A model generated the notes under the pieces. That model was not told the origin of the DNA. It did not search any database and saw only the letters and a program-made list of their open reading frames with translations. Of a stretch of 64,000 nucleotides of DNA, positions 1-64,000 are shown piece by piece. The stretch comes from Sandaracinobacteroides saxicola (GTDB taxonomy: Bacteria; Pseudomonadota; Alphaproteobacteria; Sphingomonadales; Sphingomonadaceae). The stretch is from contig NZ_CP059851.1 of NCBI RefSeq assembly GCF_014117445.1, forward strand, positions 2,356,001 through 2,420,000. The letters run 5' to 3'. Numbering within the stretch: position 1 is the first letter of the stretch; the number at the start of each line of letters is the position of its first letter. A program made the position numbers and the translations under genes.

Positions 1-33
1 TCGCCCCCAATAGTCACGGGGAGGCAACAGACA

Positions 34-297
34 GTGCAGACGGTTTACGACTGGGTGACGGTTGCCATCTTCGCCGGCATCATCGTGCTCTTCCTGCAAC
101 GCTCGGTCGGCCCCGAACGCGATTCGATGTGGCATTATCTGGTTGCCTCGGTTGCTTGCGCCGTGACCAATCAGATCGGCAACAAGGCGATCGAGGACAA
201 CAGCATCCTCTGGCACGGCTTCGCCATCGCCGGCCTGGTCGCCACGCTCGCCTTCATCCAGTATTTTCTGCGCCCCTTCGACAATTTCGGGGACTGA
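34..297 (+). CDS. XrtV sorting system accessory-like small membrane protein
   Basis: An 87-residue, almost entirely hydrophobic protein with about three membrane segments (roughly residues 8-22, 33-48 and 58-80). The GTG start is supported by a purine-rich GGGGAGG at 18-24, nine bases upstream. It does not overlap its neighbours and points toward the minus-strand epsI/xrtV pair. Small membrane proteins of this size and composition occur beside exosortase V genes in sphingomonads, which is why I name it an accessory protein. The assignment rests on context and overall composition; no catalytic motif is visible and its molecular role is unknown. It could equally be an unrelated small inner-membrane protein. 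Confidence 0.6.
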   Translation: MQTVYDWVTVAIFAGIIVLFLQRSVGPERDSMWHYLVASVACAVTNQIGNKAIEDNSILWHGFAIAGLVATLAFIQYFLRPFDNFGD

Positions 298-341
298 CCC
301 CCTGCCATCGTCCAGCCGGGCATCGCTCGCCATCGCGCTCA

Positions 342-1040
342 TCACGCTCCCGCCAGCTTCGCCGCCAGTGGCCGCCCGATCAGCGCGCTGCGCGAGGCCG
401 GCGCGATCGCCCCGATCATCGCCCGCGCAAAGCGCTGCAGGCCCTGGAACCGCTCCGCCGTCGCCTCGCCCACCGTCGACATGCGGACCAGCACCCCGTC
501 GGAGATATAGCCGTCCAGCTCGCCCCGCAGCTTGACGCTGCGCTGCTCGCTCCCCGTCGTCGGCAGGGAGTCACCGATCCGCGTCCAATAGAGGATCGGC
601 TCGATGCGGCGGTCATTCTCCGCCGTCAGCTCGCGCGCCGGCAACATCGCACGGCCGCCCAGCGGCACCTCCACCTTCGCGGACGCGGAAATCTGGAATC
701 CCACCGCGGTATAGCAGACCTCCGGGCGATGCAGCTGCAATTGGTCGCTCTGCGTGCTGCCATAGGCAATCACCAGCATGACCGGCAGGTCGGTCTCCGA
801 ATCGTACAGCCGGCTCACCGTCTGGCTGTACAGCCGGTCGGCCAAGCTGCCGGGCGAGGGCTTGGGCAGCACCAAGGCGTTCGAGGGCACCGTTTTCCAG
901 GCCCCGAAGCGTTCCGGCACCAGCGCCTCCATCTTCTTGTCGCCCAGCAGGTTCAACCGCTCGCGCGGCGTCAGCGCCAGCGCCGCGCCGGCGCCCAGCA
1001 ACAGGCCGCCGCCCAGCAACAGGTCGCGCCGATCCATCAT
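342..1040 (-). CDS. epsI: EpsI-family exosortase-associated protein
   Basis: A 232-residue protein with a twin-arginine-like start (MMDRRDLLLGG) leading into a hydrophobic segment (residues 8-24), then a periplasmic domain. Its signature is HRPEVCYTAVGF near residue 105, the conserved HRPE-x-C motif of the EpsI family that accompanies exosortases and EPS export loci. In some exosortases an EpsI domain is fused to the C terminus of the membrane protease; here it is a separate gene. The ATG overlaps the end of the upstream exosortase gene by four bases, so the two are translationally coupled. Its exact role in EPS production or sorting is not established even for characterised systems. Confidence 0.88.
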   Translation of the reverse strand: MMDRRDLLLGGGLLLGAGAALALTPRERLNLLGDKKMEALVPERFGAWKTVPSNALVLPKPSPGSLADRLYSQTVSRLYDSETDLPVMLVIAYGSTQSDQLQLHRPEVCYTAVGFQISASAKVEVPLGGRAMLPARELTAENDRRIEPILYWTRIGDSLPTTGSEQRSVKLRGELDGYISDGVLVRMSTVGEATAERFQGLQRFARAMIGAIAPASRSALIGRPLAAKLAGA

Positions 1041-1930
1041 GCCACGCCTCCCTCGCGCGCGTCGCCGCTCAACCAGCGCCGCAGCGGGCTCAACACCCAG
1101 TCCACCGCGAAAATCGTCAGCAGCGCCGACACGAAGGTCACGATGCCGGCGAAATTGTGCAGATAGCCCTGCGCCGCCGCGTCACCGAAATAATAGGTGA
1201 TCAGCACCAGCCCGATGACCCGGATGACATTCGCCACCACCGCCACCGGAATCACGAACAGCAGCAGCAGCAGCGCATAGCGGGCCGAGGCGTTGTACAG
1301 CAGATAGATATAGAACAGCCCGATCGCCGTCAGGCTGATGATCGAGTTGAGCCCGGCGCAGGCATCCTCCACCAGCAGCTGATATTGCGCGATGTACAGC
1401 GTCACACCGATCCGGGCGATCGGATAGCCGGCGGTGGCCAGCAGCCACGTCACCCATTCCGACACCAGGATTTTCAGCGGCTGCGTGATCCCGTCCACGA
1501 ACCAGCCCGGCAGCGGCACCACGAACCCCATGTAGAGGATGGGAAACCACAGCTTCAGCAGCAGCCGGTGGCCGACGAAGACATAGGCGATCGCCAGCAG
1601 CGCCAGCAGCATCGCCCCGACCTCGACGCTCAGGAAATTGAAGGCGCGGCCAAAGGCATAGATGCCCGCCGCCGCCAGCAACACCGCCAGGCCCAGCCAC
1701 AGGTTGCCCGGCCGGGCCTCCGCCACGATCTCGTCCCAGCGGCGCCAGATCAGCCACAGCGCCGTCGCCAGCACCAGCGGCCCGTGCACGCCCGCTTCCG
1801 TCGACCAGCTCTGCGTGGCGATCGCCAGCAGCGTCGGGATCACCACCGCCAGCAGCGCCAGCGTCAGCAGCGGGAAGCGCCGCGCATGCGCCAGCGCACT
1901 CGACCCCTTGATGCGCGCCAGGCCCGCCAT
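1037..1930 (-). CDS. xrtV: exosortase V (membrane cysteine transpeptidase-like sorting enzyme)
   Basis: A 297-residue polytopic protein with about eight membrane helices. The exosortase catalytic triad is readable in order: Cys in EDACAGLNS near residue 185, Arg in NVIRVIGL near residue 235, and His in GYLHNFAG near residue 257. Exosortases recognise C-terminal PEP-CTERM-like tails (short motif, membrane helix, basic cluster) and are thought to cleave and transfer the protein during export. Substrates with PEPxxWA tails are encoded in this window at 30966-31535 and 34896-35828. The gene overlaps epsI by four bases and abuts the EpsG-like gene, whose stop codon shares bases with its start. The V-type label comes from the accessory gene and EpsI arrangement and is an inference. 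Confidence 0.88.
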   Translation of the reverse strand: MAGLARIKGSSALAHARRFPLLTLALLAVVIPTLLAIATQSWSTEAGVHGPLVLATALWLIWRRWDEIVAEARPGNLWLGLAVLLAAAGIYAFGRAFNFLSVEVGAMLLALLAIAYVFVGHRLLLKLWFPILYMGFVVPLPGWFVDGITQPLKILVSEWVTWLLATAGYPIARIGVTLYIAQYQLLVEDACAGLNSIISLTAIGLFYIYLLYNASARYALLLLLFVIPVAVVANVIRVIGLVLITYYFGDAAAQGYLHNFAGIVTFVSALLTIFAVDWVLSPLRRWLSGDAREGGVA

Positions 1931-2826
1931 CAGCGATAATCGTTCAGGACGGCGCCGATGACCGAGCTGCGCGACGCCGCCAGCTGCTTCGACAGCGTCG
2001 CCACGTCATTGGTATAGCCATGGTCCCGCCGTGCCACGATCAGGGCATAGCCCACCACGCCGGCGACCGTCAGCGCATCGGCATTCTCGTTCGCCGACGG
2101 CGTGTCGAAAATCGCCACGTCATATTCCCGCAACAGGATGTCGGTGCCCGCCTTGAACCGCGCGCTGGACAGCAGCTCCTGCGGCCGCGCCACCGGCGGC
2201 CCCGCCGGAATGATGCTCAGATTGGGCAGCACATTGGCATAGACCACCCGTTCCGGCCGGTTGGCGCCCAGCGACAGATAGGTGGTCAGCCCCGGCCCGT
2301 TGGGGTCCAGCCCGAACATCGCATCGATGCGCGGCGAGCGCAGGTTGGCGTCCACCAGCAGCGTCTTGATCCCGACCTGGCTCAGCGCCGCCGCCAGATT
2401 GGCCGCGATATAGCTCGCCCCCGATCCATCGACCGCACCGGTCACCGCGAAGGCGCGCCGGCCGGCCCCCAGATGCTGCGCGATCACCTGCGTGCGCAGC
2501 AGCCGGATCGCCTCCGCCCGCGGCGAGGCGGGATCGCTCAACACCACCACCTCTTCCGAGATCACCAGGTTCGGCGCCACCGTCATCGCCAGCGTGCCCG
2601 CCAGCAGGTCGTTGGCCCGCTCCACATCCGCCAGGCTGGCAAAGCCCAGCTCCACCGCGGCCGCGTCAAAGCTGGCGCCGGTCTCGGCCTGCCGCGCCTG
2701 CACCCGGCCGGCCTGCTCGTCGGTCAGCAACCCCGTCCGCAACAGCGCATCGCCCGCCAGCAGGTCCGGCCCGCTGTCATCCACAAACGCCACTGCAGGC
2801 GCGCTCGTCGTCACCTCTGTCATCAT
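1930..2826 (-). CDS. EpsG-like chain-length-control tyrosine-kinase family ATPase (degenerate P-loop)
   Basis: A 298-residue cytoplasmic partner of the Wzz-type protein encoded just upstream. Residues about 18-80 resemble the small T2SSE-N-like domain found in EpsG proteins. The rest is a MinD/CpsD-type P-loop domain: degenerate Walker A (GAVDGSGAS), Walker A-prime (LLVDANLRSPR) and Walker B (YDVAIFDTPS). The usual Walker A lysine is replaced, and there is no C-terminal tyrosine cluster, only a single Tyr in the last residues. Kinase activity is therefore doubtful; a structural or ATP-sensing role in polymer export is possible. It overlaps both neighbours by one codon or less, placing it firmly in the eps operon. 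Confidence 0.82.
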   Translation of the reverse strand: MMTEVTTSAPAVAFVDDSGPDLLAGDALLRTGLLTDEQAGRVQARQAETGASFDAAAVELGFASLADVERANDLLAGTLAMTVAPNLVISEEVVVLSDPASPRAEAIRLLRTQVIAQHLGAGRRAFAVTGAVDGSGASYIAANLAAALSQVGIKTLLVDANLRSPRIDAMFGLDPNGPGLTTYLSLGANRPERVVYANVLPNLSIIPAGPPVARPQELLSSARFKAGTDILLREYDVAIFDTPSANENADALTVAGVVGYALIVARRDHGYTNDVATLSKQLAASRSSVIGAVLNDYR

Positions 2827-4226
2827 CAGATCGCCTGCAAATCGCCGGTTTCGTCCTTGCCGCCGCGTGTCAGCAACCGCTTGATCCGGTCACGTATCGG
2901 CGAGCTGCTGCCATCGTTCACCACCGCCAGCACCGGCGCCCCCGCGGCAAAGGCCAGGTCCTCCGCGCCGCGCACCCGCCGTGCGAACAGCTCGGTGATC
3001 AGCGCCGTCAACACCCCCAGCGCCAGGCCGAAGAACAGCGACAGGGCCATGATCAGCGGGACCTTCGGCCAGGAAGGATTGGTGTCCGCCACCGCATCCC
3101 CCAGCACCACCAGGCCAGTCTCCGCCACATCCGCCTCCAGCCGCAGTTCCGCCGCCCGCGCAGCCGCCTTCTGATACTGGTCGCGCCGCAGGTCCACCTC
3201 GCGCTGCATCTGGTCCAGCTGGTCGAGCACCGTCTTCATGCCCAGCACCTTGGTACGCTGCGCCTCGTAATCGGCTTCCAGCTCGCCGATCGACTTGCGC
3301 CCGACATTCATCGAGCTCGCCACGCTCTTGCGGGTCTGGGTCTCGGCCTGCGCCAGTTGCGTCCGCAACAGGTTCCGCCGCGCCAGCAGCGCCTGATAGG
3401 TCGGGTGCTGCGTCCCCAGCTTCTCGCTCGACTGCACCAGCTGATCCTCGATGGTCGACAGCTGCAGGCGCAGCTGGTCCGCCACGGGATCGTTGGTCAG
3501 CCGCGCCGTCGCCGTCGCCTCCTGTGTGCCGCTGTTGCCGCGCGCCGCCACCAGCGTCGCCGCCAAGTTCGCCAGCTTCTGCTGCTCCAGCTCCACGCCG
3601 CCCTGCATGACGATGTTGTTCGCCCGCATGAATTCGGTCTTCGCGGTCTCCGCCGTCACCAGCAGCCGCTGCGCCTTGGTCGCCTGCTCCCGATACCAGT
3701 CCCCGGTGCGCCCAGCCGAATCGGTCCGGAACCGCAGGCTCGATTCGATGTAGGCGTCGCGGATCACATCCACGATCCGCTTCGCCAGTTCGGGGTTCTG
3801 GCCTTCATACCTGATTTCCAGGATGTTCGACGCCTCGATCAGGTTGGCGCTGGTGTTGTCGATGATCCGCTGCGCGATCCAGCGCCGCACACCGCCGTCC
3901 GCTTCCGCCGCGCCGCTGGACTGGAAAGCCGCGATCGTCCCGGGGTCATTCGCCAGCCCCAGCCGGTCGACGACCGCGCCCGCCACGCGCATGTCGGTGA
4001 TCAGCTCGATCTGCGTCCGGGTATAGCCGCGCATGAACTGCGTGCCGATGATCTGCCCCGTCACCGGATCGGGCTTGATCACGTCCAGGATGACCCGCGC
4101 CGTTGCCGGATAGCGTTTGGGCAAGACCATCGCGATGCCCGTCGCCACCACGAAACAGCCCAGTGTCGCCACCAGGATGATCATCCGCCGCGCCATCAGG
4201 ATGCGCAGAAACTGGATCAGACTCAT
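2826..4226 (-). CDS. EpsF-like polysaccharide chain-length determinant (Wzz family)
   Basis: A 466-residue inner-membrane polysaccharide co-polymerase. It has an N-terminal membrane helix at about residues 14-34, a large periplasmic region containing long coiled-coil stretches (roughly 170-370, rich in Gln, Glu, Arg and Ala), and a second membrane helix near residues 388-412 (LIMALSLFFGLALGVL). This is the Wzz/BcsS-like layout. Wzz proteins set polymer length by working with the polymerase, flippase and outer-membrane channel. Here the partner kinase-like domain is a separate gene, overlapping by one base pair of stop and start, as in Eps loci of methylotrophs. A 36-base gap separates it from the EpsE-like gene upstream in the operon. 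Confidence 0.88.
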   Translation of the reverse strand: MSLIQFLRILMARRMIILVATLGCFVVATGIAMVLPKRYPATARVILDVIKPDPVTGQIIGTQFMRGYTRTQIELITDMRVAGAVVDRLGLANDPGTIAAFQSSGAAEADGGVRRWIAQRIIDNTSANLIEASNILEIRYEGQNPELAKRIVDVIRDAYIESSLRFRTDSAGRTGDWYREQATKAQRLLVTAETAKTEFMRANNIVMQGGVELEQQKLANLAATLVAARGNSGTQEATATARLTNDPVADQLRLQLSTIEDQLVQSSEKLGTQHPTYQALLARRNLLRTQLAQAETQTRKSVASSMNVGRKSIGELEADYEAQRTKVLGMKTVLDQLDQMQREVDLRRDQYQKAAARAAELRLEADVAETGLVVLGDAVADTNPSWPKVPLIMALSLFFGLALGVLTALITELFARRVRGAEDLAFAAGAPVLAVVNDGSSSPIRDRIKRLLTRGGKDETGDLQAI

Positions 4227-4262
4227 ATCAAACCCCTTCGGCCGTCGTCACCCTAGCAGGCT

Positions 4263-5060
4263 TTAGAACAGCCGTTCCTTAACAATGATGACATCATTTT
4301 TCTGCAACAATGTCGATTGGTCGGCATCCGTCTCTCGCGCGTTGCCGCGCGTCAGGCCCACCTTGTTCGCCGAGCCCGTCGCCGTCACGCCGCCCGCCAT
4401 CGCCAGCAGCTGCCGCACCGTCATCCCTGGCTTCAGCGCGAACGCGCCCGGACGGTTCACCTGCCCGGTCAGATAGACCAGGTCCGCGTCCGGCACGAAG
4501 ATCGTGTCGCCCGCCTCCAGCAGAATGTCGGTTTCCGGATTGCCGCGCGCCAGGTCGGCCACCTGGATCGTCTGCTCCCGCCCGTCGGCACCGCGCCGCA
4601 CCTGCACGTAGGTCGCCCCGGACTCCTGGATCCAGCCCACGCGCAGCAGCGCATCCAGCAGCGTGTAGTTGCGGTCCAGCTGCACCAGCCCGGGCTGCCC
4701 GACCTTGCCGGAAATCCGCACCCAGCGGCTGGCCGGTGCGGTCAGTTCGACGTTGACGATCGGATCCTTCAGGAAATTGGCGCCCACCAGCTTCTTGTTG
4801 ATGTCGTCCGCCAGTGTCACCACCGTCCGGCCGGACGCCATGACCTTCCCCACCAGTGGCAGCACCACCGTGCCGTCGGGCTTCACCCGCGTCGCCACGT
4901 TGAATTCCTGCTGGCCATACACGATCACGCTGATCGAATCGTTCGGCCCCAGCACATAGCCGCGCTCGGTCAGCGCCTGTCGGCCCTGCGCCATCGCCGG
5001 CACGGCCAGCAGCAGCATCAACAACGCGGCGATCAGCCGGCGGAAACCTGTGTTGTCCAT
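4263..5060 (-). CDS. EpsE-like outer-membrane polysaccharide export protein (Wza/SLBB family)
   Basis: A 265-residue exported protein with a signal peptide (residues 1-25, ending AVPAMAQG). A polysaccharide-export domain starts with YVLGPNDSISVIVYGQ near residue 34, followed by two SLBB-like segments (about 110-190 and 192-260, for example VYLTGQVNRPGAFALKPGMT). Wza-type proteins form the outer-membrane channel through which capsule or EPS leaves the cell. No lipobox cysteine is visible after the signal peptide, unlike E. coli Wza. It sits between the barrel protein at 5110-6495 and the Wzz-like gene, the usual order in exosortase-linked EPS operons. Confidence 0.9.
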   Translation of the reverse strand: MDNTGFRRLIAALLMLLLAVPAMAQGRQALTERGYVLGPNDSISVIVYGQQEFNVATRVKPDGTVVLPLVGKVMASGRTVVTLADDINKKLVGANFLKDPIVNVELTAPASRWVRISGKVGQPGLVQLDRNYTLLDALLRVGWIQESGATYVQVRRGADGREQTIQVADLARGNPETDILLEAGDTIFVPDADLVYLTGQVNRPGAFALKPGMTVRQLLAMAGGVTATGSANKVGLTRGNARETDADQSTLLQKNDVIIVKERLF

Positions 5061-5109
5061 CTCGTCCTCTCGCTTTCAACCCCAGTTACGGTCAACAACC
5101 GCAAACGGA

Positions 5110-6495
5110 TTAGAAATTTGCCCGCAGACTGATCTGCGCATTCGTGGTGCTGTAGTTATAAATCGAGGGGTCCGACCGCCGTCGCACGTGCGAACCCTCG
5201 ATACCGATCGTGAACAGCCGGCCGACATCGGTCGATGCGCCGACAAAGAAACGGTCACTCCGCTCCGACCGGCGGATCAACGGCTCCTGCGGATTGGCGC
5301 TGCCCCGGAACTCGCGCTTCCGGTGCGACCAGCCGGCATAAAGGTCGATCGAACTGCCCAGCTGATAGCCCAGATTGGCCGACAGCCCGTCGGTCACATA
5401 AACCGATGCCTCGCCTCCCGGCGCCGGCTGCACCGCCCGGTCCGCATTCAGCGACGCGCTGATCCGCGGCCCGGTATAGCTGACACCCGCTGAATAGACG
5501 GTGTCGGTGATCTGCTTGGAGGGCGGCAGGATTTCCTTGCTGATGTTCAGACCCACACTGCCGTTGACCTTCAGCGAAGGGCCAATCGCGTAGGTCGCGT
5601 TGACCGTGGCGCTGTAGAAATCCAGCGTGTTGACGCCAAGCAGCACCGGCGGGCCAACCGGTGGCAGCGCAAACACCAACAGGTTGGACCGCCGCAGGTT
5701 GGTGTAGCTGCCGTTCAGCCCCAGTTGCAGCCGCGGCGTCACCGCATAGCCCAAGGCGCCGTTCAGGTTGAAGGTGTCGGTGTCGAACCGGTCGCGCCCC
5801 GGCGCCTTGTTGCGGATCTTGTTCCATGACGCGCTCAGCGACGGCGCCAGCCGCGCCCCGATCGGGCAGGAGCCCGACACCAGCAGCGTGCTGCGCTCCT
5901 GCGGGTTGTCGATCACGTCATTGTCCAGCTCAAACTGCGCCTGCCGTCGGGTGTAACTGCCCTGCGCACGCCCGGTACAGCGCGCCAGCTCCCAGGCAAG
6001 GCCGGCGTCCGCCCCATAGCGGTTCTTGTTCAGGATGGTGTTGCGCGCATAGAAATCCCGGCCCAGCGTGCCGTTCACGAACAGCAGCTGCCGCCCCAGC
6101 GGCTGGCCGAAGCGCACGTTGACCGCGGGCCGGAAGCGGAAGTCCGACCGGCTGACCAGCCCGTTCGACAGCGCGATGCCGTCGCCCAGCCGGATCAGGT
6201 TCGATCCATATTCGCTTACGAACGAGACACCGACGTCAAAGCCGCGCTGCGCATTGACAACGACACCACCGGTCGGCGCGGCGTCGTCATCCGCGCCGCG
6301 ATCGGGCGCCACCGTGCCGCCCCCCGGCACGCCGGCCACTCTCGCCGGGCCCGCGGCCGGACCGCCCACCGGCCCCACGGGCCCGCCGATCGGGCCGCCC
6401 ACCTGCGCCTGTGCCGCCGATGCCAGCAGCAGGGGCGCCAGCACCAACCATGGCCTGGCGGCTTTGCCGATCTTCCGCACCCAGAACCCGTCCAT
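5110..6495 (-). CDS. outer-membrane beta-barrel protein of the EPS/exosortase locus
   Basis: A protein of about 461 residues. I chose the ATG at 6495 because a GAGGGCGGGG stretch lies directly upstream and a clean signal peptide follows (MDGFWVRKIGKAARPWLVL to AQAQV). After the signal comes a Gly/Pro/Val-rich low-complexity linker (about residues 32-70, repeated GGP units). The remainder consists of alternating aromatic and polar strands ending in ISLRANF, a typical barrel C terminus with a terminal Phe. Similar barrel proteins (EpsL-like or exosortase-associated) are found at the head of such operons, where they may help polymer exit. The function is inferred from position; the sequence shows only the barrel type. 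Confidence 0.78.
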   Translation of the reverse strand: MDGFWVRKIGKAARPWLVLAPLLLASAAQAQVGGPIGGPVGPVGGPAAGPARVAGVPGGGTVAPDRGADDDAAPTGGVVVNAQRGFDVGVSFVSEYGSNLIRLGDGIALSNGLVSRSDFRFRPAVNVRFGQPLGRQLLFVNGTLGRDFYARNTILNKNRYGADAGLAWELARCTGRAQGSYTRRQAQFELDNDVIDNPQERSTLLVSGSCPIGARLAPSLSASWNKIRNKAPGRDRFDTDTFNLNGALGYAVTPRLQLGLNGSYTNLRRSNLLVFALPPVGPPVLLGVNTLDFYSATVNATYAIGPSLKVNGSVGLNISKEILPPSKQITDTVYSAGVSYTGPRISASLNADRAVQPAPGGEASVYVTDGLSANLGYQLGSSIDLYAGWSHRKREFRGSANPQEPLIRRSERSDRFFVGASTDVGRLFTIGIEGSHVRRRSDPSIYNYSTTNAQISLRANF

Positions 6496-6865
6496 CAAAA
6501 CCCCGCCCTCATGAACGCTGACCGCGCAGGTGCCACAGCAGCCACCTGTCGTGCAACCCCGCCCATCGCGCAACCCGTTGCAAAAGCCCCCGGCTGCGCC
6601 TTGCGGGCAACAGTCGAGCGGGCAAAGTCACCCCGTTTGGCAACGACTTAACAAAGGCAAAGCAATTTTACAATCTTGTAACGGTTAATGGATTATGGCT
6701 TTAGCCGTCCAGACGCACTATGGCAGCGCCTTCCGCTGTTGGCGCGGTGTCGGGGCGAAGGCCATGCGGCTGACAGCCGTTGCCGCATCCGCGACGCGGC
6801 CTTGAACGTAACAACGGCGCGTGGCGGCCCGGTACCCGTCACTCGCCCCAGCAAGCAGGACGGGC
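6496..6865. promoter_or_regulatory. divergent intergenic region between the two arms of the EPS locus
   Basis: A 370-base gap separates the minus-strand eps operon from the plus-strand glycosyltransferase operon. It contains the only clearly AT-rich patch for several kilobases (about 6640-6700, with AACAAAGGCAAAGCAATTTT and TTGTAACGGTTAATGG). I take it as the likely site of divergent promoters. I could not place a confident -35/-10 pair or an operator. The short open frames across it look spurious. Confidence 0.5.
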
Positions 6866-8179
6866 ATGATCTTCAAGCGCGGCAAAGATGGCGAGACACG
6901 CGGTGTCAGTTTCCTCGAACGGATGCGCGGGGCGGACACGGCCACCACCGTCCCCGACCTTCCCGGCTTCGCCACCAACGCCACCGACGATTTCGCCGAC
7001 GGCCAGGGCGTCCGCTCGCTGTCCCGCGCCCGCCTCGCCATTTCGGAGACGCTCGGCGCCTCGCAGCCCGTCACGCAGCGCGACCGTTTCGCCGGCCGCC
7101 GCGATACCCTTGCCGAGCTCATCGCCGCCATCGAGCAACAACGCGCCCACGTCGTCATCTACGGCGAGCGCGGCATCGGCAAGACCAGCCTGGTCCATGT
7201 CTTCGCCGAAACCGCGCGCGATGCCCGCTACCTTGTCCTCTACGGCAGCTGCGGCGTCGAGGCCCGCTTCGACGAGATGTTCCGCAGCTTCGCCGCCCGC
7301 ATCCCGCTGCTCTATCACCGCAACGTGTCGCCCACCGCGGACGAGGCCGAGCACAACCGCAGTTTCGAAACCCTGCTGCCCGAAGGCCCGGCCGGCCCGC
7401 GCGAATTCGCCGACATCTTCGTCGACCTGGTGGGCACCCGCGTCGTCCTCATCCTCGACGAATATGACCGCGTCGCCGACGCGAGCTTCCGCCGCGACAT
7501 CGCCGAGCTCATCAAGAACCTCTCCGACCGCGCCGCCCGTGTCCAGCTCATCCTCACCGGCGTCGCCTCCAACCTCGACGAGCTGATCGGCTTCACCCCG
7601 TCGATCCGCCGCAATATCATCGGCCTGCCGGTCGCCCCGATGGCCGCCGGCGAAATGACCGACCTGCTCGCCATGGGCGAAAAGGCCACCGGCCTTGCCT
7701 ATGCCGACAGCGCCCGCGCCATGATCGTCACCATGGCCGGCGGCTCCCCCTACATCACCCGCCTGCTCGGCAGCCGCGCCGCCCACGCCGCGCTGGATGC
7801 CCGCGTCGCCACCGTTACCGACGCCCACGTCCGCGCCGCCACCGAATCGACCCTCAACGAATGGAACGCCGGCCTGCCGCGCCGTGTCCAGGCGATGCTC
7901 ACCCGGCCGGAGGTGCGCGCGGCCTGGCCCACCCTGATCGCCGCCGCCCGCGCCTCCGGCTCCCCGGACGGCTGGTTCGGCGCCGACGAGGTCGCCGCCG
8001 AGGCCGGCGACATCGACACCGCCCCCGCGGTCGAACGCACGCTCGCCGGCTTCCTCAGCCCGCTCGACCTGTTCGAGACCCGCCAGGACGCGCAGAGCGG
8101 CGCCCGCTTCCGCTTCCGCTACCAGGGCGTGGCGCAGTTGCTCAACCTGTCCGCCGCGATGGCACGGCTGTCGGCGTGA
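6866..8179 (+). CDS. AAA-family ATP-binding protein of the EPS locus
   Basis: Starting at the ATG at 6866 (preceded by AGCAGGACGGGC), the protein has 437 residues. A P-loop (VIYGERGIGKTS) and a Walker B (VVLILDEYDR) lie about 90 residues apart, in an Orc1/Cdc6- or STAND-like AAA fold. The C-terminal third is probably helical or a winged helix (GWFGADEVAAEAGD). No membrane segment is present. It begins the plus-strand arm of the EPS locus and overlaps the next gene by four bases. ATPases of this kind are common near exosortase/EPS genes, where a regulatory or assembly role is assumed. The true substrate or partner is unknown. Confidence 0.8.
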   Translation: MIFKRGKDGETRGVSFLERMRGADTATTVPDLPGFATNATDDFADGQGVRSLSRARLAISETLGASQPVTQRDRFAGRRDTLAELIAAIEQQRAHVVIYGERGIGKTSLVHVFAETARDARYLVLYGSCGVEARFDEMFRSFAARIPLLYHRNVSPTADEAEHNRSFETLLPEGPAGPREFADIFVDLVGTRVVLILDEYDRVADASFRRDIAELIKNLSDRAARVQLILTGVASNLDELIGFTPSIRRNIIGLPVAPMAAGEMTDLLAMGEKATGLAYADSARAMIVTMAGGSPYITRLLGSRAAHAALDARVATVTDAHVRAATESTLNEWNAGLPRRVQAMLTRPEVRAAWPTLIAAARASGSPDGWFGADEVAAEAGDIDTAPAVERTLAGFLSPLDLFETRQDAQSGARFRFRYQGVAQLLNLSAAMARLSA

Positions 8180-9324
8180 AACCCGCCACCGTCGTCCTCC
8201 TGCCCCTGCTGCTGGCGGCCGGCTGCCATGCCGCGCCACGCGGCCCGGTGGCGGATGCCGACGGTCTCGCCGCCGCCCTTGCCGCCGCCGGCCCCGGCGA
8301 CACCATCATCCTGCAACCGGGCGACTATGGCCGGCTCCAGCTCCGCGACAAGAGCTGGGACCGCCCCGTCACGCTCCGCGCCGCGCAGCCCGGCACCGCC
8401 CGCTTCGCCCGCATCGCACTCGAAAACGTGCGCGGCCTCATCTTCGATGGCACCGGCCTCGACCTCGTCCTCGGCGCCGGCGAGGGCGAGCGCACCCGCG
8501 GCGCCGACATCCGCGGTGGCGGAGCGCTGACCTTTCGCAACTGCGCCTTTTCCGGCACCGACGACGGCAACCCCGACAATGACGGTTTCGGCCTGAACGC
8601 CCGCGGCGTCGATGGCCTGACGGTCGAGAACTGCACCTTCCGCAACCTGTTCCGCGGCGCGGTCTTCGCACAGAGCCGCAACCTGCGCATCACCGGCAAC
8701 CAGGTCGACACCCTCCGCTCGGACGGTTTCGATTTCGCCGAGGTCGACACCGCGCTGATCGCCGGCAACCGGTTCCGCGACTTCTTCTTCTCCGCCGAAA
8801 AAGGCGACCACGCCGACTTCATCCAGTTCTGGACCAACCAGGCCGGCCCCTCGGCCAACATCACCATCCGCGACAACATCATGCTTCAGGGGAAGGGCCG
8901 CTACGCCCAGGGTATCTTCATCCGCAGCGAAAGCGGCGCGCGCTACGGAAAATTCGTCATCCAGAACAACCTCTACCAGGGCATCAGCCTGCATGGCATC
9001 ACCATCGACGCCGCCGATGCCCCGGAAATCCGCGACAACACCATCCTCAACCTCGGTGGCCAGAAACAGCAGAGCGGCATCAACACCCAGCGCACCAGCA
9101 ACGCCATCGTCGAACGCAACATCGCCTGCACCTTCAACAGCCGCGAGGACAGCGGCCTCATCCAGCGCGACAATCTCCTGCTCGCCTGCCGCGGCCCCCA
9201 CTTCGGCGCCCGCGACGCCGGCCGCGCCCCCGGCGAGGTCTTCAGCGGCAGCATCGAGCCCGCGGCCCGGCCCGAAGCGTTTGTCCCGCGCGACGCGCAA
9301 GCCCCTGGCTGGCGCCCGCGATGA
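8176..9324 (+). CDS. right-handed beta-helix repeat lipoprotein, possible polysaccharide-modifying enzyme
   Basis: I start this gene at the GTG at 8176, whose GTGA overlaps the stop of the ATPase gene; the open frame runs further upstream but that part has no signal. The 382-residue product begins with a lipoprotein signal (LLLAAGCHA, lipidated Cys about residue 16). A pectate-lyase-like beta-helix follows, with regular Asn/Asp-rich turns (FRNCAFSG, VENCTFRN, ITGNQVDT, IRDNIMLQ, VIQNNLYQ). Such proteins bind or cleave acidic polysaccharides or epimerise uronic acids. I see no unambiguous catalytic set, so lyase, hydrolase or structural role cannot be separated. It overlaps the acetyltransferase gene by four bases. 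Confidence 0.8.
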   Translation: MKPATVVLLPLLLAAGCHAAPRGPVADADGLAAALAAAGPGDTIILQPGDYGRLQLRDKSWDRPVTLRAAQPGTARFARIALENVRGLIFDGTGLDLVLGAGEGERTRGADIRGGGALTFRNCAFSGTDDGNPDNDGFGLNARGVDGLTVENCTFRNLFRGAVFAQSRNLRITGNQVDTLRSDGFDFAEVDTALIAGNRFRDFFFSAEKGDHADFIQFWTNQAGPSANITIRDNIMLQGKGRYAQGIFIRSESGARYGKFVIQNNLYQGISLHGITIDAADAPEIRDNTILNLGGQKQQSGINTQRTSNAIVERNIACTFNSREDSGLIQRDNLLLACRGPHFGARDAGRAPGEVFSGSIEPAARPEAFVPRDAQAPGWRPR

Positions 9325-9938
9325 GCCTCATCGACAGCCTCGCCTATCAGCTCAAGCTGCGCCGCCTGCGCCGCAACGAGTATGAGAGCATGCCGCTGCG
9401 CCGCTGGTTCGCGCGCGATTTCGGGGTCGAGGTCGGCCTCTACAGCTATGGCTGCTTCGACCGCTGGCGCGTTCCGGCCCGCACCCGCATCGGCCGCTGG
9501 TGTTCCTTCGCCCCGACCGCCCGCGTGGTCGATGCCAACCACCTGCTCGGCGCGCTCTCCACCCACCCCTTCCTGTACGATCCGGCCTTCGGCGTCGCCA
9601 CCACCTCGCACATCGATCCCCCCTGGCTGGTGATCGAGGATGATGTCTGGCTCGGCCACAACGTCACCGTCACGCCGGGCTGCAAGTTCATCGGCCGCGG
9701 CGCCGTCATCGGCGCCGGCGCCGTCGTCACGCAGGATGTGCCCGCCTACAGCATCGTCGCCGGCCTTCCGGCAAAACCGCTGCGCATGCGCTTCGACCCC
9801 GGGGTGATCGCCGCCATCGAGGCCAGCCGCTGGTGGCTGCTCGACCGCGCCGGGCTCGCCGCGCTGGTCCGGCGGGACCCCGATCTCGTCTATCACCCCA
9901 GCGCCGCGGCGCTCGCCCGGCTCAAGGTGGCGGCATGA
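9321..9938 (+). CDS. CatB/LbH-type O-acetyltransferase
   Basis: A 205-residue protein with left-handed beta-helix hexapeptide repeats in its C-terminal half (VWLGHNVTVTPG, IGRGAVIGAGAVVTQDVPAY) and the typical ending SIVAGLPAKPLRMRF. The motif ANHLLGALSTHPF near residue 73 carries the His expected for catalysis in xenobiotic and sugar acetyltransferases. It probably adds O-acetyl groups to a sugar of the exopolysaccharide, using acetyl-CoA. The ATG overlaps the upstream stop codon, and the downstream glycosyltransferase overlaps in turn, so it belongs to the EPS operon. A serine acetyltransferase role is unlikely from the short N terminus and context. Confidence 0.85.
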   Translation: MSLIDSLAYQLKLRRLRRNEYESMPLRRWFARDFGVEVGLYSYGCFDRWRVPARTRIGRWCSFAPTARVVDANHLLGALSTHPFLYDPAFGVATTSHIDPPWLVIEDDVWLGHNVTVTPGCKFIGRGAVIGAGAVVTQDVPAYSIVAGLPAKPLRMRFDPGVIAAIEASRWWLLDRAGLAALVRRDPDLVYHPSAAALARLKVAA

Positions 9939-10858
9939 CCCCCCCCACGGCCCCCCGGGTTTCCATCATCATTCCGCATCTCAACCAGCTCGAGCAGCTC
10001 GTGCGCTGCCTGGCCTCGATCGACCGTCAGGACTATCCCCGCAGCCATATCCAGATCATCGTCGTCGACAATGGATCGCGCATCTCGCTTGCCCCGGTCC
10101 AGATCGCCCGGCCGGAGATCCTGTTTCTCCGCGAACCCACGCCCGGCCCCGGTCCGGCGCGCAACGCCGGCGTGGCGGCCGCCACGGGGGACATCCTGTT
10201 GTTCATCGATGCCGATTGCCGCGCCGCGCCGGGCTGGGTCAGCGCCGCCGTGGCGGCTCTGCGGGAACGCCCGGACGACGGGCTGGTCGGCGGCGATGTC
10301 CGCATCGATTTCGTCGATCCCAGGATCCTGACGGGGCTGGAAGCCTATGAGGCCGTGTTCGCCTACCGCCAGAAAATGTACATCCGGAAACAGAATTTCT
10401 CCGGCACCGGCAATCTGGGCATGTGGCGCCCGGTCCACGCCAGGGTCGGCCCGTTCAAGGGCATCGCCTTTGCCGAGGACCGCGACTGGGGCCAGCGCGC
10501 CACTACCATGGGCCTGCGTTTCTGCTATGCTCCCGACATGGTTGTCTATCACCCGGCACGCACGGACTTCCAGGGACTTGTCGCCAAATGGCGTCGCCAC
10601 ATCTCCCATGACTGGATGAAAAACAGCGGCAATCGCGTGCCCGCGCTGCGCTGGCTCGCGCTGGCGGCGGCGGTGTGGATGTCTGCATGGGTTGACAGTT
10701 GGCGCCTGCTGGTGTCACCCCGCCTGCACGGCTTGTCAAACCGCATCCGCGGCCTGTCGATTCTGTGGCGCATCAGGGCGTTTCGGGCACGGGAAATGCT
10801 CCGCGTCCTGAAAACCGGTGCGGGGGGTGCTTCGCTGGAATGGAACCGAATCGCGTGA
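9935..10858 (+). CDS. family 2 glycosyltransferase
   Basis: From the ATG at 9935 (overlapping the previous stop) the protein has 307 residues. The GT-A core is plain: VSIIIPHLNQLEQL at the N terminus, VVDNGS, then GPGPARNAGVAAATGD and the DXD-like metal site IDADCRAAPGW near residue 90. A later acidic motif (AFAEDRDWGQRA) matches the GT2 catalytic base region. The last 60 residues contain a hydrophobic, probably membrane-associated stretch. It should transfer one sugar onto the lipid-linked repeat unit of the EPS at the cytoplasmic face. Donor and linkage cannot be read from the sequence. Confidence 0.88.
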   Translation: MTPPTAPRVSIIIPHLNQLEQLVRCLASIDRQDYPRSHIQIIVVDNGSRISLAPVQIARPEILFLREPTPGPGPARNAGVAAATGDILLFIDADCRAAPGWVSAAVAALRERPDDGLVGGDVRIDFVDPRILTGLEAYEAVFAYRQKMYIRKQNFSGTGNLGMWRPVHARVGPFKGIAFAEDRDWGQRATTMGLRFCYAPDMVVYHPARTDFQGLVAKWRRHISHDWMKNSGNRVPALRWLALAAAVWMSAWVDSWRLLVSPRLHGLSNRIRGLSILWRIRAFRAREMLRVLKTGAGGASLEWNRIA

Positions 10859-11880
10859 CTGTTGCAACTCGACCGCGCCTCGCGGTGGTCATCATCAATT
10901 GGAACAGTGCTGAAAACAGCATCGAATGTCTCGAATCGCTGCTGCGATCGGATGCGCCCGCGCGGATCATCCTGGTGGACAACGCCTCAGAGGATGGTTC
11001 CATCGAAACCATCCTGCAATGGGCATCGGGCGAGCTGCCCTACCAGCCGCCCACGGGGCCGCTCGGTCGCCTGACCACGCCGCCGCTCCCCAAACCCATC
11101 GCCATCACCCGCCTGTCCGCGCAGGAGGCCGAGGCGGCAACCACGGTGGCCGACGGGATCACCATCATCGATGCCGGCAGCAACCGCGGCTTTGCCGGCG
11201 GCAACAATCTGGGCCTCCGCCACGCGCTCATCGATCCGGCCATCGCCTACTGCTGGTGTCTCAACAACGATACGGTGGTCGAAAAAAGCGCCGTCCGGGC
11301 GGTCGTCTCGCGCATGGATGCCACCCACCGCATCGGCATGTGCGGAACGGTCGTGCGCTATTATCACCGCCCCGGCACCTTCCAGGCGCTCAACGGCTCC
11401 CGCTTCCGGATGCTCACCGGCTCCAGCAACGGGATCGGTCGCGGCCAGCCGGTCAACCGGCCCTTCGATCCCCAGCGCGTCGCGCGCGAAACCGATTTCG
11501 TCCTCGGCGCCAGCCTGGTCGTCAGCCGCGCCTTCCTCGAAACCGTCGGCTTCATGGAGGAAAGCTATTTCCTCTATTTCGAGGAGATGGACTGGTCCGT
11601 GCGCAACCGCGGCCGCTTCGCCATCGGCTTCGCCCATGGCGCCATCGTCTATCACAAGGAAGGCGGTTCGATCGGCTCCTCCGGCAAGAAGGGCAACCGG
11701 TCCGACCTGTCCGAATATTATCTCATGCGCTCGCGCGTGAAATTCTACCGCCGCAATTTTCCGCTGCTCTGGCCGCTTCAATATCCTGTCGGCCTGATGC
11801 AGATCGCCCGGCGGGTGCTGCGCCGCCAGCCGAAGAAAGCCTGGATCATGACCCGCGCGCTGTTCGGTCTCGGCCGATAG
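10840..11880 (+). CDS. family 2 glycosyltransferase, rhamnosyltransferase-like
   Basis: The chosen ATG at 10840 gives 346 residues; a GTG at 10855, whose GTGA overlaps the previous stop, is an equally good start and fits the operon pattern. Motifs are LAVVIINWNS, ILVDNASEDGS, GFAGGNNLGLRHA, the metal-binding WCLNNDTVV, and FEEMDWSVRNRG. This is the layout of WbbL-type rhamnosyltransferases. A dTDP-rhamnose pathway is encoded downstream at 16683-20148, so dTDP-L-rhamnose is a reasonable donor, though this is inference. It is the last glycosyltransferase before the EpsD-like gene. Confidence 0.86.
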   Translation: MEPNRVTVATRPRLAVVIINWNSAENSIECLESLLRSDAPARIILVDNASEDGSIETILQWASGELPYQPPTGPLGRLTTPPLPKPIAITRLSAQEAEAATTVADGITIIDAGSNRGFAGGNNLGLRHALIDPAIAYCWCLNNDTVVEKSAVRAVVSRMDATHRIGMCGTVVRYYHRPGTFQALNGSRFRMLTGSSNGIGRGQPVNRPFDPQRVARETDFVLGASLVVSRAFLETVGFMEESYFLYFEEMDWSVRNRGRFAIGFAHGAIVYHKEGGSIGSSGKKGNRSDLSEYYLMRSRVKFYRRNFPLLWPLQYPVGLMQIARRVLRRQPKKAWIMTRALFGLGR

Positions 11881-11945
11881 GCAGGCGCGGCATTTACAAC
11901 AGCGGCCGGCTGCCTATGCTGCCGGCAAAAGGGAGGACAGCACAG

Positions 11946-12950
11946 ATGCTCGCAGGAACCAGACTTCGCACCCTCATGCTGATCGGCGTCGCGTCGATCG
12001 CGCTCGCCGCCTGCGGCGACAAGAAGGGCGACGGCGACAAGCCCGCTGGTCAGGTCGTCGCGTCGGTCAACGGCGAGGAAATCACCATCCACGAGCTGAA
12101 CGCCGAAATCGCCGGCTCGCCCTTCCCGCCCAACACGCCGCGCAAGGCAGCCGAGCAGCAGGCGCTGCAATCCATCATCACCCGCCGCCTGCTGATGGAT
12201 GTCGCCAAGGAAAAGAAGCTCGACCAGAACCCCGATTTCCTGATGCAGCAGCGCCGCGCCAACGAGCAGCTGCTGGTGCAGAGCTACCTCAGGACCATCA
12301 CCCAGGGCATCCCGCCGGTAACGCGCGAGGAAGCCGAGAAGTTCATGCGCGATTATCCGAACCTGTTCTCGGAACGGAAATTCTTCATCCTCGACCAGAT
12401 CCAGTTCCTGCGTCCCAAGAACATCGACCAGCTGCCGCTCGCCGGCGCCAAGACCATGGCCGATGTCGAGCGCGTGCTGATCAACGCCAATGTCGAGTAT
12501 CGCCGCCAGCCCGCCTCGCTCGACGCGCTGTCGGCGAACCCGGATTTCATCAATGAAGTGGTGAAGGTGGTTCAGAAGAACCCGGACGAGGTCTTCATGT
12601 TCGCCAACCAGCCGCAGGGCGCGCCCGCGCCGGTGGTGCTGATCAACAAGGTCACCGAACTGCGCACCATCCCCTTCACCGGCGAGCGCGCCATGGCGTT
12701 CGCGCAGAATTTCCTGATGCAGATCAAGGTCAACGGCACCCTGCAACAGCAGGTCGGCCAGCTGCGCGACAAGGCCAAGGACAAGATCACCTACCAGGCC
12801 GGCTATGCGCCGCCCGCCGCCGCCAAGCCGGCCGGCCCGGCGCAGCGTCCGAAACCCAGCGAGGTCGCCGATGAAGCCGCCAAGGATGGCCAGGACCGGC
12901 TGGCGACGCCCACCGAAAAGGCCTCGCAGAACATCGTTCCCAAAAGCTGA
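11946..12950 (+). CDS. epsD: EpsD-like peptidyl-prolyl cis-trans isomerase lipoprotein
   Basis: Starting at the ATG at 11946 (GGGAGGACA at 11931-11939), the protein has 334 residues. It has a lipoprotein signal (IALAACGDKK, Cys about residue 23). A SurA/PpiC-like layout follows: N-terminal SurA-N helices (VASVNGEEITIHELNAEI), a central region, then a tail rich in Ala, Pro and Lys. EpsD proteins belong to exosortase-linked EPS loci and are presumed periplasmic chaperones for the export machinery or the barrel. The parvulin core looks poorly conserved, so isomerase activity is uncertain. A 65-base gap precedes it, with no obvious terminator. Confidence 0.85.
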   Translation: MLAGTRLRTLMLIGVASIALAACGDKKGDGDKPAGQVVASVNGEEITIHELNAEIAGSPFPPNTPRKAAEQQALQSIITRRLLMDVAKEKKLDQNPDFLMQQRRANEQLLVQSYLRTITQGIPPVTREEAEKFMRDYPNLFSERKFFILDQIQFLRPKNIDQLPLAGAKTMADVERVLINANVEYRRQPASLDALSANPDFINEVVKVVQKNPDEVFMFANQPQGAPAPVVLINKVTELRTIPFTGERAMAFAQNFLMQIKVNGTLQQQVGQLRDKAKDKITYQAGYAPPAAAKPAGPAQRPKPSEVADEAAKDGQDRLATPTEKASQNIVPKS

Positions 12951-12961
12951 CGCCTGATCCC

Positions 12962-14284
12962 ATGACCCGCCTCCCCGCCCGGCTTCGGGCCATGCTCTCG
13001 CTCGACCGGCTGGGGGGCCAGGCCATCGCGGTCTTCGCGCTGAAGGGCATCGGCGCCGTCGCCAGCTTCGCCATCAGCTGGCTGATCGCCCATCATTTCG
13101 GCGCGCGCGGATCGGGGCTGTTCGGCATCGCCGTCACCACCACCACCTTCCTCGCCATGCTGCTGCTGTTCGGCCTCGATACCCAGCTGCTGCGGCTGGT
13201 CGCCGGCGACCTCAAGGTCGGCGACCGCCGCGCCGCCGACGCCGCCGTCCGCACCGTCACCCGCCTGCTGCTGGTCGCCGCGCCGCTGGTGGTGCTGCTG
13301 CTCTGGCTGCTGCGCACGCCGCTCGCCACCCGGCTGCTGGACCAGCCCGACGTCGCGCCCCTTCTCGCCATCATGCTCTGGGCCGCCCTCCCGCTCACCC
13401 TCGTCAAGCTCGCCTCGGTGGTGCTGCGCGCCCATGGCCATGTCTTCGCCTCGCAACTGGTGGACGGACCGCTCGGCACCGGGCTCGCCGCGGTCGCGCT
13501 CGCGGCCGCGCTGACACTCGGCCTGATCGCCGGCCTCACCCAGGTCGGCTGGTTCTATCTCGCGGCGCTCACCGTCGGCGCCGTCACCGGCTGGCTGCTG
13601 CTGCGCCGCCGCGCACCGCGCGCCGCGCCGGCGCTGCCGCTGCTGCCGCTCGCCCCGCTGCTGCTCGCCGGCCTGCCCGTGCTGATGTCGGCGCTCGCCA
13701 ACATCTTCACCGAATGGTTCACCACCGTGTCGCTCGGCGCCCACTGGCCGGCCGGAGAGGTCGGCATCTATCGGGTCGCCTGGCAGTTCGTCGCCGTTGC
13801 CGGCCTGGTGCAGGTTGCGATGGACGCCATCCTCGGCCCGCGCATCGCCGCCGCGGCGCGGGTCGGCGATATGGCGGAGATCGCCGCCACCGCGCGCAAG
13901 GGCTCGCTCGCCATGCTGCTGCTGTCGGCACCGCTGTTCCTCGCCTTCTTCGCCGCCCCCGGCCTCCTCATGCGTCTGTTCGGTCCGGAGTTCGTCGCCG
14001 GCGCCACCGCGCTCCAGGTGCTGGCGCTGGGCCAGCTCGTCCGCCTCGCCGCCGGGCCGCTCGGCACCATCATCATCATGACCGGCAACCAGCGCTGGAT
14101 CATCGCCTACGCCGCGCTCGGCGTGGCGCTCTGCATCGGCACTTGCGCGCTGCTCATCCCGGGCTATGGCGCTGTCGGCGCGGCCTGGGCTGCAACCATC
14201 ACCGTCGTCGTCCGTCATCTTGGTGCCTTCCTGATCGTGGAAAGGGTGATCGGCGTGAAACTGTTCAGAAAAGGCCCCGCGTGA
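12962..14284 (+). CDS. Wzx-like polysaccharide flippase (MOP superfamily)
   Basis: A 440-residue protein with about 12 to 14 hydrophobic segments and few charged residues. The start IAVFALKGIGAVASFAISWL and the helix pair around LLLFGLDTQLLRLVAGD are typical of O-antigen/EPS translocases in the MOP flippase superfamily. It would move undecaprenyl-linked repeat units across the inner membrane. It lies 11 bases after the EpsD-like gene and its stop overlaps the pyruvyl transferase start (GTGA). No Wzy-type polymerase is adjacent. Substrate cannot be read from sequence. Confidence 0.87.
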   Translation: MTRLPARLRAMLSLDRLGGQAIAVFALKGIGAVASFAISWLIAHHFGARGSGLFGIAVTTTTFLAMLLLFGLDTQLLRLVAGDLKVGDRRAADAAVRTVTRLLLVAAPLVVLLLWLLRTPLATRLLDQPDVAPLLAIMLWAALPLTLVKLASVVLRAHGHVFASQLVDGPLGTGLAAVALAAALTLGLIAGLTQVGWFYLAALTVGAVTGWLLLRRRAPRAAPALPLLPLAPLLLAGLPVLMSALANIFTEWFTTVSLGAHWPAGEVGIYRVAWQFVAVAGLVQVAMDAILGPRIAAAARVGDMAEIAATARKGSLAMLLLSAPLFLAFFAAPGLLMRLFGPEFVAGATALQVLALGQLVRLAAGPLGTIIIMTGNQRWIIAYAALGVALCIGTCALLIPGYGAVGAAWAATITVVVRHLGAFLIVERVIGVKLFRKGPA

Positions 14285-15450
14285 CCGTCCCGCCCTCAGA
14301 TCCCATCGACATCGGCCTTGCCTGGCACAGCGACTGCAACGGCAATCTGGGCGTCGGCGCGCTCACCGTCGGCAATATGGAACTTGCCCGCCGCGCCGCC
14401 GCGCGCGTCGGCCGCACGCCCCGCTTCCACCTGTTCCAACCCCTGGACCAGCGCGCGCCCTACATCCACCAGGACATCGTCCGCCGGCACGGCGTCAATT
14501 TCGCCTTCCTCGCCACCGCCGCCTTCGGCGCCATCCGCGATCTCGACGTCATGCTCGACATCGGCGCCGGCGACAGCTTCACCGACATCTACCCGGCAAA
14601 ACGCTACGCCATGCTGCTCGCCAGCAAATATCTGTGCTTCGCGGCGAACCGACCGCTCATCCTCTCGCCGCAGACCATCGGCCCGTTCAGCAGGCAGCCG
14701 CAGACCGCGCTCGCCGCCACCGCGGTCCGCCGCAGCCGCGCCGTCTTCGCGCGCGACCCGCTGTCGATGGCCGAACTCGCCCGCATCGCCCCCGGCACGC
14801 CGGCAACGCAGGTGGTGGACGTCGCCTTCGCCCTGCCGTTCGACCGCGCGCCAAAGGCCGCAACCCCGCGCGTCGGCCTCAACATTTCCGGCCTGCTCTA
14901 TGCCGGCGGCTACAGCGGCACCAACCAGTTCGGCACCCAGATCGACTACAAGGCCTTCACCCATGCGCTCATCGAGGCGTTCCTCGCCCGCCCCGGCCTC
15001 AGCGTCGAGCTGATCGCCCACGTCAACGCGCCCGAAATCCCGCGCGACGATGACGGCGCCGCCTGCGATGCACTGCACGCCCGCTATCCGGCCACCGTCC
15101 GCGTCCCCGATTTCGCCTCGCCATCGGCCGCCAAATCCCACATCTCCGGCCTCGATTTCCTCGCCGGCGCGCGCATGCATGCCACCATCGCCGCCTATTC
15201 CGCCGGCGTGCCCGTCGTCCCCATCAGCTACAGCCGAAAGTTCGAGGGGCTGTTCGGCGGCCTCGATTATCCCTGGCTCGTGCCCGTCAAGGGCCTCACC
15301 ACCGACGCCGCCGTCGCCTATGTCATGAACGCGTTCGACAATCGCGCCCAGCTCGCCGCCGACATCATGCGCGGCACGGACATCGTGGAGCGCGGCCTCG
15401 AAACCTATACCGCCACCCTTGTCGACATCTTCGCCACCCTGCCGCGATGA
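14281..15450 (+). CDS. polysaccharide pyruvyl transferase family protein
   Basis: The GTG at 14281 overlaps the flippase stop and gives 389 residues. The pyruvyl transferase family shows as LAWHSDCNGNLGVGALTVGN at the start, LDIGAGDSFTDIYP, LSPQTIGPF, ARDPLSMAEL, and the C-terminal motif LDFLAGARMHATIAAYSAGVPVVPISYSRK (given here in short pieces: the key residues are GARMH and the Ser-Tyr-Ser-Arg-Lys). These enzymes add ketal-linked pyruvate from phosphoenolpyruvate to EPS sugars, giving negative charge. The next gene, an FrhB-like protein, overlaps by four bases; that pair recurs in polysaccharide loci. Confidence 0.87.
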   Translation: MTVPPSDPIDIGLAWHSDCNGNLGVGALTVGNMELARRAAARVGRTPRFHLFQPLDQRAPYIHQDIVRRHGVNFAFLATAAFGAIRDLDVMLDIGAGDSFTDIYPAKRYAMLLASKYLCFAANRPLILSPQTIGPFSRQPQTALAATAVRRSRAVFARDPLSMAELARIAPGTPATQVVDVAFALPFDRAPKAATPRVGLNISGLLYAGGYSGTNQFGTQIDYKAFTHALIEAFLARPGLSVELIAHVNAPEIPRDDDGAACDALHARYPATVRVPDFASPSAAKSHISGLDFLAGARMHATIAAYSAGVPVVPISYSRKFEGLFGGLDYPWLVPVKGLTTDAAVAYVMNAFDNRAQLAADIMRGTDIVERGLETYTATLVDIFATLPR

Positions 15451-16664
15451 CCCATCCGCTTCCCCCCAGCCTCGCCCGCGTGATGCGCGGCCATGCCTGC
15501 AGCGGTTGCGGCGCCTGCGCCGGCCTCGAACCGGCCATCCACCTCGCCCGCGACGCGAAGGGCTGGTGGCGCCCGTACGCCAGCGCCCCCGTCTCCCCCG
15601 AAAGCGATGCCCGCCTCGCCGCCGTCTGTCCCGGCGCCACCGTCGCCCCCTGGGCAACCGCCCCGCACAGCGATCCGATCTGGGGCCCTTATCACCGCTG
15701 CCTCACCGGCCATTCGACCGATGCCGAACTGCGCCACGCCGCCTCCTCGGGCGGTGTCCTCTCCGCCCTTGCCCTCCACGCGCTGCAATCGGGCCTGGTG
15801 GACCGCATCCTTCATGTCGCCATGGACCCGGACGCGCCGCTCCTCACCCACATCGTCCGCTCGACGGGCCGCGCCGACGTGCTGCGCGCCGCCGGCTCCC
15901 GCTACGCCCCCGCCGCCCCGCTCGCCGAACTCAGCGCGGAGCTGGAAACCCCCGGCCGCATCCTGTTCATCGGCAAGCCGTGCGACGTCGGCGCCATGCG
16001 GCAACTCACCCGCCTCGACCCGACAATCGCCGCGCGCGTCCCCCTCATGCTCAGCTTCTTCTGCGCCGGCACACCCAGCCAGGACGGCACCGACCGCCTG
16101 ATCGACCGCATGGGCGCCGGCGAGCAACCGATCACCCATTTCCGCTATCGCGGCGACGGCTGGCCCGGTTTCGCCACCGCCCGCCACCCGGACGGCACCG
16201 CCCACTGCCTCAGCTACGCCCAAAGCTGGGGCGATGTGCTGTCGAAAGAGGTGCAGTTCCGCTGCAAGATCTGCCCCGACGCGATCGGCGGCGTCGCCGA
16301 TGTCGCCGCGGCCGACGCCTGGTATGGCGGCGAAACCGGCTATCCGGCGTTCGACGAGGCCGACGGCCGCAGCCTCATCCTCACCCGCACCCCGCTCGGC
16401 GACCGCCTCATCACCGATGCCGTCGCCGCCGGTCTCCTGGAAACCGCGCCGCTCGCCATCGGCGAGATCGTCAAGATGCAGCCGGCGCAAGCCACCCGCC
16501 GCCGCCTCCTCGTCTCCCGCCTCGCCGCCATGGCCGTCACCGCCCAGCCCCGCCCGCGCATGAACGGCCTCGCGCTGGCGCCGGCGGCCGCCACCGCCAC
16601 CCTCAGGGCACAGGCGAAATCCTTCCTGGGCACCGCCCGCCGCATCTTGCAGAACCGCCGTTAG
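15447..16664 (+). CDS. coenzyme F420 hydrogenase/dehydrogenase beta-subunit-like protein (FrhB family)
   Basis: A 405-residue soluble protein. The N terminus holds a cysteine cluster, HACSGCGACAG plus VCPGA near residue 55, likely for one iron-sulfur cluster. The FrhB N and C domains follow, with ASSGGVLSALALHAL, GKPCDVGAMRQL, FCAGTPS and a second cluster CKICPDAIGG near residue 275 leading to AADAW. Family members use flavin or F420 with iron-sulfur centres. In bacterial EPS loci they stand beside pyruvyl transferases and their reaction is unknown. It overlaps the upstream gene by four bases and is followed by the rhamnose genes after 18 bases. Confidence 0.82.
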   Translation: MTHPLPPSLARVMRGHACSGCGACAGLEPAIHLARDAKGWWRPYASAPVSPESDARLAAVCPGATVAPWATAPHSDPIWGPYHRCLTGHSTDAELRHAASSGGVLSALALHALQSGLVDRILHVAMDPDAPLLTHIVRSTGRADVLRAAGSRYAPAAPLAELSAELETPGRILFIGKPCDVGAMRQLTRLDPTIAARVPLMLSFFCAGTPSQDGTDRLIDRMGAGEQPITHFRYRGDGWPGFATARHPDGTAHCLSYAQSWGDVLSKEVQFRCKICPDAIGGVADVAAADAWYGGETGYPAFDEADGRSLILTRTPLGDRLITDAVAAGLLETAPLAIGEIVKMQPAQATRRRLLVSRLAAMAVTAQPRPRMNGLALAPAAATATLRAQAKSFLGTARRILQNRR

Positions 16665-16682
16665 ACCGTCAGGAACCCGATC

Positions 16683-17564
16683 ATGACCAACCGCAAAGGC
16701 ATCATCCTCGCCGGCGGCAGCGGCACCCGCCTCTACCCGCTCACCAAACCCGTCTCCAAACAGCTGATGCCGGTCTATGACAAGCCGATGATCTACTACC
16801 CGCTGTCGGTGCTCATGCTCGCCGGCATCCGCGACATCCTGATCATCACCACGCCGCACGACAGCGCCGCCTTCCAGGGCCTGTTCGGCGACGGCAGCGA
16901 TTGGGGCCTGTCGATCCAATACGCCGTGCAGCCCCACCCCGGCGGCCTGGCGCAGGCCTATCACATCGGCGCGGATTTCGTGGCCGGCCACCCCAGCACG
17001 CTGATCCTGGGCGACAATATCTTCTACGGCCACGGCCTCCCCGAACTGCTGGCCAGCGCCGACGCGCGAACCACCGGCGCCACCGTCTTCGGCTATTGGG
17101 TGAAGGATCCGCAGGCCTATGGCGTCGTCAGCTTCGGCGCCGACGGGCGCGCCGAGACCATCGAGGAAAAACCGGCGCAGCCGAAATCCAACTACGCCGT
17201 CACCGGCCTCTATTTCTATGATGAGCGCGCCGTTGACTACGCCCACGCCATCAAGCCGTCCCCCCGCGGTGAACTCGAAATCACCGACCTCAACCGGATG
17301 TATCTCGAGGCGGGCAGCCTCAACGTCGAAATGATGGGCCGCGGCTTCGCCTGGCTCGACACCGGCACGCACGCCAGCCTGCTCGATGCCGCCCTCTACG
17401 TCCGCATCGTCGAGGAACGGCAGGGCCTGAAAATCTCCTGCCCCGAGGAAATCGCCTGGCGCAAGGGCTTCATCAGCGCCGACCAGCTCGCCCGCATCGC
17501 CGAGCCCCTGCGCAAATCCGGCTACGGCGACTATCTGCTGCAACAGCTGGCGACCGCGCGATGA
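16683..17564 (+). CDS. rfbA: glucose-1-phosphate thymidylyltransferase
   Basis: A 293-residue RmlA of normal length. It opens with [16 protein letters not shown], followed by [19 protein letters not shown], the nucleotide-binding core of sugar nucleotidyltransferases. ILGDNIFYG near residue 108 gives the metal-binding Asp, and [20 protein letters not shown] near residue 160 is the RmlA signature. It makes dTDP-glucose from dTTP and glucose-1-phosphate, the first step to dTDP-L-rhamnose. It heads rfbA-rfbC-rfbD-rfbB, in which the first three genes overlap by four bases. Confidence 0.96.
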
Positions 17565-18106
17565 TCGTCGAACCCCTCGCCCTGCCCGAGGTCAAGCTGA
17601 TCACGCCGCGCGTGTTCGGCGACGAGCGCGGCTTCTTCCTGGAAAGCTTCAACAGCGCCGCCTTCGCCATCCACGGCCTGCCGACCGAGTGGCAACAGGA
17701 CAACCACAGCCGCTCGCGCCGGGGCGTGCTGCGCGGCCTCCACTATCAGCTCACCAACCCGCAGGGAAAGCTGGTGCGCGTCACCAGCGGCGCCGTGTTC
17801 GACGTCGCCGTCGACATCCGCCGGTCCTCCCCCACCTATGCCCGCTGGTGCGGCGCGCTCCTCAGCGCCGAAAACCACCAGATGCTCTACGTCCCCCCCG
17901 GCTTCGCCCACGGCTTCCTGGTGGTCACCGACAGCGCCGACTTCCTCTACAAATGCACCACGCTCTGGCACGCCCCCTCCGACCGCGCGATCCGCTGGGA
18001 CGATCCGGCGCTCGCCATCGACTGGCCGTTCGAGGGCCTCCCCCCCGAACTCAGCGCCAAGGACGCCGCCGCCCCCCTGCTCGCCGACGCGGAGACCTTC
18101 GCATGA
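17561..18106 (+). CDS. rfbC: dTDP-4-dehydrorhamnose 3,5-epimerase
   Basis: A 181-residue cupin enzyme, the family's usual length. It contains [32 protein letters not shown] (catalytic His in GLHYQ near residue 62), [19 protein letters not shown] and [12 protein letters not shown]. It epimerises dTDP-4-keto-6-deoxyglucose at C3 and C5. Start and stop overlap rfbA and rfbD by four bases each, so the three are translationally coupled. Confidence 0.96.
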
Positions 18107-18963
18107 TCGCCCTCATCGCCGGTGCCGCCGGCCAGCTCGGCCGCGCGCTGCAGGCCACCGCCCCCGCCGGCGCCACCGTCATCGCCCCCGATGAAGCCCG
18201 CTTCGACATCCTCGACGCCGCCGCCGTCGATGCGATCATCGCCGAAACCCGCCCCACCCACCTGTTCAACGCCGCGGCGTACACGGCGGTGGACAAGGCC
18301 GAAACCGACGCCGACACCGCCCACCGCGTCAACGCCACCGCCGTCGCCACGCTGGCCACCGCTGCCCGAGCGCACGGCGCCAAACTGGTCCACATCAGCA
18401 CGGACTTCGTATTCGACGGCACCGCCTCCACCCCCTACCCGCCCGATGCCACCCCCAACCCCCTCGGTCTCTACGGCGCCACCAAACGCGCCGGCGAAAC
18501 CGCGGCGCTGGCCAACCCCGACGCCCTCATCGTCCGCACCGCCTGGGTCTATGCCGCGAAGGGCAACAACTTCGTCCACACCATGCTGCGTCTGATGCGC
18601 GAACGCCCCGAATTGCGCGTCGTCGCCGATCAGGTCGGCACCCCCACCCACGCCACCGGCCTCGCCCGCGCGCTCTGGGCCCTCGCCGCCGCCAACGCGC
18701 GCGGCATCTTCCACTGGACGGACGCCGGCGTCTGCAGCTGGTATGATTTCGCCGTCGCCATCCAGGAAGAAGCCCTCGCCCTCGGCCTCCTCGCCACGGC
18801 CATCCCCATCCTTCCCATCCGCACCACCGACTACCCCACCCCCGCCCGCCGCCCTGCCTACAGCGTCCTCGACAAGACCGATACCTGGGCCCTCACCGGC
18901 CCCGCCCTCCCCTGGCGCGCCGAACTCCGCCTCTGCCTGCAAGACATCCGCGATGCCGCATAA
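18103..18963 (+). CDS. rfbD: dTDP-4-dehydrorhamnose reductase
   Basis: From the ATG at 18103 (overlapping the rfbC stop) the product is 286 residues. It is a short-chain reductase of the RmlD type: N-terminal NAD(P)-binding GAAGQLG, AAYTAVDKAETD near residue 61, STDFVFDG, and the catalytic YGATKRAGE with Tyr and Lys near residue 125. It uses NAD(P)H to make dTDP-L-rhamnose, the end product. A GC-rich repeat follows before rfbB. Confidence 0.96.
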   Translation: MIALIAGAAGQLGRALQATAPAGATVIAPDEARFDILDAAAVDAIIAETRPTHLFNAAAYTAVDKAETDADTAHRVNATAVATLATAARAHGAKLVHISTDFVFDGTASTPYPPDATPNPLGLYGATKRAGETAALANPDALIVRTAWVYAAKGNNFVHTMLRLMRERPELRVVADQVGTPTHATGLARALWALAAANARGIFHWTDAGVCSWYDFAVAIQEEALALGLLATAIPILPIRTTDYPTPARRPAYSVLDKTDTWALTGPALPWRAELRLCLQDIRDAA

Positions 18964-18975
18964 ACCGCCCCAAAG

Positions 18976-19031
18976 CCCCTCCCCCGCTTGTGGGGGAGGC
19001 GACCCGCGCCCGCGAGCGGGAGGGGGGTTCG
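18976..19031. repeat. GC-rich palindromic intergenic repeat, copy 1
   Basis: CCCCTCCCCCGCTTGTGGGGG is followed by a second arm ending GCGAGCGGGAGGGGGG. The first half folds as a hairpin around GCTTG. It belongs to the family described in the findings and lies within the rhamnose operon between rfbD and rfbB. Confidence 0.75.
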
Positions 19032-19062
19032 CCGCACCGCACCTGCTCCGAAAGACAATCCC

Positions 19063-20148
19063 ATGACCCTTCTCGTCACCGGCGGCGCCGGCTTCATCGG
19101 CAGCAACTTCGTCCATTTCCACGAAGCCCGGCACCCCGAAACCCCCATCGTTGTGCTCGACGCGCTCACCTACGCCGGCAACCGCGCCAACCTCGCCGGC
19201 AGCAACGCGCACTTCGTCCACGGCGACATCCGCGACCAGGCGCTGGTCGAAACCCTGCTGCGCGACCACGCCGTCACCACCCTCGTCCACTTCGCCGCCG
19301 AATCGCATGTCGACCGCTCGATCCTCGGCCCCGACGCCTTCATCGACACCAACATCATCGGCACCCACAGCCTGCTGAAAGCCGCCCGCGCCGTCTGGCT
19401 CGCCGGCAGCGGCCAGCCCCACCGCTTCCACCATGTCTCCACAGACGAAGTCTATGGCAGCCTGGGGCCGCAAGACCCCGCCTTCAGCGAAACCACCCCC
19501 TACGCCCCCAACTCCCCTTACAGCGCGTCGAAAGCCGCCTCCGACCATCTCGTCCGCGCTTATCACCACACCTATGGGCTTCAGGTGACGACGTCGAACT
19601 GCTCGAACAACTACGGTCCCTTCCATTTCCCGGAAAAACTGATCCCGCTGTTCATCCTGAACGCCCTCCACGGCCGCAACCTCCCCATCTACGGCGACGG
19701 CCAACAGGTGCGGGACTGGCTGCACGTCGCCGACCATGCGCTCGGCATCAGCCTCTGCCTGGAAAAGGGCACCCCCGGCGAGGTCTACAACATCGGCGGC
19801 GGGGCGGAGATGGCCAACCTCGCCGTCATCGACACGCTCTGCTCTGCGGTCGACGCCGCCTTCGCCGCCGACCCGGCGCTGGCGCAGCGCTTCCCCGATG
19901 CCCCCGCCGCCAGCGGCAAACCCACCGCCAGCCTGAAGACCTTCGTCACCGACCGTCCCGGCCACGACCGCCGCTACGCCATCGACTGCACGAAAATCGA
20001 AAATGCGCTGGGCTACCGCGCCACCCACAGCTTCGAAACCGGCTTCGCCGCCACGCTGGCCTGGTATCTCGCCAACGAACCCTGGTGGCGCGCCGTCATG
20101 GACGGCAGCTACCGGGACTGGGTCGAAGCCAACTATGCCACCCGCTAA
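19063..20148 (+). CDS. rfbB: dTDP-glucose 4,6-dehydratase
   Basis: I start at the ATG at 19063, giving 361 residues; the frame is open upstream but runs through the intergenic repeat. Motifs are GGAGFIGSNFVH, the NAD-binding glycine loop, HFAAESHVDRSI, the catalytic VSTDEVYGSLG (Thr-Asp-Glu) near residue 125, YSASKAASDHLVRAY (Tyr and Lys), and NCSNNYGPFHFPEKLIP. It converts dTDP-glucose to the 4-keto-6-deoxy intermediate. The gene order rfbA-C-D-B is complete for dTDP-rhamnose. Confidence 0.96.
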   Translation: MTLLVTGGAGFIGSNFVHFHEARHPETPIVVLDALTYAGNRANLAGSNAHFVHGDIRDQALVETLLRDHAVTTLVHFAAESHVDRSILGPDAFIDTNIIGTHSLLKAARAVWLAGSGQPHRFHHVSTDEVYGSLGPQDPAFSETTPYAPNSPYSASKAASDHLVRAYHHTYGLQVTTSNCSNNYGPFHFPEKLIPLFILNALHGRNLPIYGDGQQVRDWLHVADHALGISLCLEKGTPGEVYNIGGGAEMANLAVIDTLCSAVDAAFAADPALAQRFPDAPAASGKPTASLKTFVTDRPGHDRRYAIDCTKIENALGYRATHSFETGFAATLAWYLANEPWWRAVMDGSYRDWVEANYATR

Positions 20149-20150
20149 CC

Positions 20151-20212
20151 CCCCTCCCCTTCAGGGGAGGGGCGACCCGGCGCAGCCGAGCGGGGGTGGG
20201 GGCAATCCGCCC
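20151..20212. repeat. GC-rich palindromic intergenic repeat, copy 2
   Basis: CCCCTCCCCTTCAGGGGAGGGG forms a hairpin, followed by GCGACCCGGCGCAGCCGAGC and a GGGGGTGGGGGC end. It fills the gap between rfbB and the next membrane-protein gene. Confidence 0.75.
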
Positions 20213-20232
20213 CACGCTGCGGGCACAACGCC

Positions 20233-21261
20233 GTGACCCTAGACCCCCGCCTCCAGCGTCTCCTCGCCTTCCTCGCCGCGCACAAGAACAAGCTCAGCGC
20301 CGGCCTGATGGTCTTCGTCCTCACCATCGCCGGCTTCGCGCTCTACGAGCTGCTGAAAAACCTCCACCCCGCCGACATCCTCGCCGCGCTGCGCCGCATC
20401 ACCCCCGCGCAGCTTCTCGCCAGCGTCGGCCTCACCATCCTCAGCTACCTGATACTCACCGGCTACGACGTGCTCGCGCTGCGCTCCATCGGCAAGCCCC
20501 AACCCTATTGGCGCGCCGCGCTGGGCAGCTTCAGCAGCTACACCTTCAGCCACAATTTCGGCTTCGCTCCCATCACCGGCGCCGCCGCCCGCTGGCGCGC
20601 CTATCGCGGCACCAACCTCGACGCCGCCGACATCGCCCGCATCGTCGTCATCGCCGGCGTCACCTTCTGGCTCGGCATCTTCCTGCTGCTCGGCGTCATC
20701 CTGGCGCTGCAACCCGGCGCGCTGCGCATCCATCATTATGAACTCGCCTACCCGGCGCAGGCCGCGATCGGCGTCGTGATTCTCACAACGATCGCCCTCT
20801 ACCTCTGGCTCTGCCACCGCCGCCACGTCACCGGCAACAGCGCGCCCTTGAACATCCTTGGCTGGACGCTGCCCGTCCCCACGCTGCGCCAGGCGCTCAT
20901 CCAGTTCACCCTCGCCGCGCTGGACATCTCGGTCGCCGCCGCCGCCCTGCTGGTCCTCGTGCCCCAGGCGATGCTCGCCCATTTCCCGCTCTTCCTCGCC
21001 GCCTATGTGGTCGCCATCGTCGTTGCCCTCATCACCCATGCACCGGGCGGCCTCGGCGTGTTCGAGGCGGTGATGCTCGTCGCCCTCCCCCAGGTCGACC
21101 GCGCCACGCTGGTGTCGGCGCTGATCGCCTATCGCCTCATCTATTATTGGGCGCCGCTGCTCCTCGCCATGCTCCTCCTCGCCCTCCACGAACTCGCCCG
21201 GGCGTTCAGCTTCGCGAAAGCCTCCCACCGCAAAACTCATCCCCAGTCCTCTGAGTCCTGA
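20233..21261 (+). CDS. YbhN/LPG-synthase-TM family membrane protein
   Basis: A 342-residue protein from a GTG start. It has about eight membrane helices and the family signature in the middle (SFSSYTFSHNFGFAPITGAAARWRAY). Near the end comes ITHAPGGLGVFEAVMLVALP, the conserved PGGLGxxE motif of the lysylphosphatidylglycerol-synthase transmembrane (UPF0104/YbhN) family. The soluble catalytic domain of MprF is absent. Such proteins may flip or modify lipids or supply building blocks. It is the last gene before a strong terminator at 21268, so it probably ends the EPS/rhamnose operon. Confidence 0.84.
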   Translation: MTLDPRLQRLLAFLAAHKNKLSAGLMVFVLTIAGFALYELLKNLHPADILAALRRITPAQLLASVGLTILSYLILTGYDVLALRSIGKPQPYWRAALGSFSSYTFSHNFGFAPITGAAARWRAYRGTNLDAADIARIVVIAGVTFWLGIFLLLGVILALQPGALRIHHYELAYPAQAAIGVVILTTIALYLWLCHRRHVTGNSAPLNILGWTLPVPTLRQALIQFTLAALDISVAAAALLVLVPQAMLAHFPLFLAAYVVAIVVALITHAPGGLGVFEAVMLVALPQVDRATLVSALIAYRLIYYWAPLLLAMLLLALHELARAFSFAKASHRKTHPQSSES

Positions 21262-21267
21262 CCCTCC

Positions 21268-21297
21268 AACGCCCGGTGCAAACCGGGCGTTGCTTTG
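21268..21297 (+). terminator. Rho-independent-type terminator of the EPS/rhamnose operon
   Basis: A 9-base perfect stem, AACGCCCGG / CCGGGCGTT, with loop TGCAAA, begins seven bases after the YbhN-like stop codon. It is followed by GCTTTGTCT, a modest T-rich tail. Confidence 0.8.
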
Positions 21298-21302
21298 TCT
21301 GA

Positions 21303-21470
21303 TACCCCTCCTGCCCCGCGCAGCGGAGAGCGGGGAGTCAAAGACGACGCAAAGCGTCAGCGGCGACTCGGCGACAGCCGTGCGGGGGTGGGCGCCTCCC
21401 CTCCCTCCCGCGCAGCGGAGAAGGGAGGGGTTGGGGGTGGGTGCGGGTGCGAGCCTCGGGCGAGCTCGAT
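21303..21470. repeat. GC-rich palindromic intergenic repeats, copies 3a and 3b in tandem
   Basis: Two units stand side by side. The first runs from CCCCTCCTGCCCCGCGCAGC through an inner hairpin (GACGCAAAGCGTC) to GTGCGGGGGTGGGCG. The second runs from CCTCCCCTCCCTCCCGCGC to GGGAGGGGTTGGGGGTGGG. Neither encodes a plausible protein. Confidence 0.75.
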
Positions 21471-21667
21471 GCGCGCAGGCAACGCACCGAATCGCTTGCC
21501 TTGAACGCATCAATATGATAACCATATTGGCATTAATCGAGTCGCTCTCCAACAGTATGAAAGCCGCGCACGACCCGCCCAAAACCCCGAAAACCGCTAA
21601 CTCCTTGATTCAGGCTGTCACTTTTTGCGCAAAACCTTCCATATTTCCTGCTTGCAACAAAAGAGCA
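21471..21667. other. AT-richer spacer without a gene
   Basis: About 200 bases between the repeat pair and the structured element. It contains one small palindrome (CAATATG-ATAAC-CATATTG near 21511-21529). I see no convincing reading frame, promoter pair or site. Confidence 0.5.
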
Positions 21668-21860
21668 GCCCCTGCGCGGCCAAGCCGCGCGAAACGAACA
21701 GCAGTCGGGCTGCAGAGTGCGGAAGGAGAAAGGAACGAAAAAAAGCACGGCAAAGCCGTGCTGTCGGACGTGTCGGTTGGTCACCGGCAAACCGCACGCC
21801 GGCCAAGCTTGCGCGAGTCTGAAAATAGCGGGCTTCGCACCGCTATTTTCAGCCGCGCTG
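21668..21860 (-). ncRNA. structured 3'-end element / candidate small RNA, copy A (downstream of dps)
   Basis: Read on the minus strand, directly after the dps stop codon. First comes a perfect 13-base hairpin (CTGAAAATAGCGG / CCGCTATTTTCAG, 21819-21852). A conserved stretch ending ACCGACACGTCCGACA follows, then a terminator stem (21745-21761) with a run of T, and finally a GCGCGGC/GCCGCGC hairpin (21674-21690). A second copy with the same order lies at 62744-62920. Stem sequences differ between the copies but pairing is kept. It could be a 3'-untranslated structure, a processed small RNA or a mobile palindromic repeat; the sequence does not decide. Confidence 0.55.
21738..21761 (-). terminator. 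Rho-independent terminator for dps
   Basis: On the minus strand: stem GCACGGC, loop TTT, stem GCCGTGC, then seven T. It lies about 100 bases after the dps stop, inside the structured element. Confidence 0.85.
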
Positions 21861-21864
21861 CGCC

Positions 21865-22350
21865 CTACGCCACCATCGCCCGCAGCATCCACGCCGTCTT
21901 CTCATGCACCTGCATCCGCTGCGTCAGCAGGTCCGCCGTCGGCTCGTCATGCGCCGCATCCGCCAGCGGAAACACCGCCCGCGCCGTCCGCACCACCGCC
22001 AGTTGGTCCGCCGCCAGCTCCCGGATCATCGCCTCCGCCGTCGGCACCCCATCGGCCTCCTTCACGCTCGACAGCTTGGCGAACGCCGAATAGCTCCCCG
22101 GCGCAAACTCATCCAGCGCGCGTATCCGCTCCGCGATCAGGTCCACCGCCAGCGCCAGCTCATTATACTGCGTCTCGAACATCAGGTGCAGCGTGTTGAA
22201 CTGCGGCCCGGTCACGTTCCAGTGATAGTTGTGCGTTTTCAGATAGAGCGTGTAGGTATCCGCCAGCAGCGTCGAAAGCCCGGCGGCGATCGCCTTCCGC
22301 TGCTTCTCGTCGATCCCCAGGTCCACGCCCGCCGTCTTCTTCTTCGCCAT
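21865..22350 (-). CDS. dps: Dps-family DNA-starvation / ferritin-like protein
   Basis: I start at the ATG at 22350, where GAGGAG stands six bases upstream; the frame opens further upstream at 22392 without such a site. The 161-residue product has the Dps ferroxidase signature: [22 protein letters not shown] (His and Trp at the dimer-interface iron site, shown here as the stretch near residues 38-59), then [18 protein letters not shown] with acidic ligands. Dps forms 12-mers that oxidise iron with peroxide and may coat DNA in stationary phase. A Lys-rich N-terminal tail (MAKKKTAG) could contact DNA. A terminator follows. Confidence 0.95.
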
Positions 22351-22388
22351 GGTCAACTCCTCGCTTCCATGCCGGTGAAGATAGTCAT

Positions 22389-23603
22389 TCATCGCTTCAC
22401 ATCAAACGCAGAAACCCGATTACCCTCAGCGGTGCAGTGCATCGTCACAGTTTGCGCCCGCCCATCGTACGTCGCCGCCAATTGCGCCTCGATCCGGTAT
22501 CCCCGGCCGCTGCGCACCACACCATCCACCCGGTTCAGCGCCACACGGCTGCCGCCTGTCGCGCCGATCTGCCGCCCGGCCTCCGCCATGCAGGCCCGCG
22601 CCTCCTCCCGTGCGTCCGACGGGAACCGGTCATAATCCGCGCTTACCGACGCCGGCGCACCACCGCCGCCGCCGCTTTTCTTTCCCGATGCCGCCAGCAA
22701 AGCGATCAGCCCCGCCGCGATCGCCACGCCGGCGATCACCCCGCCGGCGTTCGAACCGCCGTCATCCGGCCGCCCACCGGGATAGCCGCCGCCCTGATAG
22801 CGATAGCCGAACCGCGCCCGGCAGCCATTGTCCACCCAGATCGAGCGGTCGTCATAACCCCAGTCGCGCCGCTCCCGGCACTGCCCGGCATAGACCCGCA
22901 CGATGCCCACCCGGTTGCCGGTATTCACGTTGCAGCGCTGGTAGGTGCCGTTCCAGCTCTGGCAATCCGTCTCGGCGGCAAAACTCCCGCCCCCCGGATA
23001 GCCCCCGCCCCAATTGCCGCCGCCTCCCCCCGCATAACCATAGGCAAAGGTCGCCTGGCAGCCATTGTCCACCCAGATCGAGCGCGCGTCATAGCCCCAG
23101 TCGCGCCCCTCGGCGCAGCGCCCGCCGCGCACCTGCATCAACGCCACGCGATTGTCCGTCCGCGCCTCGCACCGCCGCGGCCGGCTGCCATAGCTGTCGC
23201 AGGTCAGCTGCGCCGCATAGCCGCCCTGACCCCCGCCCCAGCCCGGGTTGCCACCGCCGCCCCAACCGCCGCCGGCCCCCACCAGCGCGAACCGCCCGCG
23301 GCAGCCCTCATCCACCCACAGCACCGGGCCGCCGAAATTCGCCCGCGTGCCCCAGCTGCGCCCCTCCACGCAGGCGCTGCTGCTCAGTTGCCGCACCAGT
23401 TCCACCCGCTGCACCCCGCGCGGCAGCGCGCATTCCGCCCGATCGCGCCCGCGGCTGGCGCATTCGATCTCCTGCCACTGCTGCGCCGCCGCCGGCGCCG
23501 CCAGCGCCAAGGAGCCGACCGCCACCGGCAGCGCCACCGACCCCAGCTGCCCCGTCACCATCGCCAGCGCCGTCGCCACGCTCACCACCGGTCGGCCCAT
23601 CAT
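22389..23603 (-). CDS. secreted DUF3011-repeat protein
   Basis: About 404 residues from an ATG next to AGGA (23603; the adjacent ATG at 23600 is equally possible). It has a signal peptide ending LAAPAAAQQ. Three DUF3011-like units follow at about 45-105, 130-185 and 205-265. Each has paired cysteines and the motif [16 protein letters not shown] (first unit [20 protein letters not shown]). Gly-rich linkers ([15 protein letters not shown]) separate them. A membrane helix lies near residue 290 ([19 protein letters not shown]), then a C-terminal domain with one Cys pair. The DUF3011 repeats look lectin-like by their even spacing, but this is only a resemblance; the function is unknown. Confidence 0.8.
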
Positions 23604-23644
23604 TCCTCTCCCCATTGCCATGCAGACAGATTATCAACCCGCCC

Positions 23645-24199
23645 ATGGACAACAAGTTGCAATCTGCCGACACGCCCCCTGCCAGCAACGTCAGCGCGCT
23701 TGTGCGAGCGGCCCTGTTCGTGTCCGACATCGAGGCCTCCACCACCTTCTACCGCGACATCCTCGGTCTCACCGTCAGCTATTGGGACGGCCCGCTCGAC
23801 CACCCCGCCGTCCCCGCGCTGATCGGCGTCGGCGCGACGGACAGCACCCGCGCGCGCATCCTCCAGGTGCCCGGTCCCAGCTTCGGCATGATCGGCCTGT
23901 TCGAGGTCACCCCCCGCCCCGCCCGCGTCCGCAAGCGCGCCGAAGGGGTCAATGTCGGCGAGGCCGTCCTCGTCTTCTACTGCGCCGACCTCGACCCCCT
24001 CGTCGCCCGCCTCACCGCCGCCGGCCACCGCATCCTCTGCCCGCCCACCTTCCTCCAGGTCAGCCCCACGCGCGGCCAGCGCGAGATGACCTGCGCCGAC
24101 CCGGACGGCATCCTCGTCAACGTCATCGAACGGGACGATCGTCTTTCCGCCTCGCGGGACGATCGTCTTCCTGTCTCGCGGGACAATCGGCTGGCTTGA
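23645..24199 (+). CDS. VOC-superfamily (glyoxalase-like) protein with a repeated tail
   Basis: A 184-residue protein from the ATG at 23645. It has a VOC fold: LVRAALFVSDIEASTTFYRD, then FYCADLDPLVARLTAAGH and TCADPDGILVNVIER at the end of the domain. VOC proteins bind a metal with residues from paired beta-alpha-beta-beta-beta units and act as glyoxalases, dioxygenases or resistance proteins. Which one applies is not readable. The last 22 residues are an unusual tandem octapeptide extension (RDDRLSAS, RDDRLPVS, RDNRLA) encoded by 24-base repeats. The gene is divergent from the DUF3011 gene. Confidence 0.82.
   Translation: MDNKLQSADTPPASNVSALVRAALFVSDIEASTTFYRDILGLTVSYWDGPLDHPAVPALIGVGATDSTRARILQVPGPSFGMIGLFEVTPRPARVRKRAEGVNVGEAVLVFYCADLDPLVARLTAAGHRILCPPTFLQVSPTRGQREMTCADPDGILVNVIERDDRLSASRDDRLPVSRDNRLA
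24131..24196 (+). repeat. tandem 24-base repeat inside the VOC gene
   Basis: Two full units beginning CGGGACGATCGTCTT at 24131 and 24155 and a degenerate third at 24179 (CGGGACAATCGG). They keep the reading frame and encode RDDRLxxS octapeptides at the C terminus of the VOC protein. Confidence 0.85.
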
Positions 24200-24231
24200 C
24201 CCTGCGCCTGCTTTCGTTCACCTCCTGTTCC

Positions 24232-25557
24232 ATGTTGGATCCCGTCGCCCTCGCCATCGCTGTCGCCGCCCTGCTGATCGCCGCGGGCCTTGCCTGGGTG
24301 CTGCGCGGCCGCGACCTCGCCACGCTCCGTACCGAACGCGACGCCGCGCGCACCGAGTCCGCCCGCTGGCAGGCCGAGGCCGCCACCCATGCCACCGCGC
24401 TGGCCGCGCTTCAGGCCACCCAGGCGGAGCGCGACGCCGCCCACGCCCGCCAGCTCCTGGCCATGAAGACCGAGTTCCAGCAGCTCGCCGGCGACGCCCT
24501 CGCCGCGGCGCAGACGCGCTTCAACGCCCAGGCCGAGGAAACGCTGAAACGCCACCGCGAGGAAACCGGTCAGAATATCGCCAGCAGCCGCGCCGAGCTG
24601 GCAAAGCTGCTCACCCCCGTCAGCGAAACCCTCACCCGCTACCAGACCGAGCTCAAGAGCATCGAGGAAGCCCGCGTCCACGCCTATGGCGGCCTCCGCC
24701 AGCAGCTCGCCGACGTGGCGCAAGGCCAGGCCGCCGTCCGCGACGAAGCCGCCCGTCTCGCCACGGCATTGCGCAGCAGCGGCAAGACCGCCGGCCGCTG
24801 GGGCGAGGAGCAGCTGCAACGCACGCTCGAACTGGGCGGGCTGCGGCTGGGCATCGATTTCACCCTGCAAACCAGCCAGGCCGGCGACGACGGCCGGCAG
24901 AGACGCCCCGACGCCATCATCAACCTCCCCGGCGGTCGCGAGCTGGTGATCGACAGCAAATGCAGCCTCAATGACTATCTCACCGCCGCCGGCGCCACCA
25001 GTGACGAGGAGCGTCGCGCTGCCCTCGCCCGTCACGCCGCCGCGTTTCGCGCCCATGCCCAGGGCCTGGCGCTCAAATCCTACTGGTCCGAATTCGCCGC
25101 CAGCGCGGACTTCGTCATCATGTTCATCCCTGGCGAGAATTTCCTCTCCGCCGCGCTCGAAACCGACCTCGACCTGCTCGGCTGGGCGATGGACCGCCGC
25201 GTCATCCTCACCGGCCCCACCAACCTCCTGGCGCTCGCCCGCACCGTCTCGATGGTCTGGAAACAGGAAACGCTGGCCCGCCAGGCGGCAGAGATCGGCG
25301 AGGAAGCCGGCCGGCTCTACGCCGCCATCAGCACCATGGCCGAGCATGTCCAGAAACTGGGGCGGAACCTCACCCAAAGCGTCGGCAACTACAACGACTT
25401 CGTCGCCTCGCTCGAACGCAACGTCCTGCCCAAGGCGCGCCGCCTCCCCGACATGGGCGTCGAAACCGGCAAGAAGGACCTCCCCGAAACCAAGCTCATC
25501 GAAGCCACCCTCCGCCCCCCCACCGCCCCCGAACTCCTCCCTCCGCCGGCAGAATAG
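24232..25557 (+). CDS. rmuC: RmuC-family DNA recombination protein
   Basis: A 441-residue protein from the ATG at 24232. It has one N-terminal membrane helix (residues 5-24), a long coiled-coil region (about 25-200), then the RmuC domain: KTAGRWGEEQLQRTLELGGL, GGRELVIDSKCSLNDY, ADFVIMFIPGENFLSAALE and LTGPTNLLALARTVSMVWK. RmuC has a PD-(D/E)XK-like nuclease fold (Asp, Ser-Lys in IDSK) and limits recombination between inverted repeats. The order membrane anchor, coiled coil and nuclease domain is normal for the family. The glycosyltransferase that follows starts four bases after the stop. Confidence 0.93.
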   Translation: MLDPVALAIAVAALLIAAGLAWVLRGRDLATLRTERDAARTESARWQAEAATHATALAALQATQAERDAAHARQLLAMKTEFQQLAGDALAAAQTRFNAQAEETLKRHREETGQNIASSRAELAKLLTPVSETLTRYQTELKSIEEARVHAYGGLRQQLADVAQGQAAVRDEAARLATALRSSGKTAGRWGEEQLQRTLELGGLRLGIDFTLQTSQAGDDGRQRRPDAIINLPGGRELVIDSKCSLNDYLTAAGATSDEERRAALARHAAAFRAHAQGLALKSYWSEFAASADFVIMFIPGENFLSAALETDLDLLGWAMDRRVILTGPTNLLALARTVSMVWKQETLARQAAEIGEEAGRLYAAISTMAEHVQKLGRNLTQSVGNYNDFVASLERNVLPKARRLPDMGVETGKKDLPETKLIEATLRPPTAPELLPPPAE

Positions 25558-25561
25558 GGGC

Positions 25562-26671
25562 GTGGCGCGCCTCCTCCTCTACCTCCACGACCTCTCCGCC
25601 ACCGGCGTCACCCGCAACGCCCTGGCGCTTGCTGCCGCCCTTGCCAGCGACCACGACATCACGCTGGCCACCGGCCGCGCCACCGGCACGCTTGCTGCCG
25701 AAGCCGCCGGCGCCATCGATCTCGGCGGCCACGGCCCCCGCGCCGCCCACCGCTTGCGCACCCTCGCCCGCGCCCTCAGCCCCGCCCTCGCCCTCTCCGC
25801 CGGCAATCGCGGCCATCCCTTCTTCTTCGCCGCCCTCGCCGGCCTGCCCCACCTCCGCCGCCTCTACCGCTTCTCCAACGACATCGACCACCGCGATTCC
25901 CGGGGCCGCCGCCGCTGGTGGAAACCGCTGGCCGACAGCGCGCAACTCGCCCTGCTGCGCCACAGCGCCGACCACCTGATCGCCGTCAGCCAGCCATTGG
26001 CCGCCGACCCGCGCCTCGCCGCCATCCCCCTCACTCTCATCCCGAACAGCATCGACATCGCCGCCACTCGCGGCGCCGCCGCCCTGCCCTGCCCACACCC
26101 CTGGGCCACCGACCAGGGTCCACCCTTCATCATCGGCATCGGCCGCCTGACGCCGCAAAAGGATTTCGCCACCCTCATCGCCGCCTTTGCGCTCCTCCGC
26201 CGGCAGCGTGCGCTCCGCCTCCTCATCCTCGGTGACGGCCCGCAACGCCCCGCCCTCGACGCCCAGGTCGCCGCTCTCGGCCTCACCGGCTGGGTCAGCC
26301 TCCCCGGAAGCCTCCCCAACCCCATGCCGCTCCTCGCCCGCGCCGCGGTCTTCGGCCTCCCCAGCCTGTGGGAAGGTGCCTCCAACGCCCTGCTCGAAGC
26401 CCTCGCGCTCAACACGCCCATCGTCGCCAGCCGCACCGCCGGCAATGCCGTCACCGTCCTCGACCATGGCGCCCACGGCCTGCTGGTCCCGCCCGGTGAT
26501 CCCGCGGCGCTGGCGCAGGCGCTCCTCCTGCAAACGGGCGCCGAAGCCATCCGCCCCGGCACCCGCGCGTCGCATTTCAGCCGCGAAACCGCGCTCGACC
26601 AATGGCGCCGCCTCCTGGCGAACGAAGCCGCGCGCCTCCCGCCGCTTGCACCCCCCGCCCGCTTCCCCTAA
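25562..26671 (+). CDS. GT4-type glycosyltransferase
   Basis: A 369-residue GT-B glycosyltransferase from a GTG four bases after rmuC. Motifs are [20 protein letters not shown] at the N terminus, PNSID near residue 163, the donor-binding [17 protein letters not shown], and [20 protein letters not shown], in which Glu of WEG contacts the nucleotide sugar. The acceptor cannot be deduced. It is co-oriented with hisB, 26 bases downstream. It could act in LPS, EPS or lipid glycosylation. Confidence 0.86.
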
Positions 26672-26696
26672 CCCGCGGCCCAGGAAAGGGTCAGCC

Positions 26697-27293
26697 ATGC
26701 GCACCGCCACCGTCACCCGTGCCACCTCCGAAACCAGTATCAGCGTCACCGTCAACCTCGACGGCACGGGCCTCTACACGGTCAGCACCGGCATCGGCTT
26801 CCTCGATCACATGCTCGAACAACTCAGCCGCCACAGCCTCATCGACCTCGACCTGCAGGCAACGGGCGACCTCCATATCGATGGCCACCACACCACAGAG
26901 GATTGCGGCATCGCCATCGGCGAGGCGATCGCCCGCGCCCTCGGCAGCCGCGCCGGCATCACCCGCTATGGCGACGCCCTGATCCCGATGGACGAAACCC
27001 TCACGCGCGTCGCGCTCGACATCTCCGGCCGCCCCTACCTCGTCTGGAAGGTCGCCTTCACCCAGCCCAAACTGGGCACGCTCGACAGCGAGCTGGTGAA
27101 GGAGTTCTTCCACGCGCTCGCCGGCAGCGCCGGCATCACGCTGCACATCGAGAACCTCTACGGCGTCAACAACCACCACATCGTCGAAAGCAGCTTCAAG
27201 GGCGTCGCCCGGGCGCTCCGCACCGCCGTCAGCATCGATGCGCGCAAGGCCGACGCCATCCCCAGCACCAAGGGCAGTCTCGGTGGTGTCTGA
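26697..27293 (+). CDS. hisB: imidazoleglycerol-phosphate dehydratase
   Basis: A 198-residue single-domain HisB, without the phosphatase half found in enterobacteria. The metal-binding motifs are present: [25 protein letters not shown] near residue 62, and [15 protein letters not shown] near residue 158. It dehydrates imidazoleglycerol phosphate in histidine synthesis. It opens the run hisB-hisH-hisA-hisF-hisE and its stop overlaps the hisH start. Confidence 0.96.
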
Positions 27294-27900
27294 CACCGTC
27301 CTCGTCGACTACGGCGCCGGCAACCTGCGCTCGGTCGAAAAAGCCCTCCTCGCCGCCGGTGCCCCGCGCGTCACCGTCACCGCCGATCCCGATATCGTCG
27401 CCCGCGCCGACCGTATCGTGCTCCCCGGCGTCGGCGCCTTCGGCGCCTGCGCCGGGGCCCTGCGCGCCGTCCCCGGCCTCGAACCCGCCCTCACTCATGC
27501 CGTCATCGCCAACGCCCGTCCCTTCCTCGGCATCTGCGTCGGCATGCAGCTGATGGCGGACGAAGGCCGCGAATATGGCGCGCACGCGGGGCTGGGCTGG
27601 ATACCCGGCCATGTCGAGCGGCTCACCCCTGCCGACCCCGCGCTCAAAATCCCCCATATGGGCTGGAACATGGTCACGGCCACTGGCCCGAACCTGGTCG
27701 AAACAGGCGGTGCCTATTTCGTTCACAGCTATGTTGTCCGCACGGCCGACCCCGCGCACATCCTCGCCACCACCACCCATGGCGAGGCAATCGTCGCCGC
27801 CATCGGCCGCGCCAACCTGCTGGGCGTCCAATTCCACCCGGAAAAGTCGCAAGCCTATGGCCTTGCCCTCCTCACCCGTTGGCTGAACTGGCGCCCATGA
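27286..27900 (+). CDS. hisH: imidazole glycerol phosphate synthase, glutaminase subunit
   Basis: A 204-residue class I glutamine amidotransferase. The GTG at 27286 overlaps the end of hisB; a GTG one codon earlier would also serve. Motifs are [20 protein letters not shown], the nucleophile in [10 protein letters not shown] (Cys near residue 83), and the His-Glu pair in VQFHPEKSQ. It supplies ammonia to HisF, encoded a little downstream with hisA between. Confidence 0.96.
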
Positions 27901-28616
27901 CCCTCACCATCTACCCCGCCATCGACCTCAAGGCCGGCCAGGTCGTCCGTCTTGCCGAAGGCGACATGGCGCGCGCCACCGTCTATGGCGATGACCCCGC
28001 CGCCCAGGCCGCCGCCTTCCGCGCCGCCGGCGCCCGCTGGCTCCATGTCGTCGATCTCGATGGCGCCTTCGCCGGCGAAAGCCGCAACGGCGCCGCGGTC
28101 GAGGCCATCCTGAAGGCGACCACCGCCCAGGTCCAGGTCGGCGGCGGCATCCGCAGCCTCGCCATCATCGAGCATTGGCTGGCGCTCGGCGTCGCCCGCG
28201 TCGTCATCGGCACCGCCGCGCTCGACAACCCCCAGCTCGTCCGCGCCGCCGCCCGCGCCCACCCCGGCCGGATCGTCGTCGCCGTTGATGCCGTCGGCGG
28301 CATGGTCGCCACCCGCGGCTGGGCCAGCGTCTCCACCCTCACCGCCGCAGACGTCGCGAACCGTTTCCAGGATGCCGGTGTCGCCGCCCTCCTGTTCACC
28401 GACGTCGCCCGCGACGGCCTGCTGAAAGGCGTCAATGTGGAGGCGACCGCCGCGCTCGCCGCCACCGTCGCCATTCCCGTCATCGCCAGCGGCGGCGTCG
28501 CCGGCCTCGACGACATCCACGCGCTGAAAGCCCACCCCAACATCGAAGGTGTCATCACCGGCCGCGCCCTCTACGACGGCCGCCTCACCCTCGCAGCCGC
28601 GCTGGCGGCCGCATGA
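27897..28616 (+). CDS. hisA: phosphoribosylformimino-5-aminoimidazole carboxamide ribotide isomerase
   Basis: A 239-residue (beta-alpha)8 barrel. It has the phosphate-binding repeats expected of His[19 protein letters not shown] at the N terminus (general base Asp in AIDL), VQVGGGIRS, and [16 protein letters not shown] near the end. The ATG overlaps the hisH stop by four bases. A repeat-filled gap of 157 bases separates it from hisF. Confidence 0.96.
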
Positions 28617-28636
28617 CCGGTGTAATCATCATCGCG

Positions 28637-28736
28637 CCTCCCCTCCCTCCCGCCCCACCCCACGAACAAAGTTCGTGGGGACCCCGGGTGACGCGGAGAA
28701 GGGAGGGGTCGGGGGTGGGTGCGAGCAAAGCGAGCG
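28637..28736. repeat. GC-rich palindromic intergenic repeat, copy 4
   Basis: CCTCCCCTCCCTCCCGCCCC leads into a strong hairpin, CCCCACGAAC-AAA-GTTCGTGGGG, and then GGGAGGGGTCGGGGGTGGG. It is inserted between hisA and hisF, which are otherwise tightly spaced genes. Confidence 0.78.
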
Positions 28737-28773
28737 ACAATCTCACCGCCAACCCGCCATCGGCCCGCCACCC

Positions 28774-29544
28774 ATGACCCTCGCCACCCGCATCATTCCC
28801 TGCCTCGACGTGAAGGACGGTCGCGTCGTGAAAGGCGTCAACTTCGAGGGCCTGCGCGACGCCGGCGACCCCGTCGAGGCCGCCATCCGCTACCAAGCGC
28901 AAGGCGCCGACGAACTCACCTTCCTCGACATCAGCGCCAGCCACGAGGGCCGTGGCACCCTCCTCGACATCGTCGCCCGCACCGCGGACCATTGCTTCAT
29001 GCCGCTGACCGTCGGCGGCGGCGTCCGCACAGCCGAGGACGTCCGCGCGCTTCTCCTCGCCGGCGCGGACAAGGTCAGCATCAACAGCGCCGCCGTCGCC
29101 AATCCTCGGCTGGTGGCGGAACTGGCCGAACGCTTCGGCCAGCAATGCATCACGGTCGCCATCGACGCGAAAGCCGTCGCCCCCGGCCGCTGGCACATCT
29201 TCACCCACGGCGGCCGGCGCGCCACCGGCATCGACGCCGTCGCCTTCGCGCAACAGGTCGCCAGCCTCGGCGCCGGCGAAATCCTGCTGACCAGCATGGA
29301 CCGGGACGGCACCCGCGACGGCTATGACCTCGCCCTCACCCGCGCCGTCGCCGATGCCGTCCCTGTCCCCGTCGTCGCCTCGGGCGGCGTCGGCACCCTC
29401 GACGACCTCGTGCGAGGTGTCACCCAGGGCCACGCGTCGGCCGTCCTCGCCGCCAGCCTGTTCCACTTTGGCGAAGCCAGCATCGCCCAGGCCCGCGCAG
29501 CCCTTGCCGCCGCCGGCGTCCCCGTGCGAAACCTGGCCGCATGA
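28774..29544 (+). CDS. hisF: imidazole glycerol phosphate synthase, cyclase subunit
   Basis: A 256-residue (beta-alpha)8 barrel. The start [19 protein letters not shown] carries the catalytic Asp (CLDV), [11 protein letters not shown] and [14 protein letters not shown] follow, and the second catalytic Asp lies in [13 protein letters not shown] near residue 130-178. It cyclises PRFAR with ammonia from HisH. The stop overlaps hisE by four bases. Confidence 0.96.
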
Positions 29545-29888
29545 CCGACCTCGGCCCGCTCGCTCGTCTGGACGACACCATCCGCGCCCGTCGCACCGCC
29601 GACCCCGCCACCAGCTACGTCGCCCGCCTGCTGCATGAGGGCCGCGCCAAGATCGCCAAGAAACTGGGCGAGGAGGCCACCGAAACCGTCATCGCCGCCC
29701 TCAGCGAGAACGACACCGCCCTCACCGCCGAAGCCGCTGACCTCCTCTTCCACCTGCTGCTCGTGCTCGCTGAACGCGACATTCCACTGGCATCGGTCAT
29801 GGCCGAACTCGCCCGCCGCGAAGGCACCTCCGGCCTCACCGAAAAAGCTGCCCGCCCCAACGCCCTTCCCCGCCGCGACACGCCTTGA
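29541..29888 (+). CDS. hisE: phosphoribosyl-ATP pyrophosphatase
   Basis: A 115-residue HisE of normal length. The MazG-like motif is [20 protein letters not shown], then ATETVIAAL and [13 protein letters not shown], in which the acidic residues bind magnesium. It hydrolyses phosphoribosyl-ATP early in histidine synthesis. It is not fused to HisI; no hisI is in this window. Its start overlaps hisF. Confidence 0.95.
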
Positions 29889-29938
29889 CCTCTCACCCCC
29901 CAGTTCCTATTCTCCAGCCTGTCGCCAAGGAGTATCGC

Positions 29939-30169
29939 ATGACCGGCCGCCTCGCCGTTCCCGTTCCGTCCCTCCATCCGGCAAAATCCAAAGCGGCGCG
30001 GGGTGTCGCTCCGGCAGCCGCAGCGGCGCTCGACGATCTCATGCTCGTTCGCGCCCTGTCGGATGCACTGGCCGCCGAAGCCCGCGCGACCCGCCACTTG
30101 CGAACCCGGCTGGAAGCAAGCGTGGCCAAGGGCGACCGCATGCTGGCAGACTTCGGCCTGACCGCCTGA
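29939..30169 (+). CDS. small unknown protein
   Basis: A 76-residue protein from an ATG preceded by AAGGAG (an upstream TTG at 29885 is in frame but lacks such a site). The N-terminal 30 residues are Pro/Ala/Lys-rich. The rest is predicted helical (LDDLMLVRALSDALAAEARA). No signal, membrane segment or family motif is visible. It is followed after three bases by another small gene. The two lie between hisE and a HIT gene. Confidence 0.55.
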   Translation: MTGRLAVPVPSLHPAKSKAARGVAPAAAAALDDLMLVRALSDALAAEARATRHLRTRLEASVAKGDRMLADFGLTA

Positions 30170-30172
30170 CCG

Positions 30173-30451
30173 GTGCCGCTCGACCCCGTTTCAGGCGGGC
30201 TCATCAAGTTCGTCATCGACCGGATCGCTAAATGGGCCGCCACTCCGGAGATCGAGAAGGAACTCCGCTCAATCAAGCGCGCGCTGCGCGAAGCCCAGGA
30301 GCGGGCCGACGAACTGGAAGCCGTCAACCAGCTGTTCGAGCGAATGGAGGCCCAGCGCGACGCCTTTCAGGCCGAGGCGATCCGCCTTCGCTTGCGGGTC
30401 GCCGAACTCGAATCCGAACTGTCCCTTCTTCGACGCGCGACAGGAAGTTGA
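30173..30451 (+). CDS. small coiled-coil protein, unknown
   Basis: A 92-residue protein from a GTG. After an amphipathic start (LIKFVIDRIAKWAATPEIEK) it is one long helix with heptad-like hydrophobic spacing and many Glu/Arg/Lys/Gln (EKELRSIKRALREAQERADE). A coiled-coil or oligomerisation role is likely. No relative is recognised. It is separated from the previous small gene by three bases and from the HIT gene by seven, so the three are probably one transcript. Confidence 0.6.
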   Translation: MPLDPVSGGLIKFVIDRIAKWAATPEIEKELRSIKRALREAQERADELEAVNQLFERMEAQRDAFQAEAIRLRLRVAELESELSLLRRATGS

Positions 30452-30458
30452 GCACCCC

Positions 30459-30839
30459 ATGCCCGTCAACACCCGCGACCCCTATGACCCCACCAACATC
30501 TTCGCCCGCATCCTGCGCGGCGAAATCCCCTGCCGCGAAATCTATCAGGACGCGCACGCCCTCGCCTTCCACGACATCAATCCGCAGGCCCCGGTGCACG
30601 CGCTGGTGATCCCGCGCGGCGCCTATGTCAGCCTGGCCGACTTCACCGTCCACGCCAGCGATGCCGAGATCGCCGGCCTGTGGCGCGCCGTCGGCATCAC
30701 CGCCGACCTGCTCGCCCTCACCGACCCCGGCTATCGCATCCTCTCCAACATCGGCGGCCACGGCCATCAGGAAGTGCCGCACCTGCACGTCCATCTCTTT
30801 GGCGGCCGGCAACTGGGCGCCATGCTGCCGCGTACCTGA
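30459..30839 (+). CDS. HIT-family nucleotide-binding protein
   Basis: A 126-residue histidine-triad protein. It opens with FARILRGEIPCREIYQDAHA and ends with the HIT motif VPHLHVHLFGGR (His-x-His-x-His), the middle His being the nucleophile. HIT proteins (HinT type) hydrolyse nucleoside phosphoramidates and dinucleotides; the physiological substrate is uncertain. Adjacency of HIT genes to hisE is common in alphaproteobacteria. Here two small genes lie between. Confidence 0.93.
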   Translation: MPVNTRDPYDPTNIFARILRGEIPCREIYQDAHALAFHDINPQAPVHALVIPRGAYVSLADFTVHASDAEIAGLWRAVGITADLLALTDPGYRILSNIGGHGHQEVPHLHVHLFGGRQLGAMLPRT

Positions 30840-30965
30840 ATGTCGCTCCGCACGATAATTCACACTGTTAACCACGCAACCGATTGCAATTGACCGTCAC
30901 CATGTCATAAATCCGTCACGCGATCGGGGGAAGCCGGCCGCACAACAGGGTCGAAAGGGTCACTC

Positions 30966-31535
30966 ATGAAATCATTCGCCATCATCGGCGCGGCCTTTGC
31001 CGCGGCCATGGTCGCCGCGCCCGCCAGTGCCGCGGTCAGCGTCGTCGCCGCCAACTGCATCAGCGTCACGCACCCGAAGGGCTGCCTGTTCAACGGCAAC
31101 ATTGCCGTCAACAGCGTCGGCGACACGCAAACGGCCTACAATAATTTCAACAACAGCCACCCGGCCGCCAATCCGGACATCACGCTGAACTATCTCTTCG
31201 ACACCAACGCCGGCCTGCCCAGCGGTGTCAGCTTCACCGGCGCCAACACGGCATCCGGCACCTGGTCCACGCCCGGCTACAAGATCGATTTCATCGGCGT
31301 GAAGGCCAGCAACCAGTTCGTGCTGTATAAGCTGGCGCAGATTTCCAGTTCCGGCCTCTGGAACACCCTCGACATCCCCTTCCGCCGCAACGCGCACGCC
31401 CTGTCGCACATCGCCTTCTTCGGCACCGCGGACAATGGCGGCGCCGTGCCGGAACCCGCCACCTGGGCCATGCTGATTGCCGGCTTCGGCCTCGTGGGCA
31501 TCGCTGCACGCCGCAGGGTCCGTGCAGCGCAATAA
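30966..31535 (+). CDS. PEPxxWA-CTERM sorting-signal protein
   Basis: A 189-residue secreted protein. It has a signal peptide (residues 1-23, to ASAAVS), a short Asn/Ser-rich beta domain, and a C-terminal sorting tail: VPEPATWAMLIAGFGLVGIA followed by the basic cluster RRRVR. This is the PEPxxWA variant of the PEP-CTERM signal. It should be cleaved or anchored by an exosortase, plausibly the XrtV encoded at 1037-1930. Two Cys are present (near residues 31 and 39). Function of the body is unknown. A bidirectional hairpin follows the gene. Confidence 0.9.
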   Translation: MKSFAIIGAAFAAAMVAAPASAAVSVVAANCISVTHPKGCLFNGNIAVNSVGDTQTAYNNFNNSHPAANPDITLNYLFDTNAGLPSGVSFTGANTASGTWSTPGYKIDFIGVKASNQFVLYKLAQISSSGLWNTLDIPFRRNAHALSHIAFFGTADNGGAVPEPATWAMLIAGFGLVGIAARRRVRAAQ

Positions 31536-31581
31536 GGCTACGCTCCGCCGGCGCAACGTCGCGCGCGGCTGATCCCGTCCA

Positions 31582-31613
31582 CAGAAGGGGCGTCGGGGCA
31601 ACCCGGCGCCCCT
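31582..31613. terminator. bidirectional hairpin between convergent genes
   Basis: Arms GAAGGGGCGTCGGG and CCCGGCGCCCCTTC (31582-31595 and 31600-31613, one G-T pair), loop GCAA. It lies between a plus-strand gene ending at 31535 and a minus-strand gene ending at 31621, so it may stop transcription from both sides. There is no long T run. Confidence 0.7.
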
Positions 31614-31620
31614 TCGCGCG

Positions 31621-31803
31621 TCAATCCTCCCGCGCCGCCTGACCGCGCCGCATCGACAGCGCCACCAGCACCGCGCCGGCGATCGCCGTCGCCCACATCC
31701 GCATGTCCGCGGATGGCGCCGTCGCATCCTGCGCCATTGCCGGCGCACCCGCCAACAGCATCATCGCCGTCACGCTCAACCGTTGCAGCATCAACCGGGG
31801 CAT
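31621..31803 (-). CDS. 60-residue exported mini-protein with C-terminal membrane helix
   Basis: Start chosen at the ATG at 31803, six bases after GAGGAG; upstream frame is open but unsupported. The product has 60 residues: a signal peptide (1-25, to PAMAQ), about ten mature residues, a membrane helix (WATAIAGAVLVALS) and a basic tail (MRRGQAARED). It thus consists almost only of a signal and a membrane anchor. The helix plus RR layout resembles a C-terminal sorting tail, but no PEP motif is present. Function unknown. Confidence 0.55.
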   Translation of the reverse strand: MPRLMLQRLSVTAMMLLAGAPAMAQDATAPSADMRMWATAIAGAVLVALSMRRGQAARED

Positions 31804-31977
31804 GGCCATCTCCTCAGAAGGTTCCAAGCCAGGTAACGGCCAACCGGTCCATCGCTTGCGCGACAAAGTTTCATCCCCGCAAAACCGCTTGACCACGCCT
31901 GCCCAAGCGGCCAACGCTCGAACCATGGGATCAGCCCCGCGCGACACGTATCGCCCGGGCACACAAGGGAGAGTTTC

Positions 31978-33438
31978 ATGCTGTTCTGGCGCGTCAAGCC
32001 ACTGGACGACATCCTTGCCACCGCCGAGAAGAAATCGCTCACCCGTACCCTCGGCGCGGCGCAGCTCACCATGCTCGGCATCGGCGCCATCATCGGCACC
32101 GGCATCTTCGTGCTGACGGCGGAGGCCGCCACCAAGGCCGGCCCCGCGATGATGATCAGCTTCGTCATCGCCGCCGCGGTCTGCGCCGTCGCCGCGCTCT
32201 GCTACGCCGAAATGGCCTCGATGGTCCCGGTCTCCGGCTCCGCCTACACCTACAGCTACGCCACCATGGGGGAATTGGTGGCCTGGATCGTCGGCTGGGC
32301 GCTCGTCCTCGAATATGCCATCGCCGCCTCGGCGGTCAGCGTCGGCTGGTCCGGCTACATGGTCCGCCTGGTCGAGGAAATCTTCAACGTCAGCGTCTCG
32401 CCGATGTGGACCAACGGACCGTTCGACAAGACGCCCGGCATCCTCAATGTCCCCGCGCTCGGCATCGCCCTCCTCGTCACCGCGCTGCTGGTGCGCGGCA
32501 CCAAGGAAAGCGCCCGCTTCAACGCGGTGCTGGTGGCCGTCAAGCTGGTCGCGCTCGGCCTGTTCATCATCCTTGCCGTCCCCGCCATCAACAGCGCCAA
32601 TTTCGAACCCTTCATGCCGAACGGCTTCTTCGCGAAGAACGTCACCGACCCGCTCACCGGCAGCATGATCACCGTCGGCGTCTCGGCCGCCGCCGCCTCA
32701 ATCTTCTTCGCCTATGTCGGGTTCGACGCGGTCAGCACCGCGGCCGAGGAAACCATCAACCCCAACCGCAACATCCCCATCGGCCTCATCGGCAGCCTCG
32801 CCATCTGCACCGTCATCTATCTACTGGTCGCCGCCGGCGCCATCGGCAGCGTCGGCGCGCAGCCCGACGGGCCGCTCGCTGCGTCGAAGGAAGCACTCGC
32901 CTTCGTGCTGCGCGAAACCGGCCACGGCTGGGCCGGGGACCTCGTCGCCATCGCCGCGGGCCTGGCGCTCCCCTCCGTCGTCCTGATGATGATGTTCGGC
33001 CAGACCCGCATCTTCTTCGTCATGGCGCGTGATGGCCTGCTCCCCAGCGTGTTCAGCAAGCTCCACCCCAAATATGGCACCCCGCACGTGGTCACCATGT
33101 GCACCGGCGCCTTCGTCGCGGTTTTCGCCGCGCTGTTCCCGGTCGGCAAGCTTGCCGACATCTCCAACTCCGGCACATTGTTCGCCTTCTTCACCGTCGC
33201 CGTCGGCATCCTCATCCTGCGCCGCACCGAACCGAACCGCCACCGCTCCTTCCGCACCCCCGCGGTCTGGGTGGTCGCGCCACTCGCCATCGTCGGCTGC
33301 GTCTTCCTCTTCTTCCAGCTCTCCGGCTACACCGAGCTGATGTTCGCCGGCTGGGCGGTCATCGGCCTGTTCGTCTACGCCCTCTACGGCTACCGGAAGA
33401 GCCATGTCGCAAAGGCGATCGCCGCCCCTGCCGAGTGA
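31978..33438 (+). CDS. APC-family amino acid permease
   Basis: A 486-residue transporter with 12 membrane helices. The start LTMLGIGAIIGTGIFVLTAE is the conserved TM1 substrate loop, GSAYTYSYATMGELVAWI follows in TM3, and AYVGFDAVSTAAEETINPNRNIP in the TM6 region. The cationic-amino-acid/YfnA branch fits best by length and motifs. It is probably a proton-coupled importer of amino acids. It ends with a short cytoplasmic tail that overlaps the S41 peptidase start by 35 bases. A short inverted repeat lies upstream (31885-31910). Confidence 0.9.
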   Translation: MLFWRVKPLDDILATAEKKSLTRTLGAAQLTMLGIGAIIGTGIFVLTAEAATKAGPAMMISFVIAAAVCAVAALCYAEMASMVPVSGSAYTYSYATMGELVAWIVGWALVLEYAIAASAVSVGWSGYMVRLVEEIFNVSVSPMWTNGPFDKTPGILNVPALGIALLVTALLVRGTKESARFNAVLVAVKLVALGLFIILAVPAINSANFEPFMPNGFFAKNVTDPLTGSMITVGVSAAAASIFFAYVGFDAVSTAAEETINPNRNIPIGLIGSLAICTVIYLLVAAGAIGSVGAQPDGPLAASKEALAFVLRETGHGWAGDLVAIAAGLALPSVVLMMMFGQTRIFFVMARDGLLPSVFSKLHPKYGTPHVVTMCTGAFVAVFAALFPVGKLADISNSGTLFAFFTVAVGILILRRTEPNRHRSFRTPAVWVVAPLAIVGCVFLFFQLSGYTELMFAGWAVIGLFVYALYGYRKSHVAKAIAAPAE

Positions 33439-34669
33439 GGTCACGGCCAGCCGCCGGGCCCTGCTTCGTGCAGGGCTCGGCGCTGGCCTCTCGCTTGCCG
33501 CCGTCGCCGCATTACCCGCCGCCGAACCCCCGCGCGACGTCGCCCGCGCCCAGGATTTCGACGAGCTCTGGACCACCCTCGATCGCCGCTACTGCTATTT
33601 CGGCGCCAAACCGGTGGACTGGCGCGCCGCCGCTGCCCATTACCGCCGCGACGCCCTCGCCGCGCCTGACGACATGACCTTCCAACTCATCCTGCAACGC
33701 CTGCTGGACGAGCTCTACGACCCCCACACCCGCCTGTCCGACGCCCCGGACGGCGCCCGCCGCAGCGCCTTCAACGACATCGTCGCCGTTGCCGATGGCG
33801 AAGCCGCCCGCGTCCTCGCACGCCGTGGCCAGGCAGAAGCCGCCGGCCTGCAACCCGGCGACCGCATCCGCGCCATCGACGGCATTGCCCTGCCCCGCGC
33901 CACCGCCGCCGTCGCCCCCCGCTTCCTCACCCGCCCCGATCCTCATGCCGACCACATCGCCCTCAACCTGGCGCTCGCCGGCGCGCGCGGCCTCCCCCGC
34001 ACCCTCGACATCCTGCGCGACGGCACGCCACAAACCCTCACGCTGCGCCCCAACCCCAACGCCCCCGCCGATCCGCAGGCCGTCACCGGGCGCCGCCTCC
34101 CCGGCGGCATCGGCCTGATCCGCATCCCCTCTTTCGCCGAAGACAGCGCCATCGCCGCCTTCGACGACCTCATCGCCGGCTTCGGGCCGATAAAGGCGCT
34201 CCTCATCGACGTGCGCGGCAACGGCGGCGGCGACACCGCGGTCGCCCGCCCCATCATGGGCCGTTTCGTGGCCACCCCCACCCCCTACGCCCGCATGCGC
34301 CGGCGCGAGGGCAAGGGCCTCTCCGCCCCCTGGACCGAAACCGTCGACCCGCGCGGCCCCCGCATCACCGCGCCGGTCGCCGTCCTCATCGACCATTTCA
34401 GCGCCAGCATGGCCGAAGGATTCCCGATGGGCATGAAGGCAATCGCCAACGCCACCCTCATCGGCACGCCGATGATGCAGCTCGGCGCCGCCGTCTTCCC
34501 ACTCACCCTCGACCGCAGCGGCATTCGCGCCCAATACAGCGCCGAACCCGTGTACGACATCCACGACCGCCCCCGCGACCTGCTGCGCCCCGACATCGAA
34601 ACACCCCCGGGCGCCGATATCGAGGCGGCCGCCATCGCCGCCTTGGCCCCTCTCATCGACCGCGGATGA
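33404..34669 (+). CDS. S41-family peptidase
   Basis: A 421-residue exported protein whose signal peptide has a twin-Arg-like start (TASRRALLRAG). The C-terminal-processing-peptidase layout is readable: an N-terminal helical domain (FDELWTTLDRRYCYFGAK), a PDZ-like region (AAGLQPGDRIRAIDGIALPR) and the core with IKALLIDVRGNGGGDT. The likely nucleophile Ser is in FSASMAEGFPMG near residue 335. Start overlaps the permease gene by 35 bases. The general-base residue is not unambiguous from sequence alone. Substrate unknown; role in periplasmic protein turnover is likely. Confidence 0.85.
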   Translation: MSQRRSPPLPSEVTASRRALLRAGLGAGLSLAAVAALPAAEPPRDVARAQDFDELWTTLDRRYCYFGAKPVDWRAAAAHYRRDALAAPDDMTFQLILQRLLDELYDPHTRLSDAPDGARRSAFNDIVAVADGEAARVLARRGQAEAAGLQPGDRIRAIDGIALPRATAAVAPRFLTRPDPHADHIALNLALAGARGLPRTLDILRDGTPQTLTLRPNPNAPADPQAVTGRRLPGGIGLIRIPSFAEDSAIAAFDDLIAGFGPIKALLIDVRGNGGGDTAVARPIMGRFVATPTPYARMRRREGKGLSAPWTETVDPRGPRITAPVAVLIDHFSASMAEGFPMGMKAIANATLIGTPMMQLGAAVFPLTLDRSGIRAQYSAEPVYDIHDRPRDLLRPDIETPPGADIEAAAIAALAPLIDRG

Positions 34670-34895
34670 CCGGATGACGTCGTGGCCCCAGCCCCGATGT
34701 GCATCGGCCGAAACACCATGCCAGCGCTAACGCATGCTGATTTCAGCCATTTTTATATTCCTTGCAATTCAAAGGATGTTCGTTAATATTTCATTTGGGT
34801 CGTCAAAACATGAAACGGGAAATATTTCTGAATAATTTATATCAATCAGGATTATTTTTGATTTCAAGTTGCATGCGTTCTTGACTGGAAACGGC
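34670..34895 (+). promoter_or_regulatory. AT-rich upstream region of the ice-binding gene
   Basis: About 150 bases (34740-34885) are far richer in A and T than anything nearby (for example ATTTTTATATTCC, TTAATATTTCATTTGG, AATAATTTATATC). This is a likely promoter region, possibly with UP-element-like or curved DNA. No exact -35/-10 pair is assigned. Confidence 0.5.
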
Positions 34896-35828
34896 ATGAT
34901 CCGCCTTGCTCTAAAGCCCGCAAATTTCTCCCCTTATTACCCGAAAACGCAACATTTCCGGCTCATCGCTGATGCGCGACGTATATGGTCGCTCTCACGG
35001 CTGATCGCGCCGATTGCGCTGCTTGGGCTCCCCCTGTCCGCCCACGCCGTATCCGTCCTTCAATCCGCGCAGGCGTTCGCCGTGCTGGGCGCCTCGACGG
35101 TCACCAACACCGGACCCACCACGATCAACGGCGATCTGGGCCTCAGCCCGGGCACCTCGATCACCGGCAGCGGCAGCATCACCCTCAACGGCACGCTGCA
35201 CCAGACCGACGCCGTGGCAATGCTGGCACAGCGCGATCTGGTCATCGCCAGGGCGGCCCTCGCCGCGCTGCCGATGACGACGGACCTGACCGGGCAGGTG
35301 CTGGGTACCGGCGGCACGCTCTCCCGCCTCACGCCGGGCACCTATGCCTTTTCCAGCGGGGCCCTGCTCGACGGCGTCCTCACGCTCGATGCCGCCGGAG
35401 ACCCCAACGCCGCCTTCCTGTTCCAGGTCGGCTCCACCCTCACGACCGCCAGCGCCTCCTCCATCGTGGTGCTGAACGGCAATGCCAACACTACGGTTTA
35501 CTGGAATGTCGGCAGTTCGGCGACACTGGGAACGTCCACCCGCTTCGCCGGCAACATCCTCGCCGCGCAGAGCATCACGCTGACGACAGGGGCGCAGATC
35601 CTCTGCGGGCGCGCGCTGGCGGCGGTGGCGGCGGTGGCGGCGATCACGCTGGACAGCAACATCGTCACCGCCAATTGTACCACCGGCGATTTCGGCAGCT
35701 ACGGCTTCAGCGGCGGTCCAACGCCGGCCACCGCCGTGCCGGAGCCGCACAGCTGGGCGTTGATGCTGCTCGGTTTCGGCATGATCGGGGTGGCCTCCCG
35801 GCGCGGCCGCCGGCCCCAACCGGCCTGA
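34896..35828 (+). CDS. DUF3494 ice-binding protein with PEPxxWA sorting tail
   Basis: A 310-residue secreted protein from the ATG at 34896 (TTG 27 bases earlier is also in frame). After a long basic N-region the signal peptide ends at LPLSAHA. A DUF3494 beta-helix follows: FAVLGASTVTNTGPTTINGD, LGLSPGTSITG, LTPGTYAFSSGALLDGVLTL, FLFQVGSTLTTASASSIVVL, NAFW-type strand TVYWNVGSSATLGT and FAGNILAAQSITLTTGA. DUF3494 proteins bind ice and inhibit recrystallisation. The C terminus is the sorting tail VPEPHSWALMLLGFGMIGVA followed by SRRGRR. Upstream DNA is AT-rich. Confidence 0.92.
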   Translation: MIRLALKPANFSPYYPKTQHFRLIADARRIWSLSRLIAPIALLGLPLSAHAVSVLQSAQAFAVLGASTVTNTGPTTINGDLGLSPGTSITGSGSITLNGTLHQTDAVAMLAQRDLVIARAALAALPMTTDLTGQVLGTGGTLSRLTPGTYAFSSGALLDGVLTLDAAGDPNAAFLFQVGSTLTTASASSIVVLNGNANTTVYWNVGSSATLGTSTRFAGNILAAQSITLTTGAQILCGRALAAVAAVAAITLDSNIVTANCTTGDFGSYGFSGGPTPATAVPEPHSWALMLLGFGMIGVASRRGRRPQPA

Positions 35829-36102
35829 TGCCACCCCGCCCCGGCGCCGGTTCCGACAGGCGCAAACCGGCGCGTCTTGCCATTTGTGATGCGACATGCC
35901 ATATGCCGCACCGCAGCGAAGGCGTCTTGCCCCGAACGCCATCTGGCGAAGACGGGTGTGCGAAGGGCGCGTGATGCGGGGTGCGTGACCCAGGCCCTAC
36001 CGGCCACCGGCCCCGATTTTTGTCCGCCGCACCCGGCCTGCCCCTTCACGCGTGGCGGCTTTTCCCCCGGCAGACCGTCGGGGACCGCATTGAAAGACCA
36101 TC

Positions 36103-37617
36103 ATGACCAGCTTCAACAGCCTCGGCCTCGCCGAACCCCTCGTGCGTGCGCTCGCCGCCGAAGGCTATGAAAACCCCACCCCCATCCAGCTCCAGGCCAT
36201 CCCGCCGGCGCTCGAGGGCAACGACCTGTGCGGCATCGCGCAGACCGGCACCGGCAAGACCGCGGCCTTCGCGCTGCCCATCCTGCACCGCCTCGGCGCC
36301 AACCCGGCGCACCGCCGCAAATATTCCACCCGCGTGCTCGTCCTCGCCCCCACCCGCGAGCTGGCGAGCCAGATCGCCGAATCCTTCGCGACCTATGGCC
36401 GCAACATGAAGCTGTCGATCGTCACCATCTTCGGCGGCGTCCCCATCCCGCGGCAGGAACGCGCCATGCAGCCCGGCGTCGACATTGTCGTCGCCACCCC
36501 CGGCCGCCTCTTGGACCTCGTCGACCGCAACTCGATGCTGCTCGACAGCGTCGAGGTGCTGGTGCTCGACGAAGCCGACCAGATGCTCGACCTGGGCTTC
36601 ATCCACGCGCTCCGCCGCGTCGCGCAGCTCGTCCCGCGCAAACGCCAGACCCTGTTCTTCTCCGCCACCATGCCGAAAACCATCGCCGAACTGGCGGGGC
36701 GCTTCCTCGTGAATCCGGTGCAGATCGCCGTCACGCCGGTCGCCACCACCGCCGAGCGCGTCGAACAGCAGGTGACCTTCGTCAACCAGAAGGAAAAACA
36801 GGCGCTGCTCACGCTGACGCTGAAAAAGCCGGAGTTTGCGAAGACGCTGGTGTTCACCCGCACCAAGCATGGCGCCGACCGCGTCGTCCGCCACCTGGAG
36901 GCCGCCGGCATCCGCGCCGCCGCCATCCACGGCAACAAGTCGCAACCGCACCGCGAACGGGCGCTCGCCTCCTTCAAGAAGGGCGACATCGGCGTGCTGG
37001 TGGCGACCGACATCGCCGCGCGCGGCATCGACATCGACGCCGTCAGCCACGTCATCAACTTCGAACTGCCCAACGTGCCCGAACAATATGTCCACCGCAT
37101 CGGCCGCACGGCGCGCGCCGGCATGGCCGGCATCGCGCTCAGCTTCTGCGCCGACGATGAACGCGCCTACCTGCGCGACATCGAAAAGCTCACCCGGCAG
37201 AAGGTCACGCCGATGCCGCTGCCCCCCGGTTTCGTCGCCGCCGCGGCGGCACTCGCCAAAATCCCCGTCGCCGCGGCACCCCGCGACGAGGAACGCGAAT
37301 GGTCCGGCCACAGCCGCGCGCCCCGCAAGCCGCAGGCGACGCACCGCAACGCCCCCCGCCCCTTCGCCGCCGAGGGCGACCGCTTCGGCGCCGACCGCGG
37401 ACCGCGTCCCCAAGTCGCGCGCGACAGCCAGCGTCCGCAGGGGGCGCGCGACGGCGAGCGCACCGGCGGTGACCGCAGCATGACCACAGCACCGCGTGGC
37501 GACCGTCCCCAGGGCCAGGGCCACAGCAACGGCCGTGGCCCCGGCGCCTCGTCCGGCGGCCAGCGCCGCTTCGGCAACAACCGCCCCACCGGCAACCGCA
37601 CCCGCGCCCAGGGCTGA
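36103..37617 (+). CDS. DEAD-box ATP-dependent RNA helicase (RhlE-like)
   Basis: A 504-residue helicase with all core motifs in order: Q-motif ([11 protein letters not shown]), I ([14 protein letters not shown]), Ia (PTRELASQ), Ib (TPGRLL), II (DEAD), III (SATMP), V ([10 protein letters not shown]) and VI ([10 protein letters not shown]). The C-terminal 130 residues are a disordered, Arg/Gly/Pro/Gln-rich tail ([15 protein letters not shown]). It unwinds short RNA duplexes; in cold-adapted bacteria such helicases support growth at low temperature. It lies next to the ice-binding gene, 274 bases away. RhlE is the nearest class by the tail and motifs. Confidence 0.94.
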
Positions 37618-37618
37618 C

Positions 37619-37724
37619 CCCAACCCCCTCTCCCGCATGCCGGGGTCCCCACGAACTTGTTCGTAGGGTAGCTCGGGAGAGGGGCAAGAGGAACCCATGG
37701 CACAGCCATGGGAGGGTGAGGGCA
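37619..37724. repeat. GC-rich palindromic intergenic repeat, copy 5
   Basis: CCCCAACCCCCTCTCCCGCATG, inner hairpin CCCCACGAACTTGTTCGTAGGG, then GGGAGAGGGGC and a second hairpin CCCATGGC-ACA-GCCATGGG, ending GGGTGAGGG. The inner CACGAAC arm is shared with copy 4. Confidence 0.75.
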
Positions 37725-37783
37725 TGTCCCCGACCTCGCCATTCATCCTTGAAAACCCAATCCGCTTGGGTTACTCCTCAGCC

Positions 37784-38020
37784 ATGGTCACCGTCCACCG
37801 CGCCCATGGCCTACGGTTCATCATCTATACCCAGGATCATGAACCCGCCCATGTCCATGTTCGCGGGCAGGCCGGCGAAGCGCGGATTTCGCTGCGGGAA
37901 CATGGGCTCGTCAGCAATGCCGGCCTTTCGCGCACCGAACTGCGGCGGGCGATGGCCGAAGTACAGATCGAACGCGAGCGCCTGCTCGCCGAGTGGGAGC
38001 GTATCCATGGACCTGTCTGA
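37784..38020 (+). CDS. DUF4160 protein
   Basis: A 78-residue protein starting at the ATG at 37784. The DUF4160 signature is clear: TVHRAHGLRFIIYTQDHEPA with HVHV following, then RISLREHGLVSNAGLSRTEL and LLAEWERIHGPV. It has conserved His residues near the N terminus. Biochemical role is unknown. It overlaps a DUF2442 gene by 14 bases; this pairing recurs in bacterial genomes and is compatible with a toxin-antitoxin or operator-binding pair, though not proven. Confidence 0.88.
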   Translation: MVTVHRAHGLRFIIYTQDHEPAHVHVRGQAGEARISLREHGLVSNAGLSRTELRRAMAEVQIERERLLAEWERIHGPV

Positions 38021-38423
38021 CACCGACATCGCCACGGCGAACATGCGTGGCCAAAGCCTGCTGGCCACCCAACCCCGCGCGCTCACCGCCCGCTATGATG
38101 CCGGCAGCGGCCGCATCATCCTCGATCTCACCAATGGCTGCCTGTTTGCTTTCCCCGCCCGGCTGGTCCAGGACCTGCACGGCGCCACCGACGAAGACCT
38201 GGCCCAGATCGAAGTTCCCAAGCCCGGTCTCGGCCTTTATTGGCCGCGCCTCGATGCCGACGTCTATGTTCCCGGCCTCGTCGCCGGCATTTTCGGCACC
38301 CGCTACTGGATGGCCAGCGAGATGGGCAGGCGCGGCGGCACCGCCCGCTCGCCCGCCAAGACCGCCGCCGCCCGCCAGAACGGCGCCAAAGGTGGCCGCC
38401 CGAAAAAAGCCGTCAAAAGCTAG
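38007..38423 (+). CDS. DUF2442 protein with basic Gly-rich tail
   Basis: A 138-residue protein whose ATG lies inside the end of the DUF4160 gene. The DUF2442 domain runs to about residue 105 (TNGCLFAFPARLVQDLHGAT, PGLGLYWPRLDADVYVPGLV). The tail is rich in Lys, Arg and Gly (SPAKTAAARQNGAKGGRPKK) with an AT-hook-like GRP core. DUF2442 is an uncharacterised family seen with DUF4160 proteins. DNA binding by the tail is inference. Confidence 0.88.
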   Translation: MDLSDTDIATANMRGQSLLATQPRALTARYDAGSGRIILDLTNGCLFAFPARLVQDLHGATDEDLAQIEVPKPGLGLYWPRLDADVYVPGLVAGIFGTRYWMASEMGRRGGTARSPAKTAAARQNGAKGGRPKKAVKS

Positions 38424-38430
38424 ACTCAAG

Positions 38431-38476
38431 CCCCTCCCGCGCCGGGGGGGTGGCAGCCGCAGGCTGGCGGAGGGGG
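38431..38476. repeat. GC-rich palindromic intergenic repeat, copy 6
   Basis: CCCCTCCCGCGCCGGGGGGGTGG then CAGCCGCAGGCTG and GCGGAGGGGG, between convergent DUF2442 and adenosine kinase genes. Confidence 0.7.
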
Positions 38477-38478
38477 CC

Positions 38479-39471
38479 CTACCCCAGCCGCGCCCGCACC
38501 AGCGCCTTCAGGTCTGCCTCCGGCCGCGCGCCATAATGGTCGATCACCTCGGCCGCCGCGATCGTGCCCATCACCGCGCTGTCCGAAAGCGACCGCCCCT
38601 GCGTGAACCCCGTCAGGAAGCCGGCGGCGAACAAATCCCCCGCGCCCGTCGTGTCGCGCACCCGCTTTGCCGGCGACACCGGCACCGCATGCCGCGCGTC
38701 CCCTTCCACCACCACCGCACCGGCGGCGTTCAGCGTCACCACCGCCAGCGGCAACCGCCGCGACAGTTCGGCCATCGCCGCCGCGGTGTCGGTCGTCCGG
38801 AACAGCGCCTGCACCTCATTCTCGTTGCCGAACAGCAGGTCGACATGCGCCCCCAGCAGCCCCAGCATGTCATCCCGAAAGCCATTCACGCAAAACACGT
38901 CGGACAGGGTGAACGCCACCGTCCGCCCGGCCGCCCGCGCCACGGCCATCGCCTTCTTCAGCGCCCGCGTCGGCGCCGGCGGATCCCACAGATAGCCTTC
39001 CAGATAAGTCACCTTCGCCGCGCGCACCATCGCCTCGTCGATGTCGCTCTCGTCCAGCTCCTGGCAGCTTCCCAGATAGGTGCTCATCGTCCGCTGTGCG
39101 TCGGGCGACACGATGATCAGGCACTGCCCCGTCGGCCGGCCGCCATGGCTCATCGGCACCCGATATTCCACGCCCGCGGCGCGGATGTCATGCGCGAACA
39201 CCCGCCCCAGCTGGTCGTCGGACACCCGCCCCACGAACGCCGCGCGCCCGCCCAACGCGGCAATGCCGGCCGTGGTGTTCGCCGCCGACCCGCCCGACAC
39301 CTCGCGCCCCGGCCCCATCTGCGAATAAAGCGCTTCCGCCTCCTCCGCCGAGATCAGCCGCATCGAGCCCTTGGGAATGGCCAGCCGCTCCAGCAGGTCA
39401 TCGTCCGCCGCCGCCAGCACATCGACAATGGCATTGCCCACCGCCAGCACATCATAATCGTCGCTCATCAT
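38479..39471 (-). CDS. adenosine kinase (PfkB family)
   Basis: A 330-residue ribokinase-family enzyme. PfkB signature 1 is GGSAANTTAGIAALGG near residue 60, and signature 2 is RDTTGAGDLFAAGFLTG near residue 272, with catalytic Asp at 279. The N terminus YDVLAVGNAIVDVLA and the substrate motif GPGREVSGG fit adenosine kinases. It would phosphorylate adenosine (or a related nucleoside) with ATP. Either ATG of the MM start may be used; GGGAG precedes both. A sugar kinase specificity cannot be fully excluded. Confidence 0.88.
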   Translation of the reverse strand: MMSDDYDVLAVGNAIVDVLAAADDDLLERLAIPKGSMRLISAEEAEALYSQMGPGREVSGGSAANTTAGIAALGGRAAFVGRVSDDQLGRVFAHDIRAAGVEYRVPMSHGGRPTGQCLIIVSPDAQRTMSTYLGSCQELDESDIDEAMVRAAKVTYLEGYLWDPPAPTRALKKAMAVARAAGRTVAFTLSDVFCVNGFRDDMLGLLGAHVDLLFGNENEVQALFRTTDTAAAMAELSRRLPLAVVTLNAAGAVVVEGDARHAVPVSPAKRVRDTTGAGDLFAAGFLTGFTQGRSLSDSAVMGTIAAAEVIDHYGARPEADLKALVRARLG

Positions 39472-39541
39472 GGCTCCCGAAAGTGTCCGCGCGCCGCGCT
39501 ACAATGGACAGCGCGAATAGGCCAGCGCATTACGTCACATC

Positions 39542-39880
39542 ATGCGTACCCTTCCCCTCCTGCTGCTCCTCGCCGCCTGCGCCACCACCCCCGCCGCACC
39601 GCCCCCGCCCGCGCGCCAGGCGGCCCCGCCACCGCCACCCGGCATGGAGCGGCTGATCGGCAAGCCTCCCGAAACCGCCCTCACCCTCCTCGGCACCCCC
39701 CGCCTCGACCGCCGCGAAGGCCCCGCGCGCATCCTGCAATTCGCCGGCAAGGCCTGCGTCCTCGACCTCTTCTATTACCCCCGCCCCAACACGCCGGTCG
39801 CCACCTATGCCGCCGCCCGCGACCCCGCCGGCACAAGCATGGCCCCCGCCACGTGCCTCGCCCTCCTTGCCCCCCGCTAG
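39542..39880 (+). CDS. small lipoprotein, unknown
   Basis: A 112-residue protein with a lipoprotein signal (LLLLLAACATT, Cys about residue 13). A Pro/Ala-rich linker follows (PAAPPPPARQAAPPPPPG), then a compact domain (MERLIGKPPETALTLLGTPR and LQFAGKACVLDLFYYP). The motif LDLFYYP and the lone Cys in the domain resemble small envelope lipoproteins of alphaproteobacteria. Function unknown. The end overlaps the queG stop region by four bases, on opposite strands. Confidence 0.75.
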   Translation: MRTLPLLLLLAACATTPAAPPPPARQAAPPPPPGMERLIGKPPETALTLLGTPRLDRREGPARILQFAGKACVLDLFYYPRPNTPVATYAAARDPAGTSMAPATCLALLAPR

Positions 39881-40908
39881 TCCTCCAACCGCCCCACCGC
39901 CCAGCCCGCCGCCTCGGCCACCACCGCGTCCGTGTCCCCCATCAAGCGCCGCAACGCCGGCAAAAACCGCAACGCGCCGCTGTTTCCCGCCGCGACCGCG
40001 GCATTGCGCACCAGCCGCCCCCGGCCGATCCGTTTCACAGGTGAACCCGCGAACAACTGGCGAAACGCCGCGTCATCCAGCGCCAGCAAATCCCCCAGGT
40101 CGGGCGCCAGCAGCTCGCCGCGCGGCACGAATTCGCTCGGCGCTCGCGCGAACCGGTTCCACGGGCACACCGCCAGGCAATCGTCGCAGCCATAGACCCG
40201 GTTGCCCATCGCCGCCCGCAACACCGGCGGGATAGGACCCTTATGCTCGATGGTCAGGTATGAAATGCACTTCCGCGCATCCACCACATGCGGCGCCACG
40301 ATCGCCTCCGTCGGGCAGGCGGCAATACAGGCGCTGCATGTCCCGCAACTGGCCACGCTCCCGTCGTCGCCGAACGGCTCCAGCACCGCCTCGCTGTAGA
40401 TCGCCGCCAGGAACAGCCAGCTGCCATGCCTGCGGCTCACCACATTGCTGTGCTTCCCCTGCCAGCCGATCCCCGCCGCCGCCGCCAGCGCTTTCTCCAT
40501 CACCGGCGCGGTATCGACAAAGACCTTCAGCGCGGCCCCGGTCTCCCGCGCCAGCCACCCCGCCACCGCCTTCAGCCGCCGCTTCACCAGGTCATGATAG
40601 TCCGCCCCCAGCGCATAGACGCTGACCACGCCGACCTCCGGCGACCCGGCATGCCGCAGCGGATCCACCACCGGCGTATAGGGAAAACCCAGCACCACCA
40701 CCGAGCGAACATCCGCCCACAGCGCGCGCGGGCTCTCCCGCTCCGGCCGCTCCATCCACAACATGTCGCCATGGCACCCCGCCGCCAGCCACGCCCGCAA
40801 CCGCGCCCCCGCCGCCGGCGCCGCGTCGGCCCCACACACCCCCACCGCCACGAACCCCTGGCCCTCAGCCTCGCGCCGCAACGCCCCGTTAAAAGTCGAG
40901 CTGGTCAT
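39877..40908 (-). CDS. queG: epoxyqueuosine reductase
   Basis: A 343-residue cobalamin-dependent enzyme making queuosine in tRNA. Two 4Fe-4S motifs are visible: CGTCSACIAACPTEA near residue 188 and CDDCLAVCPWN near residue 241. The catalytic Asp lies in VFVDTAPVMEKALA (Asp132). The N-terminal domain contains DMLWMERPERESP and VVVLGFPY; the C-terminal part carries HEAT-like repeats (RNAAVAAGNSGALRFLPAL). Its start overlaps the fzlA-like gene by 20 bases, a tight coupling that recurs in alphaproteobacteria. Confidence 0.94.
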   Translation of the reverse strand: MTSSTFNGALRREAEGQGFVAVGVCGADAAPAAGARLRAWLAAGCHGDMLWMERPERESPRALWADVRSVVVLGFPYTPVVDPLRHAGSPEVGVVSVYALGADYHDLVKRRLKAVAGWLARETGAALKVFVDTAPVMEKALAAAAGIGWQGKHSNVVSRRHGSWLFLAAIYSEAVLEPFGDDGSVASCGTCSACIAACPTEAIVAPHVVDARKCISYLTIEHKGPIPPVLRAAMGNRVYGCDDCLAVCPWNRFARAPSEFVPRGELLAPDLGDLLALDDAAFRQLFAGSPVKRIGRGRLVRNAAVAAGNSGALRFLPALRRLMGDTDAVVAEAAGWAVGRLED

Positions 40909-41554
40909 AATGCGGCGGCGGCCGAACGCCTTCCATGCGGTCGCTCAGCAGACTGCGGAAACTCGGCCGCGATTTCAGCGCCGAATACCAGGTGCGCGCC
41001 GCCTCATGCCCGCCCCACTCGATGCCCATCAGATAATCCGCCACCGAAATCTGCGCCGCCGCCACCACATCCGCCACGCCGAAGGTCGGCCCCGCCAGCC
41101 AGCGGTTATGATCGAGCAGATATTCCAGATATTGCAGCTGCACCTCCGCCGCCCGCCCCGCCAGCCGGATCGCGTTGCCGTCGGGCGGCTCGCGCGTCAC
41201 CACGCGCTTGTACATCCGCTCCCGCAGCAGCGGCGCCGTCACCTCGCCATAGAATCGCTGCGCGAACCAGGCCGCCAGCCGCCGCCCCTCGGCCCGCTCC
41301 GCCGCGCCCGCTCCCAGCAGCGGCGCGCGCTCCACCGTCTCGTCGAAATATTCCAGGATCGCCATGCTGTCGCACAGCGTCAACGTGCCATTCTCCAGCA
41401 CCGGCGTCTGCCCCGCCGGGTTCATCGCCACCAGGGCATCGCGCCCGCCCCACGGCGTCACCGGCACCAGCTCCACCACCACGCCCTTCTCGGCGAGCGC
41501 GAAGCGCACGGCGCGGCTGAACGGACAAAGCGGAAACTGGTGCAATCGCCACAT
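40889..41554 (-). CDS. fzlA: FzlA-like GST-fold FtsZ-binding protein
   Basis: A 221-residue glutathione-S-transferase fold: N-terminal FPLCPFSRAVRFALAEKG and AMNPAGQTPVL, then the all-helical C domain (LAGPTFGVADVVAAAQISVAD). It matches FzlA, the FtsZ-binding GST-like protein of Caulobacter, in three respects: Trp35 in the TPWGGRD loop, the run LRERMYKRVV, and the C-terminal tail PPPHYDQLDF used by FzlA to contact FtsZ. FzlA lacks GST activity and supports constriction. Ordinary GST is the alternative. It overlaps queG. Confidence 0.75.
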   Translation of the reverse strand: MWRLHQFPLCPFSRAVRFALAEKGVVVELVPVTPWGGRDALVAMNPAGQTPVLENGTLTLCDSMAILEYFDETVERAPLLGAGAAERAEGRRLAAWFAQRFYGEVTAPLLRERMYKRVVTREPPDGNAIRLAGRAAEVQLQYLEYLLDHNRWLAGPTFGVADVVAAAQISVADYLMGIEWGGHEAARTWYSALKSRPSFRSLLSDRMEGVRPPPHYDQLDF

Positions 41555-41657
41555 GTTGCGTCATCGTGTAGCAATCCCTTCCCGCTTGTGCCAGCTTGGC
41601 AGCCATGATTCCGGTTGATAACCGGGCCTTAGTTTGACAGGCACCGTCGATGTCGGC

Positions 41658-41733
41658 CCGCTCCCCCACCCGGGCACCCTGCGCCAGTATCCTATGGGTG
41701 GCCGGGTGAGGGAGCGGGCCCGCGCCGACTCCG
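41658..41733. repeat. GC-rich palindromic intergenic repeat, copy 7
   Basis: Arms CCCGCTCCCCCACCCGGGCA and GGCCGGGTGAGGGAGCGGG flank a short spacer (CCCTGCGCCAGTATCCTATG), giving a long hairpin upstream of the first acyl-CoA dehydrogenase gene. Its sequence is the least similar of the set. Confidence 0.6.
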
Positions 41734-41765
41734 GCGAAGCCGGCTTCGACCAACGGGAGAATAAA

Positions 41766-42974
41766 ATGGACCTGGCTTTTTCCGCCGAAGACCTCGCCTT
41801 CCAGCAGGAAGCGCGCGCCTGGATCGCCGCTAACTATCCGGCCGAACTCCGCGGCAAGCAGGACGAGGGCGACGACATCGGCAAGGAGGACATGCTGAGC
41901 TGGCACAAGGTCCTGGGCGCCAAGGGCTGGCTCGCCGCCGCCTGGCCGCGCGAATATGGCGGCCCCGGCTGGACCGCCACGCAGCGCTATATCTGGTCGG
42001 AGGAACTCGCCCGCGCCGACTCGATCACGCTCCTGCCCTTCGGCCTCTCGATGGTCGGTCCCGTCATCTACACCTTCGGCACGCCCGAGCAGAAAGCGCG
42101 CTTCCTCCCCGGGATCGCCGACGGCAGCGTCTGGTGGTGCCAGGGCTACAGCGAACCCGGCGCCGGCTCCGACCTCGCCAACCTGCGCACCAAGGCGGAA
42201 CGCTTCACCGGCGACGACGGCCGCGAATATTACCGTGTCAACGGCCAGAAAACCTGGACGACGCTGGCGCAACATGCCGACTGGGGCTTCTTCCTCGTCC
42301 GCACCGACCCCGCGGCCAAGGCGCAGGAAGGCATCAGCTTCCTTCTCATCGACATGAAGACGCCCGGCATCACCGTCCGCCCGATCATCACGCTGGGCGG
42401 CGAGCATGAGGTCAACGAAGTCTGGCTGGAGGATGTCATCGTGCCGGTGGAAAACCGCGTGTACGAGGAGAACAAGGGCTGGACCTGCGCCAAGTTCCTG
42501 CTCGCCCACGAACGCACCGGCATCGCCGCCGTCGCTCGCTCCAAGCGCGGCATCGAGCGCATCAAGCATATCGCCCGCACCGAGCTGGACGAGGACCAGC
42601 CCCTCATTCACAATCCCTTCTTCAAGCGCAAGATCGCCGAGCTGGAGATCGACCTGACCGCGCTCGAATATACCGAACTGCGCACGCTCGCCGGCGAAGC
42701 CTCCGGCAGGGGCCCCGGTCCCGAATCCTCGCTCCTCAAGATCAAGGGCACCGAGATCCAGCAGCGCATCACCGAACTCGCGCTGGAAGCCGTCGGCCAC
42801 TATGGCGCGCCCTACTTCCGGGCATTCGGCGCATCGGACAATGAACACCCCATCGGCCCCGACTACGCCCACCGCGCCGCGCCCACCTACTTCAACGTCC
42901 GCAAGACCAGCATCTACGGCGGCAGCAACGAAATCCAGCGCAACATCATCGCCAAAATGGTGCTCGGCCTGTAA
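41766..42974 (+). CDS. acyl-CoA dehydrogenase, large subunit type
   Basis: A 402-residue flavoenzyme from the ATG at 41766 (GGGAGAATAAA upstream). Acyl-CoA dehydrogenase signatures are WWCQGYSEPGAGSDLANLRT, TWTTLAQHADWGFFLVR, and the ending RKTSIYGGSNEIQRNIIAKM. It is followed by a second, diverged family member; such pairs resemble the pimeloyl-CoA dehydrogenase large and small subunits (PimC/PimD type) and may form a heterodimer. The substrate cannot be deduced from sequence. Confidence 0.9.
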   Translation: MDLAFSAEDLAFQQEARAWIAANYPAELRGKQDEGDDIGKEDMLSWHKVLGAKGWLAAAWPREYGGPGWTATQRYIWSEELARADSITLLPFGLSMVGPVIYTFGTPEQKARFLPGIADGSVWWCQGYSEPGAGSDLANLRTKAERFTGDDGREYYRVNGQKTWTTLAQHADWGFFLVRTDPAAKAQEGISFLLIDMKTPGITVRPIITLGGEHEVNEVWLEDVIVPVENRVYEENKGWTCAKFLLAHERTGIAAVARSKRGIERIKHIARTELDEDQPLIHNPFFKRKIAELEIDLTALEYTELRTLAGEASGRGPGPESSLLKIKGTEIQQRITELALEAVGHYGAPYFRAFGASDNEHPIGPDYAHRAAPTYFNVRKTSIYGGSNEIQRNIIAKMVLGL

Positions 42975-42976
42975 AT

Positions 42977-43041
42977 ACCCCTCCTGCCCCGCGAAGCGGA
43001 GAGCGGGAGGGCGACTCGCGCCAGCGAGCGGGGGTGGGTGC
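42977..43041. repeat. GC-rich palindromic intergenic repeat, copy 8
   Basis: CCCCTCCTGCCCCGCGAAGC, then GCGGGAGGGCGACTCGCGCC and GCGAGCGGGGGTGGG. It closely matches copy 3a and sits between the two acyl-CoA dehydrogenase genes. Confidence 0.78.
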
Positions 43042-43084
43042 CGCCAAACCGGCCAATAATGAGCATTCAGGGGACGGAACGACC

Positions 43085-44221
43085 ATGGACTTCAACTTCA
43101 CCGAAACCCAGACCATGCTGCGCGACAGCCTCTCGCGCTGGCTCGCGGACACCTACACCTTCGATGCCCGGCAGAAGATGCTCAGCCGCCCCGAAGGCCG
43201 CGACCCCGGCATCTGGCGTGCGCTCGCCACCGAACTCGGCATCCTGGGCGCGCCGTTCAGTGAAGACCGCGGCGGCTTCGGCGGCGGCGCGCTCGATTCG
43301 ATGGTCGTGATGGAAGAACTCGGCAAGGCCATCGCCGTCGAGCCCTATGTCCAGACCGTCGTCATCGGCGGCACCGCATTGGAGCGCGCCGGCGGCGCCC
43401 ATGCCGACGCGCTGATCCCCGCCATCATCGCGGGCGAATGCATCATCGCCTTCGCCTACGCCGAACCGCAGGGCCGCTACGAACTGGCGAACCTCACCAC
43501 CACCGCCAAGGCCGACGGCAGCGGCTGGACGCTGAACGGCCACAAATCCGTGGTCATCGCCGCGCCCTATGCCACCCACTATCTCGTCACCGCCCGCACC
43601 GGCGGCTCGCGCCGCGAAGCCAGTGGCGTCAGCCTTTTCCTGGTGGACGCGCAGGACAAGGGAATCATCCGCCGCGACTACCCCACCGTCGACGGCTTCA
43701 TGGCGTCCGAACTCTTCTTCGAAAACGCCAACGTCGGCCCGCAGGCCCTGCTCGGCTACGAAGGACAAGCCCTTCCCCTCATCGAGGAACTCGTCGACCG
43801 CGCCACCGCCGCGGTCTGCGCCGAGGCCAGCGGCGTCATGCGTGTCATGCACGCCATGACCCTCGATTACGCCAGGCAGCGCAAGCAGTTCGGTACCCCC
43901 ATCGCCAAGTTCCAGGTGCTGCAACACCGCATGGTCGACATGTTCCTCGAGGTCGAACAGGCCGTGTCCATGACGCTGATGGCCACGCTGAAGCTCGATG
44001 AACCCGCCGCCGACCGCATGGCCGCGGTCAGCGCCGCCAAATCGAAGATCGCCAAGGGCGCCCGTTTCACTGGTCAATCAGCGGTTCAAATCCACGGCGG
44101 CATCGGCATCACCACCGAACTCGCGGTCGGCCATTATTTCAAGCGCGCCACCATGATCGAAAGCCAGTTCGGCGACGCCGACCACCACCTCCGCCGCTTC
44201 GAACGCCTGACGCTCGCCTGA
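43085..44221 (+). CDS. acyl-CoA dehydrogenase, small subunit type
   Basis: A 378-residue family member from the ATG at 43085. It keeps FTETQTMLRDSLSRWLADTY, the FAYAEPQGRYEL region and the C-terminal QIHGGIGITTELAVGHYFKR. It is shorter and more diverged than the gene upstream, as expected for the PimD-like partner. The pair is separated only by repeat copy 8. Heterodimer formation is inference. Confidence 0.88.
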   Translation: MDFNFTETQTMLRDSLSRWLADTYTFDARQKMLSRPEGRDPGIWRALATELGILGAPFSEDRGGFGGGALDSMVVMEELGKAIAVEPYVQTVVIGGTALERAGGAHADALIPAIIAGECIIAFAYAEPQGRYELANLTTTAKADGSGWTLNGHKSVVIAAPYATHYLVTARTGGSRREASGVSLFLVDAQDKGIIRRDYPTVDGFMASELFFENANVGPQALLGYEGQALPLIEELVDRATAAVCAEASGVMRVMHAMTLDYARQRKQFGTPIAKFQVLQHRMVDMFLEVEQAVSMTLMATLKLDEPAADRMAAVSAAKSKIAKGARFTGQSAVQIHGGIGITTELAVGHYFKRATMIESQFGDADHHLRRFERLTLA

Positions 44222-44312
44222 GCTGCCAAGACGGGTGCATCAACCCATAGGGAGCGCTGCTCCTGCGGGAATATCCTGTGGGCTGCCCGGGTTGGTGCGT
44301 GGCAGAGGCCCG

Positions 44313-44328
44313 GGCAAACGGGTTTGCC
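44313..44328. terminator. small hairpin between convergent genes
   Basis: GGCAAAC-GG-GTTTGCC forms a 7-base stem between the second acyl-CoA dehydrogenase (plus) and the TolC-like gene (minus). No T run follows. It marks the left edge of the accessory island. Confidence 0.4.
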
Positions 44329-44385
44329 GTACCAAGGGCCAATCATCACACCTTTGGTCGGCGGGTCCACGGTCTCATGCCGTAT

Positions 44386-45897
44386 TCAGCGCGGTTCTGC
44401 GGTTGTTGGGCTGACATCGCCGTTTTGGGGCGCCACATTGATGGTGGAGGTTCCAGGCGCGTCATAGCTGCGCTTGCCGTCGGCCCAATCGCTCCAGCTG
44501 CCGCGCGGGCTGGGCAAGGGTTGCGCGTCACGGTCCGCGGGAACAGCCCCCTCGAGCATGGATGCATCGATCACCCCCATCGTGGAAAGCAGGGCGAAAG
44601 CCGCCACATTCGAATTTCGCTCGCTGCTGGCATGCGCCACTTGGCTGTTCAAAAACTCCCGTTCCAGATCGAGCACTTCCAGCAGGGTTCGCAAACCCAT
44701 GGCATATTCCTTCTGGGCACCTTTCACCGCGCGGATATTGGCGGCGATTGCCGCTTCCGCATCGGCCTGGAAGGCCAGCGCCAGGCGCCAGTTCGCATAG
44801 GCCGTTCTGGTCCTTGCGATGACGATGCGCTGTGCCTCCGTCACCTGCTCCAGGGCAGCCGAACGTTCGGCCCGTGCGCGCCTGACGCGCGAAGCGGGCA
44901 ATCCGCCCTGATAAAGCGGCACGTCGAGCGTCACGCCGGCCCGAACGGCAAAGCCGTCCATGATCGGCCGGAACGGCAAGGCCCTGCCGATCGAATCCAG
45001 ATAGTTGAAATAATTCACCGATGCCGTGCCGGTGATGCGGAACGAGCGTTCAGCCTGCGCCGCCTTGATCCGGTGCTCGGTCGCTTCCACCCGAAAACGT
45101 TGACCCTTCAGAATGTTGCTTCGTTCCAGGGCGATGGACACTGCCTCCCCGACGCTGTCGGGCAGATTCTGCAACTGCGGCGCCGCGGCGATCTGGGTGG
45201 GTGCCCGGCCGACGATGCGAACATATTCCTCGCGGCTGGTGATCAACTGCGCGCGATAGGCTTTCAGGCCGGCTTTCGCCAGTTCCAGGCGGCCTTCGGC
45301 CTGGGCGACATCAGTCACCGTCAGGTCACCGATGCGGAACCGGCCCCGCGCCGCGCGCAAGGTGGCCTCCAGCACATTCACATTCTGCTGGCCATATCGA
45401 ACGATCGACTGGTCCCGTATCACATCATTGTACACGACGGCCACGGCGCCGAACAATTGTACCACGGCTTCCTTGTAGTCCTCGGACGATGCCCGAAACC
45501 GGGCCTGCGCATCCCTGACCGCATTGCGCACCGCGCCACCACGATAGAAGGGGACACTGACCGCCAGGTCGGACCGCAATGTCCGGTCGGGAAGGAATTG
45601 GCTGGGAATTGCCTGCTCGATGTCCTCGGTATGGGTGGTCAGCACGCTCACCCGCGGACGGCCGACTGCCTTTGCCTCCAGCACATCCTCACCATCGACG
45701 CGCAGGTTTGCACGCTCGATGCCGAGCACCGGGCTATGGGCATAGGCATAGGCCAATGCATCCTGAAACTGCTCCGCGGCCGCCGGCGACGGGAGGGCCA
45801 CAAGCAGGAAGGACAGTCTCGTCACCCATTTCGCCCTAGCAGCAGGCCTGGTCGCTGCGGCCAAAGACGAGCAGCGGCCTTTGTCATGCACGTTCAT
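44386..45897 (-). CDS. TolC-family outer-membrane channel
   Basis: 503 residues from the ATG at 45897 (GTG at 45909 is also possible). It has a signal peptide ending LPSPAAAEQ and then two OEP-type halves: long coiled-coil helices (about 75-230 and 290-420) and barrel strands such as ASVNYFNYLDSIG. The motif DLTVTDVAQAEGRLELAKAG in the first half and GLRTLLEVLDLEREFLNSQV in the second mark the periplasmic tunnel. The last 40 residues are polar. It probably serves as the outer-membrane conduit for the adaptor and ABC transporter at 48953-52326. It lies alone on the minus strand at the left end of the island. Confidence 0.88.
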   Translation of the reverse strand: MNVHDKGRCSSLAAATRPAARAKWVTRLSFLLVALPSPAAAEQFQDALAYAYAHSPVLGIERANLRVDGEDVLEAKAVGRPRVSVLTTHTEDIEQAIPSQFLPDRTLRSDLAVSVPFYRGGAVRNAVRDAQARFRASSEDYKEAVVQLFGAVAVVYNDVIRDQSIVRYGQQNVNVLEATLRAARGRFRIGDLTVTDVAQAEGRLELAKAGLKAYRAQLITSREEYVRIVGRAPTQIAAAPQLQNLPDSVGEAVSIALERSNILKGQRFRVEATEHRIKAAQAERSFRITGTASVNYFNYLDSIGRALPFRPIMDGFAVRAGVTLDVPLYQGGLPASRVRRARAERSAALEQVTEAQRIVIARTRTAYANWRLALAFQADAEAAIAANIRAVKGAQKEYAMGLRTLLEVLDLEREFLNSQVAHASSERNSNVAAFALLSTMGVIDASMLEGAVPADRDAQPLPSPRGSWSDWADGKRSYDAPGTSTINVAPQNGDVSPTTAEPR

Positions 45898-46198
45898 GGA
45901 GAATTGCACCTAAGTTTCGATGCAGGCGTAGCAAAACGATCCGCTGCCCCACCTGTAAATTGCGTTCAATTCGGATGGTATCCGGTCGTCATTCGGCACC
46001 GAAAACGGCGCTTTCCTCGCCTGAACCCCCACCGCGCCAAGAGGCGACGGCCGGCACCTGCGCACAAGACTCAAGACAATCAAAGAGTTGCGCAACCGTC
46101 CCTGCGAAAGACAGCAATCAGTTCAAAATGAGTTTCAATCACCGGAATCGCCCAATGACAGCCAGAAACGATTGGTTCAAACCAGTGCCAAGGCAGTA
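45898..46198. promoter_or_regulatory. divergent promoter region of the island
   Basis: About 300 bases between the minus-strand TolC gene and the plus-strand barrel gene. It is distinctly poorer in GC than its surroundings (GACAATCAAAGAGTTGCGC, GACAGCAATCAGTTCAAAATG). No open frame here looks real. Promoters for both directions probably lie in it; no exact elements are assigned. Confidence 0.5.
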
Positions 46199-46819
46199 AT
46201 GGGAGCATCAATAGTGCAAAAACAGCTGAAGTCAGCAGCATTTATTGCACTTTTCGTGCCATTTGCAATGTCACATACTGCGGCATCGGCGGACGATGGC
46301 CTGGGATTGACGGGATTCTATGCTGGACCCGAGATTGGGTTGCACGAGCATCATGTCTACATCGCCGAGACGGACATCCCGACAGGACAGACACGCGGGC
46401 AATATTATCGCGGCTGGGGCGTGGGCGGTGGCGCGTTCATCGGCTATGACTTCGCGGTCGCACGGCGGACCCGATTGGGGGTGGAGGCCGGCGTCAGCCT
46501 GGGCGGTGAGGGACCGACTGCCCGCTTTGCCGATGGCGCCTTCTACACATCGAAACCGCGCTGGGGATATCGTCTGACGGGCAAGGCGGGCTATTTCGTG
46601 ACCACGCGCCTGCTTGCCTACGCGACATTTGGTTATGGCGGGCACAGGTACCGCGTGCAGAGCCTCGGCATCGACGATGTGAAAAGCTCGGGCAGCAGTT
46701 TCACGGTCGGTGGCGGCCTGGAATACCGGATCTCAGACGCGGTCGGCGTGCGGCTCGATTTCCGTCATCTCGACAATCAGATGAGCCATCTGCTGATCGG
46801 CATTCCAATTCGATTCTAG
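46199..46819 (+). CDS. outer-membrane beta-barrel protein (porin-like/OmpW-like)
   Basis: A 206-residue protein from the ATG at 46199. It has a signal peptide (to ASADD), then LGLTGFYAGPEIGLHEHHVY and repeated aromatic strands (GYFVTTRLLAYATFGYGGHR, VGVRLDFRHLDNQ), ending in IPIRF with a terminal Phe typical of barrel proteins. The size fits an 8-stranded barrel. It is the first plus-strand gene of the island. A role as receptor, porin or immunity factor is open. Confidence 0.75.
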   Translation: MGASIVQKQLKSAAFIALFVPFAMSHTAASADDGLGLTGFYAGPEIGLHEHHVYIAETDIPTGQTRGQYYRGWGVGGGAFIGYDFAVARRTRLGVEAGVSLGGEGPTARFADGAFYTSKPRWGYRLTGKAGYFVTTRLLAYATFGYGGHRYRVQSLGIDDVKSSGSSFTVGGGLEYRISDAVGVRLDFRHLDNQMSHLLIGIPIRF

Positions 46820-46909
46820 ACGGGCACCGTACAACATGAGTCATCGGCTGTTTCATCCATTTGTTATTGCACCATCCTCGCAAGGGACTTGGGGTCATTC
46901 TTCCAGGCG

Positions 46910-47602
46910 ATGTTTCAGCCGCACAATTTCATCAGGATCGCGCCTGACCATGCGGACGTCATCATGAAAACGCCACTCGCTGCCGATGATGTCGCCCGGC
47001 TTGCCCGGTCGGCGGAACGCTTCGTCCGGCTCGCACAGGAAATCAGTCGACGCAGTCAGCAGCCGGCCCTGCCGGAGCCCGAGCCGCCGACAGCAGATCT
47101 GCTCGACCCGCGGCAGCCCCTGGATGACAAAGTGGCGGCGGCCGCGCAGCAGTTGATCGCCGACTATCGGGCTCGACCGGATTTCGGTGTCCCCGACTGC
47201 TTCTGCGACCGCGGCTGGCTGCTGCTCCTCGAACTGTTGGTCGCCCAAAGTCGCGCCATCGATATCTCGGTGAAGACGGCCTGCCTCACCATCGGCGGCG
47301 CGCAGACGACGGCGCTGCGCAGCATCCTGCAACTCGAAAAGCGTGGCATCCTGCGAAGCACCACCGATGAAAAGGATGGCAGGCGCCGATTGCTCAGCCT
47401 CTCGCCTTCAGCCGAGGCAACGCTGCGCCGCTATGTCGGCAGCCGGGTCGACGGGCAGTTTCAGCAGATGCGCATGTCGCTCCGCATGACCACCCGAGCG
47501 GTCGACGAGGAGGGGAAGGGAACCGCGCAGACCGACAGGCCACACAGAAACGGTTCAATTGCGGCTCAATCCGATTCTGAAGTCGAAACGGTTTTACAAT
47601 GA
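46910..47602 (+). CDS. MarR-like winged-helix regulator, paralogue 1
   Basis: About 230 residues. The start is unsure: ATG at 46910 is used, with another ATG at 46964 and a TTG at 46889. The DNA-binding part is ISVKTACLTIGGAQTTALRS followed by ILQLEKRGILRSTTDEKDGR and RRLLSLS, a winged helix with the MarR-type wing. The C-terminal tail is basic and polar. A related domain occurs at 56818-57309, at the other end of the island. It lies 76 bases upstream of the peptide gene and may control it. Confidence 0.78.
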   Translation: MFQPHNFIRIAPDHADVIMKTPLAADDVARLARSAERFVRLAQEISRRSQQPALPEPEPPTADLLDPRQPLDDKVAAAAQQLIADYRARPDFGVPDCFCDRGWLLLLELLVAQSRAIDISVKTACLTIGGAQTTALRSILQLEKRGILRSTTDEKDGRRRLLSLSPSAEATLRRYVGSRVDGQFQQMRMSLRMTTRAVDEEGKGTAQTDRPHRNGSIAAQSDSEVETVLQ

Positions 47603-47678
47603 TGCAATCACGGGCGATTGAAGTGATACCGCTTCTTTGTTCAAAGAACGGGGCGATCCTCAAATCGGAGTTGATGTC

Positions 47679-47933
47679 ATGCGTGAACTTTCTTTGGTCG
47701 AACTCGAACTCATCGTCGGCGGCTATGGCGGGGGCGGTGGTGACGGCACCTACAGCTATGGCCAGACCACGCTGTATGAGGACGCGGTCGGCGACTATGG
47801 TGGGGTCGTCGCGCAAAGCGATGCGCAGGCGCTCGAAGGCCAGGCAACGTCGATGGCCATCGACTGGCGCGTCGAAGGCACCGTCAGCAACGGCGGCTGG
47901 AGCGTCAAGGCTTCCGTCGGCGGCAAGTCGTAA
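47679..47933 (+). CDS. microcin-like double-glycine leader peptide precursor
   Basis: An 84-residue precursor from the ATG at 47679 (CGGAG eight bases upstream). Residues 1-15, MRELSLVELELIVGG, match the consensus leader of class II microcins such as colicin V (MRTLTLNELDSVSGG), cleaved after GG by a C39 peptidase. The 69-residue core is Gly/Tyr/Ser/Asp-rich, starts YGGGGGDGTYSYG, has no Cys and ends VGGKS. The matching peptidase transporter is at 50185-52326. The core resembles no bacteriocin I know; it could be an antibacterial peptide, a signal or a structural peptide. A strong hairpin follows the gene. Confidence 0.82.
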   Translation: MRELSLVELELIVGGYGGGGGDGTYSYGQTTLYEDAVGDYGGVVAQSDAQALEGQATSMAIDWRVEGTVSNGGWSVKASVGGKS

Positions 47934-47942
47934 GCTGTTGAA

Positions 47943-47976
47943 GGGGCGGCGCCGGATAGCCGGCGCCGCCCCTCTT
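47943..47976 (+). terminator. strong hairpin (attenuator or terminator) after the peptide gene
   Basis: Perfect 13-base stem GGGGCGGCGCCGG / CCGGCGCCGCCCC, loop ATAG, followed by TCTT. It lies ten bases after the peptide stop codon and 26 bases before the acyltransferase start. It could limit transcription into the export operon while stabilising the peptide mRNA. Confidence 0.8.
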
Positions 47977-48002
47977 CACGCACGCCATGCCAGCAGCGCG
48001 GC

Positions 48003-48956
48003 GTGAAGGTTCCATTGCCTCTTGGCGGGCTGCTGGATCGCTTGGCGCGCTTGCGCCAGCACGCCCTTCACATCAGCCTTCGCCGCCTGGCCATTCATCC
48101 CTTCGCGGTTCGCCGAGCCAGCCTCAGCCTGCTGTTCCATACCGTGGGTCGCCATATTGTCGGCCGGCCCGATGACCGTCTTGTCGCGGCCTGTGCCCAG
48201 ACGCTGGGTCTTTCATCGAAGGACAGTTGCAAATTCCTCTACCGTTCGCTGCTGCACGATGGCCTGTTCCAGATGGAATGGCTGGCATTGGGCAGCCGCA
48301 GCAAGCCCGGCCTGCTGGCCGATGCCCGGCATATCGCGGTCGACGATCCTGACAAGCTGACCTGGCTTGCCGCGCAGCAGGGCGCGCTGATCGCCACCAT
48401 GCATTTCGGCCCCTATTCGCTGGCCCTAGTTTGGCTGCTGCACCGCTATTTCCAGGGGCGGCAGGTGCTGATCGTCAAATCGCAGACGGAGGATCCGGAC
48501 GAGGCGCGCGCCATCGCCAGGCTGCGTGAGCTGGGTGCCCATGTCGAGTTTCTCTCCCCCGACGAGCCGCAGGCGTTTCACCAGATGGTGAAGCGGTTGC
48601 GGCAGGGCGCGCTCGGCATCATTCTCATCGACCTGCCACCATCCTATGGGCGCAGCGACCCGGTGCAGCTTTTTGGCCACCAGCTGCACATCGCGACAGG
48701 CGGCGCCGACCTCGCGGCCCTGTCGGGCGTGCCGATCATGCTCTTCCGCGTGCGCGCGCGACTGACCGGCGACATCCTGGAAACCGGCGACCTGTTTCAT
48801 GTCGGCCGGCGCGACGATGCCTCCCGCACACGTGCCGTGGCCAGAATGACGCGCTTCATCGCCGCCTCGGTGCGGGACTATCCCGATCACTGGCACATGT
48901 GGAGCCGCTTCGGCGAGTATCTGCCGGTTCCGCGCGGTTCGAAGGTTCCGGCATGA
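48003..48956 (+). CDS. LpxL/HtrB-like acyltransferase with altered active site
   Basis: A 317-residue protein from a GTG. The lysophospholipid-acyltransferase family core appears as ALIATMHFGPYSLAL, GRQVLIVKSQTEDPDE and GIILIDLPPSYGRSDPVQLF. In LpxL-type enzymes the motif is His-x4-Glu/Asp; here it is His134 with Ser139 in the acidic position, so the catalytic pair is incomplete as read. Possible roles are acylation of lipid A, of a carrier-bound product, or of the peptide, none proven. Its stop overlaps the HlyD gene by four bases, and an ACP and a ketoacyl synthase lie in the same operon. Confidence 0.75.
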   Translation: MKVPLPLGGLLDRLARLRQHALHISLRRLAIHPFAVRRASLSLLFHTVGRHIVGRPDDRLVAACAQTLGLSSKDSCKFLYRSLLHDGLFQMEWLALGSRSKPGLLADARHIAVDDPDKLTWLAAQQGALIATMHFGPYSLALVWLLHRYFQGRQVLIVKSQTEDPDEARAIARLRELGAHVEFLSPDEPQAFHQMVKRLRQGALGIILIDLPPSYGRSDPVQLFGHQLHIATGGADLAALSGVPIMLFRVRARLTGDILETGDLFHVGRRDDASRTRAVARMTRFIAASVRDYPDHWHMWSRFGEYLPVPRGSKVPA

Positions 48957-50188
48957 AGAACAGCGGCAACAGCTCCGGCTATAACATGCATTCTCCGGTC
49001 CTGCTGGCGCAGCCGCTGATGGACCGCGTGCTGTCCGGCTTCCTGGGCACGGTGTTCATCGCCGGCGTCACCTTCTGCGCGCTGGCGCAATATACCCGCG
49101 TGCAGACGGCGCGAGGCGAGGTCACCGCGGCCTCCGGCTTTTCCGCCGTCGTGACCGACGAGGGCGGTGTCATCTCCGAGCTTCTTGTCCGACCGGGGCA
49201 GAGCGTCGAGAAAGGGGAGCCGCTGGCGCGGCTGTCAAGGACCCAGGTCGTCAGCGAGCAGGGCGATACCACGCTGTTTTCGATCACGCAGGCGACGCAG
49301 GCACTGGCCAACGTCGACCTGCGCCTGCGCGAGACCGAACAGGCGATCGCGGCGGCGCGTGGGCACATCGCGCAGATGCAGCGCAGCGCTGGCATATCGA
49401 CCTCCGCTGCCACGGCGCGGCGTGCGCTCAGCGAGCAGCGCAGGCAGGTCGCGGCCAAGCGGCTCGAACAGCTCGAAGCGCTGGCGAAGGAAGGCATCGT
49501 CACAACGATGGCGGTCGACCAGGCCCGGGTGCAGTCGATGCAACTGCTGCAGGAGGCATCGGATGGGGATCTCACCATCAATGAGATCGGCCGCGCCCGC
49601 GACGAACGGGTGGCGGCGCTCGAAAGCCGGATCCGCGACCTGGTCAACGTCCGGCTGACACTCGCAACCGAACGCCTGCACACCGAAAAGCAGCTGATCG
49701 ACCTGCGCGCACGGCAGGCGGTTGCCATCGTCGCTCCCGCGGCCGGCGTCGTTGCCGCCATATCGGTGCGTCCCGGACAGCGCATAGAGGCCGGTCATCG
49801 CGCCTTCGCCGTTGCCCGACCGTCCGCCAGGCTGACCGTGGTGCTGGAGGTGCCATCGAAGGCGATCGGCCTCATCGAGGCCGGCCAGCGCGTCTCGCTC
49901 AAATATGATGCGTTCCCCTACATGACCTTCGGCCTGCGCTACGGACGGGTGGTCAGCGTCGAGAATGCCTCGCTGGAGAGCGGTCAGGCGCTTTCGACCG
50001 ATGGCCGGGAAACCGACCGCAAATTCCTCGTCGAAGTCCTGCCAGAGGATAGCTCCGTGGTGGCCTATGGCCGGGAACGCTCGCTGAGGGTGGGCATGAT
50101 GCTGACCGCCGACATCCAGGTGGAACGGCGAAGCCTGCTCGAATGGTGGCTGACACCGCTGTCCACGTTGCGGGAGCGGATCGGATGA
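48953..50188 (+). CDS. HlyD/CvaA-type periplasmic adaptor
   Basis: 411 residues from the ATG at 48953 (overlapping the previous stop). It has one N-terminal membrane helix (about 33-52, LSGFLGTVFIAGVTFCALAQ), a lipoyl/barrel-sandwich part (GVISELLVRPGQSVEKGEPLARL), a long coiled-coil hairpin (about 115-240), and the returning lipoyl half (VAIVAPAAGVVAAISVRPGQ). This is the type I-secretion membrane-fusion protein. It bridges the PCAT transporter, encoded next, to a TolC channel. The order CvaA-like, CvaB-like is that of colicin V export. Confidence 0.93.
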   Translation: MKNSGNSSGYNMHSPVLLAQPLMDRVLSGFLGTVFIAGVTFCALAQYTRVQTARGEVTAASGFSAVVTDEGGVISELLVRPGQSVEKGEPLARLSRTQVVSEQGDTTLFSITQATQALANVDLRLRETEQAIAAARGHIAQMQRSAGISTSAATARRALSEQRRQVAAKRLEQLEALAKEGIVTTMAVDQARVQSMQLLQEASDGDLTINEIGRARDERVAALESRIRDLVNVRLTLATERLHTEKQLIDLRARQAVAIVAPAAGVVAAISVRPGQRIEAGHRAFAVARPSARLTVVLEVPSKAIGLIEAGQRVSLKYDAFPYMTFGLRYGRVVSVENASLESGQALSTDGRETDRKFLVEVLPEDSSVVAYGRERSLRVGMMLTADIQVERRSLLEWWLTPLSTLRERIG

Positions 50189-52326
50189 ACCTGTTCTCCT
50201 TCTCCCGCCGCCGCCTGCCGCTGATCCTGCAGGACGCCAACGGCGAATGCGGTATCGCCTGCCTTGCCATGATCGCCGGCTGGTACGGCCATCGGCTGGA
50301 ATATCCGCAATTGAAGGCCAGCTACCCCACCACCCGTCGCGGGCTCAGTCTCGCCGACTTGGCCGCGGTCGCCGACCAGCTGAACTTCGACGTGCGGGGC
50401 TACAGGATCGACGATGTCGCCGATCTCGGCAAGGTCAGGCTGCCGGCCATCCTGCACTGGGGCGGCAACCATTTCGTGGTGCTGAAATCGGTCCGAAAGG
50501 ACCGGTATGTGGTTCACAATCCCGCCGTCGGCGTGCGCAAGCTGACGCGCAAGGATATCGAGGACAGTTTCTCGGGCTTTGTACTCGAGGTCCAGCTGGG
50601 CGAGACGTTCCGCACCATCGTCCAGGAAAAACGCTATCCGCTCGCGCGTATCCTGGAACTGACATACGGCCTGAAAATCTCCATCGTCCAAGTGGTCGCC
50701 ATCGCCATCGTCGGCAGCATGGTGATGATGCTGATGCCGCTGTTCGTGCAGGCCGCCATCGACACGGTGCTGCCGCAAAGCGACCTCGAACTCCTGACCG
50801 CCCTTGCCATCGGCCTGCTGCTCGTGACGCTGACGGCGGCGTTCGCCGACTGGCTGCAAACGCGCATCATCTCCAATGTCGGCGGTTCCTTCTTCGCCCA
50901 GTTGACGCGCAACGCCGTCGGGCAAATGCTCAGGCTGCCGCTGCGCTATTTCGAGGGGCGGCATCCGGGCGACCTGGCGACGCGCCTCGAATCGGTGGAT
51001 TATATCCGCGTCGTCGTCACCAAATCCTTTGTGGCAGCCGCGGTCGACGGCATCATGATCACGCTGAGCGGGCTGATCATGTTCCTCTACGCGCCGAAGC
51101 TGGCGCTGATCATCTCGTCCATCTTCCTGGTGGTCGTGGGCATCCGGCTCAGCCTTTACCCGCGCATGCGGCGGCAGGCCACGGATGCGCTGAAGTCCCG
51201 GTCTGAAGAACGCGCCAAAATGATCGACACGCTGCGTGCGATTTCGGCGCTGAAGTCGAAAAACGCCACCTCGGCGGCGGCGTCGCGCTGGTATGACAGC
51301 TTTGTCCAATATGTGAACGCCACCTTCAAGATTCAGATGACGGAGGCCAACGCGGTGCTTCTCGTCGAAATCGTGACGGCGATCGGGACCGCGCTGACCC
51401 TCTACCTCGGCATCGCGGCGGTGCTGAAACAGGAACTGACGGTGGGGATGCTCTATGCCTTCTTCACCTATCGCACCCTGTTCTTCGGCCGGATCGACAA
51501 TCTGGTGACGACGATGACCGAAATCTCGATGCTTGGCGCCAACATGGGACGGCTCGCCGACTTTCTGGAAATGGAGCCCGAGCCCAAGACCAACGTGGTC
51601 GAACGTCAGATCCGCGACTGTGTCCAGCTGCGGGATGTGACCTACCGGGCGGGTTTCGCTGACAAACCGATCCTGCACGAGACCAACCTGCGACTGGTGC
51701 CGGCGAACGGCGAGCTGGTTGCGATCCTCGGCCCCTCGGGTTCCGGCAAGACGACCCTGCTCAAAATGCTGGCCGGCCTGTACGAGCCGTCCACGGGCAC
51801 CGTCGAGATCGACGGGACCCCGCTGAAACAGTGGGGCCTCACCGCCTATCGTCGCAACATCGGGCTGCTGCTGGGCGCCGACAAGCTGATGCACGGCTCC
51901 ATCACCGAAAATGTGACGGCATTCGATCTGGACCCGGACCCGGCGCGGGTGATGGAGGCATTGCGCATCGCCTGCCTGCTGGAAGCGGTGGCGGAACTGC
52001 CGCGCGGGATCGACACGGTCATCAGCGAGGAAAACGGGGTGCTTTCCAGTGGGCAGCGGCGCCGCCTGATGCTTGCCCGCGCGCTCTATCACCAGCCGCC
52101 GCTGCTCTTGCTCGACGAAGTCACAGCCAATCTCGACGCCGAGACCGCCGCGGCCGTGATCGCCAACCTGGCAGCGCATCCGGCGACCAAGGTGATCACC
52201 TCACATGACCTGCAGGTGCTGCAGAACTGCTCCCGGGTCTTCCGGATGGAAGCAGGGCGGCTTGCGCCGGTCTTGCATCAACCCCCCATGACGCAACAGC
52301 AGCAGAGAGAGGAAAGTCATGCTTAA
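50185..52326 (+). CDS. C39-peptidase ABC transporter (PCAT/CvaB type)
   Basis: 713 residues. Residues 1-130 are a C39 peptidase: oxyanion Gln16, Cys22 in NGECGIACLAMIAGWYG, and His96 in GGNHFVVLKSV. The position of the usual catalytic Asp reads Asn112 (VVHNPAVGVRKL). A six-helix ABC membrane domain follows (about 160-440). The ATPase has Walker A (LGPSGSGKTTLLKM), signature LSSGQRRRLMLARALYH (in place of LSGGQ) and Walker B LLLLDEVTANLD. It should cut GG leaders and export the core. It overlaps the adaptor and ACP genes. Only one candidate substrate is encoded nearby. Confidence 0.93.
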   Translation: MNLFSFSRRRLPLILQDANGECGIACLAMIAGWYGHRLEYPQLKASYPTTRRGLSLADLAAVADQLNFDVRGYRIDDVADLGKVRLPAILHWGGNHFVVLKSVRKDRYVVHNPAVGVRKLTRKDIEDSFSGFVLEVQLGETFRTIVQEKRYPLARILELTYGLKISIVQVVAIAIVGSMVMMLMPLFVQAAIDTVLPQSDLELLTALAIGLLLVTLTAAFADWLQTRIISNVGGSFFAQLTRNAVGQMLRLPLRYFEGRHPGDLATRLESVDYIRVVVTKSFVAAAVDGIMITLSGLIMFLYAPKLALIISSIFLVVVGIRLSLYPRMRRQATDALKSRSEERAKMIDTLRAISALKSKNATSAAASRWYDSFVQYVNATFKIQMTEANAVLLVEIVTAIGTALTLYLGIAAVLKQELTVGMLYAFFTYRTLFFGRIDNLVTTMTEISMLGANMGRLADFLEMEPEPKTNVVERQIRDCVQLRDVTYRAGFADKPILHETNLRLVPANGELVAILGPSGSGKTTLLKMLAGLYEPSTGTVEIDGTPLKQWGLTAYRRNIGLLLGADKLMHGSITENVTAFDLDPDPARVMEALRIACLLEAVAELPRGIDTVISEENGVLSSGQRRRLMLARALYHQPPLLLLDEVTANLDAETAAAVIANLAAHPATKVITSHDLQVLQNCSRVFRMEAGRLAPVLHQPPMTQQQQREESHA

Positions 52327-52588
52327 GGACGACGTGATCACCCAGATCGCCGGCTTCATCCGTCATGTGCGGCGGGATGAAGCGCTGGCCATCGACGCCG
52401 ACACCCGGATCGACACGCTCGGCATCGACTCGCTCGATTTCGTCGAACTGCTGTTCATGATCGAGGAGAAGTTCGATATCGACATCGGCTTCAACGCCAA
52501 CGCCGACGGCAGCTTCCCGTTCGAAACCGTGGGCAGCGCCGCCGACGCGGTCTGCCAGCTCGTGGGCAGCAAGACGGTTCCAGCGTGA
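52319..52588 (+). CDS. acyl carrier protein
   Basis: An 89-residue ACP with the phosphopantetheine Ser38 in LGIDSLDFVELLFMIEEKF. It is acidic and helical like fatty-acid ACPs. Its start overlaps the transporter by eight bases and its stop overlaps the ketoacyl synthase start (GTGA). It is thus a dedicated carrier of the island, not the housekeeping ACP. Confidence 0.9.
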   Translation: MLKDDVITQIAGFIRHVRRDEALAIDADTRIDTLGIDSLDFVELLFMIEEKFDIDIGFNANADGSFPFETVGSAADAVCQLVGSKTVPA

Positions 52589-53793
52589 GGCGCGTCGCGG
52601 TTACGGGAATCGGCATGATCTGCGCCGGCGGGCTGACCGCCGGGCAAAGCTGGGAAACCGTGCGCGACGGCATCAGCCGGGTGGCACCCGCGCAGGCCGG
52701 ACGCGATCGCAGCACGGCCGCCATACCGGTCGCCGCCATCGCCGGCTTCGACCCTGCCGGGCATTTCGAACGCAACCAGCTCGTCGCGCTGGATCCCGTC
52801 GCCCAATATGCCGTCATCGCCGCAAGAGAGGCAATCGCCCAGTCCGGCCTTGCCCTTGCCGATCATGCCCCCGAACGGACCCGCTGCATCGTCGGTTCGG
52901 GGACCGGCGGCGAAGTCACGCACGACCACGCATCCCGCCAGGTCTATGATCAGGGTGCCAGCCGCCTGCATCCCATGACGGTTCCGAAGATCATGCTGAG
53001 CGCGGTCGCCAGCCATGTCGCGCTCGACCTCCAGATAAAGGGCGGGGTCTATGCGGTCAGCTCCGCCTGTGCCTCCGCCGCCCACGCCATCGGACAGGCA
53101 TTCTGGGACATCCGTCATGGCATGGTCGATGTTGCCGTCGCCGGGGGAAGCGAAGCCTGCCTGACCTATGGCTGCCTCAAGGCGTGGCAGGCGCTGCATG
53201 TGCTGTCCGATGACCTGTGCCGGCCTTTCTCGCTTGGCCGGCGCGGCCTGATCCTGGGGGAAGGCGCCGCGATCCTGGTGCTGGAGGCATTCGAGACCGC
53301 GCAGGCAAGAGGCGCCGACATCCTGGCGGAGATCGTCGGGTTCGGCATGAGCTGCGACGCCGCGTCGATCACCGCGCCCGACGCGCATGGCATGGCGCGC
53401 GCGATGAACAGCGCCCTCGCCGATGCCCGGCTACCCGCCACCGCGGTCGATCACGTCAATGCCCATGGCACGGGCACACACGCCAACGACCAGACCGAAA
53501 GCCATGCCCTGCGCCTCGTCTTCGGCGATCGGCTGCCTGCCATTCCCGTCACGGCGAACAAGTCGGTGCTCGGCCATGCGCTGGGTGCATCGGGCGCGCT
53601 GGAAATGGCGGTCGCCATCATGACGCTGCGCACCGGCATCATCCCGCCTACCGCCAATCATCTCGAAGCCGATCCCGGCTGCGCCGTTGACTGCGTGCCG
53701 AACGCGGCGCGCCAGGCTCATGTGAAGACGCTGCTGTCGAACAGCTTCGCCTTCGGTGGTCTGAACGCCTCACTGGCGGTGTGCCATGTCTGA
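52585..53793 (+). CDS. beta-ketoacyl-ACP synthase (FabF-like)
   Basis: 402 residues from a GTG overlapping the ACP stop. It keeps the KAS active site: Cys162 in AVSSACASAAHAIG, His294 in NAHGTGTHAND, Lys326 and His331 in NKSVLGHALGASG. The N terminus RRVAVTGIGMICAGG is typical. It would elongate an acyl chain bound to the island ACP. Alternatively it is a FabF-like enzyme of an aryl-polyene-like path, but the other genes needed for that (ketoreductase, dehydratase) are absent here. Confidence 0.9.
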   Translation: MRRVAVTGIGMICAGGLTAGQSWETVRDGISRVAPAQAGRDRSTAAIPVAAIAGFDPAGHFERNQLVALDPVAQYAVIAAREAIAQSGLALADHAPERTRCIVGSGTGGEVTHDHASRQVYDQGASRLHPMTVPKIMLSAVASHVALDLQIKGGVYAVSSACASAAHAIGQAFWDIRHGMVDVAVAGGSEACLTYGCLKAWQALHVLSDDLCRPFSLGRRGLILGEGAAILVLEAFETAQARGADILAEIVGFGMSCDAASITAPDAHGMARAMNSALADARLPATAVDHVNAHGTGTHANDQTESHALRLVFGDRLPAIPVTANKSVLGHALGASGALEMAVAIMTLRTGIIPPTANHLEADPGCAVDCVPNAARQAHVKTLLSNSFAFGGLNASLAVCHV

Positions 53794-54397
53794 GGCCCTC
53801 GAACGCTTTCGCCTCGCCTGCGGCGACATCAACGCCACCGCCGCATCGCTCGGCTTTCCGCCCTTCTGCACCGGGTTGCGCACCGAAACACCGCTGAACA
53901 GCGCCCCCTATGTCGTCGACCTGCCTGGCTTTGCGGCGCTGCTGGGAACCGATGAACGCCGGCGCGCGATGATCGCCACGCTGGAAGCGCAACTGGCGGC
54001 GCTCGCCACCCAGGGCGTCGAATGGCGACTTGCCCTGATCGGCGGGAGTTTCCTGCGGGACGCCGCCATCCCCGCCGACATCGACGCGCTGATATTCTAC
54101 GCCATCGATCCTGACCGGTTGTCACAGGCAAAGGCCGCCCTCACGCGGCTCGCGGCGGCACGATCGGCGGCCTGTCTCGATCTCAGCTTTTGCCCGGTCG
54201 ATGTCGATCCGATGATCCTCGTCAAGCGCTCGATCTTCTTTTCGAACCTGTTTGCCTATGATCGTGACGCGCGGTCGCTGGTGAAGGGGACGGTGCTGCT
54301 CGTGCCACCCTTGCCATCCGCGCGGCGTGAAACCGATCACCGGGCCAAAATGACGCCTGAAACACCCTCAACCCTGTTCAGCGGTGCCGCTTCGTGA
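53786..54397 (+). CDS. nucleotidyltransferase-fold-like protein, paralogue 1
   Basis: 203 residues, overlapping the KAS gene by eight bases. The central motif LALIGGSFLRDAAIPADIDA (Gly-Gly-Ser at 86-88, Asp98 and Asp100) has the GG[S/G] ... DxD layout of minimal nucleotidyltransferases. The C-terminal part contains FFSNLFAYDRDARSLVKGTV. A shorter paralogue with the same motif order follows at 54394-54864. No recognised partner; possible roles are modification of the peptide, carrier or a nucleic acid. The function is unknown and the fold call is inference from motifs. Confidence 0.65.
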   Translation: MSEALERFRLACGDINATAASLGFPPFCTGLRTETPLNSAPYVVDLPGFAALLGTDERRRAMIATLEAQLAALATQGVEWRLALIGGSFLRDAAIPADIDALIFYAIDPDRLSQAKAALTRLAAARSAACLDLSFCPVDVDPMILVKRSIFFSNLFAYDRDARSLVKGTVLLVPPLPSARRETDHRAKMTPETPSTLFSGAAS

Positions 54398-54864
54398 CCG
54401 ACACCTCCCCCACCTGCCATCTGCAGTCGCCCGCCGATGCGCCGATCCTGGCTGAGAGCAGCCCGCACATGCTGGACTTTGGCACATTTGCCGATCGTTT
54501 TGCCACCTCGCCGGCACGCAGGCATCTGCTCCGGGCCCTTGCCGATCGTCTCGGCAGGCTGCGAGACCATGGGGTCGAACCGCTCTTCCTCCTGGTCGGT
54601 GGCGGCTTTGTCCGCGCGCAACACGAACCCGCCGACCTTGATGCGCTTGTCGGATACCGCCTCGGCGCCAGCGGCGTGATGACCGACTCCATGGTCGCCC
54701 TTCTGCGGGAACGCGGCTCCGGGCTGGACCTGCGCTTCGTCGCCGCGGACGGGCGGCCCGAACTGCTCGTGCGCATGGCCTGCTTTTTCCACACGCTCTA
54801 TCAATCGCGTGACAAGGGATATTCTCAGCCAAGTTTTCTCGTGACGATTGGAATGCCGACGTGA
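54394..54864 (+). CDS. nucleotidyltransferase-fold-like protein, paralogue 2
   Basis: 156 residues from a GTG overlapping the previous stop. The motif LFLLVGGGFVRAQHEPADLDAL (Gly-Gly-Gly at 69-71, Asp81 and Asp83), then FFHTLYQSRDKGYSQPSFLV at the end, matches paralogue 1 part by part. The N-terminal 25 residues differ. It appears a shortened duplicate rather than a broken gene, as the key residues are kept. No function is assigned. Confidence 0.65.
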   Translation: MTDTSPTCHLQSPADAPILAESSPHMLDFGTFADRFATSPARRHLLRALADRLGRLRDHGVEPLFLLVGGGFVRAQHEPADLDALVGYRLGASGVMTDSMVALLRERGSGLDLRFVAADGRPELLVRMACFFHTLYQSRDKGYSQPSFLVTIGMPT

Positions 54865-55673
54865 AGACCCCGTCACCTCGCACCTTCGTGCTGGCCGCTT
54901 CGCTCGCCTGCCTGCTCGCGCTTGCCACCACCGGCTGCTCCGCGTCGGTCATGCGCGACCGTGTGTTCAAACCCGATCCAATGCCCGCCCGGCTGGAATG
55001 GCAGTCTGTCCCTGAACCCGAAACGGTCACCGTAACCAACGAGGACGGGCTGGTTCTTCGCGGCTACCGCTGGCCAGCGAAAACCCGCAATCATGTCAGC
55101 CTGGTCTTCTTTCACGGCAATGGCGGCAACCGCTACACCGCCGCCCTGATGGCGGCACCGCTGCGCCGGCCGGACGCCGAAATCATCGTGGCCTCTTATC
55201 GCGGATATGGGGACAACCCCGGTGAGCCCGACGAGAAAGGCCTGTTCCGGGATGCCGCCGCCTTCCTGAAACTCGCCCGACAGTCCGAGCCCCGCAAAAT
55301 CTACCTGTTCGGCTTCTCGCTCGGGGGGGCCGTCGCGCTGCACACCGCCGCCACACAGCCCGTGGACGGCGTGGTCACACTCGGCACATTTTCGTCATTG
55401 CGATCGATGGCACCCGCCTTGATCCGCGGCATGATCCCCGACCAATTCAACAGCGCTGCGATAATCCGCACGATCAAGGTGCCGCTTTTCCTGCTGCACG
55501 GCACCGCGGATACCACCGTGCCGTTTGAACAGGGGCGCAAGCTGCGCGCCGCGGCTGCCGACAATGCTCTTTTGGTGCGGCTGGTCGACGCGCCGCACAA
55601 CATCACGCTCGACCAGATCCAGGACAGGATCTGGACGGCATTGCTACAACCAGCATCGTCCACACTTCCATAG
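54861..55673 (+). CDS. alpha/beta-hydrolase lipoprotein
   Basis: 270 residues from a GTG overlapping the previous stop. A lipoprotein signal ends LATTGCSAS (Cys26). The hydrolase core has the oxyanion motif FFHGNGGNR, the nucleophile elbow LFGFSLGGAVAL (Ser153), Asp217 in LHGTADTTVPF and His246 in VDAPHNIT, the complete catalytic triad. It resembles BEM46/FrsA-like hydrolases. As an envelope-anchored esterase or thioesterase it could act on an acylated product of this operon. It is the last gene of the coupled run from 48003. Confidence 0.85.
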   Translation: MKTPSPRTFVLAASLACLLALATTGCSASVMRDRVFKPDPMPARLEWQSVPEPETVTVTNEDGLVLRGYRWPAKTRNHVSLVFFHGNGGNRYTAALMAAPLRRPDAEIIVASYRGYGDNPGEPDEKGLFRDAAAFLKLARQSEPRKIYLFGFSLGGAVALHTAATQPVDGVVTLGTFSSLRSMAPALIRGMIPDQFNSAAIIRTIKVPLFLLHGTADTTVPFEQGRKLRAAAADNALLVRLVDAPHNITLDQIQDRIWTALLQPASSTLP

Positions 55674-55796
55674 CGGCGGTGAGATGGCCGCTGCGCATGC
55701 AAGGCTTCGCCTCGTTCCCCACGCGCCATCGACTGTCCTGAATTAACATAGGGTTCACCGCTGGTTCAGGGCGCCCGACTGGTGTAGGGCGCGATC

Positions 55797-56276
55797 ATGA
55801 GCCTGCCGGACATCGCCGTGAAGGTCGCGTTATTGACCGCTACCCAAAGGACATATCTGCAACTGGTGGCACAGGGATATACGTCAAAGCAGATCAGCCA
55901 GATCGTCGGCGGTTCACACCACACCATCAATGTCGAGATCGGCATCGCGATGCGCCTGCTGGGAGCGAGCAGCCGCAAACAAGCGGCAGCAATGGTGAAG
56001 GATTGTGATGTATCCACCTCATATGAACAGTCATACGAAGCAAAAATCATTGCCAATCCCGCTACATCTCTCATTAACCACAACAAGTCGGGTGGAGTAA
56101 AAGCCCTCAGTCAGTTGCCGTTGCCAGTATCGACAGTCAAAACGCCAATAAACAATATGACCGCCGCCCAGAGAATTATGTGGATTCTCGTTCTTGCAGC
56201 GGCGATTGCATTGCTGCTTGGCGGCCTTACGAGTGGAGTTACTGCGCTGATCGTGTCAATACAGCACTGGCTTTGA
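55797..56276 (+). CDS. LuxR-type HTH protein with C-terminal membrane anchor
   Basis: 159 residues. The N-terminal 65 residues are a LuxR HTH (LLTATQRTYLQLVAQGYTSK, then QISQIVGGSHHTINVEIG and AMRLLG). A spacer of about 50 residues leads to a C-terminal membrane segment (about 125-155, MWILVLAAAIALLLGG and following). There is no receiver domain. Membrane-tethered LuxR-like regulators of this form occur in sphingomonads. Its target is unknown; the nearby promoters of the island are the obvious guess. Confidence 0.82.
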   Translation: MSLPDIAVKVALLTATQRTYLQLVAQGYTSKQISQIVGGSHHTINVEIGIAMRLLGASSRKQAAAMVKDCDVSTSYEQSYEAKIIANPATSLINHNKSGGVKALSQLPLPVSTVKTPINNMTAAQRIMWILVLAAAIALLLGGLTSGVTALIVSIQHWL

Positions 56277-56458
56277 ATTCTTCCGATAGGGGTCTTGATT
56301 GGGAGTGACAGAATGACCGATCCAGTATCGACATATAGATAGACCGGCTCCGCGAACGCCCGCCCAGGATATCGGGATGCCATTGGTAAGCCATGCCCTC
56401 GGGGACATGACAATGGCACGACCCGGACATCGCATCCGCTTTCCGGAGATGCAGGGAT

Positions 56459-56878
56459 TTGTTGACAGGCAAGACCTTCTACCATGGTTTGCAGCTTGCG
56501 AGCCTGTTGCTGACCAGCCTGTTGGCATTTCGCCTCGGCAGTCGCACCGAAAAGATTGGTGCGGCTATCCTTCTGGCGGCGGGCATTCCCACCATCCTCA
56601 TTCTTCAATCCGACCGCCTGTCCGAAGTCACCGTGAATGCCGCGCTTGTTGTCATCGACACGCTGGCGCTTCTGGCCTTTGTCAATCTGGCGCTCAGATC
56701 ACGAAAGTTCTGGCCACTATGGGGAACTTCCATCCTCTTGATCGCAGTCACAAAACATCTCGTCGTCTTTCTCCAGCTCCGGGCAACACTCCAGCCCTAT
56801 ACGCCGTTTCACAGCCTGTGGATGATTCCTGTCATGTTGCTCATCATTTTGGGTTCACTTCGGGATCGCCGCCGCTGA
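56459..56878 (+). CDS. small polytopic membrane protein, possible immunity factor
   Basis: 139 residues from a TTG start (a second TTG follows directly). Four membrane segments are visible (about 8-24, 33-48, 58-77, 85-103) with a fifth near the C terminus (WMIPVMLLIILGSL), ending in RDRRR. No family is recognised. Microcin immunity proteins are often small membrane proteins of this kind, so immunity is a natural guess but has no support beyond location. Confidence 0.6.
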   Translation: MLTGKTFYHGLQLASLLLTSLLAFRLGSRTEKIGAAILLAAGIPTILILQSDRLSEVTVNAALVVIDTLALLAFVNLALRSRKFWPLWGTSILLIAVTKHLVVFLQLRATLQPYTPFHSLWMIPVMLLIILGSLRDRRR

Positions 56879-57309
56879 ACATCTCCTGTGCCGCCACCGC
56901 TGCCGGTCTGCAAAGCATCGAACTGGCGCTGCAACGGATCAAGGCCGAGGTGCAACGCCTTGTTCCCGGCCGCGAGGGCCAGGATATGGAACTGCGGCGG
57001 CTCGCCGACCATGCCCGGCACCTGTACAATCTGCGTCGGCAACGGGGAAAACTGCTTGGCGACCTGTTCGGCGAACCGGCCTGGGACATGCTCCTCGATC
57101 TGTTCATCCGGACAGCCGAGGGAAAGAAGACTCCGGTCAAGAACCTCTGTCTGGCGGCTTGCACACCGACCTCCACCGCGGTGCGCTGGATCGACCGGCT
57201 CATCGAATCGGGCCTTATCGAGAAAACCACGGACGAAGAGGACGCAAGGCGCTCCCTTGTCGCCCTTACCGAACGCGGCTGGCGGGCGCTTCATGCCCTG
57301 TTGAAGTAG
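56818..57309 (+). CDS. MarR-like winged-helix regulator, paralogue 2
   Basis: About 163 residues from a GTG at 56818 that overlaps the previous gene by 61 bases; a downstream ATG at 56986 is an alternative start. The winged helix is TPVKNLCLAACTPTSTAVRW, IDRLIESGLIEKTTDEEDAR and RSLVALTERG, clearly related to the domain at 46910-47602 (shared VK-CL, TA-R-I, TTDE-D-RR). It marks the right end of the island. The target is unknown. Confidence 0.75.
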   Translation: MDDSCHVAHHFGFTSGSPPLNISCAATAAGLQSIELALQRIKAEVQRLVPGREGQDMELRRLADHARHLYNLRRQRGKLLGDLFGEPAWDMLLDLFIRTAEGKKTPVKNLCLAACTPTSTAVRWIDRLIESGLIEKTTDEEDARRSLVALTERGWRALHALLK

Positions 57310-57606
57310 ACGATGGAACAAAGCGAATGCCTGGCGCTGATGTTTGACAAGCGGTTTCGGTCTGAAGCGCCGTGACTCTTTTGTCCGCCTTGGGTAATGG
57401 CCTACGTGACAAGCGGGGCGGTCACTCCCGGCGCGGAGCCGCCGATGATCGACCGTGCCAAGCGGGATGCCGTGCAAGCCCGCACAAAGGCCCGCAACCC
57501 CGGGGGACGCCGCTGGAGCAGGTGGGCAATCGCACCCTCCCTACCGCCCTGATCCATTGCACCAGGGCGTAGGACAACGACCACCGGCACCAGCTTTGTT
57601 CCAAAC
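57310..57606. other. spacer between island and tRNA-Ser
   Basis: About 300 bases. A short plus-strand frame from the ATG at 57397 (about 51 codons) has no Shine-Dalgarno-like site or family resemblance, and I do not call it. I found no integrase fragment and no copy of the tRNA 3' end. Confidence 0.4.
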
Positions 57607-57697
57607 TGGCGGAGCGGGAGGGATTCGAACCCTCGATGAGCTTTTGACCCATACACACTTTCCAGGCGTGCGCCTTCGACCACTCGGCCACCGCTCC
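57607..57697 (-). tRNA. tRNA-Ser (anticodon GGA)
   Basis: A 91-base class II tRNA with long variable arm. Acceptor GGAGCGG pairs with CCGCTCC, anticodon loop CTGGAAA gives GGA, T-loop GGTTCGAATCC is standard, and CCA is encoded at the end. Its 3' end faces the accessory island. Confidence 0.95.
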
Positions 57698-57750
57698 GTC
57701 AGGCGCTGACTAGGCACAGGCCGTCGGTCGCGCAAGGGGGGCGTTCGCCG

Positions 57751-59157
57751 CTAACCCTCCCGCGCGGCGATCCGCGCGCGCAGCGCGGCATGGCTTTCAC
57801 GGGTCAGGCGATAGCGTGAAAGGCACCAGATCGACGCCAGCAGCATCACCACCGTCAGCCCCAGAAAGCCATAGACCAGCGCGTGAACCGTCGCGGTCGG
57901 CACCTCCCCCGGCTTCGCGCCTTCGGGGAAACCCACCGCCGCCAGCAACATGCCCGACATGAACACCCCCAATCCAGTCACGCATTTCTGCACGAACAGG
58001 TTGGCGCTGAAATACAGCCCCTCCGCCCGACGGCCGGTCGCCGCCGTGTTCACATCGATGCTGTCGGTCAGCATCGACGTTCCCAGGATCGCCGCCGCCA
58101 CGATCAGCATCACGGTCAGCGCGGTGAACAGCAGCAGCGTCGTCAGCAGCGCCGGCGTGCCATTGTCCGGCATCAACCCCAGCAGCCGGCCCAGATAAGG
58201 CATGGGAATCACCGCGATCGCCGCGCCGAACAATGCCAGCGCACCGAAACGCTTGTCGGTACGCGCCGACAGGATGCCCGACAGCGGCAGCGCCAGCGTC
58301 GAGCCCACGAAGCTGGACAGCACCAGAAAGCTCATCTGCGTCGACGTCAGCCCCCAGAGGAAACTGTTGAGATAGATGTTGAGCGACGTGCCCAGCCCGT
58401 TCGCCATCTGGCTGAACACACCGCTGAACAGCACCGCCAGGAACGCCGGGTTGTCGAAGCTCTCCCGGATCTCGCCCCAGCGCTGGCGAAAACTGCGGCC
58501 CGGCGGCGCCGGCAGCGGCTGAATGCCCGCCATCGCCCGCTGCGTGCCCAGCGCCGACACCAGCATGAAGGCCAGCATCGCCACCGCCGCCGCCGCGCCA
58601 TAGCGGCGATACCCCTCACCGTTCAGCACGCCCACCTCCACCCCGGCCGCGGGTTGTAGGAACAGCGCGAAGGCGATGAACCCCGCCGCGATCCCCGCCG
58701 CCCAGCCGAAGAAAAAGCGCCAGGCGACATAGCGCGTGCGCAGGTCATAATCCCCGGTCAGCTCCGCCGCCATCGAGGTGCTGGGGATCTCATAGGCGGC
58801 CATCAGCATCCGCAGCAGCACCAGGGTCACCATCAGCCAGGCGAACAGCCCCGCATCATGCAGCGCCGGCGGGTTCCACAACGCAAAAAACGCCAGCGCC
58901 GCGGGGATGGCGGCGGCGTACATCCACGGGTGCCGCCGGCCGATGCGCGAGCGCGTCCGGTCAGAGGCATAGCCGATCATCGGGTCGACGAAGCCATCGA
59001 TCACCAGCGCGATCATCAGCGCCGCGCCCACCCATTGCGCCGGCAGCCCGAGGACCTGATTGTAATAGAGCAGCAGGAGATAGTTGAGGCCATTGTCCTT
59101 GATGCCGAACGCGCCCGCCCCGGCGCCATAGATCAGCCTGCTGCCCAGCCCCGCCAT
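57751..59157 (-). CDS. MFS transporter of the glycoside-pentoside-hexuronide (GPH) type
   Basis: 468 residues from the ATG at 59157 (GGGAG upstream), with twelve membrane segments. GPH/MelB features are visible: IKDNGLNYLLLLYYNQVLGL in TM1-2, then DPMIGYASDRTRSRIGRRHP (short form: the DPxxGxxSDRTxxRxGRRxP motif). These symporters take up sugars or glycosides with a cation. The inner segment DIDVNTAATGRRAEGLYFSA near residue 385 also fits. Substrate unknown. The longer open frame upstream overlaps the Coq4 gene and is not real. Confidence 0.9.
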   Translation of the reverse strand: MAGLGSRLIYGAGAGAFGIKDNGLNYLLLLYYNQVLGLPAQWVGAALMIALVIDGFVDPMIGYASDRTRSRIGRRHPWMYAAAIPAALAFFALWNPPALHDAGLFAWLMVTLVLLRMLMAAYEIPSTSMAAELTGDYDLRTRYVAWRFFFGWAAGIAAGFIAFALFLQPAAGVEVGVLNGEGYRRYGAAAAVAMLAFMLVSALGTQRAMAGIQPLPAPPGRSFRQRWGEIRESFDNPAFLAVLFSGVFSQMANGLGTSLNIYLNSFLWGLTSTQMSFLVLSSFVGSTLALPLSGILSARTDKRFGALALFGAAIAVIPMPYLGRLLGLMPDNGTPALLTTLLLFTALTVMLIVAAAILGTSMLTDSIDVNTAATGRRAEGLYFSANLFVQKCVTGLGVFMSGMLLAAVGFPEGAKPGEVPTATVHALVYGFLGLTVVMLLASIWCLSRYRLTRESHAALRARIAAREG

Positions 59158-59254
59158 GCACACTCCCTTTTGCCACAGGCTGGCAGCGCGGGCGCCCAAG
59201 TCAACTTGTTGTATCGCCAGCCCCGGCCTATTTTGCCGCCAGAGGGAGAGCGCC

Positions 59255-60181
59255 ATGCAGCCACAGCATTTCGAGACCGCCGTCGAAAGCGGTGTCGTGC
59301 CCGCCGGCACCCCCTTCGGCCTGACCGCTGCGGCGCTGATGGCCCACGCCGCCTTCGTCGATCCGGAGCAGTCGACCGCCATTTTCGATGCGCTCGCCGC
59401 CGTCATGCCGCTGCCCGAACCCGAGCGGCTGGCGGCACTGGCCCTGCCGCCGCTGACGAACGGTCGCGCCCTGCCCCGTGCCCTGTGGCAGGGGTTCTGG
59501 GACATCGCCGGCGCGCCGCCCGCCGGCAATGTCGATCCGCTCGCCTTCACCGTCGCCGTCGTGGCGCTCGGCAATCATTATGATACCGAACTGATCGACC
59601 GCTGCGAACGCGCGCTGCTGCACCATGACAATGTCCGCGCTCTGATCGCCACGCCCGAAACCCGCATGAAAACCAGCGACCTCGAAGGCTGGCCGGTGGA
59701 CAGCCTGGGCACCGACCTCCTCACCATGCTGCGCGCCCAGGGCTATGACCTGGAAGTGATCGACGCCGACACCGTGGTGCTGCCCGGCGACTATCCGGCG
59801 CAGAACCGTACCAACCGCCGCATCCTGCAACTGCATGACGTCTGGCACCTGGTCGCCGGCTATGGCTTCACCGGTGCCGGCGAAGTCGCCATTTCCGGCT
59901 TCCAGATGGCGCAGTTCGGGCAGAATTATTCCACGCGTTTCCTGGCGACCGTCGCCACGCTCGCCGCGCTCCACCTCGGCCCCATCGCCGAGTTGCTGTT
60001 GCAGGTCAGCTTCGACGGCTGGCGCCATGGCCGCGCCACGCCCGACCTCCTCACCATCCCCTGGCACGCGCGGCTGGGCGAACCCATCGCCGCATTGCGT
60101 GACCAGATCGGCATCACGCCCTTCAGCAGCCCGACCGCCAGCATGATGGACATGATGGAGGCGCAGGCGAAAGCGGCGTAA
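59255..60181 (+). CDS. Coq4-family protein
   Basis: 308 residues from the ATG at 59255 (AGAGGGAGAG upstream). The Coq4 signature is LQLHDVWHLVAGYGFTGAGE: the HDxxH zinc-site motif at His194-His198 with the later Glu. Coq4 organises ubiquinone biosynthesis in eukaryotes and has been linked to C1 decarboxylation and hydroxylation of the ring; bacterial homologues are found in alphaproteobacteria. No other coq gene is nearby. Divergent from the transporter gene. Confidence 0.88.
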   Translation: MQPQHFETAVESGVVPAGTPFGLTAAALMAHAAFVDPEQSTAIFDALAAVMPLPEPERLAALALPPLTNGRALPRALWQGFWDIAGAPPAGNVDPLAFTVAVVALGNHYDTELIDRCERALLHHDNVRALIATPETRMKTSDLEGWPVDSLGTDLLTMLRAQGYDLEVIDADTVVLPGDYPAQNRTNRRILQLHDVWHLVAGYGFTGAGEVAISGFQMAQFGQNYSTRFLATVATLAALHLGPIAELLLQVSFDGWRHGRATPDLLTIPWHARLGEPIAALRDQIGITPFSSPTASMMDMMEAQAKAA

Positions 60182-60221
60182 GGCTTTCCTCCCGCCGCCG
60201 CTCTGTGCCAAAGGGTGGCCG

Positions 60222-61319
60222 ATGCGTTTCCTGTTGCCGTTCCTGTGCCTGTTCGCCCTGTCGCCCGCCCTTGCGCAGGAGGTCACGCCGCCCGAAGCGC
60301 CGCCGGCCGACAATGCCGAGGTCGCACCGCCCACCGACGAGCAGCGCTTCGAGGCCTGGCTCTCGACCTATCGTGCCGGCGCGCTGGCGCGCGGGCTGAA
60401 GGCGGAATGGCTGGACGCGACGCTCACCGGCCTCACCCTCAGCCCGCGCGTCATCGAGCTCGACCGGGCGCAGCCCGACGACAGCAACAGCCGCTCGGTA
60501 TTCGCCAACTATCGCGCCCGCCAGATCAACGACAACCGCATCAACGGCGGCCGCAACCGCGCCGCGGACCGCAGCCAGCTGCTGATCAGCCTTGAAAACC
60601 GCTACGGCGTGCCAGGCTCGATGCTGGTCGCCATCTGGGGGGCCGAAAGCAGCTATGGCGCGGTCACCGGCGGTTTCGACCTGCCGCGCGCGCTGGCGAC
60701 GCTGGCGTTCGAGGGCCGGCGCGCCGCGCTGTTCACCGGCGAGCTCGACGCCGCCGTGCGCATGGTGGGGGAGGGCCATATCGCCCGCGAAGCCTTTCGC
60801 GGCAGCTGGGCCGGCGCCACCGGCCAGCCGCAATTCCTGCCCAGCAGCTACCTCGCCTGGGCCGCCGATGGCGACGGCGACGGCCGGGCGGACATCTGGG
60901 GCAACGAGGCCGACACGCTCGCCTCCATCGCCCGCTATTTCGCCGGCCATGGCTGGCGCCGTGGCCAGGGCTGGGGCGTCGCGGTCAGCGTGCCGCCGGC
61001 GCTGGAACGCTGGCGGGTGCGCAATCTGGTGGCGCCGACCCAGTGCGTCCGCCCGATGTCGCGCCACAGCCGCTGGATCAGCGTGAAGGAATGGCGCGCG
61101 CTGGGCGTCACGCCGGTCGGCGCCCCCCTGCCGCCGGACGACACGCTGATGACGCTGGTGGAACCCGACGGCCCCGGCACCGACGCCTGGCTCACCACCG
61201 GCAATTACCGCGTCATCATGGAGTATAACTGCTCCAACTTCTATGCGCTGGTCGCCGGCATCCTGTCGGACGCCATCGCCGCACCGGAGGCCGCGCTTGC
61301 GCCCGCTCCTGCTCCTTAG
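60222..61319 (+). CDS. MltB-like lytic murein transglycosylase
   Basis: 365 residues with a signal peptide (to SPALAQ). The catalytic Glu142 is in VAIWGAESSYGAVTGGFD, and SWAGATGQPQFLPSSYLAWA follows, the MltB/SLT3 family core. The stretch YAADGDGDGR-like (AADGDGDGRADIW) is the calcium-like loop of the family. It cleaves peptidoglycan to 1,6-anhydro-muropeptides in the periplasm. Its last 23 bases overlap the TTG start of the RlpA gene. Confidence 0.92.
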   Translation: MRFLLPFLCLFALSPALAQEVTPPEAPPADNAEVAPPTDEQRFEAWLSTYRAGALARGLKAEWLDATLTGLTLSPRVIELDRAQPDDSNSRSVFANYRARQINDNRINGGRNRAADRSQLLISLENRYGVPGSMLVAIWGAESSYGAVTGGFDLPRALATLAFEGRRAALFTGELDAAVRMVGEGHIAREAFRGSWAGATGQPQFLPSSYLAWAADGDGDGRADIWGNEADTLASIARYFAGHGWRRGQGWGVAVSVPPALERWRVRNLVAPTQCVRPMSRHSRWISVKEWRALGVTPVGAPLPPDDTLMTLVEPDGPGTDAWLTTGNYRVIMEYNCSNFYALVAGILSDAIAAPEAALAPAPAP

Positions 61320-62112
61320 CCTGCTGGCGCTCGCCGCCTGCGCCAGCACGCCGCGTCCCGCAACCAACACACCGCGCGTCGCCGGGCCAAAGGCGCCACC
61401 CGGCGTGAAGATCGGCGCGCCGTATGTGGTGTTCGGCCAGACCTACGTCCCCGCGGACGACCGCAGCTATGACGCGCGCGGCATCGCCAGCTGGTACGGC
61501 CCGGGGTTCCACGCCAAGCTGACCGCCAATGGCGAGACCTATGACCAGGACGATGTCACCGCCGCGCACAAGACGCTGCCGATGCCCAGCTGGGTGGAGG
61601 TGACCAACCTCGACAATGGCCGGGTGCTGACGGTGCGCGTCAACGACCGCGGGCCGTTCGTCGACGGTCGCATCATCGACCTGTCCCGCCGCTCCGCGCA
61701 GCTGCTCGGCGTCGACAAGGTCGGCCTGGCGAAGGTGCGCGTGCGCCGTGTGTTCCCCCCGGAAAGCGCCGCCTTCACGCCGCCTGCCCCGCCCGCGCCG
61801 GTCATTGCCGCGCCGCCGCCGGTCGTGGCGGCTCCGGTGCCGCCGGTGGTGGCCACGCCGCTGCCCGCCTCGCCGCCCGCCACAGCCGCCACCGCCGGCC
61901 TGTTCATCCAGGTCGCGGCGCTGCAGGACGCCGGCCGCGCCAGCTGGCTGGCCGCCTATCTCGCGCCCTTCGGCACCGCCGCCACCTCGCAGACCCCGTC
62001 CGGCCTGTGGCGCGTCCGGCTCGGCCCCTATGCCAGCGCATCGGATGCGGCGGATGCGCTCGGCGAAGTGCAGGCCGCCGGCTATCCCGACGCGCGGATC
62101 GTCAAGCCGTGA
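61297..62112 (+). CDS. rlpA: RlpA-family septal ring lytic transglycosylase lipoprotein
   Basis: 271 residues. I choose the TTG at 61297 because GGAGG stands six bases upstream and it gives a clean lipoprotein signal (LSLLALAACAST); the longer frame has no signal. The DPBB domain is GIASWYGPGFHAKLTANGET and VRVNDRGPFVDGRIIDLSRR. A Pro/Ala linker leads to a C-terminal SPOR domain (GLFIQVAALQDAGRASWLAA) that binds denuded peptidoglycan at the septum. It overlaps mltB upstream and tmk downstream. Confidence 0.9.
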   Translation: MRPLLLLSLLALAACASTPRPATNTPRVAGPKAPPGVKIGAPYVVFGQTYVPADDRSYDARGIASWYGPGFHAKLTANGETYDQDDVTAAHKTLPMPSWVEVTNLDNGRVLTVRVNDRGPFVDGRIIDLSRRSAQLLGVDKVGLAKVRVRRVFPPESAAFTPPAPPAPVIAAPPPVVAAPVPPVVATPLPASPPATAATAGLFIQVAALQDAGRASWLAAYLAPFGTAATSQTPSGLWRVRLGPYASASDAADALGEVQAAGYPDARIVKP

Positions 62113-62720
62113 CGGGCAAGTTCATCAGCTTCGAGGGCGGCGAGGGCGCGGGCAAATCCACCCAGATCGCACGGCTGGCAGCACGGTTGCGCGCCGCCGG
62201 CCGCGCGGTCACCGAAACCCGCGAACCCGGCGGCACGCCGGGCGCCGAGGCGATCCGCGCGCTGCTGGTCAGTGGAACAGCGGACCGCTGGGACGCCATC
62301 ACCGAGGCACTGCTGATGAACGCCGCCCGCGCCGACCATGTCACCCGCGTCATCCGCCCGGCGCTGGCTGCGGGACAGGTGGTGCTGTGCGACCGTTATG
62401 TCGATTCGACGCTGGTGTATCAGGGGCAGGCGGGCGACCTCTCCGCGCTGCGCCAATTGCATAAATATGCAACGGGCAATCTGTGGCCGGATTTGACGCT
62501 CTGGCTTGATTTACCAGTGAAACAGGGTTTGATCCGTGCATCGACACGTGGCGACAGCGGGCGGTTCGAGGCAAAGGGCCTGGCGTTTCATGAACGCGTT
62601 CGGGCAGGGTTCGCGGCGTTGGCCGCGGCGGAGCCGGCCCGCGTGATGCGGGTGGATGCGAGCGGCGATGAGGAGGCGGTGGCGGAGCGGGTTTGGGGGG
62701 CGGTTGCGTGGCGGCTGTAG
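62109..62720 (+). CDS. tmk: thymidylate kinase
   Basis: 203 residues from a GTG overlapping the rlpA stop. P-loop FEGGEGAGKSTQ, the DR[Y/H] motif VLCDRYVDSTLVYQ, and TREPGGTPGAEAIR with LLMNAARADH. It phosphorylates dTMP to dTDP for DNA synthesis. No holB gene follows; the structured element begins 23 bases later. Confidence 0.95.
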   Translation: MTGKFISFEGGEGAGKSTQIARLAARLRAAGRAVTETREPGGTPGAEAIRALLVSGTADRWDAITEALLMNAARADHVTRVIRPALAAGQVVLCDRYVDSTLVYQGQAGDLSALRQLHKYATGNLWPDLTLWLDLPVKQGLIRASTRGDSGRFEAKGLAFHERVRAGFAALAAAEPARVMRVDASGDEEAVAERVWGAVAWRL

Positions 62721-62743
62721 CACCGGACATTCGAACCATGGTC

Positions 62744-62920
62744 CCTGCGCGGCAAAGCCGCGCGAACTCGTGCGGCGGGGGAGCAAGAGAGAAAGAAGAA
62801 AAAAGGAAGAAAGAAAAAGGCGGGCAAAGCCCGCTGTCGGACGTGTCGGTCGGCGTCGCCGCCCGCACGCCGGCCAGGCACTGCGGCGAGTCGGCAAATA
62901 GCTTCGCTATTTGCCGCCGC
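62744..62920 (-). ncRNA. structured 3'-end element / candidate small RNA, copy B (downstream of tRNA-Arg)
   Basis: Read on the minus strand after tRNA-Arg. First an 11-base hairpin, CGGCAAATAGC / GCTATTTGCCG (62892-62916), then conserved GCCGGCGTGCGG and ACCGACACGTCCGACA, then a terminator stem (62820-62834) with a T/C-rich run, then GCGCGGC / GCCGCGC (62747-62763). The order is identical to copy A at 21668-21860, with changed but still paired stems. It may be a tRNA-linked transcript, a 3' regulatory RNA or a structured repeat. Confidence 0.55.
62806..62834 (-). terminator. Rho-independent terminator after tRNA-Arg
   Basis: Minus strand: stem GCGGGC, loop TTT, stem GCCCGC, followed by CTTTTTCTTTCTT. 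It ends the tRNA-Arg transcription unit, about 95 bases after the tRNA 3' end. Confidence 0.8.
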
Positions 62921-62928
62921 CTTGGCCT

Positions 62929-63005
62929 TGGCGACCCCGGCAGGACTCGAACCTGCGACATCCCGCTTAGAAGGCGGGTGCTCTATCCAGCTGAGCTACG
63001 GGGCC
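62929..63005 (-). tRNA. tRNA-Arg (anticodon TCT)
   Basis: 77 bases with CCA encoded. Acceptor GGCCCCG pairs with CGGGGTC (one G-T), D-arm AGCTCAGCTGGATAGAGC, anticodon loop CTTCTAA gives TCT, T-loop GTTCGAGTC. Confidence 0.96.
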
Positions 63006-63068
63006 GGACGTTATCTTGTCGCGCATTTTATCGAAAAACCGCTTCACACTTTTTCGAATGCGCTCACC

Positions 63069-63350
63069 CTATCTGAAATTCTCGGCATAGCTTTGCAAAA
63101 TCAGCGCCTTCGCCGGTGGCGGCACGACCACGGCGCTCAAGCCGTTGCGCGCCGCATAATCCTGCGCCGCCTGGCAACTCGGAAAGGTCAGCCGCACCTG
63201 CTGCTCGGTATCGCCGCTGCCGGCCCAGCCCATCAGCGGGTCGGGCCGCTTCGCCTGCTGCGGCTCATGCTCCAGCACCCAGACACCAGCCCGCGCCTTG
63301 CCGCTCTGCGTCGCCATTTTGCCCTGAAGAAAGATGCGTGCGTCTGCCAT
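63069..63350 (-). CDS. NADH-ubiquinone oxidoreductase accessory subunit (NDUFS4/ETC complex I-like)
   Basis: 93 residues from the ATG at 63350. The domain matches the alphaproteobacterial 18-kDa complex I subunit: ARIFLQGKMATQSGKARAGV, LEHEPQQAKRPDPLMGWAGS and VRLTFPSCQAAQDYAARNGL. This subunit stabilises the N-module interface in mitochondria and related bacteria. It stands alone, away from a nuo operon. Confidence 0.85.
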   Translation of the reverse strand: MADARIFLQGKMATQSGKARAGVWVLEHEPQQAKRPDPLMGWAGSGDTEQQVRLTFPSCQAAQDYAARNGLSAVVVPPPAKALILQSYAENFR

Positions 63351-63360
63351 GGCGGCCGCT

Positions 63361-64000
63361 CTACTTGCTTGCGGCGCCCGAATCCACGGCTTTATCCATA
63401 GCTTTCGCCTTCCACGCCATCGCATTGCGCACGCGCCAGCTCACCGACGGGTGGCTGTAGAAGATGATCTCCTGCAAGCGGTTCGGATAGGGGTAGCGAT
63501 AGTCCGCCGTCTTCACCAGCGCAGTCGCCAGCCCGTCCGGCTCGCGCGCCAGGTTCAGCGAATAATTGTCCGCCTCGGCCTCGCTGATGCGCGTGTTGCT
63601 GTTCATCACCGGCGTCATCAGCAGCATGTAGAGCGCCAGCAGCGTCAACAGCACCGGCAGGCCGGCGGGGTCGCCGATGCCCGTCACGCCCTGCGCCCCC
63701 ATCAGCCGCGCCGCCGGCGCGAACAGCCGGTTCACCAGCCAGAACCCCAGCACCGCGATCACCACCAGCATCACCACCGCGCGCCACACATGCCCCAGCA
63801 CGTAATGGCCGATCTCATGTCCGGTCACGCCGCGCACCTCCGCCAGCGTCGCCGATTTCAGCGCCACGTCGGCGATGGCGATCCGCGCGCTGCCGCCCAA
63901 CCCGCTGACATTGGCCGTAAAATTGTTGCTCTGCCGGCTGCTGTCGAACATCACCAGCCGCGCGTCCGGAATGCCCGCCTTCGCCTTCAGCTCCTCAAGC
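63361..64000 (-). CDS. M48-family metallopeptidase, truncated by the window end
   Basis: The frame stays open to base 64000, so the N-terminal part lies outside. The zinc motif HEIGH is in VTGHEIGHYVLGHVWRA. The third ligand Glu probably lies in SEAEADNYSLNLA, about 85 residues later. Two membrane helices are visible (VVMLVVIAVLGFWLVNRLF and LPVLLTLLALYMLLM). It resembles HtpX/CAAX-protease-like (Ste24) enzymes of envelope quality control. Complete family assignment needs the missing N terminus. Confidence 0.85.
   Translation of the reverse strand, partial: LEELKAKAGIPDARLVMFDSSRQSNNFTANVSGLGGSARIAIADVALKSATLAEVRGVTGHEIGHYVLGHVWRAVVMLVVIAVLGFWLVNRLFAPAARLMGAQGVTGIGDPAGLPVLLTLLALYMLLMTPVMNSNTRISEAEADNYSLNLAREPDGLATALVKTADYRYPYPNRLQEIIFYSHPSVSWRVRNAMAWKAKAMDKAVDSGAASK

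Follow-up and report, generated by a model that had tools for sequence, protein, structure and literature searches.

What follows the dps and tRNA-Arg genes on the minus strand of this Sandaracinobacteroides saxicola locus, and is it a pair of terminators, a spreading repeat or an RNA structure in its own right? An earlier note on the stretch of 64,000 nucleotides analyzed here (the window) had described two copies of a covarying structured element that ends transcription of both genes, and had suggested that it might be a family of 3'-derived small RNAs or a spreading structured repeat. Our analysis leads to a family-restricted, structured and apparently uncatalogued element that sits at 3' ends, and both this identity and this placement are well supported. 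By sequence and fold, the two copies are real and lie on the minus strand, each 3' of a minus-strand gene, with their parts in the order first described (Table 1). The positions originally assigned are broadly right, but each element begins a few bases earlier, right at the gene end, and the GCCGGCGTGCGG and ACCGACACGTCCGACA blocks, which had been taken for separate motifs, are instead the two strands of a single helix, hairpin B. The differences noticed between the stems of the two copies (GCACGGC/GCCGTGC vs. GCGGGC/GCCCGC and others) are real and compensatory. A search of the window with a multi-genus covariance model (R2) found no third copy.

Table 1. Features of the two element copies and their neighbors in the 64-kb window.
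Feature	Position	Strand	Description	Evidence
Copy 1, whole element	21674..21864	-	first base directly after the dps stop codon	
Copy 1, hairpin A	21808..21864	-	adjoins the dps stop codon; holds the conserved GACTCG of the ACU/G internal loop	sequence, fold
Copy 1, hairpin B	21762..21807	-	bulged helix TGGCCGGCGTG...CACGTCCGACA	R2, 71 bits for 21739-21807; covariation
Copy 1, hairpin C	21745..21761	-	GCACGGC TTT GCCGTGC; zero spacer to B	
Copy 1, U-tract and pyrimidine-rich run	21718..21744	-	TTTTTTTCGTTCCTTTCTCCTTCC...	sequence
Copy 1, hairpin D	21674..21690	-	derived type, GCGCGGCTTGGCCGCGC	sequence
dps	21865..22392	-	precedes copy 1	ORF; NCBIfam Dps models, best E 5.6e-20, under curated cut-offs
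Shared 3' tail repeat	21490..21659	-		35 matches in the genome
Copy 2, whole element	62747..62928	-	first base directly after tRNA-Arg	
Copy 2, hairpin A	62879..62928	-	adjoins the mature 3' end of tRNA-Arg	sequence, fold
Copy 2, hairpin B	62835..62878	-		R2, 65 bits for 62814-62878
Copy 2, hairpin C	62820..62834	-	GCGGGC TTT GCCCGC	
Copy 2, U-tract and pyrimidine-rich run	62781..62819	-		sequence
Copy 2, hairpin D	62747..62763	-	derived type, GCGCGGCTTTGCCGCGC	sequence
tRNA-Arg (tct)	62929..63005	-	precedes copy 2	ARAGORN; Rfam RF00005

When copy 1 was compared by BLAST with its own genome (3,364,212 bases, one contig), copy 2 was recovered at 1e-17 together with about 30 further places, and the genome-wide covariance search that had been proposed as a check, run with a model of hairpins B and C built from 28 copies (R1), returned 41 copies at E <= 3e-4. 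Chance similarity is thereby excluded, and the family amounts to about 41 copies in the 3.36-Mb genome. Among 40 relatives searched, six genomes match, including that of S. saxicola itself, and all belong to one GTDB family; the copies number 36 in Polymorphobacter arshaanensis, and 13 and 9 in two relatives referred to here as G020 and G010. Sphingomonadaceae are soil and water bacteria, and 58 of 398 genomes of this family, in 16 of the 96 genera sampled, match. Searches with R2 over 298 genomes of the order gave 53 matches, all Sphingomonadaceae, and a class-wide draw of 289 genomes gave two, S. saxicola and one member of the Sphingomonadaceae; in none of the other families sampled among the relatives, the order or the class was the element found. 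A DNA pattern scan over 84,980 species yielded at least 120 matching stretches. The 80 matches listed belong by title to Polymorphobacter, Sandaracinobacteroides, Sandarakinorhabdus, Thermaurantiacus and Sphingomonas, all Sphingomonadales, except for two genomes whose titles say no more than alphaproteobacteria and a row for Microvirga sp. SRT01, which may be mislabelled. Plasmid and phage records contained no match to the element. Of the 4227 families of Rfam 15 searched against the window at gathering thresholds, only the one covering the two tRNAs reached threshold; a search by E-value likewise assigned the element to no family, the best sub-threshold hit at copy 1 being ar9 (22.5 bits vs. 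45 required). In the literature covered by a search for a 3'-end repeat or small RNA of Sphingomonadaceae, the element is not described.

Read in the RNA sense, the element consists of three to four hairpins: A, B, C adjoining B, then a pyrimidine tract and often D. In hairpin A, an ACU/G internal loop (GACUC on the 3' strand, GGC on the 5' strand) separates the outer stem from an inner stem whose sequence varies. Hairpin B, a long helix of 17 pairs, has a variable loop and the invariant bulged core GGCCGGC...GUCCGAC; its lower part is near-invariant (Y-R, G-C, an internal loop GC/A, CGG.CCG, a bulged U, C-G, G-C, N-N, G-C) and is followed upward by a loop and a variable stem, and the bulged A of its 3' strand is conserved in 206 of 207 rows of the B+C alignments. 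Hairpin C begins at the next base after B in most S. saxicola copies (28 of the 33 with a perfect C stem) and is offset by one base in 15 of 27 copies of P. arshaanensis. The first 20 nt 3' of C are pyrimidine-rich in every group tested (0.71-0.92).

Hairpin D often repeats the ACU/G loop. Its older form, GCGGACTCGGCGGCTTTGCCGCCGGCCGC, has the identical GACUC/GGC loop with the strands exchanged, and its outer stem covaries at some positions (GC, CG or AT at the third, 0.97 paired vs. 0.61 shuffled). GACTC behind C, which marks this form, is present in 9 S. saxicola copies; the derived D of Table 1 is found in 28 of 42 S. saxicola copies vs. one copy among all others examined. The GACTC of hairpin A, which is not part of the covariance model, precedes B by 12-15 nt in 37 of 40 distinct S. 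saxicola copies (there at 12-14 nt), all 34 distinct P. arshaanensis copies, 8 of 12 in G020 and about half of the others, with a chance expectation of about 0.02 per copy; it was not found before B in the 8 distinct G010 copies. Three copies (L041, L044 and L047) share a near-identical hairpin A of a different stem type, and each starts beside CAT, possibly an opposite-strand start codon.

The compensatory changes first noticed between two copies proved to be genuine and general, because they hold over 28 copies and 19 of 31 pairs. In the alignment of 28 S. saxicola copies, 96.3% of the cells are standard pairs vs. 82.3% after shuffling, the covariation score is 0.346 vs. 0.098, and all controls in which pairing partners were slid by 1-3 columns score at most 0.097; by RNAalifold, the 19 pairs changed on both sides include those of the AAATAGC hairpin. 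Two multi-genus alignments, which had been fitted to the covariance model, have 94.6 and 95.2% of their cells paired and covariation scores of 0.520 and 0.364 (vs. 0.138 and 0.081 shuffled; slid controls at most 0.073). Loss of pairing in further copies was thus looked for and is not the case: about 95% of the cells stay paired while the stems vary, which bears out the proposal of selection on structure. On the sense strand, G.U exceeds A.C among well-formed pairs (32 vs. 17, p = 0.02), so that the strand test weakly favors RNA over DNA structure; among all pairs the difference is not significant (61 vs. 47, p = 0.1).

Placement was read from the regions around the copies, with genes called by a home-made codon-usage caller, by which single placements may be wrong. 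In P. arshaanensis, 32 of 35 copies lie at gene 3' ends: 29 are within 150 nt of a same-strand stop codon, and three further ones follow tRNA-Gly, tRNA-Val and RNase P RNA. In 26 of the 29, the distance from stop to B is 64-73 nt, and therefore hairpin A starts at the stop. In S. saxicola, a same-strand stop precedes 27 of 42 copies at 18-68 nt, and four more stand behind tRNA-Val, tRNA-Arg, tRNA-Gly and tRNA-Ala. The expectation that all copies would lie downstream of genes in the same orientation is thus largely borne out, but not for seven of the 42, which stand next to the 5' end of a divergent gene, pointing away from it. At RNA genes, the 13 copies examined begin at most a few nt from the mature end. 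At serC in two genera (L025:2808-2860 and L239:1431-1483), only tens of bases separate the element from the leader (RF00517), and the element is directed away from it. The divergent placement itself recurs, because this serC-side copy is present in both S. saxicola and P. arshaanensis; such divergent copies should not receive the transcript of the divergent gene.

Many of the genes that precede the element are housekeeping genes. By NCBIfam they include rplL, rpmG, rpsD, groEL, glnA, a proton/sodium pyrophosphatase, ychF, rbfA and ispE in S. saxicola, along with an AhpC-like peroxiredoxin below the NCBIfam cut-off, and rho, sdhB, ndk, rplS, rpsI, infC, prfB, rpoA, glnA and malate synthase in P. 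arshaanensis. The same genes bear it across genera: glnA, groEL, hppA, rho, rpoA-rplQ, an ETF-QO-like oxidoreductase, tRNA-Val and tRNA-Gly. Most genes of any genome lack the element, so that termination as a rule does not depend on it.

Arguments for action at the RNA level are the sense orientation, the position at the ends of transcripts and the bulges that do not vary. We propose, with a probability of about one half, that the element is a 3'-end-forming and end-protecting RNA module of Sphingomonadaceae that was amplified within lineages. The proposal builds on what can be observed in the sequences: the fixed A-B-C(-D) architecture, the covarying stems, the invariant core of B, the recurrent ACU/G loop and the placement. 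The element would act as RNA at the transcript 3' end, where the stacked hairpins B and C would halt 3'-to-5' exonucleases and thereby fix the final end. The pyrimidine tract after C would aid termination, which would be intrinsic with a U-rich tract and, with other tracts, probably weak or dependent on Rho, while the invariant loops would be recognized by RNA polymerase or a specific protein, and copies would be homogenized or multiplied in each genome. Stem-loops in 3' untranslated regions that block 3' exonucleases have precedents in the REP of malEF of Escherichia coli and in trimmed Rho-dependent ends. Like these, the element places strong hairpins just 3' of coding sequences, and an operon-internal copy might by analogy give differential stability to the upstream mRNA; unlike them, it keeps its loops and architecture across genera, beyond what blocking alone requires. 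A more specific version is tentative and on the unlikely side: a dedicated RNA-binding factor might read the ACU/G loops and the B core where tRNA, RNase P and housekeeping transcripts end, uniting termination, 3' trimming and stability in one regulon.

The usual view is that the 3' end of a bacterial transcript requires no more than a hairpin and a U-tract, which share little sequence from case to case. In Sphingomonadaceae, several hairpins whose internal loops are invariant are kept together where stable RNAs and core genes end, whether or not a U-tract follows. Should the element act as RNA, an unknown factor or mechanism for making or guarding alphaproteobacterial 3' ends would be indicated, with dozens of natural test cases per genome, and annotation pipelines would gain a new RNA family.

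The rival that fares best, although we think it rather unlikely, is that the element is a DNA-level repeat of the REP or MITE type, whose single-stranded hairpins are seen by a mobilizing enzyme, whose pairing is kept through that recognition or through templated correction of palindromes, and whose position after genes is simply where insertions are tolerated. The non-significant excess of G.U over all pairs would fit, as would the dispersal of some 41 copies with shared tails. Within-genome identity (0.71 in P. arshaanensis, 0.65 in S. saxicola) equals or exceeds that of same-gene copies across genera (mean 0.57), and most G020 copies share a AAAAGGGCGG stem unseen in the other genomes compared. 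Because copies of one genome resemble each other more, homogenization or multiplication within genomes is likely, and to this extent the suggestion of a spreading structured repeat stands. Simple vertical descent at shared genes is not claimed, same-gene copies being not clearly closer than different-gene copies; shared gene positions could reflect repeated recruitment rather than inheritance. The most recent amplification in S. saxicola is likely, from the sequences, to be that of the derived-D form with the shared 3' tail, a repeat of about 150 nt that stands behind many copies and whose genome matches lie almost only beside the element and are sometimes alone. In some copies, this tail ends in a promoter-like TTGACT-N17-TTATCA beside CCAATATGGTTATCA.

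The DNA-repeat explanation also gains from copies that provide the stop codon of the preceding gene and from convergent pairs. At four genes (rbfA, a merR-like gene, ispE and a lysR-like gene), the stop apparently lies inside the first bases of the element, which suggests a recent arrival there. Convergent pairs lie about 80-200 nt apart, some of them between two converging genes with one copy per gene. What this explanation accounts for poorly is the exact junction with stop codons and tRNA ends in a single orientation, which is unusual for insertions, and the invariant bulges, which templated correction would erase. The absence of copies from the plasmids and phages searched and of any transposase association in an unsystematic look also speak against it. 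Examined as a MITE, the element has its left border nearly always at a gene end, and its tails vary.

REP sequences include CGTC- and GTAG-tagged superfamilies, and those of the CGTC type, which are reported without an associated transposase and in S. wittichii lie mostly at most 20 bp from ORF 3' ends, combine one stem of 8-9 bp and a loop of 4-5 nt with a CCA-like tail and a CGTC tag that is left unpaired (Di Nocera et al., 2013; PMC3733652). The element shares with them the dispersal of palindromes near gene 3' ends but differs in that its CGTC is paired within the 3' strand of the 17-bp helix B, its loop is variable and no CCA tail is present, and in being an array of three to four hairpins of 130-190 nt in fixed orientation; an identity with CGTC-tagged REPs was rejected on these grounds. 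Palindromes of the form CCCGGGTC...GACCCGGG with GTGACGG or CGTCAT ends, which do look like CGTC-type REPs of sphingomonads, occur beside the element in S. saxicola tails and at two loci (L058 and L064). GTAG-tagged REPs have a GTAG foot and an adjacent tyrosine transposase (RAYT) gene, whereas the conserved foot of the element is GACTC/GGC. The small interspersed repeats or MITEs of pneumococci, BOX and RUP, are likewise modular, with tens of copies and tails shared within a genome, but the junction and orientation of the element are fixed at gene ends, at the same genes in several genera and on none of the plasmids or phages searched.

It is less probable still that the copies are ordinary intrinsic terminators made alike by gene conversion, with C as the working part and A and B there by chance. 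S. saxicola offers the textbook case, the 8 nt behind the C stem holding 5.9 T on average and 26 of 33 perfect C stems having at least four consecutive T within 12 nt, and similar C hairpins with GGCTTTGCC loops recur across all genera. By anatomy, the S. saxicola copies are terminators, and there the view that the element ends transcription holds. It does not extend to most other genera: the mean is 4.9 in G020, and 2.2 in P. arshaanensis, 2.5 in G010 and 2.6 in a mixed set, which do not make a U-tract, so that a canonical U-tract after C is limited to S. saxicola and, largely, one other genus. Nor does it extend to rpoA-rplQ. The two genes are typically co-transcribed, and at five loci in several genera an element without a U-tract lies 88-117 nt before rplQ; at two further rpoA loci, no rplQ start was present in the stretch searched. 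Because of these operon-internal copies and the other genera without a U-tract, the element is not defined by intrinsic termination. Moreover, the structural conservation of A and B equals that of C, their distance is fixed and their loops do not vary. The element resembles intrinsic terminators in its GC hairpin followed by T-rich DNA at S. saxicola gene ends and departs from them in the two conserved hairpins before it. According to how much U they contain, the pyrimidine-rich 20 nt would be suited either to the loading of Rho or to intrinsic release. A boxA-like CGCTCTT after C, noticed at three loci, was dropped as a candidate since it occurs in only 5 of 27 P. arshaanensis copies with a perfect C stem.

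We regard it as very unlikely that the element works within the transcript through contact with a Nus factor or RNA polymerase, modulating termination at the hairpin behind it by a logic like that of the put RNA of phage HK022. Such an element could explain the zero spacing of B and C in S. saxicola and the invariance of internal loops and bulges, and the copies at rpoA-rplQ and rho might suggest use where partial termination could matter. However, more than half of the perfect C stems of P. arshaanensis are offset by one base, and put-like two-hairpin elements normally lie on the 5' side of operons. Least probable are small RNAs released from 3' untranslated regions by processing to act in trans on shared targets, as had been suggested, for although many copies lie downstream of genes and have a compact fold with, in S. 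saxicola, a U-rich 3' end as in known cases, the conserved residues of the B+C alignments are in internal loops and bulges of paired helices with no single-stranded seed kept, and copies behind tRNA genes or without U-tracts fit poorly.

Along the S. saxicola chromosome, plus-strand copies prevail in one half and minus-strand copies in the other, a bias that may follow gene orientation alone. GC skew is negative over the whole window (positions 1-64000), at -0.05 to -0.23.
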